Source: Caulobacter sp. HMWF025 (lineage in GTDB: Bacteria > Pseudomonadota > Alphaproteobacteria > Caulobacterales > Caulobacteraceae). Taken from it: 42,616 nucleotides of DNA. Of this stretch, positions 1 through 42,616 are shown one piece after another. A program made the position numbers and the translations under genes. The stretch is taken from contig NZ_QAII01000103.1 in the NCBI RefSeq assembly GCF_003060965.1, positions 18,740-61,355 of the forward strand, given 5' to 3'. Numbering within the stretch: position 1 is the stretch's first letter; each line of letters starts with the position of its first letter. The notes under the pieces were generated by a model. It searched no databases. It was given only the letters and a program-made list of their open reading frames with translations, and had not been told where the DNA came from.

Positions 1-1
1 C

Positions 2-532
2 GTGCCCTACAAGAACTGGCAGCCGGCGGTAGCGGGTTTCATCCTGTTGTCGGACTTCCGTCAGGCGGCGGGCCTGTCGGAAGCCAAGCCGGTCAGCACG
101 ATCGAACGCATGGCCAAGACCCGCAAGGTCAAGATCAAGGCCATGGGGCAGTACCGCCTGGGCCCGGTGCTCGGCAGCGTCGGCAAGCTGTCGCCCGAGG
201 GGCAACTGGCCTGCCTGCGCGATACCCTCGACGAGCTGGAATACGACGGCGAGCGCCCCACGACGATCGGCCGGGACTGGGCCGAGGGCGACCTCGCCTC
301 GGTCAGGGCCCGCTACTCGGCCAGCGCCGCCCAGAGGTGCCTGATGCGCGCGCCGGGCGGCAACACCCTGCTGGCCGACCAGATCGCCCAGTCTGCCAGG
401 ACCCTGTCCGAGGCCCTCGACCACGGCGGCGTGACGGTCGCGGTCGTCGATCTGGCCTTCCTGCTGCCGGCCAACGGGGTTCTCGATCGCCTAAGGGCGA
501 GCGGGGCCACCATCACCTCGCCGCCTGACTAG
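2..532 (+). CDS. TraB/GumN family protein, C-terminal part (5' end outside window)
   Basis: The frame is open to the window edge, so this is the last 176 codons of a longer gene. The C-terminal stretch VVDLAFLLPANGVLDRLRAS matches the usual end of TraB/GumN proteins, where a conserved 'HL-x-G-x-x-G-L-L-x-x-L-R-x-x-G' segment closes the fold. These proteins are erythromycin-esterase-like putative hydrolases or proteases, often exported. The conserved His of that segment is not obvious here (AFLLP in its place), which could mean a divergent or inactive member. It ends with TAG 12 bases before the next start, so the two genes are probably co-transcribed. Family call moderate; function unknown. 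Confidence 0.55.
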   Translation: MPYKNWQPAVAGFILLSDFRQAAGLSEAKPVSTIERMAKTRKVKIKAMGQYRLGPVLGSVGKLSPEGQLACLRDTLDELEYDGERPTTIGRDWAEGDLASVRARYSASAAQRCLMRAPGGNTLLADQIAQSARTLSEALDHGGVTVAVVDLAFLLPANGVLDRLRASGATITSPPD

Positions 533-544
533 AGGAAATACCCC

Positions 545-1075
545 ATGCGCATCTGGCTGGCGGTTGCCGCCCTCACCCTGACCCTGACCACCGCCGCCCG
601 GGCCGAGGTCGTTGATGCGACGCCGGGCGGCTTCCAGGTTCGTCAGTCGGTCGAGATCGCCGCCCCGGCCGCCCGGGTCTGGGCCAGCCTGGTGCAACCG
701 GCCCTGTGGTGGGACCCGCGCCACACCTGGTCCGGCTCGGCCGCCAATCTCTCGCTGGCGGCGGCCTCAGGGGGCTGTTTCTGCGAGCGTCTGCCCGGGG
801 GCGGCTCGGTGATGCACATGAGCACGGTCCATGCCGCGCCCAATGCGAGGCTGACCCTGTTCGGCGCGCTCGGCCCCCTGCAGAACACCGGCGCGGCCGG
901 TCACCTGAACATCCTGCTCTCCGAGAAGGACGGCAGGACCACCGTCACCCTCACCTATGATGTCGGCGGCTATATGAAGGGCGGGCTCGCCACCCTGGCC
1001 GCGCCCGTCGACGGCGTGCTGGGCCAGCAGATCCAGCGGCTCAAAGGTCAGGTTGAAACGGGGAAGGCCGGCTAG
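545..1075 (+). CDS. Exported SRPBCC-family (START/Bet v1-like) protein
   Basis: The 176-residue product starts with a classical signal peptide (residues 1-20, hydrophobic core AVAALTLTLTTA, cleavage after ARA). After it comes an SRPBCC-type domain: VEIAAPAARVWASLVQP, then a WW-DPRHTWSG strand region, and a C-terminal helix (VDGVLGQQIQRLKGQVE) that would cap the ligand cavity. SRPBCC proteins bind hydrophobic ligands. The exported form suggests a periplasmic lipid or small-molecule role, but the ligand cannot be read from the sequence. The start is well supported by GAGGAAATA ahead of ATG. It follows the GumN-like gene by 12 bp. Confidence 0.75.
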   Translation: MRIWLAVAALTLTLTTAARAEVVDATPGGFQVRQSVEIAAPAARVWASLVQPALWWDPRHTWSGSAANLSLAAASGGCFCERLPGGGSVMHMSTVHAAPNARLTLFGALGPLQNTGAAGHLNILLSEKDGRTTVTLTYDVGGYMKGGLATLAAPVDGVLGQQIQRLKGQVETGKAG

Positions 1076-1106
1076 GCCCTGAGGACCCGGTCCGGCCCGT
1101 CGGCAC

Positions 1107-1137
1107 AAAAAAGGCGGCCCCGAGAGACCGCCTCTTT
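1107..1137 (-). terminator. Intrinsic terminator of creS (possibly bidirectional)
   Basis: AGGCGG (1112-1117) pairs with CCGCCT (1128-1133) around a 10-base loop. Read on the minus strand the stem runs into six T's (A-tract 1107-1112 on the plus strand), about 25 bp after the creS stop. On the plus strand it is followed only by CTTTCTAT, so termination of the SRPBCC gene would be weaker. Confidence 0.8.
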
Positions 1138-1158
1138 CTATCTTGCCGGCAGCGAAGC

Positions 1159-2535
1159 CTAGCTGGCGGCGGCCAGGTCGTCGTCGCTGGCCCCCAGCAG
1201 CGCCATCTGCAGGCGGGCCCGGTCGCGGCGGGCCGCTTCCAGGGCGCCTTCGGCCAGGGCGGCTTCCGAGGTCAGGCGATCGATCTGGGTCTGAAGTTCG
1301 GCGATCTTGTCCTCGTGCTGGCGGCGAGCCTCGTCCTGCGACTGCTGCAGCGTCTCGAGACGGATGCGCAGCTGGTTCTCGCGCTCTTCCGACCGCTTGA
1401 GGGTCTTTTCGTGGGCGACCGCGCTCTTGGCCAGCTGGTCCGCGCGCTCGATGGCCGCAGCACGGGCGGTGTCGACACCGGCATGACGCTGGCGCAGACC
1501 ATCGCTTTCCTCTTCCAGGCTGCGAATGCGCTCAAGTGCCCGCTCGAGGGCGACGTTGAGGTCGCCGGCCCGGCGCTCGACAGCCTGCTGCTGGGCGCTG
1601 GACTCGGCGAGGCGCGTGGCCATCTGGCCGTTCATCTCTTCCAGCTTGTCGGCCCGACCGGTGGCGGTCTCCAGGCGGGTCTGCAGGGCCGAGATCTCGG
1701 CACGGCCGGTCTCGACCTGGCTCTCAAGGCCACGGATCGTGCGGCTGCTGTCGGTCTGATGCACCGAAAGGGCGTTCTCGGCGGCCTGCAGGCGAGCCCG
1801 CTCGGCGGCAATCTGAGCTTCCAGATCGGTCTCGACCCGCGACAGACGCGCAACATCGAAGCCGGCCTGATCGAGGCGCTTCTTCAGGGTGGCGACCTCT
1901 TCGGTCAGCAGGGCATTCTGCTGCTGGACGCGGGCCAGCGAGGCCTCGGCTTCGCCACGGCGAGCGTCGATGTCCTGGCTCTGGACGCGCAGGGTATCAA
2001 CGTCCTGCACGAGATGCTCGATCCGGGCATTGGCGTCCCGCAGCGAGGCGTCCAGGCTGCCGGCCTTCAGGTCCGACTGCAGCAGGCCATTGCGCAGGCG
2101 ATCAATTTCTAGGGCGCTGTCTTCGAGGGCCGTGTCCTGGGCCTGCCGGCGGGCGTCGGATTCGCCGAGCGCCGTTTCAGTCTGCTGCAGGCGCGCAGCG
2201 GTTTCACGCTCTTCGGCCTTGGCAACCGCAGCCTGCCGCAGGGCCATTTCGTAATTGGCCCGCAGGGCGATCAGCTCGGCATGTTCGGCCCGGCGGGCCT
2301 CGAATTCCTCGGCGACCGGCTGGCGGATCTCGCTGAGCAGCGGCTCGATGGCGCGCAGGTGCTCGACGACGCGGGCGATGCTGTCGAGCCCGCCGTGAAT
2401 GGTTTCGTAGCGGACGCCGATGGCCTGGGTGGACTCGATCAGACGGTCGGCACCCTCGGGGCGGCCGACGCCTTCGACCAGCATGGCCGGCTTCACCGTC
2501 TTGGTGTCACGGACGTTCTTGGACAGCAGCCTCAT
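1159..2535 (-). CDS. creS: Crescentin, intermediate-filament-like cell-curvature protein
   Basis: The 458-residue product is almost entirely coiled coil and matches what I remember of Caulobacter crescentus crescentin (457 residues). It has a basic N-terminus (MRLLSKN, TKTVKPAML) for membrane and MreB association, the segment YETIHGGLDSIARVVEHLR, then a long heptad-rich rod from about residue 80 to the end (TRLETATGRADKLEEMN, LRQRHAGVDTARAAAIERA), and a short tail RARLQMALLGAS. Crescentin polymerises under the membrane along the inner curvature and makes cells vibrioid. I chose ATG 2535 over the in-frame GTG at 2544: an AAGG lies 8 bases before the ATG, and the known protein begins MRLLSKN. 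It has its own promoter region and terminator, and is not obviously in an operon. Confidence 0.93.
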   Translation of the reverse strand: MRLLSKNVRDTKTVKPAMLVEGVGRPEGADRLIESTQAIGVRYETIHGGLDSIARVVEHLRAIEPLLSEIRQPVAEEFEARRAEHAELIALRANYEMALRQAAVAKAEERETAARLQQTETALGESDARRQAQDTALEDSALEIDRLRNGLLQSDLKAGSLDASLRDANARIEHLVQDVDTLRVQSQDIDARRGEAEASLARVQQQNALLTEEVATLKKRLDQAGFDVARLSRVETDLEAQIAAERARLQAAENALSVHQTDSSRTIRGLESQVETGRAEISALQTRLETATGRADKLEEMNGQMATRLAESSAQQQAVERRAGDLNVALERALERIRSLEEESDGLRQRHAGVDTARAAAIERADQLAKSAVAHEKTLKRSEERENQLRIRLETLQQSQDEARRQHEDKIAELQTQIDRLTSEAALAEGALEAARRDRARLQMALLGASDDDLAAAS

Positions 2536-2601
2536 CTCGCCCACCTTCTCACGAACCGCGCGACGACACCCGGCGTGCCGTAACGGCCTCGCGACCGCGC
2601 A

Positions 2602-2624
2602 GAATCATTTTAACAATCGTTAAC
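2602..2624. promoter_or_regulatory. creS upstream region: GANTC site and TTAAC inverted repeat
   Basis: The 232 bp between creS and the end of ahpF hold no gene. At 2602-2606 there is GAATC, a CcrM methylation site. At 2610-2623 TTAAC and GTTAA form an inverted repeat around AATC. The two TTAA cores are 6 bp apart, one less than the CtrA consensus of 7, so a CtrA site is possible but not standard. These sit about 70-90 bp upstream of the creS start. Confidence 0.35.
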
Positions 2625-2767
2625 AGATTAGCTTGCGCGCCCGAATGCTGTCGAGGCGAAGATCGTGTGAAGCTTGGGGACGCATTGCCGCAGAGCGCGT
2701 TTTTGGGCGCCGTCGCAGGCTCTCCAGAGGAAAGCCATGCAACGGCACCCGGACGCTAAGGCCTGAC

Positions 2768-4357
2768 TCAGGCTGCGGCCTGCTCGGCGGCCGCAACCGG
2801 CTCCAGCCGGATCAGGTAGTCAAAGGCCGAAAGCGCCGCCTTGGAGCCCTCGCCCATGGCGATGATGATCTGCTTGTAGGGCGTGGTCGTCGCGTCCCCG
2901 GCCGCGAAGACCCCGGGGAGCGAGGTCTCGCCGCGCTGATCCACCTCGATTTCGCCGCGCGGGCTCAGGGCAATACCGCTGTCCTTCAGCCATTCGGTAT
3001 TGGGCACCAGGCCGATCTGCACGAAGACACCGTCCAGGTCGACCCGGTGCAGGCTGTCGCTGCCCCGGTCCTTGTAGCTCAGGCCCGTCACGCGGCTGCC
3101 GTCGCCATGGATCTCGGTGGTCATGGCCGAGGTGACGATCGTCACGTTCGGCAGGCTGGCCAGCTTGCGCTGCAGGACAGCATCGGCCCGCAGCTGGCCG
3201 TCGAACTCGATCAGGGTGACATGGGCGACGATGCCGGCCAGATCGATCGCGGCCTCGACGCCGCTGTTGCCGCCGCCGATCACCGAGACGCGCTTGCCCT
3301 TGAAAAGTGGGCCGTCGCAGTGCGGGCAATAGGCCACACCACGGTTCTTGTACTCGGCCTCACCGGGCACATTGACGTTCCGCCAGCGGGCTCCGGTGGA
3401 CAGGATGACGCTGCGGGCCGACAGGCTGGCCCCGTTCTCGAGCTCGACCTCGATCAGGCCGCCCGGAGACGCGGCCGGGACGAGCCCCACGGCCTTCTGC
3501 AGGTTCATGATGTCGACATCGTAGTCCCTGACGTGCTGTTCCAGGCCCGAGACCAGCTTGGGCCCTTCGGTGTGCGAGACCGAGATGAAGTTCTCGATGG
3601 CCATGGTGTCCAGCACCTGGCCGCCGAAGCGCTCGGCTGCAATGCCCGTGCGAATACCCTTGCGGGCCGCATAGATGGCTGCGGCCGCACCGGCCGGCCC
3701 CCCGCCGATCACCAGAACGTCGAAGGCGGCCTTGGCGCGGATCTTGTCGGCCATGCGGTCGGCCGCGCCGGTGTCGAGCTTGGCCAGGATCTGTTCCAGG
3801 TCCATGCGCCCCTGGCCGAACGGCTGGCCGTTCAGCAGGATGGTCGGCACGGCCATCACCTGGCGCGCCTCGACCTCGGCCTTGAACAGGGCCCCATCGA
3901 TGGCGACGTGGCGGATTCGCGGGTTCAGGGCGCTCATCGTGTTAAGGGCCTGCACCACGTCCGGGCAGTTCTGGCAGGACTGCGAGAAATAGGTCTCGAA
4001 ATGATAGTCGCCGTCGAGGTCGCGGACCCGGTCCAGGACCTCGGCCTCGAAGCGCGGCGGGTGGCCGCCCACATGCAGCAGGGCCAGGACCAGCGAGGTG
4101 AACTCGTGGCCCAGCGGCAGGCCGGCGAAGCGCACATCGGCATCGCCTGACGCCCGGGTGATGGCAAAGGACGGCTTGCGCGCGTCGTCGCCGTCAAAGC
4201 GGAGGCTGACCTTGTCGGAGGTGCTGGCCACGTCCTCGAGCAGGGCCCGCATGTCGCGCGCGCCGCTGCTGTCGTCGAGCGAGGCGACGAGCGTGATCGG
4301 CTGACGCAGGTTCTGCAGATAGGCGGTCAGCTGGGTCTTCAGGCTGGCGTCCAACAT
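2768..4357 (-). CDS. ahpF: Alkyl hydroperoxide reductase subunit F (NADH:AhpC disulfide reductase)
   Basis: This flavoprotein of 529 residues passes electrons from NADH through FAD and two redox disulfides to AhpC. The N-terminal tandem thioredoxin-like domain carries CQNC (C128/C131). The FAD site is [10 protein letters not shown] near residue 218, the redox centre of the reductase module is CPHC (C344/C347), and a second dinucleotide motif VIGGGNSG follows. The C-terminal FAD motif is [12 protein letters not shown]. Length and domain order match E. coli AhpF. A GGAG lies upstream of ATG 4357. It lies downstream of ahpC on the same strand, with a terminator-like hairpin between them. Confidence 0.95.
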
Positions 4358-4418
4358 CGGAGGCTCCGGAGGCGAGGCGCACCTCTCCCGTCGGGAGACA
4401 TGAGCCAGTTTTTCGAAT

Positions 4419-4475
4419 GAGAAAATAGGGCGTCGCCGCGGGCTCCGTGGGGAGACGGCCAGCGGGCGGCGACGC
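4419..4475 (-). terminator. Hairpin with T-rich tail between ahpC and ahpF
   Basis: GCGTCGCCG (4430-4438) pairs with CGGCGACGC (4467-4475). Read on the minus strand the stem is followed by CCTATTTTCTC. It would terminate or attenuate ahpC transcripts before ahpF. A separate 15-bp dyad TCTCCCGTCGGGAGA lies at 4384-4398, just upstream of ahpF. Confidence 0.55.
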
Positions 4476-4515
4476 CGGACCGCGACCCGCCAGGGGCCGC
4501 GGTCGGTCTACAGAC

Positions 4516-5079
4516 TTAGATCTTGCCGACGAGGTCGAGCGAGGGGGCCAGGGTCTTCTCGCCCTCTTCCCACTTGGCCGGGCAGACTTCGCCCGGGTGC
4601 GAGGCGACGTACTGGGCGGCCTTGATCTTGCGGATCAGCTCGGCAGCGTTACGACCGATGCCTTCAGCGGTGATTTCCATGAACTGGATCACGCCTTCGG
4701 GATCGACCAGGAAGGTGCCGCGGTCGGCCAGGCCGACGCCTTCGCGCATGACCTCGAAGTTGTTGGTCACCAGGCCCGACGGGTCGCCGATCATGGTGTA
4801 CTGGATCTTGCCGATGGCCGGCGAGCTGTCGTGCCAGGCCTTGTGCGAGAAGTGGGTGTCGGTCGAGACCGAATAGACCTCAACGCCCATCTTCTGCAGC
4901 TCGGGATAGTTGTCAGCCAGGTCTTCAAGCTCGGTCGGGCAGACGAAGGTGAAGTCGGCGGGGTAGAAGAACACGACGGACCACTTGCCCTTCAGGTCGG
5001 CGTCGCTGACCTCGATGAACTTGCCGGCCTTGAAGGCCGTCGCGGTGAAGGGTTTGATGGTGGTGTTGATCAAGGCCAT
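4516..5079 (-). CDS. ahpC: Alkyl hydroperoxide reductase subunit C (2-Cys peroxiredoxin)
   Basis: The protein of 187 residues reduces hydrogen peroxide and organic hydroperoxides in the cytoplasm. The peroxidatic cysteine is C47 in [10 protein letters not shown], and the resolving cysteine is C166 in the VCPAKW motif near the C-terminus. The rest ([22 protein letters not shown]) is typical of the AhpC/Prx1 class. The length equals E. coli AhpC. ATG 5079 has GGGAG upstream. It is divergent from oxyR and shares an intergenic region that contains an OxyR-type site, so peroxide induction is expected. AhpF downstream is its reductase. Confidence 0.97.
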
Positions 5080-5135
5080 GGAGAGCTCCCGTAAAAGGTG
5101 AGCGCACCTCTACGCCCCCGAGATGAATAGGTCCA

Positions 5136-5172
5136 ATCGATTAAATCATTCATCAGGATAGATCTGATCTAT
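5136..5172. promoter_or_regulatory. Tandem OxyR-binding site between ahpC and oxyR
   Basis: ATAGATCTGATCTAT (5158-5172) is a perfect match to the OxyR element ATAG-n-t-nnn-a-n-CTAT. Exactly 7 bp away, 5136-5150 is a partial second copy that keeps the inner t and a and five of eight outer bases. This is the arrangement expected for an OxyR tetramer. For ahpC, a -35-like TTGGAC (minus, 5131-5136) adjoins the distal copy, as expected for activation. The inverted repeat GATGAAT/ATTCATC (5122-5128, 5148-5154) overlaps it. Confidence 0.75.
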
Positions 5173-5204
5173 GCAGAGAGGGCCGGCAGGCCTAGGCTGC
5201 GGCC

Positions 5205-6101
5205 ATGCTCCCCACCCTGCGCCAGCTGCAATATCTCAAGCTTCTGTCCGAGCACGGCTCGTTCAGCCGGGCCGCCGAAAGCGCCCATGTCACCCAGCCG
5301 ACCCTGTCGGCCGGAATCCAGGAGCTGGAAAAGATCCTGGGCGCGGCGGTCGTCGACCGGGCCCGGTCGGGGGTGATCCTGACCGCCGCCGGCCAGGAGG
5401 CCGTGCGCCGGGCCGAGGATATTCTCGCCCGGACCGAGGACCTGGTACAGGCGGCCCGTGGCGCGGGGCTGCCCCTGGCCGGGCGCTTCCGGCTAGGCGT
5501 CATTCCGACCGTGGCTCCCTATCTGCTGCCGAGGGCCCTGCCGGTGCTGCGGGACCGCTTCCCCAAGCTGCGCCTGTTCCTGCGCGAGGACCTGACCCAG
5601 CGCCTGATCGCCGCCCTGAAGGCCGGGGCCCTCGACGCCGCCCTGATCGCCCTGCCCTATGACATGACCGGTCTGGACTGGGCCCATGTCGAGGACGATG
5701 AACTTCTGGCGGCGGCGCCGGCCAATCACCCGATGTCGGCCTCGGTGCGGGTCGACCCCGACAGCCTGAAGAACGACGACCTGATCCTGCTCGAGGACGG
5801 CCACTGCCTGCGCGACCACGCCCTGGCGGCCTGCGGTCTGGAGCCGCCGCGCGGGGTCGGGGACGAAGAAAGCTTCGCCGCCACCTCCCTGCCGACCCTG
5901 GTGCAGATGATCGGCTCGGGCCTGGGCGTCTCCTTCCTGCCGGCCATGGCGGTCCACGCCGGTCTGACCGACAAGACCGCCGTCACGGTCCGCCCGCTGG
6001 ATTCGGATCATTCCAGCCGCGAGATCGTGGTGGCCTGGCGAGCAGGCTCCAGCCGCGCCGCCGAGGGCCGCCTGCTGGCCGAGACCCTGCAGGCCGCCTG
6101 A
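5205..6101 (+). CDS. oxyR: Hydrogen peroxide-sensing LysR-type activator OxyR
   Basis: This LysR-type regulator has 298 residues, with an N-terminal winged HTH (FSRAAESAHVTQPTLSAGIQ, about residues 20-40) and a C-terminal sensing domain. The peroxide switch is clear: LLEDGHCLRDHALAAC holds C201 and C210, nine residues apart like C199 and C208 of E. coli OxyR, with the same LLEDGHCLRD context. Oxidation forms a disulfide that activates ahpC and related genes. It is divergent from ahpC across the OxyR site. There is no clear Shine-Dalgarno sequence; CCTAGGCT lies six bases before ATG, so the transcript may be leaderless. The site covers the expected -35 region, so autorepression is likely. Confidence 0.95.
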   Translation: MLPTLRQLQYLKLLSEHGSFSRAAESAHVTQPTLSAGIQELEKILGAAVVDRARSGVILTAAGQEAVRRAEDILARTEDLVQAARGAGLPLAGRFRLGVIPTVAPYLLPRALPVLRDRFPKLRLFLREDLTQRLIAALKAGALDAALIALPYDMTGLDWAHVEDDELLAAAPANHPMSASVRVDPDSLKNDDLILLEDGHCLRDHALAACGLEPPRGVGDEESFAATSLPTLVQMIGSGLGVSFLPAMAVHAGLTDKTAVTVRPLDSDHSSREIVVAWRAGSSRAAEGRLLAETLQAA

Positions 6102-6108
6102 GGCGGTC

Positions 6109-7203
6109 TCAGTGCAGGCCGCGCAGCAGGTCGATCCGGCGCATGGCCTTGCCGGGCAGCTCCGAGACCCGGCCCAGCGGCAGGGCCTCGGCCATCTGCC
6201 GTACGCCATAGGCGGCGCTGCGCACGAAGGTGGCCGGTGAGAGCGCGCCGAAGAAGCCGAAGACCACGGTCTGGCGGGCATTGGAGAGCTCGCGCTTGAA
6301 CCGGTAGTCACCGGCCCCGAGGTCGAGATGGGTAAAACCCCCGCCGTGCATGGTCTTCAGGATGTCCTGGAACAGCATCAGGCCGGGGGAATAGCGCTCG
6401 AAGGCGGGATTGTGGGCGATCAGCCAGCCATGGATGGTGTGGACGCCGCGCAGATGCAGATGCACCGCCGCCAGCTCGCCGCCGAGGTGCAGGGTATAGA
6501 GCCCGCCGCCGAAGCCGGCCTCGCGGATGGCAAACAGGTCCTCGACCAGCTTCATCACCCAGGGCGTCCTGAAATAGTCGGTCTGGCCGGTCGCAACCAG
6601 CTGGCCGCGCTTCCAGGCGATCAGCTGATCGAAGGCGGACCGGTCATCCGACAGGGCGGTGAAGACCGCCGGACCGACCTCGCGCTCGGCCTTGCGGCGC
6701 TTCTTGTCGATGTCCTTTAGGACACCCGACCCCGCCGCCTTGCGCTGGGCCTCATAGGCCGCATAGCCGTCCGGCACCTCGACAATCCAGGAATCGGTTT
6801 GGCCGCGGCCGTGGCGGGCCAGGGTCTCGTCATCGGCCTGCATATGGCAAAAATCGAGGCGGGAGACGCCGAGTGCCGAGAGCAGGCCGCGCGGATCGAC
6901 CGCGACACCCGGGCTCCCGACCAGGGCCTGATAGTCGCACATCGGCGCGCCGACCGGCATGGCGACGCCGTGACGGATCCGCACCGGCAGAAAACCGACC
7001 GGGCAACCGTCGTCGGTGCGCAGGATCGCGACCTTGATATCACAGGCCTTCTCGCCGGTCGCGGCCCGGGCCCGGGCGACGGCCGTGGTCCACAGCGGCG
7101 ACAGGAAGGGCGAGTCGAGGCGCGGGACCCCCGCCTGCAGGCGCGACCAGTGGTCAGCGTCAGCAGGAGACAGGTCCGGGGCGGCAACGACGTCGATCTT
7201 CAA
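6109..7203 (-). CDS. FemAB/CelD-like GNAT acetyltransferase
   Basis: The product of 364 residues has the two-lobed FemAB/CelD (GNAT) layout: PVGFLPVRIRHGVAMPVGAP in the first half and HLGGELAAVHLHLRGVHTIHGW then GLMLFQDILKTMHGGGFTHL in the second. Family members acetylate or aminoacylate sugars and envelope polymers. Caulobacter HfsK, which modifies holdfast polysaccharide and responds to c-di-GMP, belongs here. The same substrate class is possible, but I cannot claim orthology. The best start is TTG 7203, with no strong ribosome site. A long hairpin (7212-7259) lies just upstream. It converges on oxyR with a 7-bp gap. Confidence 0.7.
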   Translation of the reverse strand: MKIDVVAAPDLSPADADHWSRLQAGVPRLDSPFLSPLWTTAVARARAATGEKACDIKVAILRTDDGCPVGFLPVRIRHGVAMPVGAPMCDYQALVGSPGVAVDPRGLLSALGVSRLDFCHMQADDETLARHGRGQTDSWIVEVPDGYAAYEAQRKAAGSGVLKDIDKKRRKAEREVGPAVFTALSDDRSAFDQLIAWKRGQLVATGQTDYFRTPWVMKLVEDLFAIREAGFGGGLYTLHLGGELAAVHLHLRGVHTIHGWLIAHNPAFERYSPGLMLFQDILKTMHGGGFTHLDLGAGDYRFKRELSNARQTVVFGFFGALSPATFVRSAAYGVRQMAEALPLGRVSELPGKAMRRIDLLRGLH

Positions 7204-7211
7204 GGCGGGGC

Positions 7212-7259
7212 TCTGGGCGAAATCCGGGTCGGCTTTGTCAGACCCGATCCTCGCCCAGA
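7212..7259. other. Long imperfect hairpin in the acetyltransferase leader
   Basis: TCTGGGCGA (7212-7220) pairs with TCGCCCAGA (7251-7259), and inside it GGGTC (7226-7230) pairs with GACCC (7241-7245), with flanking ATC/GAT pairs. It lies between the S9A stop and the TTG start of the acetyltransferase. No T-tract follows, so a regulatory leader or a mRNA stabiliser is as likely as a terminator. Confidence 0.5.
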
Positions 7260-7313
7260 TAGATTTCCCCAGTGTTGACGACGCTCAACCGCGCGTAATC
7301 CGGAGCGAACGGA

Positions 7314-9452
7314 TCAATCCATCAGCTTGCGCGACAGGTAGATGTATTCCATCGCCTGCCGCCGGGCGGTCTCGGCCAGATTGGCCGCCCCGGCATGGCC
7401 GCCGTCGATGTTCTCGTAATAGAGCACCGGATAGCCCAGCTCTTCCAGCCGCGCGGCGGCCTTGCGGGCATGGGCCGGATGGACGCGGTCGTCCTTGGTC
7501 GAGGTCTCGATGAACACCTCGGGATAGGGCTTGCCGGCCTTGAGGTTGGAATAGGGGTCGTACTTCTCGATCACGGCCCGCTCGGACGGAATGGCCGGGT
7601 CGCCATACTCGCCGACCCACGAGGCCCCGGCCCCGATCTGGCTGTAGCGGATCATGTCGAACAGCGGCACCTGCACGACGATGGCGTTGTAGAGCTCGGG
7701 GCGCTGGGTCAGGGCCACGCCCATCAGCAGGCCGCCGTTCGACCCGCCCATAATCCCCAGCCGCCGGGGCGAGGTGATCTTGCGGGTGATCAGGTCCTGG
7801 CTGACGGCGAAGAAGTCATCATAGACCTTCTGGCGGTTCTCTTTCAGGCCGGCCTCGTGCCAGGCGGGGCCGAACTCGCCGCCGCCGCGGATATTGGCCA
7901 CCACATAGGTGCCGCCGCGCTCCAGCCACAGCTTGCCCATCACGCCCGAATAGCCCGGGGTCATCGGCACCTGGAAGCCGCCATAGGCATAGAGCAGGGT
8001 CGGGTTGGAGCCGTCATACTTCACGGCCTTGGGCCGCACGACGAAATAGGGGATCTTCACCCCGTCGCTGCTGGTCGCCTCGAACTGCTCGACCACATGG
8101 GTCGAGGCGTCGAAGCGGGCGGGCGAGGCCTTGACCTGCTCCAGCTTCAGCGTGCCGGCATCGGCCAGCCAGAAGGTCGAAGGCGTCAGATAGCCGGTGA
8201 CGGTGACGAACAGGCGCTCGTCCTTCTCCGAGGTCGAGCCGAGGCCGATGCTGGAATTGGCCGGCAGGGCCAGGTCCTGCGACGTCCAGCCCTGGGCGCC
8301 GTGGGTCAGCACCCGGGCCGCGCCCTTGACGTTGTCAAGCAGGGCCACGACCAGTTTGGTGCGGGTGGTGGTGACGCTCTCGACCGACTGGCGGGCGGTG
8401 GGGCGCAGCACCAGGGTCGCCTTTGCCGCCGTCGGTGCGGCCTTCAGGGCGGCGAGGTCAAAGCTGATCAAATCACCGGTCTTGAAGCCCTTTTCCGCCC
8501 AGTCCTGCTCCATCAGCACGACCATCTGGCCGGCGACATAGCCCTGGATCGAGGCCTTCAGCGGCAAATCGAGCTTCACCGGCCCCTTGTCGGACAGCAG
8601 ATAGTATTCGCTCTCGAAGAAGGTCACGCCCCGCGCGGCCATGACCGCCACGGTCTTGCCGTCGGCGTCGCGCAGCACGAAGGGACTGACCGACACGTCG
8701 GTCTCGGTGCCGCGATAGAGCTCGGTCGCGGCGCTCAGCGGCTGGCCGCGTTTGATGGTCTTCAGCACATAGGCATAGCCCGACTTGGTCACCTGGCCCG
8801 GTTCCCACTCGCGGGCCACCAGCAGGGTGTCCCTGTCCAGCCAGGTATAGTTCTGCTTGCCCTCGGGCAGTTCAAAGCCACCGGGCACGAAGCTCTTGGT
8901 CGTGGTGTCGAACTCGCGAACCGTGACGGCATCCTTGCCGCCGTTCGACAGGCTGAGCAGGCAGCGGGTGTCTTCCGGCGGCAGGCAGCCGGCTCCCTTG
9001 AACACCCAGTTGGCGTTCTCGGCCTTGGTCAGGGCGTCGATGTCGAGAATGGTCTCCCAGACCGGCTCGGCCGTGCGGTAGCTCTCCAGCGTGGTCTTGC
9101 GCCACAGGCCGCGCACGTGGGTGGCGTCCTGCCAGAAGTTGCGCAAGCTGCCGTCGCCGGCGAACGACACGCCCGGCACCCGGTCCTTGGCATTGAGGAT
9201 GGCCAGGGCCTGGCTTTCCAGACCGGCATAGCGGGCGTCTCCCTGCAGGACCGGCATGGTCTTGGCGTTGCGGGCCTTGGCCCAGTCCATGGCCCGGGTG
9301 CCCTCGATCTCCTCCATCCAGAGATAGGGATCGGACTTGCCCAGCTCCGACAGGGGCGTGCGCACCTCGGTGGCCGGAGCGGCGGGTTCGGCAGCGTGGG
9401 AAGCGGTCATGAGGCTCGTGGAGGCGAGAAGGGCGAGGACAAGGCTACGCAT
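7314..9452 (-). CDS. Exported prolyl oligopeptidase family serine peptidase (S9A), copy 1
   Basis: The precursor of 712 residues has a signal peptide (MRSLVLALLASTSLMTASHA) and a mature S9A protein: short N-terminal segment, beta-propeller (about residues 90-430), and C-terminal alpha/beta hydrolase. Catalytic residues are readable as S571 in GGSNGG, D655 in KDDRVHP and H686 in DGGHAG, with the family signature NIRGGGEFGPAWHEAG. It should cleave proline-containing peptides in the periplasm. The S9A copy 2 gene ends only 3 bp upstream on the same strand, and the two proteins align along their length, so this is a tandem duplication and probable operon. Substrate unknown. Confidence 0.92.
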   Translation of the reverse strand: MRSLVLALLASTSLMTASHAAEPAAPATEVRTPLSELGKSDPYLWMEEIEGTRAMDWAKARNAKTMPVLQGDARYAGLESQALAILNAKDRVPGVSFAGDGSLRNFWQDATHVRGLWRKTTLESYRTAEPVWETILDIDALTKAENANWVFKGAGCLPPEDTRCLLSLSNGGKDAVTVREFDTTTKSFVPGGFELPEGKQNYTWLDRDTLLVAREWEPGQVTKSGYAYVLKTIKRGQPLSAATELYRGTETDVSVSPFVLRDADGKTVAVMAARGVTFFESEYYLLSDKGPVKLDLPLKASIQGYVAGQMVVLMEQDWAEKGFKTGDLISFDLAALKAAPTAAKATLVLRPTARQSVESVTTTRTKLVVALLDNVKGAARVLTHGAQGWTSQDLALPANSSIGLGSTSEKDERLFVTVTGYLTPSTFWLADAGTLKLEQVKASPARFDASTHVVEQFEATSSDGVKIPYFVVRPKAVKYDGSNPTLLYAYGGFQVPMTPGYSGVMGKLWLERGGTYVVANIRGGGEFGPAWHEAGLKENRQKVYDDFFAVSQDLITRKITSPRRLGIMGGSNGGLLMGVALTQRPELYNAIVVQVPLFDMIRYSQIGAGASWVGEYGDPAIPSERAVIEKYDPYSNLKAGKPYPEVFIETSTKDDRVHPAHARKAAARLEELGYPVLYYENIDGGHAGAANLAETARRQAMEYIYLSRKLMD

Positions 9453-9455
9453 CAG

Positions 9456-11528
9456 TTAGTGATCCATGAGCTGGCGCGACAGGTAGGTGTAGTGCAGGGC
9501 CCAGCGGCGGGCATTGGACTTCGGATCCGCACCATTGGCGTGGCCGCCGTCGGTATTTTCGAAATAGAGATGGTCGACCTTCAGATCATCCAGCCGGGCG
9601 GCGAACTTGCGGGCATGGCCGGGATGGACCCGGTCGTCCTTGGTCGAGGTGGTGATATAGGCCAGCGGGTATTTCATCCCGGCCTTCAGGTTCTGATAGG
9701 GCGAATAGGCCTCGATGAAGGCCCGTTCAGCGGGAATGTCGGGGTCGCCATATTCGCCGATCCACGAGGCGCCGGCCGGCAGCTTGGTGTAGCGGATCAT
9801 GTCCAGCAGCGGGCTTTCGACCACCACCGCATTCCACAGGTCGGGCCGCTGGGTCAGGGCCACGCCCATCAGCAGGCCGCCATTGCTGCGGCCATAGGCC
9901 CCCAGGTGTCGCGGCGAGGTGATCTTCTTGCTGATCATGTCCTCGGCCACGGCGAAATAGTCGTCATAGGCGCGCTGGCGGTTGGCCTTCAGGGCCGCCT
10001 CGTGCCAGGCCGGACCGAACTCGCCGCCGCCCCGGATGTTGGCCACGGCATAGCTGCCGCCCTTCTCCAGCCACAGCTTGCCGATCAGCGGGTCATAGAC
10101 CGGCAGTTTCGACAGGTTGAAGCCACCATAGGCGTGCAGCAGGGTCGGGTTTGAGCCGTCGTGTTTGTGACCCTTGGGATGGATCAGGAAGTAGGGAACC
10201 TTGGTGCCGTCCTTGCTGGTGGCGACCTTCTGCTCGACCTCAAGATTGCCGCCCTCGAACTGGGCCGGCAGGGCCTTGACGGTCTCGGCCCTGCCGCCGG
10301 CCGCATCGGCCAGTTTCAGCTGGGTCGGGGTGGTGAACCCCTCGACGCTATAGAAGATCTGGTCGCCCTCGTCGGCGGTCGAGCCCAGGGAGACCGAAGC
10401 GTTGGGCAGGCCGGGCAAGGTGGCCTTGGTCCAGGTCGCGCCCGCAGGTTTGAAGGTAAAGACCCCGCCGCGCACATTGTCATAGATCGCCGCGACCACC
10501 GTATGGTCGGTGACGGTCAGCTGGTCGACGGCCTGCACGGCAGTGGGCGCAAAGATCACGCTGGTCGCGAGCCCGGGGTCCGGCGTCACGGCGATGATCG
10601 AACCGGCCTTGGCCCCCAGGCCGTCCTCGTTCAGCTCGACGATCAGCCGGCCGTTCAGCAGGCCGGCGATATTGGCCTTTTGCGGCAGGGTCAGCGGCAC
10701 CACCTTGCCGTCCGCCCAGACCTGACGCTCGGTGTGGAAGAAATCCGTCGCCCGCTCGATCAGCACCACCCGGTTGCCGGCCGCGTCGCGCAGCACATTG
10801 GGCCGGGCCGAGACGTCGCTCTTCTGACCCCGGAACACCTCGTCGGCCTGATCCAGCGGCTGACCGCGCTTCAGGGTCTTGATGACCATGCCGTAGCCGC
10901 TGTCGGTGGTGGTGCCGGGGCCCCAGTCGCGGGTCAGGATCAGGGTGTCGGGATCCAGCCATTCGACGGTCTGCTTGCCTTCGGGCAACAGGAAGCCGCC
11001 CGCGACGAAGCTCTTGCTGGTCAGGTCGAATTCGCGGACCTCGACGGCGTCCTTGCCGCCATTGGAGAGGTTGACCAGGCAGCGGTCATGGGTTTTCGGA
11101 CGGCAGTCGGCCCCCTTCCAGATCCAGTTCTTGCCCTCGGCCTTGGCCAGGGCGTCCAGATCCAGCACCGTCTCCCAGACCGGTGCGGCGGTCTTGTAGG
11201 AGGCGAGCGTCGTGCGCCGCCAGATCCCGCGCACATGGGTCGCATCCTGCCAGAAGTTGAAGACGCTGGTGCCGATGAAGTTGGGCGCGGCGATGCGGTC
11301 TTTCGCCGACAGGATGGTCAGGGCCTGCGCCTGCAGCCCGGCGAAACGCGGATCGCCCGACAGCAGCGGCAGGGTCTTGGCGTTCTCCGCCTTAACCCAG
11401 GCCAGGCTGTCAGGGCTTTCCACCGCCTCCAGCGCCAGATGCGGGTCGCTGTCCTGCGCCAGGGCGGCACCGTGGGAGAGCAGGGTCAGGGCCAGGGCCC
11501 CGGCGGAACAGGTGCGAAGCAGGGTCAT
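9456..11528 (-). CDS. Exported prolyl oligopeptidase family serine peptidase (S9A), copy 2
   Basis: I start the gene at ATG 11528, which gives 690 residues with a signal peptide (MTLLRTCSAGALALTLLSHG, cleavage near ALA-QD). The frame stays open 246 bases further upstream but that part lacks protein-like character and crosses the divergent VOC gene. Domain order is propeller then hydrolase. Catalytic residues are S548 in GRSNGG, D632 in KDDRVHP and H663 in DGGHAN. It keeps NIRGGGEFGPAWHEAA. It is the first gene of the tandem pair and lies divergent from the VOC gene. Copy 1 and copy 2 share most motifs but differ throughout, so the duplication is old. Confidence 0.92.
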   Translation of the reverse strand: MTLLRTCSAGALALTLLSHGAALAQDSDPHLALEAVESPDSLAWVKAENAKTLPLLSGDPRFAGLQAQALTILSAKDRIAAPNFIGTSVFNFWQDATHVRGIWRRTTLASYKTAAPVWETVLDLDALAKAEGKNWIWKGADCRPKTHDRCLVNLSNGGKDAVEVREFDLTSKSFVAGGFLLPEGKQTVEWLDPDTLILTRDWGPGTTTDSGYGMVIKTLKRGQPLDQADEVFRGQKSDVSARPNVLRDAAGNRVVLIERATDFFHTERQVWADGKVVPLTLPQKANIAGLLNGRLIVELNEDGLGAKAGSIIAVTPDPGLATSVIFAPTAVQAVDQLTVTDHTVVAAIYDNVRGGVFTFKPAGATWTKATLPGLPNASVSLGSTADEGDQIFYSVEGFTTPTQLKLADAAGGRAETVKALPAQFEGGNLEVEQKVATSKDGTKVPYFLIHPKGHKHDGSNPTLLHAYGGFNLSKLPVYDPLIGKLWLEKGGSYAVANIRGGGEFGPAWHEAALKANRQRAYDDYFAVAEDMISKKITSPRHLGAYGRSNGGLLMGVALTQRPDLWNAVVVESPLLDMIRYTKLPAGASWIGEYGDPDIPAERAFIEAYSPYQNLKAGMKYPLAYITTSTKDDRVHPGHARKFAARLDDLKVDHLYFENTDGGHANGADPKSNARRWALHYTYLSRQLMDH

Positions 11529-11583
11529 GGGGCGGGACGGTATCGGAAAATCTGACCCGCGCCAGAGCCTCCGGCCGGTGCAA

Positions 11584-11612
11584 TTGACCACGTTCCGCGT
11601 TTGGTCTTGAAA
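11584..11612 (+). promoter_or_regulatory. Candidate promoter of the VOC gene
   Basis: TTGACC (11584-11589), a 17-bp spacer and TTGAAA (11607-11612) lie 47 bp before the VOC start. The -35 is good and the -10 is weak. Confidence 0.3.
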
Positions 11613-11659
11613 TCGCCAACCGGGTCGGGCGGTCTCCGGGCCACGCGGGGGGATGAAAC

Positions 11660-12169
11660 ATGGCCGATCCAGTCTGGACGACGGGGCTTGGGCGCCATCT
11701 GGCGACCGCAGTGACACTGGCGCTGTTGGTAGCCTGTCCGTTCGAAGCTCTGGCTGAAACACCTGCTGCACCACCCGAAGCCGGCGTCATGGTCGACCAC
11801 GTGGCGCTGTACGTCGCCGATCTGGACGTCAGTGCGGCATTCTACAGCCAGGTTCTGGGCCTTGAAGAAATCCCGTCCGCCGCCAAGGGCCGGCGCTGGA
11901 TGGCCCTGGGATCAGCGCAACTGCACCTGCTCGGAGGCCGCGCCGAACCGGTTCCGGATCAGAAGTCACGGCACATTGCCCTGACCACCCTGAGTCTTGA
12001 GCCCGTCATGAGCGCCCTGAAGGCGCGAGGCATGACCTGGGAGGATTTCGCAGGCCATGTCGGACAGATCAGCCAGACCCGCACCGACGGCGTCCGGCAG
12101 ATCTTTTTCAAGGATCCCGATGGCTACTGGATCGAGGTCAACGACGCCGGAAAACTGTCCAGGCCCTGA
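11660..12169 (+). CDS. Exported VOC (glyoxalase/bleomycin-resistance fold) protein
   Basis: The 169-residue product has an N-terminal export signal (LATAVTLALLVACPFEALAE). It could be a lipoprotein (LVAC lipobox) or a cleaved secreted protein (ALA-E). The VOC domain follows: VDHVALYVADLDVSAAFYSQ, then GLEE, and near the end IFFKDPDGYWIEVND. The first-strand His, an HIALTTL His and the final Glu give a plausible metal site. Known VOC enzymes include glyoxalases, epimerases and dioxygenases, mostly cytoplasmic, so an exported one is less usual. GGGGGAT lies before ATG. The codon choice is less GC-extreme than its neighbours. Substrate unknown. Confidence 0.78.
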   Translation: MADPVWTTGLGRHLATAVTLALLVACPFEALAETPAAPPEAGVMVDHVALYVADLDVSAAFYSQVLGLEEIPSAAKGRRWMALGSAQLHLLGGRAEPVPDQKSRHIALTTLSLEPVMSALKARGMTWEDFAGHVGQISQTRTDGVRQIFFKDPDGYWIEVNDAGKLSRP

Positions 12170-12203
12170 GCCGACATTCTTGGCCCTCAGTCCTCAGCCG
12201 GGG

Positions 12204-12977
12204 TTAGCGGGCCAAACGGGCGCTGAGCCAGAAACGCCCTGACAGGATAGACCCGACCTCCGGAGCACCGGGAATCGTGGTGGGATCGATCACGACATCC
12301 AGTGTGGACCCGCCGTAGGTTCGAACCAGCGTCCACCAGAACTTGCCCCCACCTGCGGCATTGGTTCTGAACTCTGCCTTCAACACTGTCCCTGCGAAAT
12401 CGGCATAGGCTTTCGGCAGTTTGGAGCCCTCCGGGATAAGGCCGCCGACGCTGGCCTTGTACATCCCGCTCGGGATGAAGAAGTCCGCAGCGTAGTAGAG
12501 CTGACTTCCGTCCTGCGACTTTATGTAGGCGGCCTCATTCGCAAACAGCGACGGCGCGTAGCTGAAGGCCGCAATCTCGAGGGTCACCTTGGCCCCAGGC
12601 ACGAGGCTGGCCGCTTCGGCCGGATCGGCGAGATCAAAAACCAGCGGCGTTTCCTCGCCCCTGAACCGCGCCGTCATGGCCACCTCGAACGGCTTCCAGT
12701 CCGGATCGGAGACGTCCGCTGCGATGTCCACCTCGACGCGGCTCTCGCCGTCAAACCCGGGGTTCAGCGTGACGAGTTCCGCTGCGTTTTTGGTACCCTT
12801 GCGAAGCGCCAGCCTGAGTTCGCTGCCGGAAGGGTCCTTGACGAGGCAGACCATATCCCGGGGTGACAGCGCAGAGGCGGTGCATTTTGGCAGGTACTCA
12901 CGCGTCAGGGTGCTCATCCAGGCAGGGTTCTGGAAATCGATCTCGAACCCAATGCTCGAGAAATGGGAAACTTCCAC
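12204..12977 (-). CDS. Hypothetical protein
   Basis: I do not recognise this family. I chose the GTG at 12977 because GGAGG sits five bases upstream; an in-frame GTG at 12989 has only a weak site. The product of about 257 residues has no clear signal peptide or membrane segment. It looks beta-rich and acidic, with segments such as VDIAADVSDPDWKPFEVAMT, FWWTLVRTYGGSTLDVVI and a closing SILSGRFWLSARLAR. It converges on the VOC gene and is divergent from dapF. Its codons are less GC-rich than those of the flanking genes, so it may be an accessory gene. Coding status is likely; function unknown. Confidence 0.6.
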   Translation of the reverse strand: MEVSHFSSIGFEIDFQNPAWMSTLTREYLPKCTASALSPRDMVCLVKDPSGSELRLALRKGTKNAAELVTLNPGFDGESRVEVDIAADVSDPDWKPFEVAMTARFRGEETPLVFDLADPAEAASLVPGAKVTLEIAAFSYAPSLFANEAAYIKSQDGSQLYYAADFFIPSGMYKASVGGLIPEGSKLPKAYADFAGTVLKAEFRTNAAGGGKFWWTLVRTYGGSTLDVVIDPTTIPGAPEVGSILSGRFWLSARLAR

Positions 12978-13075
12978 CTGGACCTCCACCGACGCTCGCC
13001 TGGCCTGCCGACCCCGTAATCGATCAACCCTAGCGGGATTTACCCGCCCGAGGACAGAGCCAAGCGCAGCATCCC

Positions 13076-13105
13076 CTGACGCCGCCGCGACTTTTCCCCT
13101 ATATA
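13076..13105 (+). promoter_or_regulatory. Candidate dapF promoter giving a near-leaderless mRNA
   Basis: CTGACG (13076-13081), an 18-bp spacer and TATATA (13100-13105) lie just before dapF. The -10 ends only 9 bp before ATG 13115, so the transcript would start at or within about 3 bases of the start codon. No Shine-Dalgarno sequence is present. Confidence 0.5.
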
Positions 13106-13114
13106 GCCCCCACC

Positions 13115-13969
13115 ATGAGCCGCACCTTTCTCAAGATGAACGGCCTCGGCAACGACTTCGTCGTGATCGAGACCGCCAGCCAGTCCTTCGAGCCCACGCC
13201 GGAGGAAATCCGCGCCATCGCCAAACGCGGTGACGGTGGCATCGGCTGCGACCAGGTGATCGCCATCGATCCGCCGCGCAGCGAAGGCGCGTCGGCCTAT
13301 GTGCGGTTCTGGAATTCCGATGGCGACGCCGTCGGGGCCTGCGGCAACGGCACGCGCTGCGTGGCCTGGCTGCTGATGCAGTCCGCCGGCAAGGACAGCG
13401 TGGCCTTCGACACCGACGGCGGCCGTCTGTCGGGCCAGATGGCCGGCGACAGGCGGGTGACGGTCGACATGGGCCCGCCGGGCCTCGACTGGACCCAGAT
13501 CCCCCTGTCCGAAGAGATGAACACCGAGCGGGTCGAGTTGCAGGTCGGTCCGATCGACGCGCCGCTGGTCCATACGCCGGTCTGCGTCTCGATGGGCAAT
13601 CCGCATGTGGTGTTCTTCGTCGAGGCGCCGGTCACCGACGCCTTCGCCACCGGCACCGGCTCGCTGGTCGAGCATCACCCGCTGTTTCCGGAAGGCGTCA
13701 ATGTCGGGTTTGCGCACATCGCCGCCCGCGATCACATCCAGCTGAAGGTCTGGGAACGCGGCGCGGGCCTGACGCTCGCCTGCGGTACCGGGGCCTGCGC
13801 CGCCCAGGTGGCCGCCGTGCGCCGGGGCCTGACTGATCGTGTCGCCACCGTCGAATTCGAGAGCGGGTCGCTGGTCATCGAATGGCGCGAGGCCGACGGC
13901 CACGTGATCATGACCGGCCCCATCACCATGGACTATGCCGGCAAGCTGCCGGAAAGGACCGCAGCATGA
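13115..13969 (+). CDS. dapF: Diaminopimelate epimerase
   Basis: The 284-residue enzyme converts LL- to meso-diaminopimelate for peptidoglycan and lysine synthesis in the cytoplasm. The two catalytic cysteines are C76 in ACGNGTRC and C223 in LACGTGACA, the family's paired motifs, and MNGLGNDF near the N-terminus is also diagnostic. Length is typical. It starts three co-directional genes: its TGA overlaps the ATG of the SDR gene (ATGA), so the two are probably translationally coupled. Confidence 0.98.
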   Translation: MSRTFLKMNGLGNDFVVIETASQSFEPTPEEIRAIAKRGDGGIGCDQVIAIDPPRSEGASAYVRFWNSDGDAVGACGNGTRCVAWLLMQSAGKDSVAFDTDGGRLSGQMAGDRRVTVDMGPPGLDWTQIPLSEEMNTERVELQVGPIDAPLVHTPVCVSMGNPHVVFFVEAPVTDAFATGTGSLVEHHPLFPEGVNVGFAHIAARDHIQLKVWERGAGLTLACGTGACAAQVAAVRRGLTDRVATVEFESGSLVIEWREADGHVIMTGPITMDYAGKLPERTAA

Positions 13970-14793
13970 GCCTTCACCCCGCGCTTGAAGCCGGCAAGAC
14001 CGCCGTCATCACCGGTGCCGCCGACGGCATCGGCCTGGCCGCCGCCAAGATCTTCCGCGCGCTGGGCCTGAACGTGGTGATGGCCGACGTCACCGGCCGC
14101 AAGCTGAAGCAGGAGGCCGAGGCCATCGGCGCCCTCGCCGTGCCCACCGACGTCGCCGACCGTGCGGCCGTCGAGGCCCTGAAGGCTGTCGCGATCGAAA
14201 AGTTCGGCGCGGTCGACGTGCTGATGAACAATGCCGGGGTCGGCGGTGGCGGCGACGCCTTTGCCGGCGACGACGCCTGGAGCCGCATCCTCGACGTCAA
14301 TCTGTGGGGCGTGATCAACGGCGTGCAGGTGTTCGGCGAAGAGATGGCCCTGTCGGGTCGTCCCGGCCTGATCATCAATACCGGCTCCAAGCAGGGCATC
14401 ACCCAGCCGCCCGGCGACACGGCCTACAACGTGTCAAAGTCGGCGGTGAAGGCCCTGACCGAAGGCCTGGCCCACACCCTGCGCCAGACCGAAGACTGCC
14501 AGGTCACCGCCCACCTGCTGATCCCGGGCTACACCTTCACCGGCATGACCAAGCGCGGTCCGGGCGGCAAGCCCGACGCGGCCTGGACGCCCGAGCAGGT
14601 CGTGCACTTCATGCTGGCCCGCATCGAGGCCGGCGACTTCTACATCCTGTGCCCCGACAACGACGTTACCCGCGCCGTCGACGAGAAGCGCATGGCCTGG
14701 GCCATGGGCGACATCATCGAAAACCGCCCGGCCCTGTCGCGCTGGCACCCCGACTGGAAGGACGCCTTCGCGGCGTTCGTGGACAGGCCGTGA
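13966..14793 (+). CDS. Short-chain dehydrogenase/reductase (SDR)
   Basis: This classical SDR has 275 residues. It has the NAD(P)-binding motif TGAADGIG, then NNAGVGGGG, a Ser in NTGSKQG and the catalytic YNVSK pair. The longer C-terminal part (after TGMTKRGPGGKPD) likely forms the substrate lid, and WTPEQVVHFMLARIE fits SDRs of unknown substrate. The start ATG overlaps the dapF stop, so it is co-translated with dapF. I see no functional link to lysine synthesis beyond this position. Substrate unknown. Confidence 0.88.
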   Translation: MSLHPALEAGKTAVITGAADGIGLAAAKIFRALGLNVVMADVTGRKLKQEAEAIGALAVPTDVADRAAVEALKAVAIEKFGAVDVLMNNAGVGGGGDAFAGDDAWSRILDVNLWGVINGVQVFGEEMALSGRPGLIINTGSKQGITQPPGDTAYNVSKSAVKALTEGLAHTLRQTEDCQVTAHLLIPGYTFTGMTKRGPGGKPDAAWTPEQVVHFMLARIEAGDFYILCPDNDVTRAVDEKRMAWAMGDIIENRPALSRWHPDWKDAFAAFVDRP

Positions 14794-14864
14794 CGACCTA
14801 TACCGTCATCGCCTCCAGGCCCAAGGCTCCCGCCGTCGGTGAGGAAGGTGGACCGGCGACCACG

Positions 14865-16118
14865 ATGTCCGGCCCCGACGGCGTTGACGTCGTCACCTTC
14901 GGCTGCCGGCTGAACGCCTATGAGTCCGAGGCCATCCGCGCCCGCGCCTCGGCCGATGGCCTGTCGGACGCGGTGGTCTTCAACACCTGCGCCGTCACCA
15001 ACGAGGCCGTGCGTCAGGCCCGGCAGGCGATCCGCAAGGCCCGTCGCGAGCGGCCCGACGCCCGGCTGATCGTCACCGGCTGCGCCGCCCAGATCGATCC
15101 GGCTGCCTTCGCCGCCATGCCCGAAGTCGACCTCGTTTTGGGCAATGCCGAGAAGGCCGCGCCCGGCGCGTTGCTCGACACCTCCACCCGCGTACGGGTC
15201 AATGACATCATGTCGATCAGGGAGACCGCCGGTCACCTGATCGCCGGCCTCAAGGACCGCGCCCGGGCCTATGTCGAGGTCCAGAACGGCTGCGACCACC
15301 GCTGCACCTTCTGCATCATCCCGTTCGGACGCGGCAATTCCCGCTCGGCTCCGGCCGGTGAGGTGGTCGAACAGATCCGCCGGCTGGCGACCGAGGGCTA
15401 TAACGAGGTGGTGCTGACCGGGGTCGATGTCACCTCGTGGGGCACCGACCTGCCGGGCCAGCCGACCCTTGGCCAGCTGGTCGGCCGGATCCTCAAGCTG
15501 GTCCCCGACCTGCCGCGCCTGCGCCTGTCGTCGATCGACGCGGCCGAGATCGATCCCGACCTGTTCAGGCTGCTCGAGACCGAGCCGCGGCTGATGCCCT
15601 ATCTGCACCTGTCGCTGCAGGCCGGCGACAACATGATCCTCAAGCGGATGAAGCGCCGCCACAGCCGCGAGGACGCCCTGAAGCTGGTGGCCGAGGTGCG
15701 CCGGGTGCGCCCCGACACCGCCTTCGGCGCCGACCTGATCGCCGGCTTCCCGACCGAGACCGAAGAGGCGTTCGAAAACACCCTGAAGCTGGTCGAGGAG
15801 GCGGGGCTCGCCTTCCTGCACGTCTTCCCCTACAGCGCCCGCCCCGGCACGCCGGCCGCGCGGATGCCGCCGGTCAAGGGCCCGGTGATCAAGGACCGCG
15901 CCCGCCGTCTGCGCGAAGCCGGTCAGGCCGGTCTTGAACGTCACCTGCAGCGCCAGGTCGGCCGCGTGCTGTCAGGCCTGGTCGAGCGCGACGGCATCGC
16001 CCGGGGCGAGGACTTCACCGAGATCGCCTTTGCGGGCGAGGCCCCGCAGGGCCAGATCGTCGCCTTCCGCGTCACCGGCCATGACGGGTCGCGGGTGCTC
16101 GCCGAGCAGGTCGCCTAG
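14865..16118 (+). CDS. mtaB: tRNA N6-threonylcarbamoyladenosine(37) methylthiotransferase
   Basis: This radical-SAM methylthiotransferase converts t6A37 to ms2t6A37 in tRNAs that read ANN codons. From ATG 14865 it has 417 residues: N-terminal UPF0004 domain (TFGCRLNAYESE, NTCAVTNEA, TGCAAQ, three cysteines for the auxiliary cluster), radical-SAM motif CDHRCTFC, and a C-terminal TRAM-like domain. VQNGCDHRCTFC and LHLSLQAGDN are typical. A GTG at 14790 overlapping the SDR stop would add 25 residues. I prefer the ATG because that extension looks non-conserved and has lower third-position GC, although neither start has a good ribosome site. Its stop overlaps that of nth by 4 bp. Confidence 0.92.
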   Translation: MSGPDGVDVVTFGCRLNAYESEAIRARASADGLSDAVVFNTCAVTNEAVRQARQAIRKARRERPDARLIVTGCAAQIDPAAFAAMPEVDLVLGNAEKAAPGALLDTSTRVRVNDIMSIRETAGHLIAGLKDRARAYVEVQNGCDHRCTFCIIPFGRGNSRSAPAGEVVEQIRRLATEGYNEVVLTGVDVTSWGTDLPGQPTLGQLVGRILKLVPDLPRLRLSSIDAAEIDPDLFRLLETEPRLMPYLHLSLQAGDNMILKRMKRRHSREDALKLVAEVRRVRPDTAFGADLIAGFPTETEEAFENTLKLVEEAGLAFLHVFPYSARPGTPAARMPPVKGPVIKDRARRLREAGQAGLERHLQRQVGRVLSGLVERDGIARGEDFTEIAFAGEAPQGQIVAFRVTGHDGSRVLAEQVA

Positions 16119-16810
16119 CCCCCGACAAACAGCTCCCGCGAGGGGCAGAGATCGGCGATCTTGCAGATCTCGCATTTGGGCCGGCGGGCCAGGCAGACAT
16201 AACGGCCGTGCAGGATCATCCAGTGATGGGCCCGGGTCTGGTAGGGGCCAGGGACGATCCGCATCAGGTCCTCCTCGACCCGATCGGGCACCTTGCCGGC
16301 TGACAGTTTCAGGCGGTGGGCGACCCGGAACACATGGGTGTCGACGGCGATCGCCGGTTCGATGTCCAGCTCATTGAGCACCACGCTGGCAGTCTTGCGG
16401 CCCACCCCCGGCAGGTTTTCCAGATCGGCGCGGTTCAGCGGCACCTCGCCGCCATGCTGCTCGACCAGGATCCTGGCCGCCGCCATCACGTTCCTGGCCT
16501 TGCTGCGGAACAGGCCGATCGAGGCGATGTAGCGGGTCAGTTCCGCCTCGCCCAGCTCGAGCATCTTCTCCGCACTGTCAGCCACGGCGAACAGCGGCCC
16601 GGTGGCCTTGTTGACCTGCACGTCGGTGGCCTGGGCCGACAGGGCCACGGCGGTCACCAGGGTATAGGGGTTGGAATAGTGCAGCTCGGTCTTGGGATGC
16701 AGGTCGAGGCTCTCGAAGCGGTCAAACAGCACGGCCACGCGCGTGCGTTCGGCGGGCGAGATCCGTTTGACGGCAGGGCGTTTGCGGACGGGTTTCTTCA
16801 GCGGAGCCAT
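16115..16810 (-). CDS. nth: Endonuclease III (DNA glycosylase/AP lyase)
   Basis: The enzyme of 231 residues excises oxidised pyrimidines and cuts abasic sites in base excision repair. The helix-hairpin-helix LPGVGRKTASVVL includes the catalytic lysine, AVDTHV holds the catalytic aspartate, and the [4Fe-4S] loop has the pattern C-x6-C-x2-C-x5-C in YVCLARRPKCEICKIADLC. The N-terminal 20 residues are a basic extension (APLKKPVRKRPAVKR). It converges on mtaB with a 4-bp overlap (CTAG shared by both stops). Confidence 0.97.
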   Translation of the reverse strand: MAPLKKPVRKRPAVKRISPAERTRVAVLFDRFESLDLHPKTELHYSNPYTLVTAVALSAQATDVQVNKATGPLFAVADSAEKMLELGEAELTRYIASIGLFRSKARNVMAAARILVEQHGGEVPLNRADLENLPGVGRKTASVVLNELDIEPAIAVDTHVFRVAHRLKLSAGKVPDRVEEDLMRIVPGPYQTRAHHWMILHGRYVCLARRPKCEICKIADLCPSRELFVGG

Positions 16811-16866
16811 GGGCCGCGACCATGGCGTGATGCGCCCCCCTCGCCAAGCCGTGCAGGCGTGCCTAA

Positions 16867-17370
16867 ATGATCGCCATGGCCGCGCCCCTTTACATGGATG
16901 CCGTGATCACCCCCAACCGCTCGCTGAGCCGGCAGGGCCTGCGCATCGTTCTGGGCGTGGTGATCGCCTTCAACCTGCTGATCGCCGTCTTCCTGCTGGT
17001 GCTGGGCGCGCCGCCGGTCCTGCCGTTCCTGGGTCTCGACGTCCTGGCCATCTGGTGGGCCCTGCGGACCAGCTTCCGCGCCGCCGAGCGCCGGGAGCGG
17101 GTGCGGGTCACCGCCGAGGCCGTGACGGTCAGTCGCGAGGACGAGCGGGGCGCGCGGGTGATCTGGACCTCGCCCACCGCCTTTACAGGCGTCGATGTCG
17201 ACCAGCCCGGCGAGCACGAAGCGCGGGTGCGGATCCGCATCTATCGCCGCCGCCTGACCCTGGGCCGAGCGCTCAGCCCGCCCGAGCGGGTCGAATTCGG
17301 AGATGCCCTGCGCCAGGCGATCCGCGATGCCCGGTCCGAGCGCTATCCGCACGCCGGCGTCAGCGCCTGA
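16867..17370 (+). CDS. DUF2244 membrane protein
   Basis: The product of about 167 residues has two adjacent hydrophobic helices (about residues 25-68). Between and after them is the DUF2244 signature PVLPFLGLDVLAIWWALR, followed by a cytoplasmic charged domain (RRERVRVTAEAVTVSR). DUF2244 proteins are small inner-membrane proteins of unknown function, often near respiratory or DNA-repair genes in alphaproteobacteria. Possible starts are ATG 16867, 16876 or 16894; none has a strong ribosome site. It is divergent from nth. Confidence 0.8.
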   Translation: MIAMAAPLYMDAVITPNRSLSRQGLRIVLGVVIAFNLLIAVFLLVLGAPPVLPFLGLDVLAIWWALRTSFRAAERRERVRVTAEAVTVSREDERGARVIWTSPTAFTGVDVDQPGEHEARVRIRIYRRRLTLGRALSPPERVEFGDALRQAIRDARSERYPHAGVSA

Positions 17371-17403
17371 GCAAGAACCGGGCGGACAGCCTTCAGCCCC
17401 GGC

Positions 17404-17411
17404 GCTAGGGT
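17404..17411 (+). promoter_or_regulatory. GCTAGGGT -10-like element of the Ada-type gene
   Basis: GCTAGGGT lies exactly six bases before ATG 17418. It resembles the Caulobacter housekeeping -10 (GCTA core). The same spacing occurs at fabA. If used, the transcript would be leaderless or nearly so; the AGGG could instead act as a weak ribosome site. Confidence 0.35.
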
Positions 17412-17417
17412 TTGCGC

Positions 17418-18287
17418 ATGGCCCTCGACCTTCACCCCTCCCAGGACTTCGCCCGGCTGACCGAACGCTCGGCCGACTATCACCGCATGGCGGTGGCCCT
17501 CGACTGGCTGGCGGAGCGCTGGCAGGAGCGGCCCTCGCTGGACGAGGCCGCCGAGGCGGTCGGCCTGTCGCCGTTCCATTTCCAGCGGATCTTCACCCGC
17601 TGGGCCGGGGTCAGCCCCAAGACCTTTGTCTCGGCCATCGCCCATGCCGAGGCGCGGCGCTCGCTGGAGGCCGGGGCCAGCGTGCTCGACGCGGCCTATG
17701 ACGCCGGCCTGTCGGGCCCCTCGCGCCTGCATGACCTGTTCATCGCCCAGGAAGCGGTCACCCCGGGCGAGGTCCGCCGTCGCGGCGAGGGCATGACCCT
17801 CCGCCATGGCTGGGCCCCCACCCCGTTCGGCCGGGGCCTGTTCGTGATGGCCGAGCGCGGCCTGGCCGGTCTGGCCTTTTCGGACGGCGATGATGAGGCC
17901 ACCCATGCCGACATGCACCGGCGCTTTCCCGCGGCCGACTGGGTCCGCGACGACGCCGTCGCAGCGGCCGCCGCCGTCCAGGCCTTTGCCGGCGGCCATG
18001 GGCCCATGCCGCTGGTCCTGATCGGCTCGCCGTTTCACATCCAGGTCTGGAAGGCCCTGCTGCGCATCCCCGCCGGAGCGACCTCGACCTACGGCCAGAT
18101 CGCCGCCTGGGCGGGCAAGCCCCGCGCCTACCAGGCCACCGGCGGCGCGATCGGGGCCAATCCGATCTCGCTGCTCATCCCCTGCCACCGGGCCATCGCC
18201 AAGGACGGCCGGCTGACCGGCTATCACTGGGGCCTGGCCCGCAAGGCGGCCATGCTGGGCATAGAGGCGGTTGCGGCGGCGGGATAA
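17418..18287 (+). CDS. Methylated-DNA--protein-cysteine methyltransferase with AraC-type HTH (Ada-like, lacks the N-terminal zinc domain)
   Basis: The 289-residue product joins an AraC-type HTH (LAERWQERPSLDEAAEAVGL and PFHFQRIFTRWAGVSP) to an O6-alkylguanine-DNA alkyltransferase. The active site is IPCHR with C256, followed by GLARKAAML. It removes O6-methylguanine lesions. The Ada N-terminal phosphotriester-sensing domain with its four cysteines is missing, so it cannot be activated in the E. coli way; many proteobacteria have this two-domain version. I use ATG 17418 rather than TTG 17412. It follows the DUF2244 gene by 47 bp. Confidence 0.93.
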   Translation: MALDLHPSQDFARLTERSADYHRMAVALDWLAERWQERPSLDEAAEAVGLSPFHFQRIFTRWAGVSPKTFVSAIAHAEARRSLEAGASVLDAAYDAGLSGPSRLHDLFIAQEAVTPGEVRRRGEGMTLRHGWAPTPFGRGLFVMAERGLAGLAFSDGDDEATHADMHRRFPAADWVRDDAVAAAAAVQAFAGGHGPMPLVLIGSPFHIQVWKALLRIPAGATSTYGQIAAWAGKPRAYQATGGAIGANPISLLIPCHRAIAKDGRLTGYHWGLARKAAMLGIEAVAAAG

Positions 18288-18291
18288 GGGA

Positions 18292-18410
18292 ACTTGCCCC
18301 CTACTGATCGCTTCGCGATCGTCTTCCCCCGAAGGGGGAAGACAGGCGCGCGAACCTCCTCTTCCCCCTCCGGGGGAAGACGGCTGCGCAGCAGCCCGTA
18401 GGGGGCAAGT
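18292..18410. repeat. Composite palindromic repeat with four triloop hairpins
   Basis: A 119-bp element is bounded by a perfect 13-bp inverted repeat, ACTTGCCCCCTAC (18292-18304) and GTAGGGGGCAAGT (18398-18410). Inside are four perfect hairpins, each with a 3-base loop: 18306-18320 (6-bp arms), 18321-18343 (10-bp arms), 18360-18380 (9-bp arms) and 18382-18396 (6-bp arms). It lies between the stops of two convergent genes (Ada-type and hslU). It looks like a non-autonomous repeat of the REP/MITE kind and may also stop transcription, though there is no T-tract. Confidence 0.8.
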
Positions 18411-18418
18411 GTCAGACT

Positions 18419-19714
18419 CTACAGAATAAACCGGCTCAGATCGGCATTGGCCGCCAGGGCCCCGACCTTGTCGGCGACATAGGCGGCGTCGATCGTCACC
18501 GTCTCGCCGGAGCGGTCGGCGGCCGTGAAGCTGATCTCCTCGACCACCTTTTCCAGGATGGTCTGCAGCCGGCGGGCCCCGATGTTCTCGACTGAGGCGT
18601 TCACGGCCACGGCCGCGTCAGCAAGGGCGTCGACGGCGTCTTCCGTGAAGATCACCGTCAGGCCCTCGGTGGCCAGCAGCGCCTGATGCTGGCGGATCAG
18701 GTTGGCCTCCGGCTCGGTGAGGATCCGCCGCAGGTCGTCGCGGGTCAGGCCTTTCAGCTCGACCCGGATCGGCAGCCGCCCCTGCAGTTCGGGCAACAGG
18801 TCCGAGGGCTTGGCGACGTGGAAGGCTCCCGAGGCGATGAACAGGATGTGGTCGGTCTTGACCGGGCCGTACTTGGTCGAGACGGTCGTGCCCTCGATCA
18901 GCGGCAGCAGGTCGCGCTGGACGCCCTCGCGCGAAACGTCGGCGCCGCTGCGCTGGCTGGACGAGGCGACCTTGTCGATCTCGTCCAGGAAGACGATGCC
19001 GTGGTTCTCGGCCAGTTCCAGGGCCTCCTGGGTCAGGGCCTCCTGGTCGAGCAGCTTGTCGCTCTCTTCGGCGATCAGCGGGGCCCAGGCCCCGGCCACA
19101 GTGGTCTTGTGGGTCTTGGTGCGACCGCCGCCGAACGACTTCATCATCTCCGACAGGTTGAGGACGGAGGCCCCCGGCTGGCCGGGGATCTCGAACATGC
19201 CGCCGCCACCCGTCTCGGCCAGCTGCAGCTCGACCTCCTTGTCGTCCAGCTCGCCGGCCCGCAGCTTCTTGCGGAAGCTCTCGCGGGCGGCGGTCGAGCC
19301 GGGTCCGGTCAGGGCGTCGAGGATCCGCTCCTCGGCCGCGCCCTCGGCCCGCGCCTTGACGCCGGCCCGGCGCCGGTCACGGACCATGGCTAGGGCGTTT
19401 TCCATCAGATCCCGGACGATCTGGTCGACGTCGCGGCCGACATAGCCGACCTCGGTGAACTTGGTGGCCTCGACCTTCAGGAACGGGGCCTGGGCCAGGC
19501 GGGCAAGGCGGCGGGCGATCTCGGTCTTGCCGACCCCGGTCGGGCCGATCAGCAGGATGTTCTTCGGCGTCAGCTCGTCCTGCAGGTCGGCCGGCGCGCG
19601 GCGCCGGCGCCATCGGTTGCGCAGGGCCACGGCGACGGCCTTCTTGGCCTCGTTGTGACCGACGATGAAGCGGTCGAGCTCGGAAACGATCTCGCGGGGG
19701 GAAAACTCGGTCAT
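18419..19714 (-). CDS. hslU: ATP-dependent protease HslUV, ATPase/unfoldase subunit
   Basis: The AAA+ protein of 431 residues unfolds substrates and feeds them to HslV. It has Walker [10 protein letters not shown] (near residue 57), the GYVGRD pore loop, an inserted I-domain (about residues 110-240), Walker [10 protein letters not shown], the sensor region GRLPIRVEL and the conserved C-terminal tail DLSRFIL, which docks into HslV. The length is slightly below E. coli HslU (443). Its ATG directly follows the hslV stop TAA with no gap, so translation is probably coupled. Confidence 0.98.
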
Positions 19715-20278
19715 TTACAGGCTTTCAACCGTCAGGTTGCCGTTGGTGTAGACGCAGATCTCGGCGGCGATGGCCATGGCCTTGCGAGCGATCTCCTCGG
19801 CCGAGAGATCAAGGTCGATCAGGGCCTTGGCGGCGGCGAGCGCATAGTTGCCGCCCGATCCGATGGCGGCGACCGAGCCGCCGCCGGCGCTTTCGCCGGG
19901 CTCCAGCACATCGCCCACGCCGGTGACCGTGTAGACGGCCGTGGCATCGGCCACGAGCAGCATGGCCTCCAGCCGGCGCAGATAGCGGTCGGTACGCCAG
20001 TCCTTGGCCAGGTCCACGCAGGCCCTCGCCAACTGGTCTGGATACTGTTCCAGCTTGGCCTCGAGCCGCTCGATCAGGGTGAAGGCGTCGGCCGTGGCCC
20101 CGGCGAAGCCGGCCACCACCTTGCCGCCGGCCAGCCGGCGCACCTTGCGGGCGTTGCCCTTGACGACGGTTGGGCCCATGGAGACCTGTCCGTCACCGGC
20201 GATCACGGTCTGTCCGTTCTTGCGCACCGCCAGAATGGTCGTGCCGTGCCAGTCGGGGAAGGAATTGGAGTTTTGCAT
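19715..20278 (-). CDS. hslV: ATP-dependent protease HslUV, peptidase subunit
   Basis: The product of 187 residues is the proteasome-like threonine protease of HslUV. A short propeptide ends at G12; processing exposes the catalytic threonine in [10 protein letters not shown] (T13). GDGQVSMG and [14 protein letters not shown] are typical family motifs. I start at ATG 20278; the frame is open to a TTG at 20314 but the shorter form fits the family. The leader is only 41 bp from the divergent moeB-like gene, and a small hairpin overlaps its GAGG ribosome-site-like sequence. Confidence 0.97.
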
Positions 20279-20280
20279 GA

Positions 20281-20315
20281 CCTCGCATGTGGCGAGGCCG
20301 GGCCCGGAGATCAAG
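20281..20315 (-). promoter_or_regulatory. hslV leader: hairpin over GAGG and a weak heat-shock-like promoter
   Basis: On the minus strand CCTCGC and GCGAGG form a hairpin (20281-20297, loop CACAT) that ends two bases before the hslV ATG and contains its only GAGG. On the same strand CTTGAT (20310-20315) and CCACAT (20287-20292), 17 bp apart, weakly resemble a sigma-32 promoter. If that promoter is used, the mRNA would start at about the ATG and the hairpin would not be transcribed whole. The two readings exclude each other. Confidence 0.3.
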
Positions 20316-20319
20316 CGCG

Positions 20320-21063
20320 ATGAGTTTTTCAGACGGCGAGGTTGAACGCTATGCCCGCCATCTGGTGCTGCGCGAGGTCGGCGGACCGGGCCAGCAGAGG
20401 CTGAAGGCGGCCCGCGTGCTGCTGGTCGGCATGGGCGGCCTGGGCGCGCCGGCCGCCCTCTATCTGGCCGCCGCCGGGATCGGAACCCTGGGCCTGGCCG
20501 ATGCCGACACCGTCTCGCTGTCCAACCTGCAGCGCCAGGTCCTGTACCAGACCGGCGATGTCGGACGTCTGAAGGTCGAGGTCGCCGCCGAGCGGCTGAC
20601 GGCCCTCAATCCCCACGTCGCGGTGGAGCCCCATCCGGTCTGGCTGAACGGCGACAATGCCGACGCCCTGGTCGGCCAGTATGACCTGATCCTCGACGGC
20701 ACCGACGACTTTGCCACCCGCTTTGCCGTCAGCGACGCCTGCGTCCGGCACGGCAAAACCCTGGTCAGCGGGGCCCTCGGCCGCTGGACCGGGCAGGTCG
20801 GGGTGTTCCAGGGCCGGCCCTGTTATCGCTGCCTGGTGCCCGAGGTGCCGCCGGACGCCGAGACCTGCGCCCTGGTCGGGGTGGTCGGGGCCCTGGCCGG
20901 GACCATCGGGTCGATGATGGCCCTGGAGGCGGTCAAGCTCCTGACCGGGGCCGGACAGGCCCTGAGCGGCCGGCTGCTGATCTATGACGCCCTCGCGGCC
21001 GAGACCCGCACGGTGCGGATCGGGTCCGATCCCGCGTGCCCGGCCTGTCAACGGACGTCCTGA
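20320..21063 (+). CDS. moeB: HesA/MoeB/ThiF family adenylyltransferase (likely molybdopterin-synthase adenylyltransferase)
   Basis: The E1-like enzyme of 247 residues adenylates the C-terminus of a small ubiquitin-like sulfur carrier such as MoaD or ThiS. It has the nucleotide motif [14 protein letters not shown], the acidic [16 protein letters not shown], the catalytic GTDDFATR region, and two zinc CxxC pairs (CYRC and CPAC). Length matches MoeB (249) and there is no rhodanese domain. MoeB and ThiF cannot be told apart securely here, because no moa or thi genes are nearby. ATG 20320 has GGAG upstream. It is divergent from hslV. Confidence 0.85.
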
Positions 21064-21133
21064 TTGCGGCGACTACGGAGGCGAATTCCGGGTCGGTCCG
21101 GGCTATGGCTGGCGCACACACCCGGAGACAGCC

Positions 21134-22645
21134 ATGACCACGCGGATCGCCTGCGAGACCCTGCGCCGCAAGCTCATGAGCGCCGACGCCGCAGCGGCTC
21201 TGATCCATGCCGGCACGACGGTGGGCATGAGCGGCTTTACCGGCTCGGGCTATCCCAAGGCGGTGCCGCTGGCCCTGGCCGCGCGGATCGAGGCCGAGCA
21301 CGCCGCCGGCAACCCCTTCCGGCTGCGGGTCTGGACCGGGGCCTCGACCGGGCCGGAACTGGACGGGGCCCTGGCCCGCAGTGACGGGGTGGAGATGCGC
21401 CTGCCCTACAATTCCGATCCCGAGGCCCGCGACCGCATCAACCGCGGCAAGATGGACTATGCCGACCTGCATCTGAGCCAGGTGGCCCCGATGGTCTGGG
21501 AAGGCTTTCTGGGCCCGCTCGATACGGCCGTGATCGAGGTCTCGGGCATCCGGGCCGACGGCAGCCTTATCCCGTCCTCATCGGTCGGCAACAACAAGAC
21601 CTGGCTGGACCGGGCCAGCCAGGTGATCCTCGAGGTCAACAGCGCCCAGAATCCGCTGCTGGAGGGCATGCACGACATCTATTACGGCACCGCCCTGCCG
21701 CCGCACCGGGTGCCGATCCCTCTGCTCCGGCCCGACGACCGCATCGGCCAGGACAGTTTCCGCTGCGATCCGGCCAAGGTGGTGGCCGTGGTCGAGACCA
21801 CCGCCCCGGACCGCAACCTGCCGTTCGACCCGCCCGCCGATGTGCACCGCGCCATCGCCGGGCACCTGATCGACTTCCTGGGCCATGAGGTCCGCAAGGG
21901 CCGCCTGACCCCTGAACTGCTGCCCCTGCAGTCCGGAGTCGGCAATATCGCCAATGCGGTGCTGGGCGGGCTGCTGGACAGCCCGTTCGAGAACCTGACC
22001 GGCTTCACCGAGGTCATCCAGGACGGCATGCTGGACCTGCTGGAGTCCGGCAAGATGCGCATGGCCTCGGCCACGGCCTTCTCCCTGAGCCCCGAAGGGG
22101 CGGCGCGTCTCGAAGCCGACATGGCGCGCTATCGCCGACGGATGATCCTGCGGCCACAGGAGATCAGCAATCACCCCGAACTGATCCGGCGGCTGGGCTG
22201 CATCGCCATGAACGGCCTGATCGAGGCCGACATCTATGGCGCCGTCAACTCGACCCATGTGATGGGCTCGCGGATCCAGAACGGCATCGGCGGCTCCGGC
22301 GACTTTGCCCGCAATGCCTACATCTCGGTGTTCATGTGTCCGTCGACGGCCCGGAGCGGCAGGATCTCGACGATCGTGCCGCAGGTCTCGCATGTGGATC
22401 ACATCAGCCAGGACGTGCAGGTACTGGTCACCGAACAGGGCCTGGCCGACCTGCGCGGCCTGTCGCCCAAGCAGCGGGCCGCCCTGATCATCGAAAACTG
22501 TTCGCACCCGGACTATCGCCCGGCCCTGCGCGACTATTACCGGCGGGCCCGGGAGGGGGCCTATGGCCAGCACGCCCCCAGCCTGCCCGGCGAGGCCCTG
22601 TCCTGGCACCAGCGCTTCATGGACACCGGCGACATGCGGGCCTGA
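21134..22645 (+). CDS. Acetyl-CoA hydrolase / succinyl-CoA:acetate CoA-transferase family enzyme
   Basis: The 503-residue product is a class I CoA-transferase of the Ach1/Cat1/AarC type. Markers are GMSGFTGSGYPKAVP near the N-terminus, GNIANAVLGGL followed by FTEVIQDGMLDLLESGK, where the TEV glutamate is the likely catalytic residue that carries CoA, and GIGGSGDFARNAY plus HVDHISQDVQVLVTEQG in the C-terminal half. Such enzymes move CoA between succinyl-CoA and acetate or hydrolyse acetyl-CoA. Which reaction applies is not readable here. GGAG precedes ATG 21134; longer in-frame starts overlap moeB and are not supported. It is probably co-directional with moeB by chance. Confidence 0.9.
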   Translation: MTTRIACETLRRKLMSADAAAALIHAGTTVGMSGFTGSGYPKAVPLALAARIEAEHAAGNPFRLRVWTGASTGPELDGALARSDGVEMRLPYNSDPEARDRINRGKMDYADLHLSQVAPMVWEGFLGPLDTAVIEVSGIRADGSLIPSSSVGNNKTWLDRASQVILEVNSAQNPLLEGMHDIYYGTALPPHRVPIPLLRPDDRIGQDSFRCDPAKVVAVVETTAPDRNLPFDPPADVHRAIAGHLIDFLGHEVRKGRLTPELLPLQSGVGNIANAVLGGLLDSPFENLTGFTEVIQDGMLDLLESGKMRMASATAFSLSPEGAARLEADMARYRRRMILRPQEISNHPELIRRLGCIAMNGLIEADIYGAVNSTHVMGSRIQNGIGGSGDFARNAYISVFMCPSTARSGRISTIVPQVSHVDHISQDVQVLVTEQGLADLRGLSPKQRAALIIENCSHPDYRPALRDYYRRAREGAYGQHAPSLPGEALSWHQRFMDTGDMRA

Positions 22646-22683
22646 CAGGACCCGGAATGACGGTCGCAAAGCCTTGCAGTGGC

Positions 22684-22712
22684 TTGACCTCGGGGGTCCG
22701 GACCCGTCATCT
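22684..22712 (+). promoter_or_regulatory. Candidate promoter with a 12-bp palindrome upstream of the hydrolase
   Basis: TTGACC (22684-22689) is followed by the perfect palindrome GGGTCCGGACCC (22694-22705), which lies where a promoter spacer would be. The expected -10 (TCATCT, 22707-22712) is poor. The hydrolase ATG is 36 bp further on, with GAGGGAG before it. Confidence 0.25.
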
Positions 22713-22747
22713 CACCGTCAACAAGACATACCGGTGAGGGAGCGTAC

Positions 22748-23752
22748 ATGCGGCGCAGGAAGAGCCACCCGTTGACGGGTCTGGCCGTAGTCGCGGCCAT
22801 CCTGGGGATCGTCTGGATCCTGCTGCAGCGGCCCGACATTCCCTACGAGGAACTCCAGCCGCGCTATGCCAGCCCGGCTTCGAAGTACATGGACCTGCCC
22901 GACGGCGTGCGGGTGCACTATCGCGACCAGGGCCTGCGCAGCGGACCGACCCTCGTGCTGGTCCACGGCTTCTCGGCCTCGCTCCACGCCTGGGAGCCCT
23001 GGGTGAAGGCCCTGGAGCCCCACTACCGGATCATTACCCTCGACCTGCCTGGCCACGGCCTGACCCGCGCACCGCCCGGCTACCTCGTGGCACCCGGCGG
23101 CTTCGAGACCGTGGTCGATACCGTCACCCGCCGGCTGGGCGTTACGCGCTTTACGCTGGGCGGTAATTCGATGGGCGGCGGCGTGGCCTGGCGCTACGCC
23201 CTGAAACATCCCGACCGTCTCGACGGGCTTGTCCTGGTCGATGCCGCCGGCTGGCCCCGGACCGGCAAGGGCGGGCTGCTGATCTTCAGGATCCTGAAGA
23301 ACCCCGTCGGCCGGGCCCTGCTGAAGAACATCGAGACCCGGCCGCTGGTCAAACAGGGCCTCGAGGACGGCTATCTGGATCCGGCCCTGGTCACTCCGGC
23401 CCTGATCGACCGCTATACCGAACTGGCCCGGGCTCCAGGCCATCGCGACATCCTGCTGGGCCTGCAGACCGGCCCCGGAGACCCCGCCTCCGCCGCACGC
23501 CTGGCAGCGATCCGCATCCCGACCCTGGTGATGTTCGGTGAGGAAGACCGCGTGATCCCGGCCGGCGACGGCAAGAAGTTCGCCGCCGCCATTCCGGGCG
23601 CGACCCTGATCCTCTATCCGAAGGTCGGCCACGCCCCGATGGAGCAGATCCCCCAGCGCTCGGCCGCAGACCTCAAGGCCTGGCTGGACAGCAAGGTCTA
23701 TCCGCTCCCGGCGACGACGGCGACGGCCGCGCCCGCCGCGGCTATGCGCTGA
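22748..23752 (+). CDS. Membrane-anchored alpha/beta hydrolase
   Basis: The 334-residue protein has an N-terminal anchor (HPLTGLAVVAAILGIVWILL, residues 7-26), which would place the enzyme at the membrane or outside the cytoplasm. The alpha/beta-hydrolase fold follows: oxyanion region LVHGFSASLHAWEPW, nucleophile elbow GGNSMGGGVAW (catalytic Ser), acid in FGEEDRVIP, and catalytic His in VGHAPMEQIP. The family includes esterases, lipases and C-C hydrolases; the substrate is unknown. Ribosome site GAGGGAG. It converges on the S9 peptidase gene and the two 3' ends overlap by 11 bp. Confidence 0.87.
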   Translation: MRRRKSHPLTGLAVVAAILGIVWILLQRPDIPYEELQPRYASPASKYMDLPDGVRVHYRDQGLRSGPTLVLVHGFSASLHAWEPWVKALEPHYRIITLDLPGHGLTRAPPGYLVAPGGFETVVDTVTRRLGVTRFTLGGNSMGGGVAWRYALKHPDRLDGLVLVDAAGWPRTGKGGLLIFRILKNPVGRALLKNIETRPLVKQGLEDGYLDPALVTPALIDRYTELARAPGHRDILLGLQTGPGDPASAARLAAIRIPTLVMFGEEDRVIPAGDGKKFAAAIPGATLILYPKVGHAPMEQIPQRSAADLKAWLDSKVYPLPATTATAAPAAAMR

Positions 23753-25760
23753 AGGCCCTGGCGATGTGGGCGACGGTCTTGGTGTAGACGAGCTTCCAGT
23801 CGTCTTCTTCCAGATCACGGTGTCCACGGCCCTTGATTTCAATGTGTTCGACGGGTTTGCCTGCGGCTTTCAGGGCCTGGGCCATGATGCGCGACTGCTT
23901 GGGCGAGACGATCTGGTCGTCAGTCCCGTGCATGAGTAGAACCGGGGCTTTGACTCTGTCAGCATGCAGGGCGGGCGAAGCGGCGCGCATCATTTCACCG
24001 TCCGTCGCCGGGTCGCCGATAGTGTCCAGCCAGTACAGATAGGCCGGGGAATCGACCCCTTCCTCCGCCTTGGCGAACGCTATAGTCTCGTGCAGGTCGC
24101 TGTCGCCGGCGATGGCGACGACAGCCTTGTAGAGATCGGGTTTGCGCACAGCGCCCATCAGGGCTGCATAGGCACCGTAACTGTAGCCGCAGATGGCAAT
24201 CTTGCCGGACTCGACACGACCCGTCGCAACGACCTGGGCGACAGCGTCCTCGACGTCCTCCTGCATGCGATCCCCCCAATGCTTGCGACCGGCGTCGGCA
24301 AACGCCTTCCCGTATCCGCCAGAGCCCCGGAAATTGGGCTGCAACACCAACCAGCCCTGGGCGGCAAGGACCTGGGCGAAGGCGTCGTAGTCGACGCTGT
24401 CGCGGACCTCAGGCCCGCCATGCGGCATGACGACCAGAGGGCGGGGCCCCGTCGCAAGGGGCACGGTGAGGTAGGCGGTGATTGCCGCGCCGTCGCGGGT
24501 TTTCACAGGCAGGGTCTCGATCCTGGCCAGACGCTCCTGGGTCAACCAGGGTTTGCTCTGCCCGAGGGCGTCGAAGCGCTTGGCCGTGCGGTCATAGAAG
24601 TAGTGAGAACCAGGTTCCCGAGGGCCCGTTACCCTTGCCAGGAACCGGGTCCCGTCCCCGCTGACATCAAAGAAGAAGATGTTGTTTTCATTTCCAAGAT
24701 ACTTGTTGAGCGCCCTGAAGTGGGCCCCAAAAGCCGGGTCGATGAACTGGTAGGCTCGCCGGTCATCGACATAGCCTGCGGCTAGAAGATCGCCACCCGG
24801 CGTAAACAACGCGACATCGACATCCTTTCCGGCGGGCGCAGAGACAATCTCCCCCAGGGCCATGGTGGCCAGGTCGAATTTGCGCAGGACGAGGGTGTCC
24901 TTTTCGTCGGCGCGCGAGGCGGCCAGCATCACGCCTGGCTCCTTGGTCGGGCCCACCACATTGAAGTCCAGCTTGGCCCAGTCGCCCCGTCGCACCGTCC
25001 GATAAAAGGTCCAGTTCTTGGCTCCCGGAGGGCGGACAAAAATCGACATCACCGTGCCGCGTTCGTTCCCGTCATAGCGCAGGACGGGAACGCCATTCTG
25101 GGTCTGCCACGTCCAGGTTTTGAGTTCTCCGCGCTCTACGACCTGCGGTTTGCCCGAATAGACATCGACCTTGTAAAGCCACCAGGCTCCAAAATCGGCA
25201 TTCCAGGCCTGCATAAGAATGCTGCGAGGATCGTCCCTCAGCATATCGACCACATTGGCCAGGTCGAACAGTTCGCGAAGCTTGGCGGTGCCATCGTCAA
25301 ACAGGATCTTGCTGTTCTGGCCGTCGGCATCAATAGCCACAAGACGATGAACCGGCAGACCCTTTTGTGCCAGGCTTTGCCGCTTCACCCTGGCCCCGGT
25401 CTGGGCCTGCTCTACCTGTGCGTACATCCGAAACTTGATCAGAAGTCGCGTCTCATTGGCCCAGTAGACGCCGAGCACCTCCATCTCGCCGAGCGGCAGG
25501 GTCAACCGCCCGGTGTCGGGAGCATCTGCATTCAGCAGGGTCACGGTGGCCGTGGTTTTCTCGCCAACCGTCTTCGAGGTGAGAATCGCTATCCGCTTGC
25601 CGTCGGGCGACAGGGCCGCGTCACGATCCATTTCAGGCTTGAGGAATTCCTCAATGGTCGGCGGAACGGGGCCCTGAGGAACCGGCTGAGCGACCGCGAT
25701 GCCCCCGAACATGGCAGGGGCGACCACCGCCCCCGCGATGGCCTGACGACGCGAAATCAT
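23742..25760 (-). CDS. Tat-exported S9 family (prolyl oligopeptidase/acylaminoacyl-type) peptidase
   Basis: From ATG 25760 the product has 672 residues and starts with a twin-arginine-type signal (SRRQAIAGAVVAPAMFGGIAVAQ). A propeller domain with LSPDGKRIAILTSK precedes the C-terminal hydrolase. The catalytic triad is about S527 in CGYSYGAY, D615 in GTDDQIV and H637 in GRGHRDL, with FRGSGGYGKAF as the family signature. It is closer to the acylaminoacyl-peptidase/dipeptidyl-peptidase branch than to the two S9A enzymes at 7-11.5 kb. Codon use is slightly less GC-rich than in its neighbours. Export in folded form is inferred. Confidence 0.9.
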   Translation of the reverse strand: MISRRQAIAGAVVAPAMFGGIAVAQPVPQGPVPPTIEEFLKPEMDRDAALSPDGKRIAILTSKTVGEKTTATVTLLNADAPDTGRLTLPLGEMEVLGVYWANETRLLIKFRMYAQVEQAQTGARVKRQSLAQKGLPVHRLVAIDADGQNSKILFDDGTAKLRELFDLANVVDMLRDDPRSILMQAWNADFGAWWLYKVDVYSGKPQVVERGELKTWTWQTQNGVPVLRYDGNERGTVMSIFVRPPGAKNWTFYRTVRRGDWAKLDFNVVGPTKEPGVMLAASRADEKDTLVLRKFDLATMALGEIVSAPAGKDVDVALFTPGGDLLAAGYVDDRRAYQFIDPAFGAHFRALNKYLGNENNIFFFDVSGDGTRFLARVTGPREPGSHYFYDRTAKRFDALGQSKPWLTQERLARIETLPVKTRDGAAITAYLTVPLATGPRPLVVMPHGGPEVRDSVDYDAFAQVLAAQGWLVLQPNFRGSGGYGKAFADAGRKHWGDRMQEDVEDAVAQVVATGRVESGKIAICGYSYGAYAALMGAVRKPDLYKAVVAIAGDSDLHETIAFAKAEEGVDSPAYLYWLDTIGDPATDGEMMRAASPALHADRVKAPVLLMHGTDDQIVSPKQSRIMAQALKAAGKPVEHIEIKGRGHRDLEEDDWKLVYTKTVAHIARAFSA

Positions 25761-25826
25761 GAGCAGCCCCCGAAACACAACTCACGCGACAAGATCGTCT
25801 CGCCGCGCGTCGGTCAAGGTCGGGGT

Positions 25827-26813
25827 TTAGAGCATTGAAGGGATGACGCGGTCCGGCGGTCGGTGGCCGTCCATGAAGGTCTTCACATTGACGATGACCT
25901 TCTCGCCCATGTCGATGCGGCCCTCGACCGTGGCCGAGCCCATATGGGGCAGCAGCACGACATTGGGCAGCTTCAGGAGCTTGGGATTGATCGCCGGTTC
26001 GTGCTCGTAAACGTCCAGGCCGGCGCCGGCCAGGTCGCCACGGGCCAGCATGTTGGCCAGGGCCCCCTCGTCGATCACCTCGCCGCGGGCGGTGTTGACG
26101 ATGATCGACTGCGGCCGCAGCAGCTTCAGCCGGCGGGCCGACAGCAGGTGATAGGTGGCCGGGGTGTGCGGGCAGTTGACCGAGACAAAGTCCATCCGGG
26201 CCAGCATCTGGTCGAGGCTTTCCCAGTAGGTGCAGCCCAGTTCCTCGGCGATGCGCGGGCTGACCGGCTTGCGGTTGTGATAGTGCACCTGCATGCCGAA
26301 GGCCTTGGCGCGGCGGGCCACGGCCTGGCCGATGCGGCCCATGCCGATGATGCCCAGCCGCTTGCCCCACAGACGGCGACCCAGCATCCAGGTCGGCGAC
26401 CAGCCGTGGAAGCCGCCGGACTTGACCACTTCTGCGCCTTCGACCACGCGGCGCGAGGTGGCCATGATCAGGGTCATGGTCAGGTCGGCGGTGTCCTCGG
26501 TGAGCACGCCCGGCGTATTGGTGACGATAATGCCCCGGGCATTGGCCGTCGCCACGTCGATATTGTCGACGCCGGCCCCGAAATTGGCGATGAGCTTGAG
26601 CCGGTCGCCGGATCGCGACAGAAGACGCGAGTCGATCCGGTCGGTGATCGTCGGCACGAGCACATCGGCCCGGCTCATGGCGTCCACCAGTTCATCCGCC
26701 GTCAACGGTTTGTCGGTGAGGTTGAGTTCGGTATCGAACAGTTCGCACATTCGCGTCTCCACCGGATCGGGGAGTTTGCGGGTGACGACGACTTTGAGCT
26801 TGCGGGCTGCCAT
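25827..26813 (-). CDS. D-2-hydroxyacid dehydrogenase (glyoxylate/hydroxypyruvate reductase type)
   Basis: The 328-residue NAD(P)-dependent enzyme reduces 2-oxo acids such as glyoxylate, hydroxypyruvate or glycerate-linked substrates. The Rossmann motif is GIIGMGRIGQAVARRA. The catalytic residues are Arg in NTARGEVID, Glu in DVYEHEP and His in LLPHMGSAT, and FGAGVDNIDV is also typical. I start at ATG 26813 (MAARKLKVVVTRKLP); the longer frame to 27002 runs into the divergent SH3 gene. The leader has no ribosome site but carries a direct repeat that abuts the start. Physiological substrate uncertain. Confidence 0.9.
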   Translation of the reverse strand: MAARKLKVVVTRKLPDPVETRMCELFDTELNLTDKPLTADELVDAMSRADVLVPTITDRIDSRLLSRSGDRLKLIANFGAGVDNIDVATANARGIIVTNTPGVLTEDTADLTMTLIMATSRRVVEGAEVVKSGGFHGWSPTWMLGRRLWGKRLGIIGMGRIGQAVARRAKAFGMQVHYHNRKPVSPRIAEELGCTYWESLDQMLARMDFVSVNCPHTPATYHLLSARRLKLLRPQSIIVNTARGEVIDEGALANMLARGDLAGAGLDVYEHEPAINPKLLKLPNVVLLPHMGSATVEGRIDMGEKVIVNVKTFMDGHRPPDRVIPSML

Positions 26814-26855
26814 GGGCGGTTTGAAAAGCTCTCTCTGACGGGCGTTTGAAAAGCT
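26814..26855. repeat. Direct repeat upstream of the dehydrogenase start
   Basis: GGGCGGTTTGAAAAGCT (26814-26830) and GGGCGTTTGAAAAGCT (26840-26855) differ by one inserted G. They are spaced about 25-26 bp apart and lie between the divergent dehydrogenase and SH3 genes. One copy ends next to the dehydrogenase ATG. Could be a regulator site or a local duplication. Confidence 0.5.
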
Positions 26856-26886
26856 GTAGCAAAGGGGCCCGTTGGGGCCAAGCAAG

Positions 26887-27426
26887 ATGCCGTCGAATTG
26901 CAAACATCGTTCGCTTGAACTCGTGATCGCGCTGACGGTCGGCACTCTTGCCACAGTGGCCCTGCCGACGACGGCCCGGGCGGCGGATGCGCCGCGTGTC
27001 ACGCCGTCGGGCCTCGAGGTGCCGCGCTATGTCTCGCTGAAGTACGACAGGATCAATGCCCGAAACGGTCCGGACGAGGCCCACCGCCTGCTCTGGGTGT
27101 ATCGCGCCAAGGGCCTGCCCGTGCAGGTCGTCGCCGAAACCCGCGAATGGCGGCGGATCTGTGATCCGGAGGGCGGTCTGTCCTGGGTGCACAAGCGCGT
27201 CACCGACGGGCGGCGCACCGTCATGCGCATACAGCCCGCCCCGCTCGCCCTGCTGGCCAGCCCGCGCGACGGAGCCCGGATCAGCGCCTGGCTGCGGGGC
27301 CGCTCGACGGCCAATCTCGACAAGTGTGAAAAGGGCTGGTGCCGCCTGAAGGCCGAAGGATCCCGGGGCTGGGCCCGGGAAAGCGAGATCTGGGGGGCCG
27401 CACCGGCCCTGCAATGCAAGTCGTGA
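26887..27426 (+). CDS. Exported SH3-like domain protein
   Basis: The 179-residue product has a signal peptide (LVIALTVGTLATVALPTTARA, cleaved before ADAPR). It then carries two SH3-like repeats: NARNGPDEAHRLLWVYRAKG with VQVVAETREWRRICDPEG, and a second ISAWLRGRSTANLDKCEKGW with WCRLKAEGSRGWARESEIWG. Bacterial SH3 proteins of this type bind cell wall or act as periplasmic scaffolds. The paired cysteines (C-x-W-C around CEKGWC) could form a disulfide. It is divergent from the dehydrogenase. ATG 26887 is preferred over TTG 26872. Confidence 0.8.
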   Translation: MPSNCKHRSLELVIALTVGTLATVALPTTARAADAPRVTPSGLEVPRYVSLKYDRINARNGPDEAHRLLWVYRAKGLPVQVVAETREWRRICDPEGGLSWVHKRVTDGRRTVMRIQPAPLALLASPRDGARISAWLRGRSTANLDKCEKGWCRLKAEGSRGWARESEIWGAAPALQCKS

Positions 27427-27467
27427 GACGGCGGACGACCGGGACGGAACGGGTCGCCGGTCACAAC

Positions 27468-27514
27468 TGTTACCGAAAGTAACATTGAGGCCCGCCCCTC
27501 CGTCGTGCTAGGGC
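27468..27514 (+). promoter_or_regulatory. Candidate fabA promoter with adjacent operator TGTTAC-n5-GTAACA
   Basis: The 17-bp inverted repeat TGTTACCGAAAGTAACA (27468-27484) directly adjoins a -35-like TTGAGG (27485-27490), and GCTAGGGC (27507-27514) resembles the Caulobacter -10. Transcription would begin at about the fabA ATG (27521). The palindrome is in the right place for a repressor controlling the fabAB genes, but I cannot name one. Confidence 0.5.
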
Positions 27515-27520
27515 GTGCGC

Positions 27521-28036
27521 ATGCAACAAAGCTCCTACACCTTCGATGAGCTCCTGGCCTGCGGGCGGGGCGAGATGTTCGGTCCCGGCAACGCCCAGCT
27601 GCCCGTTCCGCCGATGCTGATGTTTGATCGCATCGTCCGGATCGAGGCCGAAGGCGGCAAGTACGGCAAGGGCTATGTCGAGGCCGAATTCGACATCAAT
27701 CCCGACCTCTGGTTCTTCGGCTGCCACTTCATCGGCGACCCGGTCATGCCCGGCTGCCTGGGCCTCGACGCCATGTGGCAGCTGGTCGGCTTCTTCCTCG
27801 GCTGGTCGGGGGCCCCCGGTCGCGGCCGCGCCCTGGGCGTTGGCGAGGTCAAGTTCACCGGCCAGGTCACCCAGGACGTCAAGAAGGTCGTTTACAAGAT
27901 CGACCTGAAGCGCGTGATCATGCGCAAGCTGGTCATGGGCATCGCCGACGGCGTGCTGGAGGCCGACGGCAAGGTCATCTACGAGGCCAAGGATCTCAAG
28001 GTCGGCCTGTTTACCGCCGAGCAGATGGCGTCGTGA
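27521..28036 (+). CDS. fabA: 3-hydroxydecanoyl-ACP dehydratase/isomerase
   Basis: The 171-residue enzyme dehydrates 3-hydroxydecanoyl-ACP and isomerises trans-2- to cis-3-decenoyl-ACP, the entry point of anaerobic-type unsaturated fatty acid synthesis. The active site is [20 protein letters not shown], with catalytic H69 and D83 (H70/D84 in E. coli numbering). Length is standard. ATG 27521 is preferred to GTG 27515 because it gives the usual N-terminus. GCTAGGGC lies six bases upstream and may be the -10, giving a leaderless transcript. It is followed by fabB after 66 bp containing stem-loops. Confidence 0.97.
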
Positions 28037-28079
28037 TCCGGCTGTAGGATCGACCGGTCAGAGTCGATCCCGCCGGATC
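28035..28079 (+). other. Double stem-loop between fabA and fabB
   Basis: Outer arms GATCCGGC (28035-28042) and GCCGGATC (28072-28079) enclose inner arms GGATCGAC (28047-28054) and GTCGATCC (28063-28070). The outer arm begins inside the fabA stop codon. No T-tract follows and fabB starts 23 bp later, so processing or protection of the mRNA is more likely than termination. A GANTC site (GAGTC, 28061-28065) lies in it. Confidence 0.6.
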
Positions 28080-28102
28080 CGGGGGAGAGAAGAGGAAGTT
28101 TC

Positions 28103-29320
28103 ATGCGTCGCGTCGTCGTAACCGGACTGGGCATTGTCTCGTCCATCGGCAACACCGCCAGCGAAGTGCTGGATTCGCTGCAGAACGCCCGGTCGGGCGT
28201 GGTGGCCGCGCCGGACTATGCCGAGCTCGGTTTCCGGTGCCAGGTCCATGCCACGGTCAAGCTTGACTCCTGGGAGGCCCTGGTCGACCGCCGCGCGGCC
28301 CGCTTCCTCGCCCCCGGCACGGCCTATGCCCACATCGCCATGGAACAGGCGATCGCCGACTCCGGTCTGGCCGAGGCTGAGATTTCCAACGAACGCACCG
28401 GCTTGATCGTCGGGTCGGGTGGCCCCTCAACCCGGGTGATCGTCGAGGCCGCCGCCACGACCCGCGAAAAGGGCCCCAAGCGTATCGGTCCGTTCGCGGT
28501 GCCCAAGGCGATGAGCTCGGGCCCCTCGGCGGTGCTGTCGACCTGGTTCAAGATCCGCGGCGTCAACTATTCGATCAGCTCGGCCTGCGCGACCAGCGCC
28601 CACTGCATCGGCGCGGGCGCCGAACAGATCCAGATGGGCAAGCAGGACATCGTCTTCGCCGGCGGCTGCGAGGAACTGGACTGGACCCTGTCAAACCTGT
28701 TCGACGCCATGGGGGCCATGAGCAGCAACTTCAACGACCGCCCCACCGTGGCCAGCCGCGCCTATGACAAGGATCGCGACGGCTTCGTGATCGCCGGCGG
28801 GGCCGGCATCGTGGTGCTGGAAGAATACGAACACGCCAAGGCCCGCGGCGCGAAGATCTACGGCGAGCTGGTCGGCTACGCCGCCAATTCCGACGGCTTC
28901 GACATGGTGGCCCCGTCAGGCGAGGGCGCGGCCCGCTGCATGCGCCTGGCCATGGCCCAGGCCGGCGACCGCACCATCGACTATCTGAACCCGCACGGCA
29001 CCTCGACGCCGGTCGGCGACAGCAAGGAAATGGGCGCGGTGCGCGAGGTGTTCGGCGACAAGGCTCCGCTGATCTCGTCGACCAAGTCGCTTACCGGTCA
29101 TAGCCTGGGCGCGGCCGGTGCCCAGGAGGCCATCTATTCGATCCTGATGCTCGACAACGGCTTTGCCGCCCAGAGCGCCAATATCGAGAACCTCGATCCG
29201 GAGTTCGCCGACCTGCCGATCCTGCTGCAGCGCTCGGACAAGCCCCTGACCACGGTGATGTCGAACAGCTTCGGCTTCGGCGGCACCAATGGCACACTGA
29301 TCTTCAGCAAGGCGGACTAG
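28103..29320 (+). CDS. fabB: 3-oxoacyl-ACP synthase I
   Basis: The 405-residue condensing enzyme elongates cis-3-decenoyl-ACP and is needed with FabA for unsaturated fatty acids. The active-site Cys is C162 in [10 protein letters not shown]. The two His are H298 in [11 protein letters not shown] and H333 in [11 protein letters not shown], and K328 is in SSTKS. These positions equal those of E. coli FabB (C163, H298, K328, H333). Its ribosome site is AGAGGAAG before ATG 28103. It is in the same direction as fabA and probably co-transcribed. Confidence 0.97.
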
Positions 29321-29417
29321 GCTGCCCCGGCCTCCGTCGGCTCGAAGCCTCGCCCTGGCAGAGGCCTGCGCGCGCCTTCCGTGGGCGGAGCGAACCCCGA
29401 ACGCAGCCGGACTGGCG

Positions 29418-30296
29418 ATGCTGGCGGGACTCGGTGGCGCGCCCCTGTCGGCGGGCTACCGGCCCCTGGACGGCTTCTGGACCTTCGTCGCCCGTGCCGG
29501 GCTTGAGCCGGACTCGGCCCTCGAGCGGCGGCTGCCCGGGCTTCGCCGCCTCGGCGCGCGCCCCTACGGCATATTGGGCGACAGCCACGGCCGGCACCTG
29601 ATTCGCCGTGGTCAGCGGCACGGAACCTGGCTGGCACCGCTCGCACACCTCGCCAGCAGCGCCTCGGCGCGGGGCCTGGGACGCGCTGACGGCCGATCCG
29701 GCACCGGACCGAAGGTCGCCGCCGCACTTGAGCGACTCCTCGCCATCGACGACCTGCCGATCCTGATGAAATTCGGCCAGGTCGACATCGAATTCGTTCA
29801 GGTTTTCAAACGATTGGCCGCCGGTGAGGACCGTTTCTCGCCGGAGGCTTTCGACGCCTTCGCCGACGAAACCATCGCGCTCTATGTCGCCTTCCTGGCC
29901 GGGGTCGTCCCGGCAGCGCAGCGGTCGCGGGTGCGGGTGCTGTCGCTGTTCCCGCCGGCCCTGTCTGATGACTCGTGGCGCGAAGGCTATCTGAACGCCC
30001 ACATGGTGGCCGTCCACGGGCCGCCTGACACCGGCGACCTGACCGCGCGCCTTGGACGTCTCGACATTCCCAACCTGGCGCAGCGCACGGCACTCCATGC
30101 CGCCTTCAATGAAAGACTGCAGGCCGCAGTCGAGGTGGAGGGCTTTCGCTGGGGCGACGACTTCAGCCCCTGGCTCGGCGGGGACGGCCTGCTGGATCCC
30201 GCCTGGTTGGGCCCGGCTGCCGGTCGCGACCACCACCTGGATTTGCCTGCGGCGCGGTGGCGCGCGCTTGACTGGCTTTGGCCGATCCTCGAATGA
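29418..30296 (+). CDS. SGNH/GDSL-like protein of unknown function
   Basis: The 292-residue product (from ATG 29418) has a GDSH motif in YGILGDSHGRHLIRRG (S56), an SGNH block I-like signature, and a late His cluster (GRDHHLDLP) that could complete the site. KFGQVDIEF may carry the middle Gly/Asn block but the consensus Asn is not obvious. The frame stays open upstream to the fabB end with protein-like codons (SLALAEACARLPWAE) but no ATG, GTG or TTG, so the start may be CTG at 29322 or the gene may be 5'-shortened. There is no ribosome site before 29418. Its stop overlaps the next start (ATGA). Probably an esterase or acyl/acetyl-handling enzyme, but this is inference. Confidence 0.6.
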   Translation: MLAGLGGAPLSAGYRPLDGFWTFVARAGLEPDSALERRLPGLRRLGARPYGILGDSHGRHLIRRGQRHGTWLAPLAHLASSASARGLGRADGRSGTGPKVAAALERLLAIDDLPILMKFGQVDIEFVQVFKRLAAGEDRFSPEAFDAFADETIALYVAFLAGVVPAAQRSRVRVLSLFPPALSDDSWREGYLNAHMVAVHGPPDTGDLTARLGRLDIPNLAQRTALHAAFNERLQAAVEVEGFRWGDDFSPWLGGDGLLDPAWLGPAAGRDHHLDLPAARWRALDWLWPILE

Positions 30297-31264
30297 TCCC
30301 GCCGTCGTCCAGACGGAATTCGAAAGATTTTATGCCCGTGAGCGTTTCGTCGGCCGACCCGGCCTTCTCCGCACAGCCGGACAGGCCGTGGATCGAGTCG
30401 GAAGCTCTCGAGGAACGCCTGGCCGCCAGTTCTGCGGACGAGGCCCACAAGACCTTTGCGCGCGATCTGGCCCGCGATGGCCTGGCCATCATGGATCTCG
30501 GCAGTACGCTGACAGAGCTGTGCGACGAAATCAGCCGGCAGACCGAGCACTATTTCCGCAACGGCGTGACCCGGGTGCACGATGCCTGGCGGCGATCCGA
30601 TGCGATCCGCATGATCGCCACCCATCCGGAGATCCTGTCCCGCCTTGAGCTGGCCTATGGGCGCAAGCCGTTCCCCTTTCAGAGCCTGAACTTCCTGCGC
30701 GGCAGCCAGCAGGACATCCATTCCGACACCCTGCATTTTCACGCCGAGCCGGCGGGCTTCATGTGCGGCGTCTGGCTGGCCCTTGAAGACGTGACCCCCG
30801 GGTCCGGGCCCCTGGCCTACTATCCCGGCAGCCATCGTCTGCCCGAAATGACCATGGCGGCCGCTGGCGCGGCACCGGGAACCACGACCCCCGGCAACTA
30901 CAACACCCTCTATGGCCCGGCGGTCCTGCGCCAGCTGGACGCAGCAGGCCTCACCCCGGTCCACGCCACGCTGCGCAAGGGCCAGGTGGCCGTCTGGGCC
31001 GCCAATCTGGCCCACGGCGGCTCGCCGATCCTGGATCCGGAGTCGACCCGGCGCTCGCTGGTGCTGCACTACTATTTCGACGACTGCGTCTATTTCACCC
31101 CGATGCTGTCGCGTCCGGACCGCCAGGCCCGACGCCTGCCGGCCAATATCGCCACCGGCGGCTGGACCTGGCCACGCCGGGCGGGGCGACGCGTGGCCGT
31201 GCCCCTCAAGCAGCTTGCGGCGGCCCTCTACTATCGCCTCAGCCGTCATACCCCGACCTACTGA
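30293..31264 (+). CDS. Phytanoyl-CoA dioxygenase (PhyH) family protein
   Basis: The 323-residue product has the Fe(II)/2-oxoglutarate dioxygenase iron site: HSD in QQDIHSDTLHFH (H143, D145) and the distal His in NLAHGGSP (H241), with R253 or R254 as the likely 2-oxoglutarate ligand. GSGPLAYYPGSHRLPE is a PhyH-family signature. These enzymes hydroxylate fatty acyl, amino acid or small-molecule substrates. The start ATG overlaps the TGA of the SGNH gene (ATGA); ATG 30332 is an alternative. The pair sits between fabB and fabI, so a lipid-linked substrate is an attractive inference, not a proven one. Confidence 0.82.
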   Translation: MIPPSSRRNSKDFMPVSVSSADPAFSAQPDRPWIESEALEERLAASSADEAHKTFARDLARDGLAIMDLGSTLTELCDEISRQTEHYFRNGVTRVHDAWRRSDAIRMIATHPEILSRLELAYGRKPFPFQSLNFLRGSQQDIHSDTLHFHAEPAGFMCGVWLALEDVTPGSGPLAYYPGSHRLPEMTMAAAGAAPGTTTPGNYNTLYGPAVLRQLDAAGLTPVHATLRKGQVAVWAANLAHGGSPILDPESTRRSLVLHYYFDDCVYFTPMLSRPDRQARRLPANIATGGWTWPRRAGRRVAVPLKQLAAALYYRLSRHTPTY

Positions 31265-31344
31265 GCAGCACGGGCGTGGCCGGAGGGTTTCGCAAAAGCG
31301 CCTCGCCTGCTAACCAGCGCCGACAGATTCAGGAGCGCCGACCC

Positions 31345-32160
31345 ATGGCTGACGATTACGCATTCCCCAAGGGCGAGCTGATGCGGGGCAAGAAGGGCCT
31401 CGTCATGGGCGTGGCCAATCACAACTCCATCGCCTGGGGCATCGCCAGCCAGCTGGCCGCCCAGGGCGCCGAGATGATCTTCACCTATCAGGGCGAGGCC
31501 CTTGAGCGCCGCGTGCGGCCGCTGGCCGAGAGCATCGGGGTCGACACCCTGATCCCCGCCGACGTCACCGACGACGCCTCGATGGACGCCGCCTTCGCCG
31601 CGATCGAGGCCAAGTTCGGCACCCTGGACTTCGTCATCCACTCGGTGGCCTTCGCCAACAAGGAAGAGCTGAAAGGCTCGTTTGTCGACAACACGACCCG
31701 CGAGGGTTTCCTGACGGCCATGAACATCTCGGCCTTCAGCTTCGTCGACGTGGCCAAGCGCGCCGCGAAGCTCATGCCCAACGGCGGTTCGCTGGTCACC
31801 ATGACCTATCTGGGCTCTGAGCGGACCATCCCGAACTACAACACCATGGGTGTGGCCAAGGCCGCCCTGGAAGCCTCGACCCGCTATATCGCCCGCGACC
31901 TGGGCCCCAAGGGCATCCGCTGCAACGCAATCTCGGCCGGAGCCATGCGCACCCTGGCCCTGGCCGGCATCGCCGGTGGCCGGGGCATGATCGCCCAGGG
32001 CCGCGCGTTCAGCGCCATGAAGGAAGACACCTCGATGGAAGGCGTGGCCGGCTGCGCCCTGTGGCTGGTCTCCGACCTCGGCCGCTCGACGACCGGCGAG
32101 GTCGTCCATGTCGACGCCGGCTTCCACATGATGGGCATGCCCGACGAGGCCGAGGCCTAG
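31345..32160 (+). CDS. fabI: Enoyl-ACP reductase (NADH), FabI type
   Basis: The 271-residue SDR-fold enzyme performs the last step of each fatty acid elongation cycle and is the target of triclosan-class inhibitors. Marks of FabI are GVANHNSIAWGIA at the nucleotide site, the Y-x6-K pair YNTMGVAK (Y165, K172) with a further Tyr in TYLGSER (Y155), and SAGAMRTLALAGI. AGGAG precedes ATG 31345; a longer frame from 31276 is not supported. It is in the same direction as fabA and fabB, downstream of the SGNH-PhyH pair, and followed by a strong hairpin. Confidence 0.97.
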   Translation: MADDYAFPKGELMRGKKGLVMGVANHNSIAWGIASQLAAQGAEMIFTYQGEALERRVRPLAESIGVDTLIPADVTDDASMDAAFAAIEAKFGTLDFVIHSVAFANKEELKGSFVDNTTREGFLTAMNISAFSFVDVAKRAAKLMPNGGSLVTMTYLGSERTIPNYNTMGVAKAALEASTRYIARDLGPKGIRCNAISAGAMRTLALAGIAGGRGMIAQGRAFSAMKEDTSMEGVAGCALWLVSDLGRSTTGEVVHVDAGFHMMGMPDEAEA

Positions 32161-32174
32161 TTTGCGAAAACGAC

Positions 32175-32220
32175 CCTGCGCGCCTACGCGCCCTGGCTTC
32201 AGGGCGCGTAGGCGCGCAGG
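32175..32220. terminator. Strong 21-bp hairpin between fabI and tetR
   Basis: The arms 32175-32195 and 32200-32220 are perfectly complementary over 21 bp with a GCTT tetraloop. It starts 14 bp after the fabI stop. There is no T-tract on the fabI side. The right arm encodes the last residues of TetR (RAYAP and the stop region), so the structure also forms the 3' end of the emrA-emrB-tetR mRNA. The function as a shared terminator is inferred. Confidence 0.7.
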
Positions 32221-32807
32221 AAGCGGCAGGCGATCTCGCGAGCCATCGCGTCGAACTGGGCCTGGGTCTTGTCCGACGGCAGGCGCAGCAGGGCCCGCAG
32301 CTGGCTCTGGCCCATGACCATGCCGGAAAAGATCTCGGCCGCCTGGTCGAAGTCTTCGACCCTGACCCGCCCGAGCCGGGTTTCCGTCTCGAGAAAGGCC
32401 GCCAGCTGGGCGCGGGTCTGGCGCGGGCCGGCCTCAAAGACCTCATGGGCGACGTCGGGCATCTCGCCGGCCCCCTGAATGATCACGCGCATGATCGAAT
32501 AGCCGTTCGACGAGAGGACCGTCTCCAGCATCGAGCGGGCGAATGCCTCAAGGGTTTCCTGCGGATTATCGGCGGCCCCGGGATCGCGCAGCGGCGCGGT
32601 GATGCGGTCGACCCGGCGCTCGATCAGGGCGCTGACCAGCTCGGCCTTCGAGCCATAGTGATTATAGACCGTCTGCTTGGAGACGCCGGCCCGGCGGGCG
32701 ATGGCCTCCATCGGCGCGGCCAGGCCCCGCTCGCCGATCACCTCGATGGCGGCGTCGAGGATGGCCTCGGTCTTGGCGACGTCGATCTGTCCGGGGACCC
32801 TGGGCAT
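32199..32807 (-). CDS. TetR-family regulator of the EmrAB efflux operon
   Basis: The 202-residue product has an N-terminal HTH (IARRAGVSKQTVYNHYGSKA, residues about 33-52) and a ligand domain with FARSMLETVLSS and RQTRAQLAAFLETETRLG. Its ATG overlaps the emrB TGA by one base (TGATG), so it is the last gene of emrA-emrB-tetR. The likely operator is the palindrome in the emrA promoter, giving autoregulated repression relieved by a toxic ligand. The 3' end overlaps a 21-bp hairpin. A longer frame to 33614 is the antisense-phase shadow of emrB. Confidence 0.9.
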   Translation of the reverse strand: MPRVPGQIDVAKTEAILDAAIEVIGERGLAAPMEAIARRAGVSKQTVYNHYGSKAELVSALIERRVDRITAPLRDPGAADNPQETLEAFARSMLETVLSSNGYSIMRVIIQGAGEMPDVAHEVFEAGPRQTRAQLAAFLETETRLGRVRVEDFDQAAEIFSGMVMGQSQLRALLRLPSDKTQAQFDAMAREIACRFLRAYAP

Positions 32808-34411
32808 CAGTGAGCGTCCGACGGGGGGGGCGGTGCGTTCTTCATGGGCTTGGCCAGCAGCGAGATGCCGGCCGCCGCGAAGCAGCCGAAAGCGAGGACG
32901 GTGAAGCTGTCGCCGAACGCCAGCACCGTCGCCTGCTGCTGCAGCATGCCGGAGAAGGCCTTGAGGCTCGCCCCTTCCGGATCGGACAGGCCCAGCATGG
33001 TCATGCGCTGGGACAGGCCGGCCATCATGCCCTGGGCCGCCACATCGCTGCTGGCGATGCGCGAGGACAGGTCGTTGTAGTAGAGCGCGGTCTGCTGGCT
33101 GATGCTGGTCGCCAGCAGGGCCAGGCCCATGGCACCGCCGGTATTGCGTGAAAGGTTCACCAGGCCGGAAGCGTTCTTGACCATGTGCGGAGGCAGGGTG
33201 CTCATCGTGATCTGCTGGGTGGCGATCATCGCGATCATGACCCCGACGCCGCGGCAAGCCTGGACGCCGGCAAATTCCCAGAAACCCCAGTCCTTGGTCA
33301 CGCCGTGGGCCATGTACATGCCCCAGCCGGCCAGAAGGAAGCCGATGAACATCGGCAGGCGCGGATCGGTCTTGCGCACCAGGCGTCCGGCGATCGGCCC
33401 CGTGGCGAACATCGACAGGCCGGAAATGACCATGGTCGTCCCGACTTCCGAGGCCGAATAGTGGCGCACGCGACCCAGGAACTGGGGCAGCAGGAAGGTC
33501 CCGCCGAACAGGCTGGCCCCGGACACCGCCGTCATCAGCACCCCGATCGAGAAATTGCGGTTGGTGAAGGCCCGCAGCTCGACGATCGGATTGCTGTAGC
33601 TCAGGGACCGCCACACGAAGACGACGCCGGTGACCGCCGCCAGCACCGCCAGACCCAGGATGACGTCATCCTCGAACCAGCTGTTCTTGGCCCCCTCCTC
33701 CAGCACGAACTGCAGGCTCATCAGGAAGGTCGCCATGACGGCCAGGCCGAACCAGTCAAAGCCCTTGGCCAGGCTGGGGTCACCCTTGTCGAACTGGCCC
33801 CAGCGGGCCACGCCGAACAGGACGATCAGGCCGGTGGGCACATTGATAAAGAACAGCCAGCGCCAGGACAGCCACTCGGTCAGGTGCCCCCCCAGGGTCG
33901 GCCCGACGGTCGGGGCCAGGGTGACGATCAGGCCCATGATCACGCTGGCGGTCACGCGCCGCTCGGGCGGGAAGGCGGTGAAGGCCACCGCAAACACGGT
34001 CGGGATCATCGCCCCGCCGATAAAGCCCTGCAGGGCGCGGGTCAGGATCATCATGTCGATCGACGAGGACAGGCCCGTCAGCACGCTCATGACGATGAAG
34101 CCGGTACAGGAGGCGAGGTAGAGTCTCTGGGTGCCCCACAGGCGCGACAGATAGCCCGACAGCGGGATCATCACGACTTCAGGGATCAGATAGGCCGTCT
34201 GGATCCAGCTGACCTGGTCGGCGCTGGCCCCGACCCCGGCCTGGATCTGGGGCAGGGACGCCGCGACGATCTGGATGTCGAGAATGGCCATGAACTGGCC
34301 GATGACCATGGCCCCGAAGCCCAGGAAGAGCTTGGTCCAGTCAGATTGGGTCATCACCCTGGCCGGCGGAGGCGCGGCAGGCCCGGTGGCGGAAGCGGTG
34401 TCGGCGGCCAT
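32807..34411 (-). CDS. emrB: DHA2-family MFS multidrug transporter (EmrB-like)
   Basis: The 534-residue inner-membrane drug:proton antiporter has about 14 membrane helices (EmrB/QacA type). Motifs are the DIQIVAASLPQIQAGVGAS start of helix 1, WIQTAYLIPEVVMIPLSGYL in helix 2, and motif-A-like SRLWGTQRLYLAS. With EmrA and an outer-membrane TolC-type channel it would export hydrophobic toxins; no channel gene is nearby. The ORF begins 14 bp after emrA. The C-terminus ends NAPPPPSDAH. Confidence 0.93.
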   Translation of the reverse strand: MAADTASATGPAAPPPARVMTQSDWTKLFLGFGAMVIGQFMAILDIQIVAASLPQIQAGVGASADQVSWIQTAYLIPEVVMIPLSGYLSRLWGTQRLYLASCTGFIVMSVLTGLSSSIDMMILTRALQGFIGGAMIPTVFAVAFTAFPPERRVTASVIMGLIVTLAPTVGPTLGGHLTEWLSWRWLFFINVPTGLIVLFGVARWGQFDKGDPSLAKGFDWFGLAVMATFLMSLQFVLEEGAKNSWFEDDVILGLAVLAAVTGVVFVWRSLSYSNPIVELRAFTNRNFSIGVLMTAVSGASLFGGTFLLPQFLGRVRHYSASEVGTTMVISGLSMFATGPIAGRLVRKTDPRLPMFIGFLLAGWGMYMAHGVTKDWGFWEFAGVQACRGVGVMIAMIATQQITMSTLPPHMVKNASGLVNLSRNTGGAMGLALLATSISQQTALYYNDLSSRIASSDVAAQGMMAGLSQRMTMLGLSDPEGASLKAFSGMLQQQATVLAFGDSFTVLAFGCFAAAGISLLAKPMKNAPPPPSDAH

Positions 34412-34425
34412 GGTCGGCGCGCCCC

Positions 34426-35529
34426 CTAGCGGGCCGCGCCCTGGCGGGCGACCTGCGGCTCGGCCTGGCCGGCCTCGGCAAACGAGGGGCCCGAGCGGTC
34501 GCGGACATCAACCTTGACCTCGACCGACAGGCCCGGCCGCAGGGCGGACCCGAGCGGAGAGCGTTCAACGGCGATCTTCACCGGGAGGCGCTGGGTGATC
34601 TTGGTGAAGTTGCCCACGGCGTTCTCGACCGGGATCAGGGCGAACTCCTGACCGGTGGCCGGCGCAAAGCTGTCGATCTTGCCGACAATGGCCTTCTTGC
34701 CGAAGGCATCGGCCTTGATCTCGACCGGCTGGCCCACGCGCAGACGGGCCACCTGGGTTTCCTTGAAATTGGCGATCACATAGCTCTGGCCCAGCGGCAC
34801 GACCGACATCAGCGAGACACCGGGCTGAACCAGCTGACCCGGCCGCACGGCGCGGGCCCCGACGACGCCGCCCACCGGAGCGCGGATGACGGTACGGTCG
34901 AGATCAAGCCGGGCCTGGGCGACCGCCGCGCGGGCGGCCGCGGCCTGGGCGATGGTCTGGGCCTTGGCAGAACCCAGGGACTGGGCGGCGCGGCGCTCGG
35001 CCTCGAGAGCGGCCTGGGCGCTCTCTACGGCAGCGGCCGACTGCGTCGCGCCGGCCCGGGTGGTCTGCACCTTCTGCTGCGAAACCCAGCCCTGATGGGC
35101 CAGACTATCATAGCGTTCGAGATCGGCCCGGGCCCGACCTGCATCCGCCTGGGCGCTGGATACGCCGGCCGCCTTCTGGGCGATCAGGGCCTCTTCCAGA
35201 CTGACCTTGTCGTCTACGGCCCGGATGGCGGCATCCAGCCCCTGGGCATTGGCCACGGCCTGGTCCAGCCGCGCCTGAAAGGTGGCCGGATCGATACGGG
35301 CCAGCACCTGACCGGGCTCGACCCGCTGGTTGTCGGCGACCAGAACCTCGATGATGCTGCCCGATACCTGCGGGCTGATCTGCACCGTGTCGGCCTGGAC
35401 GAAGGCGTTGTCGGTGCTCTCGTAGCGCTGCTTGTCGATGAACCACAGGGTCCCGCCGACGAGGATGGCCACCGTGGCGACGCCGCCGACGATCATCGGA
35501 ACAAGCTTCTTGTTTTCTGGCGCGGCCAT
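34426..35529 (-). CDS. emrA: Membrane fusion (periplasmic adaptor) protein, EmrA-like
   Basis: From ATG 35529 the protein has 367 residues. It has an N-terminal anchor (MIVGGVATVAILVGGTLWFI), the EmrA/HlyD barrel-sandwich motif TDNAFVQADTVQISPQVSGS, a coiled-coil hairpin (about residues 95-200, e.g. AALEAERRAAQSLGSAKAQT), and the second lipoyl half with TVIRAPVGGVVGARAVRPGQ. It couples EmrB to an outer-membrane channel. A longer frame to 35619 adds 30 residues that are not membrane-fusion-like. It is the first gene of the operon. Confidence 0.93.
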   Translation of the reverse strand: MAAPENKKLVPMIVGGVATVAILVGGTLWFIDKQRYESTDNAFVQADTVQISPQVSGSIIEVLVADNQRVEPGQVLARIDPATFQARLDQAVANAQGLDAAIRAVDDKVSLEEALIAQKAAGVSSAQADAGRARADLERYDSLAHQGWVSQQKVQTTRAGATQSAAAVESAQAALEAERRAAQSLGSAKAQTIAQAAAARAAVAQARLDLDRTVIRAPVGGVVGARAVRPGQLVQPGVSLMSVVPLGQSYVIANFKETQVARLRVGQPVEIKADAFGKKAIVGKIDSFAPATGQEFALIPVENAVGNFTKITQRLPVKIAVERSPLGSALRPGLSVEVKVDVRDRSGPSFAEAGQAEPQVARQGAAR

Positions 35530-35596
35530 GACCCAACCCTGACTGAACGAACGGTATCGACGCGCCCGATAGAAGGCTCCGGGCGACGCCGCAAGT

Positions 35597-35626
35597 GTTA
35601 AATGGACGCACTCGTCCAAAAATCAA
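35597..35626 (-). promoter_or_regulatory. emrA promoter with TetR-type operator in the spacer
   Basis: Read on the minus strand, -35 TTGATT (35621-35626) and -10 TTTAAC (35597-35602) are 18 bp apart. The perfect 6-bp dyad TGGACG-n4-CGTCCA (35603-35618) occupies the spacer. A repressor there would block RNA polymerase. It lies about 70 bp before the emrA start. Confidence 0.65.
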
Positions 35627-35929
35627 CGCCGTAAGGTAAACACGCAACGGGCCGCAACCAGGCCCTTCGGCCGGACGGTCACGCCTGAACCCGGGACTCA
35701 AAGCGATCCGGCGACCCGGATCGTTCCGCGCGATCGAAAGAGCCCGTCGGCTGAGGTACCGGAACCATGCCCGCCCGAGCACCCCGAAACAGGGTTAACG
35801 AATTTTGTTTGTGTCGGGGGGGATTGCGACTAAAAGCCACCGCCCATCATCCGCCAAACTCTGGGATGGTGAATATCCCTGAACGCGAGCGTCCATCGCG
35901 CCTGTCACGCCGGCCTGGAGACCCTGCTC
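35627..35929. other. Intergenic region, no gene seen
   Basis: About 300 bp without a coding frame I would support. It contains a GANTC site (GACTC 35695-35699), a short hairpin (CGATCCGG 35704-35711 with CCGGATCG 35716-35723, four-base loop), and a TTAACGAATTTTG stretch followed by a run of seven Gs (35818-35824 region). The 3' part should hold the promoter of the small gene at 35930, but I find no clear -10/-35. Confidence 0.5.
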
Positions 35930-36061
35930 ATGTCCCACCAGCACCCGCTCGGCCAGTCCCCGCTCGCCATGTTCCGGCCCGTCCTGTGGCTGGCTGCCGT
36001 GGCCTTCGCCCTGGGCTTCGGCGGCTACCTGCTGCTCGGCCTGCACACGGCTCTGGACTAA
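35930..36061 (+). CDS. Small single-pass membrane protein (43 aa)
   Basis: The product has a hydrophilic start ([11 protein letters not shown]) then one strong helix ([20 protein letters not shown]) and ends HTALD. CTGGAG lies nine bases before ATG 35930. Its TAA overlaps the dut stop by 3-4 bp, a convergent arrangement typical of real genes in this genome. It would be an inner-membrane protein. No family recognised. Function unknown. Confidence 0.6.
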
Positions 36062-36525
36062 ACCCCGGTCGAGCCGAAGCCGCCCGTGCCCCGGGCCGTC
36101 GACGACAGGTCATCGGTCTCGACGAGGGTCCATTGCGGGGCAGCCGCGATGACGCCCTGGGCGATGCGGTCGCCCCGGCGGATCGTGAAGTCCTCATCGC
36201 CCAGATTGACCAGCAGCACGCAGACCTGGCCGCGATAATCGCTGTCCACGGTCCCGGGCGCATTGGTGACGGTGACCCCGTTCTTGGCCGCCAGACCCGA
36301 GCGCGGCCGGACCTGCATCTCGTAGCCGTCCGGAATGGCGACGGAAAAGCCGGTTGGAACCATGCCGCGCCCGCCCGGGGCCAGCACCATCGGCTGATCC
36401 TCCGGAACATGGGCCCGCAGGTCAAAGCCGGCCGCGCCGGCCGTGGCATAGCCGGGAACCGGCAGGTCGGCATTACCCTCCCAGCGCTTGAACAGGATCA
36501 CGCGGGCTTCGGCGGCGGAGGTCAT
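36058..36525 (-). CDS. dut: Deoxyuridine 5'-triphosphate nucleotidohydrolase
   Basis: The 155-residue dUTPase splits dUTP to dUMP and pyrophosphate, keeping uracil out of DNA and feeding thymidylate synthesis. Motif 1 is AGFDLRA, motif 2 RPRSGLAAK, motif 3 [12 protein letters not shown] with VLLVNLG, motif 4 RGDRIAQGV, and the flexible C-terminal motif 5 [10 protein letters not shown] is intact. Trimer-forming length. It follows coaBC on the same strand by 74 bp; coaBC and dut neighbour each other in many proteobacteria. Confidence 0.97.
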
Positions 36526-36599
36526 GGATCAGGGTCCTGGTCGAGCGACTGGCGGGCCGTTTAACCTGTTCGAAGGCTCGGCGGAAGCGGCAGCCAGAC

Positions 36600-37796
36600 T
36601 CAGGCCAGGGCCTCGGCGATCCGCAGGGCGATGGCCCGGGCGACCTCGTCCTTCGGTGCGCGGTCCCAGCGTTCGGTGCCCTGACGGGTCACCAGCAGGA
36701 CCGAATTTTCATCGCCGCCCATCACGCCGGGTTCGGTGACATCATTGGCAATGATCCAGTCACAGCCCTTGCGGGACAGCTTGGCCCGCGCATGGGCCTC
36801 GACATCATTGGTTTCAGCCGCAAAGCCGACCACGAGCCGGGGCCGGGCCGGGCCGGTCGCCGAGACCGCCGCCAGGATGTCGGGGTTCTCGACGAAGGTC
36901 AGGGCCGGCGGGCCGCCCTTTTCCTTCTTCAGCTTGGTTCCGAAGGCTTCATCGACGCGCCAGTCGGCGACGGCGGCGACAAACACGCCGACATCGGCCG
37001 GCAGGGCCGCCTGGCTGGCGGCCAGCATCTGGCGGGCCGTCTCGACGTCGATGCGGGTCACGCCCGGCGGCGTCGGCAGGAACACCGGCCCGGCCACCAG
37101 GGTGACCTCGGCCCCGAGCCCGGCCAGCGCCTCGGCGATGGCGAAGCCCTGACGGCCGCTGGAGCGGTTGGTGATGCCCCGGACGGGATCGATGGGCTCA
37201 AAGGTCGGCCCGGCGGTGACCAGGGCCCGCTTGCCGGCCAGGGGGCGTGCGGCAGGGCCGGCCAGGGCGGTCATGATCGCGGCAAAGATGACCTCGGGCT
37301 CGGCCAGCCGGCCCGGCCCGAACTCGCCGCAGGCCATGGACCCCTCATCGGGACCGACCATCTGCAGACCGTCTGCCTTCAGCTGCGCGACATTGCGCTG
37401 CACGGCGGGATGCTGCCACATCCGCACGTTCATGGCCGGGGCCATCAGCACGGGTTTGTCGGTGGCCAGCAGGATCGTCGAGGCCAGGTCGCCGGCCAGG
37501 CCGTTGGCCGCCTTGGCGATCAGGTCGGCGGTCGCCGGCACCACCGCCACGAGGTCGGCTGACCGTGACAGCTGGATGTGACCCATCTCGGCCTCGTCGG
37601 TCAGGTCGAAAAGGTCCTGATAGACCTTGTCGCCGGCCAGGCCGCCCAGCGACAGCGGGGTGACGAACTCGGCCCCGGCCCGGGTCAGGACCGGCCGGAC
37701 GGCGACCCCGGCCTTGCGCAGCAGGCGCGTCAGTTCCAGCGCCTTGTAGGCCGCGATCCCGCCGCCGACGATCAGAAGAACCCGCTTGTCGCTCAC
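36600..37796 (-). CDS. coaBC: Bifunctional phosphopantothenoylcysteine decarboxylase / phosphopantothenate--cysteine ligase
   Basis: The 398-residue two-domain enzyme of coenzyme A synthesis has an N-terminal flavoprotein CoaC ([32 protein letters not shown] with the active Cys) and a C-terminal CoaB ligase ([44 protein letters not shown]). I set the start at GTG 37796 because AAGGGGAGG lies eight bases upstream; an in-frame ATG at 37835 has none. It is divergent from the lipoprotein gene. Confidence 0.96.
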
Positions 37797-37870
37797 CTGG
37801 GTGGCCTCCCCTTGCCTGAAGCCCTTATGACCCATCCGCAGCGATCCGCCAAAGCGAACCTGCAGGCGGG

Positions 37871-37880
37871 GACTCGACTC
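37871..37880. promoter_or_regulatory. Two adjacent GANTC (CcrM) sites between coaBC and the lipoprotein gene
   Basis: GACTCGACTC is two GANTC sites back to back in the 133-bp divergent intergenic region, about 50 bp before the lipoprotein start. In Caulobacter such promoter sites can make transcription depend on methylation state and GcrA. AATCGC and TTGATCGATTG nearby are AT-richer and may hold the -10 elements. Confidence 0.45.
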
Positions 37881-37929
37881 ATGTTCCGTTTTCGTTCATT
37901 AATCGCAAAGGTTGATCGATTGAGGCGAG

Positions 37930-38493
37930 ATGATCATGGGGTTGAAAACGTTTCACGCCACGACGGCGTCATTTGTCCTTCTGACGGCGACCGCCCTGGC
38001 CGCCTGTGACGGGGGCGCTTCGGCGGTTCGCGCGCCGAAGGCCGACGGGCGGACGGCCACCGTTGAGGCCGCCTCACCGGCTCCTGTGTCGGAGAGCCGC
38101 CGCGACGACCCCCGCGAGGCCCCGGTGCGGCTGGTGGCGGGCAAGCCCTTCTGGGCCGCCAACCGCACGCGCACGGCGGAGGAGAACGCCCAGCGGGCCT
38201 TTGAACGCAATGGCGAGGCCTTCGGGGCCGCCAGTCTCGACGCTTATGTCGCCACCGCCCATCGCTTCGTCAACAACCCGCCGAAGGGGGCCGAAACCCT
38301 GCAGCGCGCCAATGGCGACACCCTGATCTATGACCCGGCAGCCAATGTTTTTGCCGTGGTCTCGAAGGCCGGCGCGCCCCGGGCCCTGTTCAAGCCCGAT
38401 GACGGCCTGGCCTATTGGGACGTGCAGAAGGCCCGCGAGGCCCGGCGGACGACGGCCGCCCGCGAGCGTGAGGCGGCGACCAGCGGAGCCTGA
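37930..38493 (+). CDS. Lipoprotein with a polymorphic-toxin-like C-terminal region
   Basis: The 187-residue product has a lipoprotein signal (LLTATALAAC, lipobox LAAC with C26), a low-complexity linker, then a compact domain of about 90 residues: FERNGEAFGAASLDAYVATA, RFVNNPPKGAETLQRANGD, TLIYDPAANVFAVVSKAG, PRALFKPDDGLAYW. From memory, this order (H/N-G-x-x-FG, then YxxxAxxF, then GDxxxYDPxxNxFxVxxxxGxxRxxFKP) resembles nuclease-type C-terminal domains of polymorphic toxins (BECR-like fold). No immunity gene is adjacent, so in a lipoprotein it may be a non-toxic housekeeping relative. Start ATG 37930 has GAGG upstream. Confidence 0.65.
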   Translation: MIMGLKTFHATTASFVLLTATALAACDGGASAVRAPKADGRTATVEAASPAPVSESRRDDPREAPVRLVAGKPFWAANRTRTAEENAQRAFERNGEAFGAASLDAYVATAHRFVNNPPKGAETLQRANGDTLIYDPAANVFAVVSKAGAPRALFKPDDGLAYWDVQKAREARRTTAAREREAATSGA

Positions 38494-38523
38494 CTTCAGA
38501 CACCTGAGGCGTGGAGAGCGTGG

Positions 38524-40038
38524 TCAGAGGCCGCCGCGGAACACCAGGGCTCCGGCGGTGAAGGTCAGGGCTGACAGCAGGGCCCCGGCCACGAACCACC
38601 ACAGGGCCCGCGACGTCGGCACAGGCGGCGGGGCGGCCTCGGCCAGGGGCGCTTCGGCCAGACGGACCATGGCCCGCAGGGCTTTCAGGGCCTCGTCGGC
38701 GAAGTCGCGCACCTTGGCGGCGGGCGACAGTTCGCGGGTGATCCAGCGGCGCACGACCGGATCGGCGGCGGCCCAGATGTCGTGGGCCGGGTCGATGCGG
38801 CGGGCCACGCCTTCGACCGTGACCATGGTCTTCTGCAGCAGCACCAGTTCCGGCCGCAGGGCCATCTCGAACAGGGCGGTGATCTCGAACAGCTGGGCCA
38901 GCAGCCTGCCCATCGAGATGTCGCGGGCGTCGCGGCCGAAGACCGGCTCCCCCACCGCCCGCAGGGCCTGGGCGAAGGCGTCGACGTCCTGGTGGGCCGG
39001 CACATAGCCGGCGTCGAAGTGGATCTTCGCGACGCGCGGATAGTCACGATTGAGGAAGCCGTAGAGGATCTCGGCCAGGTACTTGCGCTCGCCCGGACCC
39101 AGGCGGCCGATGATGCCGTAGTCCACGGCAACCACCCGGGCCGGGGCGGCGACGAACAGGTTGCCCTCGTGCAGGTCGGCGTGGAACAGGCCGTGGTCGA
39201 GGGCCTGGGCCAGGAAGCCGCGGGTGATGTTCTCGGCCAGGGCCTTGCGGTCCAGACCCGGCAACTCCAGCGCGTCGGAGTTAGACAGCGGCTCGCCCTC
39301 GGCCCAGGCCAGGGTCAGAACCCGCTTGCCCACCCCGTCCCAGATCACCGCCGGGGCCGACATATAGGGGTCCAGCGCCATGGCCTCGCCCAGTTCGGCG
39401 CAGCCGGCGGCCTCGAAGCGCAGGTCCATTTCCAGATCGAGGGAGCGGATCACCACCTCGACGAGGTCGCGCGGCTTCAGCCGGCGGGCTTCGGGCACCA
39501 GCCGGTCGGCCAGGGCAGCGGCCAGGCGCAGGACGGCGCTGTCCTGAGCCACCTGCTGCTCGATCCCGGGGCGCAGCACCTTGACCGCGACGCGGGTGCC
39601 GTCCAGCAGCCGGGCCGGATGGGCCTGGGCCAGGGAGGCGGCGGCGACGGGCTCGCCCAGCTCGGAAAACAGGGTCTCGACCGGCCGGCCCAGATTGCGC
39701 TCGATCTCGGCCCGGGCCTCTGCGAGCGGGAACGGCGGCAGCCGGTCCTTCAGGCGCGACAGATCCTCGGCGAACGGCGTGCCGAAGATGTCGGCCCGGG
39801 TCGACAGGAACTGGCCCATCTTGATCGCCGCAGGGCCGAGGCCCTCGAGGGCGCCGGCCAGACGCTGGCCCGGCCGGCCCAGCCGGGCGCGAGGTCCGGC
39901 CAGCAGGCGCAGGAGCCGCGCCACCAGCCGGATCGATGCCGGCAGGACAGGGTCCAGTTCACGCGGGATCAGCGCATCGGCCCGGACCAGCACCCAGCCC
40001 GCGCCGATCAGGCGCCGGAACGCGGAGAGGCGGCTCAT
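38524..40038 (-). CDS. ubiB: UbiB-family kinase-like protein of ubiquinone biosynthesis
   Basis: The 504-residue ABC1/UbiB-type atypical kinase supports ubiquinone synthesis, perhaps by extracting lipid precursors from the membrane. Motifs are the KMGQ of AAIKMGQFLSTRADIFG, RPGIEQQVAQDSAVLRLAA, the kinase core HADLHEGN with AVDYGIIGRL, and two C-terminal helices (LWWFVAGALLSALTFTAGAL). It follows ubiE by 3 bp on the same strand. Length is close to E. coli UbiB (546). Confidence 0.94.
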   Translation of the reverse strand: MSRLSAFRRLIGAGWVLVRADALIPRELDPVLPASIRLVARLLRLLAGPRARLGRPGQRLAGALEGLGPAAIKMGQFLSTRADIFGTPFAEDLSRLKDRLPPFPLAEARAEIERNLGRPVETLFSELGEPVAAASLAQAHPARLLDGTRVAVKVLRPGIEQQVAQDSAVLRLAAALADRLVPEARRLKPRDLVEVVIRSLDLEMDLRFEAAGCAELGEAMALDPYMSAPAVIWDGVGKRVLTLAWAEGEPLSNSDALELPGLDRKALAENITRGFLAQALDHGLFHADLHEGNLFVAAPARVVAVDYGIIGRLGPGERKYLAEILYGFLNRDYPRVAKIHFDAGYVPAHQDVDAFAQALRAVGEPVFGRDARDISMGRLLAQLFEITALFEMALRPELVLLQKTMVTVEGVARRIDPAHDIWAAADPVVRRWITRELSPAAKVRDFADEALKALRAMVRLAEAPLAEAAPPPVPTSRALWWFVAGALLSALTFTAGALVFRGGL

Positions 40039-40041
40039 GGG

Positions 40042-40800
40042 CTAGATCGCCCAGCCCTGGTGCATGGCCGCCACGCCGCCGGTGAAGTTGGTGATGGTCA
40101 CCCGGCTGAAGCCGGCCTTCTCCATCATCCCGGCGAAGGTCTTCTGGTCGGGGAAGCGGCGGATGCTCTCGACCAGGTACTGATAGGCCTCGCGATCCTT
40201 GGCCACCCATTCGCCGACCTGCGGGATGACGCTGAAGCTGTAGGCGTCATAGGCTTTCGCCAGCGCCTCGGTCACCGGCCGCGAAAACTCCAGGCAGATG
40301 AAGCGGCCACCGGGTTTCAGCACCCGGCGGGCCTCGCGCAGGGCGGCATCGATGTCGGTGACATTGCGGATGCCGAACGAGATCACATAGGCGTCGGCAT
40401 AGGCGTCGGGCAGCGGCAGGCGCTGGGCGTCACCGACGGTCCAGGTGATCTCCGGCTCGCCGCCCTTCTCGATGCCGGCGGCGATCATCTCGGCATTGTA
40501 GTCGATGATATTGACCCGGGCGTCCGGACCGCCGCGACGCTCCTGGGCCTTGCGGGCCATTTTCGCAAACCGCCGGGCCATGTCGCCCGTGCCGCCGGCG
40601 CAGTCGATGATCACCTCGCCCGGCTGCGGGTTGAGGCGCGCGGCCACCGCGTCCTTCCACAGACGGTGGACGCCGCCGCTCATCAGGTCGTTCATCAGGT
40701 CGTAGTTCTTGGCCACGCGGTCGAACACGCCCCGCACCAGGCCGGCCTTCACCGACGGATCGACGTCCTTGAAACCGAATGTGGCTGCGGGCTTGCTCAT
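40042..40800 (-). CDS. ubiE: Ubiquinone/menaquinone C-methyltransferase
   Basis: The 252-residue SAM-dependent methyltransferase performs the C-methylation step in ubiquinone synthesis. Motifs are [19 protein letters not shown] at the N-terminus, the SAM site [31 protein letters not shown] and [10 protein letters not shown], all typical of UbiE. ATG 40800 is the start. It opens the ubiE-ubiB operon and is divergent from mutM across about 80 bp. Confidence 0.96.
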
Positions 40801-40826
40801 GACGTCTTTCGGCGAGGCTCTATATA
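40799..40826. promoter_or_regulatory. Shared TATATA between ubiE and mutM
   Basis: TATATA (40821-40826) is palindromic and could serve as -10 for both divergent genes. For mutM, ATGACG (40799-40804) lies 16 bp upstream and overlaps the ubiE start. For ubiE no good -35 is visible. Confidence 0.35.
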
Positions 40827-40882
40827 GGGTCGTCCGCTATTAGACCGCTGACTGCGTCGCGTCATCCTCTTGAGGTCGTCCG

Positions 40883-41746
40883 TTGCCCGAATTGCCCGAA
40901 GTCGAGACCGTCCGGCGCGGCCTGGAGCCCACCCTCAGCGGCGCGCGCCTCAGCCGCGTGCGCGCCAACCGGCCCGACCTGCGCTTTCCCCTGCCCGACG
41001 GCTTCGTCCAGCGCCTGACCGGCGCCACCATCCTGCGGCTGGAGCGCCGGGCCAAGTACCTGCTGGCCCCGCTGGATCGCGGCGACACCCTGGTGATGCA
41101 TCTGGGCATGACCGGGCGTTTTGAGATTGCGTCGCCGGTGGGTTCGATCAGGCCCGGCGACTTCGCCCGCGAGGTCAAGCCCGACGACAAGCACGCCCAC
41201 GTCGTGTTTGAGACCGAGGACGGGGCGTTGGTCACCTATCATGACCCCCGGCGCTTTGGCTTCATGGACCTGATCGCCACCGACCAGGTCGAACAGCACC
41301 CGTGGTTTGCCACCATGGGCCCCGAGCCCCTCGGCGAGGCCTTCACGCCCCAGACCCTGGTCAAGGCCTTCGCCGGCCGCAAGCAGGGCCCCAAAACCCT
41401 GCTGCTGGACCAGCGCACCGTAGCGGGCCTGGGCAATATCTATGTCTGCGAGGCCCTGCACCGGGCCGGCATCTCGCCGTTCAAGCCGTCCGGGATGATC
41501 GCCGGCAAGCGGCTGGGGCCCCTGACCACGATCATCAAGGAGGTCCTGGCCGAAGCCGTCGCGGTGGGCGGCTCGACCCTGAAGGACTTCGCCGCCGCCG
41601 ACGGGGCCCTGGGCTATTTCCAGCACCGCTTCCGGGTCTACGACCGCGAGGGCGAGCCTTGTCCGACCCGGGGCTGCAAGGGGGTGATCGCCCGCGAGGT
41701 CCAGGCGGGGCGGTCGACGTTCTTTTGTCCGGTGTGTCAGGTTTAG
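40883..41746 (+). CDS. mutM: Formamidopyrimidine-DNA glycosylase
   Basis: The 287-residue enzyme removes 8-oxoguanine and formamidopyrimidines. The start is TTG 40883, unusual but forced: the catalytic N-terminus PELPEVETVRRGLEP must follow the initiator Met directly, and GAGG lies upstream. P2 and E3 are the catalytic pair. The conserved lysine is in LERRAKYLLAPL, the helix-two-turn-helix in LDQRTVAGLGNIYVCEALHR, and the C-terminal zinc finger uses CPTRGCKG and FFCPVCQV. It completes base excision repair with nth in this window. Convergent with a small hypothetical gene, 5 bp apart. Confidence 0.97.
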   Translation: MPELPEVETVRRGLEPTLSGARLSRVRANRPDLRFPLPDGFVQRLTGATILRLERRAKYLLAPLDRGDTLVMHLGMTGRFEIASPVGSIRPGDFAREVKPDDKHAHVVFETEDGALVTYHDPRRFGFMDLIATDQVEQHPWFATMGPEPLGEAFTPQTLVKAFAGRKQGPKTLLLDQRTVAGLGNIYVCEALHRAGISPFKPSGMIAGKRLGPLTTIIKEVLAEAVAVGGSTLKDFAAADGALGYFQHRFRVYDREGEPCPTRGCKGVIAREVQAGRSTFFCPVCQV

Positions 41747-41751
41747 AGGGG

Positions 41752-42102
41752 CTAGTCGATGTTGCGACGGAGCACAAACCCGGGAGCCTTGGCCTCCGTA
41801 GCCAGCCTTTGGCTATGAAGATGGCCCAAGAGGTCGCTCGTTGGTGGCACTCCAACCACCGTAATTGACGTCCAGTCAGGGTGATGCAGATCGACATTGC
41901 CCAACATCGCCAGCACATCGTCGGGTGTGACCGGAGCGCCTGTTGATCTGAAAATCGCACTGTTCGGGTCTGTACCGCGTTCGCGGCGTTGCACTTCAGC
42001 GGCAGCCCGATTGGCCGGTGAGTCGACGAGCCAGAAGGCATCGCCAAGTTCGAGGTCGTCAGTTGCCCCGTAGTCCGGCGTAAAGGCGATAACGACGTGC
42101 AT
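41752..42102 (-). CDS. Hypothetical protein
   Basis: The product of about 116 residues (from ATG 42102, with AGGA before it; ATG 42117 is an alternative) has no signal peptide or membrane helix. It reads MHVVIAFTPDYGATDDLELG, then FWLVDSPANRAAAEVQRRE and LHHPDWTSITVVGVPPTSDL. I do not recognise the family. It may be a small accessory gene. Codon use is less GC-rich than mutM. Convergent with mutM. Confidence 0.5.
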   Translation of the reverse strand: MHVVIAFTPDYGATDDLELGDAFWLVDSPANRAAAEVQRRERGTDPNSAIFRSTGAPVTPDDVLAMLGNVDLHHPDWTSITVVGVPPTSDLLGHLHSQRLATEAKAPGFVLRRNID

Positions 42103-42193
42103 CAGTCCTGATCCCATGGGTTCGGGAAGTCCGCAACGGCTTCAGAACCAGTTCGCCCAAGGCCCCACAAGCCGACGCCCCGCGTCGCGCTCG

Positions 42194-42338
42194 CCCTTAA
42201 ATCTCTTGGAGGCTGCAGCGTGCCGGAGTGGAAAGGTCTGTCAAGGACCGCCTTCGGCGGCCGCGTCGCGGCGACGCGGAGCGTCGTCCTTGAGAGACCT
42301 GTCCACGCCGGCGATCGTCTCGCCGTGAGATTTAAGGG
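42194..42338. repeat. Nested palindromic repeat A
   Basis: The outer arms CCCTTAAATCTC (42194-42205) and GAGATTTAAGGG (42327-42338) are perfectly complementary. Inside, AGGTCTGTCAAGGAC (42234-42248) pairs with GTCCTTGAGAGACCT (42286-42300) with one mismatch, and within that are two triloop hairpins (42248-42260 and 42261-42279). A non-coding repeat, probably present in more copies in the genome. Confidence 0.7.
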
Positions 42339-42340
42339 TG

Positions 42341-42375
42341 GCCCCCTTCGGCGCGAAGGGGGCGGGGCTTGCCCC
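42341..42375. repeat. Two small hairpins next to repeat A
   Basis: GCCCCCTTCG (42341-42350) pairs with CGAAGGGGGC (42354-42363) around a GCG triloop. GGGGC (42364-42368) pairs with GCCCC (42371-42375) around TT. Confidence 0.6.
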
Positions 42376-42390
42376 CACGCGTACAAACCC

Positions 42391-42502
42391 TTGTCATCCC
42401 GGCCGGACGCCCGCGAGGGCGGGAGCGCCGGGACCCAGAGGCAAAGGCGCTGCGACGGCCCCTGGGTCCCGGATAGCCTCTGCGAGGCTTCCGGGATGAC
42501 AA
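42391..42502. repeat. Nested palindromic repeat B (TTGTCATCCCGG ends)
   Basis: TTGTCATCCCGG (42391-42402) and CCGGGATGACAA (42491-42502) are perfect inverted ends. Inside are CCGGGACCCAG (42428-42438) and CTGGGTCCCGG (42462-42472), an 11-bp pair, and hairpins at 42408-42421 (5-bp arms) and 42475-42489 (AGCCTC/GAGGCT, triloop TGC). It lies about 85 bp before the next gene. Confidence 0.7.
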
Positions 42503-42587
42503 AGGTGGGCGGCAGCAATCCACCCAGCCCCCTCCCCTTCCCCGCGCGGGCCTCTATAAAAGCGCCACATCCTCAAGGAGCGCGCGC

Positions 42588-42616
42588 GTGGCCTACGAAA
42601 CCCTGATCGTCGAAAC
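42588..42616 (+). CDS. Start of a probable enoyl-CoA hydratase (3' end outside window)
   Basis: GTG 42588 opens MAYETLIVE, with AAGGAG eight bases upstream. A start reading AYETLxVE is typical of enoyl-CoA hydratases, which often follow mutM in Caulobacter. TATAAA (42555-42560) lies 33 bp upstream as a possible -10. Only nine codons are visible, so the call is tentative. Confidence 0.45.

Follow-up and report, generated by a model that had tools for sequence, protein, structure and literature searches.

The window analysed here, a 42,616-nucleotide stretch of Caulobacter sp. HMWF025, carries on its minus strand a gene that translation, Pfam and PDB matches and purifying selection identify as creS, encoding a crescentin of 458 amino acids (coding sequence 1162-2535, stop codon 1159-1161). 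Translation of minus-strand positions 1159-2535 gave 458 codons plus a stop, open throughout, running from MRLLSKNVRDTKTVKP to MALLGASDDDLAAAS, and the length, coordinates and MRLLSKN start given in the initial annotation were correct. That annotation did not name the strand, and the plus strand in the same frame contains an internal stop within 1159-2535. It also had the protein ending with MALLGAS; this motif is present, but the true end comes eight residues later, with DDDLAAAS. The start codon is likely the ATG at 2535, which the annotation had likewise chosen in dropping a three-residue extension. MRLL stands at the N-terminus of every one of the 38 genus orthologs whose frame was extracted intact, a figure to be read with the fact that the extraction searched for the MRLL start motif first, and the alternative GTG at 2542-2544 (three more residues, ORF 1159-2544) sits within the purine-rich AAGGTGG (2541-2547, minus strand), a likely ribosome-binding stretch that was read from the sequence and has a similar counterpart in most of the aligned upstream regions. 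Plus-strand ORFs across creS were taken to be long antisense frames of GC-rich DNA and were set aside as genes. The gene is single-copy, with one CreS_N match in the source genome (176 contigs, 99.95% complete).

Convergent to creS lies a gene for an SRPBCC-type protein (Polyketide_cyc2; 545-1075, plus strand), and inspection by eye showed between the two, at 1107-1136, an inverted repeat flanked on either side by T runs. This repeat, which was not among the terminators listed by the scan, could stop transcription of both genes. On the other side, creS is followed along the window by an ahpF-like reductase gene (2768-4357, minus strand), the ahpC peroxiredoxin gene (4516-5079, minus strand) and a gene for a LysR-type regulator (5205-6101, plus strand), for which a threshold of E ≤ 1e-110 gave matches in 73 of 75 congeners. 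Judging by its position and family, this regulator is probably OxyR, and we refer to its gene as oxyR; the peroxide-defence genes said to adjoin creS are real, comprising an AhpF-like protein, AhpC and an OxyR-like LysR-type regulator.

The protein matched the Pfam model CreS_N (PF25217) with 161.6 bits (cut-off 27) over model positions 1-80 of 80, and Rod_CreS (PF19220) with 156.8 bits (cut-off 100) over positions 2-359 of 359. Crescentin of C. crescentus (PDB 8afl) was matched with 672 bits, residues 1-457 of the query aligning to 1-456 of the chain, and the two C. crescentus crescentin entries (672 and 664 bits) were the only PDB sequences at E ≤ 0.1. Identity to C. crescentus CreS came to 356 of 456 aligned reference positions (78%), with a gapless rod. 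A generic long coiled-coil protein of the SMC or myosin type might resemble crescentin through heptad composition alone, and SMC_prok_B was indeed the top match (4.6e-10) of the ten NCBIfam families listed, which include no crescentin model, with other coiled-coil families following at weaker E-values. Cross-matches of this kind are, however, usual for coiled-coil sequences, and the SMC_prok_B score of 37.9 bits lies far below that model's equivalog cut-off of 567.35, whereas the CreS_N score comes from the non-coil N-terminal segment alone and the crescentin alignment runs from end to end. These last two findings rule out a generic coiled-coil identity, to which we give practically no weight. 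The full-length crescentin reading of the initial annotation therefore holds: among solved structures the best matches are to crescentin, the scores of generic coiled-coil families are far lower, and the MRLLSKN segment, whose lack would have spoken against it, is present, so that the similarity exceeds coiled-coil composition. By sequence, the gene is an intact, full-length, ordinary crescentin ortholog. As such it is one more member of a well-described family, for which structure, function and distribution have already been published, and the added ortholog in itself means little.

Along the minus strand, the gene encodes an N-terminal segment of 27 residues (N27, codons 1-27, 2455-2535, delimited by alignment), the remainder of the head (residues 28-80, 2296-2454; the CreS_N model covers residues 1-80), a coiled-coil rod (residues 81-445, 1201-2295; Rod_CreS match at residues 82-439) and a C-terminal tail (residues 446-458, 1162-1200, again from the alignment). 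N27, which is required for membrane attachment in C. crescentus (PMC10873595, PMC3087291), is the least conserved part, with 15 of 27 residues identical to C. crescentus (56%). It retains the basic character previously attributed to it, the first 28 residues holding 6 K+R and 3 D+E (6 and 4 in C. crescentus). Identity reaches 39/52 in the head remainder (75%, residues 28-79), where 32 of the 52 reference positions are invariant across 38 sequences, 293/365 in the rod (80%) and 9/12 in the tail. The 38 sequences comprise 34 core and four divergent orthologs of the genus, G022 (broken frame) and G050 being left out. Among them, length changes are confined to N27 or the tail save for one rod indel, a deletion of exactly one heptad (C. 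crescentus residues 251-257) in the four divergent species; the comparison hence separates the variable parts, namely the lengths of N27 and the tail, from a constant rod length that is altered by one whole heptad alone. Cysteine cross-linking in C. crescentus has probed 18 residues, of which 15 are unchanged in the window protein. Since 10 of these 18 are invariant across the 38 sequences, as are 190 of 456 positions in the protein as a whole, the contacts are not clearly better conserved than the remainder of the protein.

Heptads were scanned with a simple home-made score rather than a published coiled-coil predictor, and the window protein scored 79.9 against 28.2 ± 4.8 in 60 shuffles, in line with the heptad check that had been proposed for it. 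Phase breaks were found at residues 266 and 410, plus a small third at 447. The break at 410 (stutter region, 1303-1320, minus strand) matches the published stutter, placed at C. crescentus residue 406 (the insertion site before it), which equals window residue 407 (PMC10873595); the same scoring put the C. crescentus break at 409. A second stutter-like break, near residue 266 (window residues 258-270, about 1726-1764), lies beside the site of the heptad missing from the four divergent species. All four of the core sequences that were scored show it, at 265-269, while a divergent sequence gave two smaller shifts nearby. This break may be an artefact of the score, and we found no mention of it in the available portions of the crescentin papers.

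Pairwise dN/dS values for the window creS were 0.13 against G005, 0.20 against G041, 0.31 against G015, and 0.26 and 0.24 against two members of the C. crescentus clade, as obtained by a simple counting method at well-diverged synonymous sites. Against the divergent G058 the value was 0.45, with synonymous changes near saturation. The range of 0.13 to 0.31 against five core relatives indicates that the gene is under purifying selection.

Upstream of creS, conservation delimits a promoter-like block of 53 bp (2602-2654, minus strand), made up of TCGACA (2649-2654), GCTAATC (2626-2632), GTTAAC (2619-2624), which is the invariant GTTAAC-type core, and, at its end, GATTC (2602-2606), a GANTC methylation site. 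In the upstream alignment its pattern reads TCGACA, about 17 nt, CTA...TGTTAAC, about 12 nt, GATTC; the exact pattern fits 36 of 38 aligned regions, and GATTC and TCGACA occur in all 38. When 75 whole genomes were scanned, the pattern was found once each in 38 and in none of the other 37, and a reversed-pattern control gave no occurrence in any of the 75. Every one of the 38 hits lies 50-83 bp before a CreS_N match on the same strand, which amounts to 38 of the 40 creS-bearing congeners and none of the 35 others; in the two creS-bearing exceptions, G035 and G073, the elements are present but vary slightly in spacing or letters. Because a scan with the standard sigma-70 consensus, from which C. 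crescentus promoters differ, found no site upstream of creS, the promoter assignment rests on conservation.

TCGACA and GCTAATC may be read as sigma-73 boxes. On that reading GATTC would come after the start site, whereas PMC4287350 describes upstream GANTC sites; a creS transcription start was not found in the portions of that paper available to us. Letters resembling CtrA half sites around GTTAAC were suggestive only, and we make no claim for them. In C. crescentus, creS is reported to depend on GcrA and methylation (PMC8959179, crediting work from 2020), and its mRNA is 1.6-fold lower in a ccrM deletion (PMC3973325). By analogy, the creS-specific GANTC block fits the published GcrA/CcrM control of creS; the block of C. 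crescentus itself may already appear in the 2020 paper on GcrA and methylation, and no priority is claimed. The source genome encodes MreB and the GcrA family, the latter by two proteins, both above the Pfam cut-off (G000:C157:1181-1672 and G000:C59:2032-2454). The 53-bp block makes methylation control of curvature testable in many species.

Crescentin had been described in the initial annotation as known from few Caulobacter relatives. This remark is outdated, since CreS_N matches were found in 40 of 75 species of the GTDB genus (33 of 60 among good-quality genomes), the frame-broken G022 being counted with the 40, and since a published survey from 2025 reports creS in most Caulobacter, some Brevundimonas and Hyphomicrobiales (PMC12700997). 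The 35 congeners with no match include incomplete genomes, such as G024 at 61%. Across the family, 66 of 390 genomes matched at E ≤ 0.001, 50 of them above the cut-off, in 2 of 22 genera. In a tree of rpoB and rpoC, built by a quick method from 60 genomes (56 from the genus), the 13 deepest rows of the genus have no creS and are followed by the four divergent species. Members of the core clade have creS, the exceptions being the incomplete G024 and a group of nine species united in a single clade (SH-aLRT 99). These sequences are most simply read as creS being present before the divergent and core lineages split, with one loss thereafter, which appears to have occurred in the nine-species clade, a clade whose placement within the core differs between genes; for the deep clade, losses rather than a later gain are possible. 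A tblastn search (E ≤ 0.01) of 20 stretches, taken from loci where creS is lacking or has moved, detected no creS relics. The nine-species clade offers a place where cell shape could be checked.

The order SRPBCC-creS-ahpF-ahpC-oxyR is found in the window and its near relatives, and SRPBCC-creS-oxyR in C. crescentus-type genomes; in the one of these that was checked (L056), creS and oxyR are separated by an AhpD-like CMD gene. The SRPBCC gene marks the same site in species that lack creS: in all 12 creS-lacking deep-branching congeners fetched, SRPBCC and oxyR keep their order and orientation although creS is missing, and eight of the 12 have an AhpC-like gene in between. The neighbour of creS on the oxyR side varies by clade, being AhpF plus AhpC in the window (2768-5079) and the AhpD-like CMD protein in the C. 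crescentus-type G072 (L056:8392-8952), and the AhpC-like peroxiredoxin of the eight creS-lacking species (L077:4422-4877) differs, at 32-36% identity. It appears that one peroxide enzyme was exchanged for another next to the same regulator. In the divergent species creS adjoins a pair of genes (about 283 and 714 aa), and this pair also lies within about 6 kb of creS in G072, which suggests that the divergent and C. crescentus-type creS loci derive from one ancestral locus; the 283-aa partner gene is absent from the listings for L059 and L061.

Gene trees of the locus and of housekeeping genes place the window lineage (G000, G005, G041 and G022) differently. It groups with clade A, whose named members include Root655 and AP07, in the rpoB, rpoC and alaS trees (support 99/99 for alaS), and with the C. 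crescentus clade in those of CreS (99/99), OxyR (97/92) and SRPBCC (100/98), the groups having been named after the trees were viewed and the CreS conflict depending partly on rooting with a distant outgroup. The AU test rejected the clade A grouping for CreS (p-AU 0.032), OxyR (0.029) and SRPBCC (0.0019), and did not reject the reverse grouping for alaS (p 0.17). By eye, the upstream region of the window resembles clade A more, whereas the coding part is nearer the C. crescentus clade, which may reflect a finer mosaic. We consider it possible, though on balance somewhat doubtful, that recombination with the C. crescentus clade, at its stem, exchanged the SRPBCC-creS-...-oxyR block of the window lineage and gave it an ancestry unlike that of unlinked housekeeping genes, and that creS kept a private methylation-site promoter through its change of site. 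If true, a cell-shape gene and its neighbourhood would be exchangeable between Caulobacter lineages.

In C. crescentus, one-sided, membrane-attached crescentin filaments bias wall growth and thereby curve the cell (PMC10873595, PMC3087291). Alongside the orthology, intactness, conserved architecture, conserved promoter block and purifying selection described above, we would expect, by analogy with that work, the same filament assembly, membrane attachment, curvature and methylation control here. Non-polar filaments would form from parallel coiled-coil dimers that touch laterally and end to end, the basic N27 segment would tether these filaments, as a bundle, to the inner membrane along one flank of the cell, and wall growth would be lowered at the filament side, so that the cell grows curved; creS transcription would probably be timed by CcrM methylation of the upstream GANTC, read by GcrA. 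A curved cell is accordingly a prediction from orthology, as sequence alone does not reveal shape. The organism could instead carry a real crescentin that is silent or too weakly expressed and be straight under most conditions. Curvature depends on the amount and timing of CreS, as established in C. crescentus, and loss of function can occur, if one judges by the metagenome assembly G022, in which the reading frame of creS is interrupted between residues 124 and 128 (L053:4958-6182) while the promoter block is intact; that copy is either a pseudogene or an assembly error. The window creS, by contrast, is under purifying selection and has both an intact promoter block and a likely ribosome-binding site, and we judge a silent gene improbable. 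We favor, with a probability of roughly 0.94, the reading that the window gene is a Caulobacter creS ortholog whose product functions as it does in C. crescentus.

Compared with CreS of C. crescentus/vibrioides (8afl/8afe), the window protein has the same order of head, rod, stutter and tail, nearly the same length (458 versus 457 residues), a basic N-terminus and a creS-specific promoter block with GANTC. Of the 456 aligned positions 100 differ, with the highest density in N27 and in rod residues 80-121. The locus differs too: ahpF-ahpC occupy the interval from creS to oxyR, which in C. crescentus-type genomes holds the AhpD-like (CMD family) gene. The divergent crescentins of the genus (G014, G046, G058 and G062) share the MRLLSK start, CreS_N matches of 106-117 bits and the same promoter block, but are 59-60% identical, lack one heptad and are encoded 63-67 kb from oxyR in three species and on another contig in the fourth. 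More distant still are the crescentin-like proteins of genus g6, probably Brevundimonas going by PMC12700997, which gave weak CreS_N matches in 26 genomes (10 above the cut-off) and full-length tblastn matches at 37-38% in the four examined; their genes have other neighbours, and the Caulobacter promoter block was not found in four g6 upstream regions by eye and a simple motif search. Further afield, a crescentin-like protein of Chelatococcus reniformis restores curvature in a C. crescentus creS deletion (PMC12700997).
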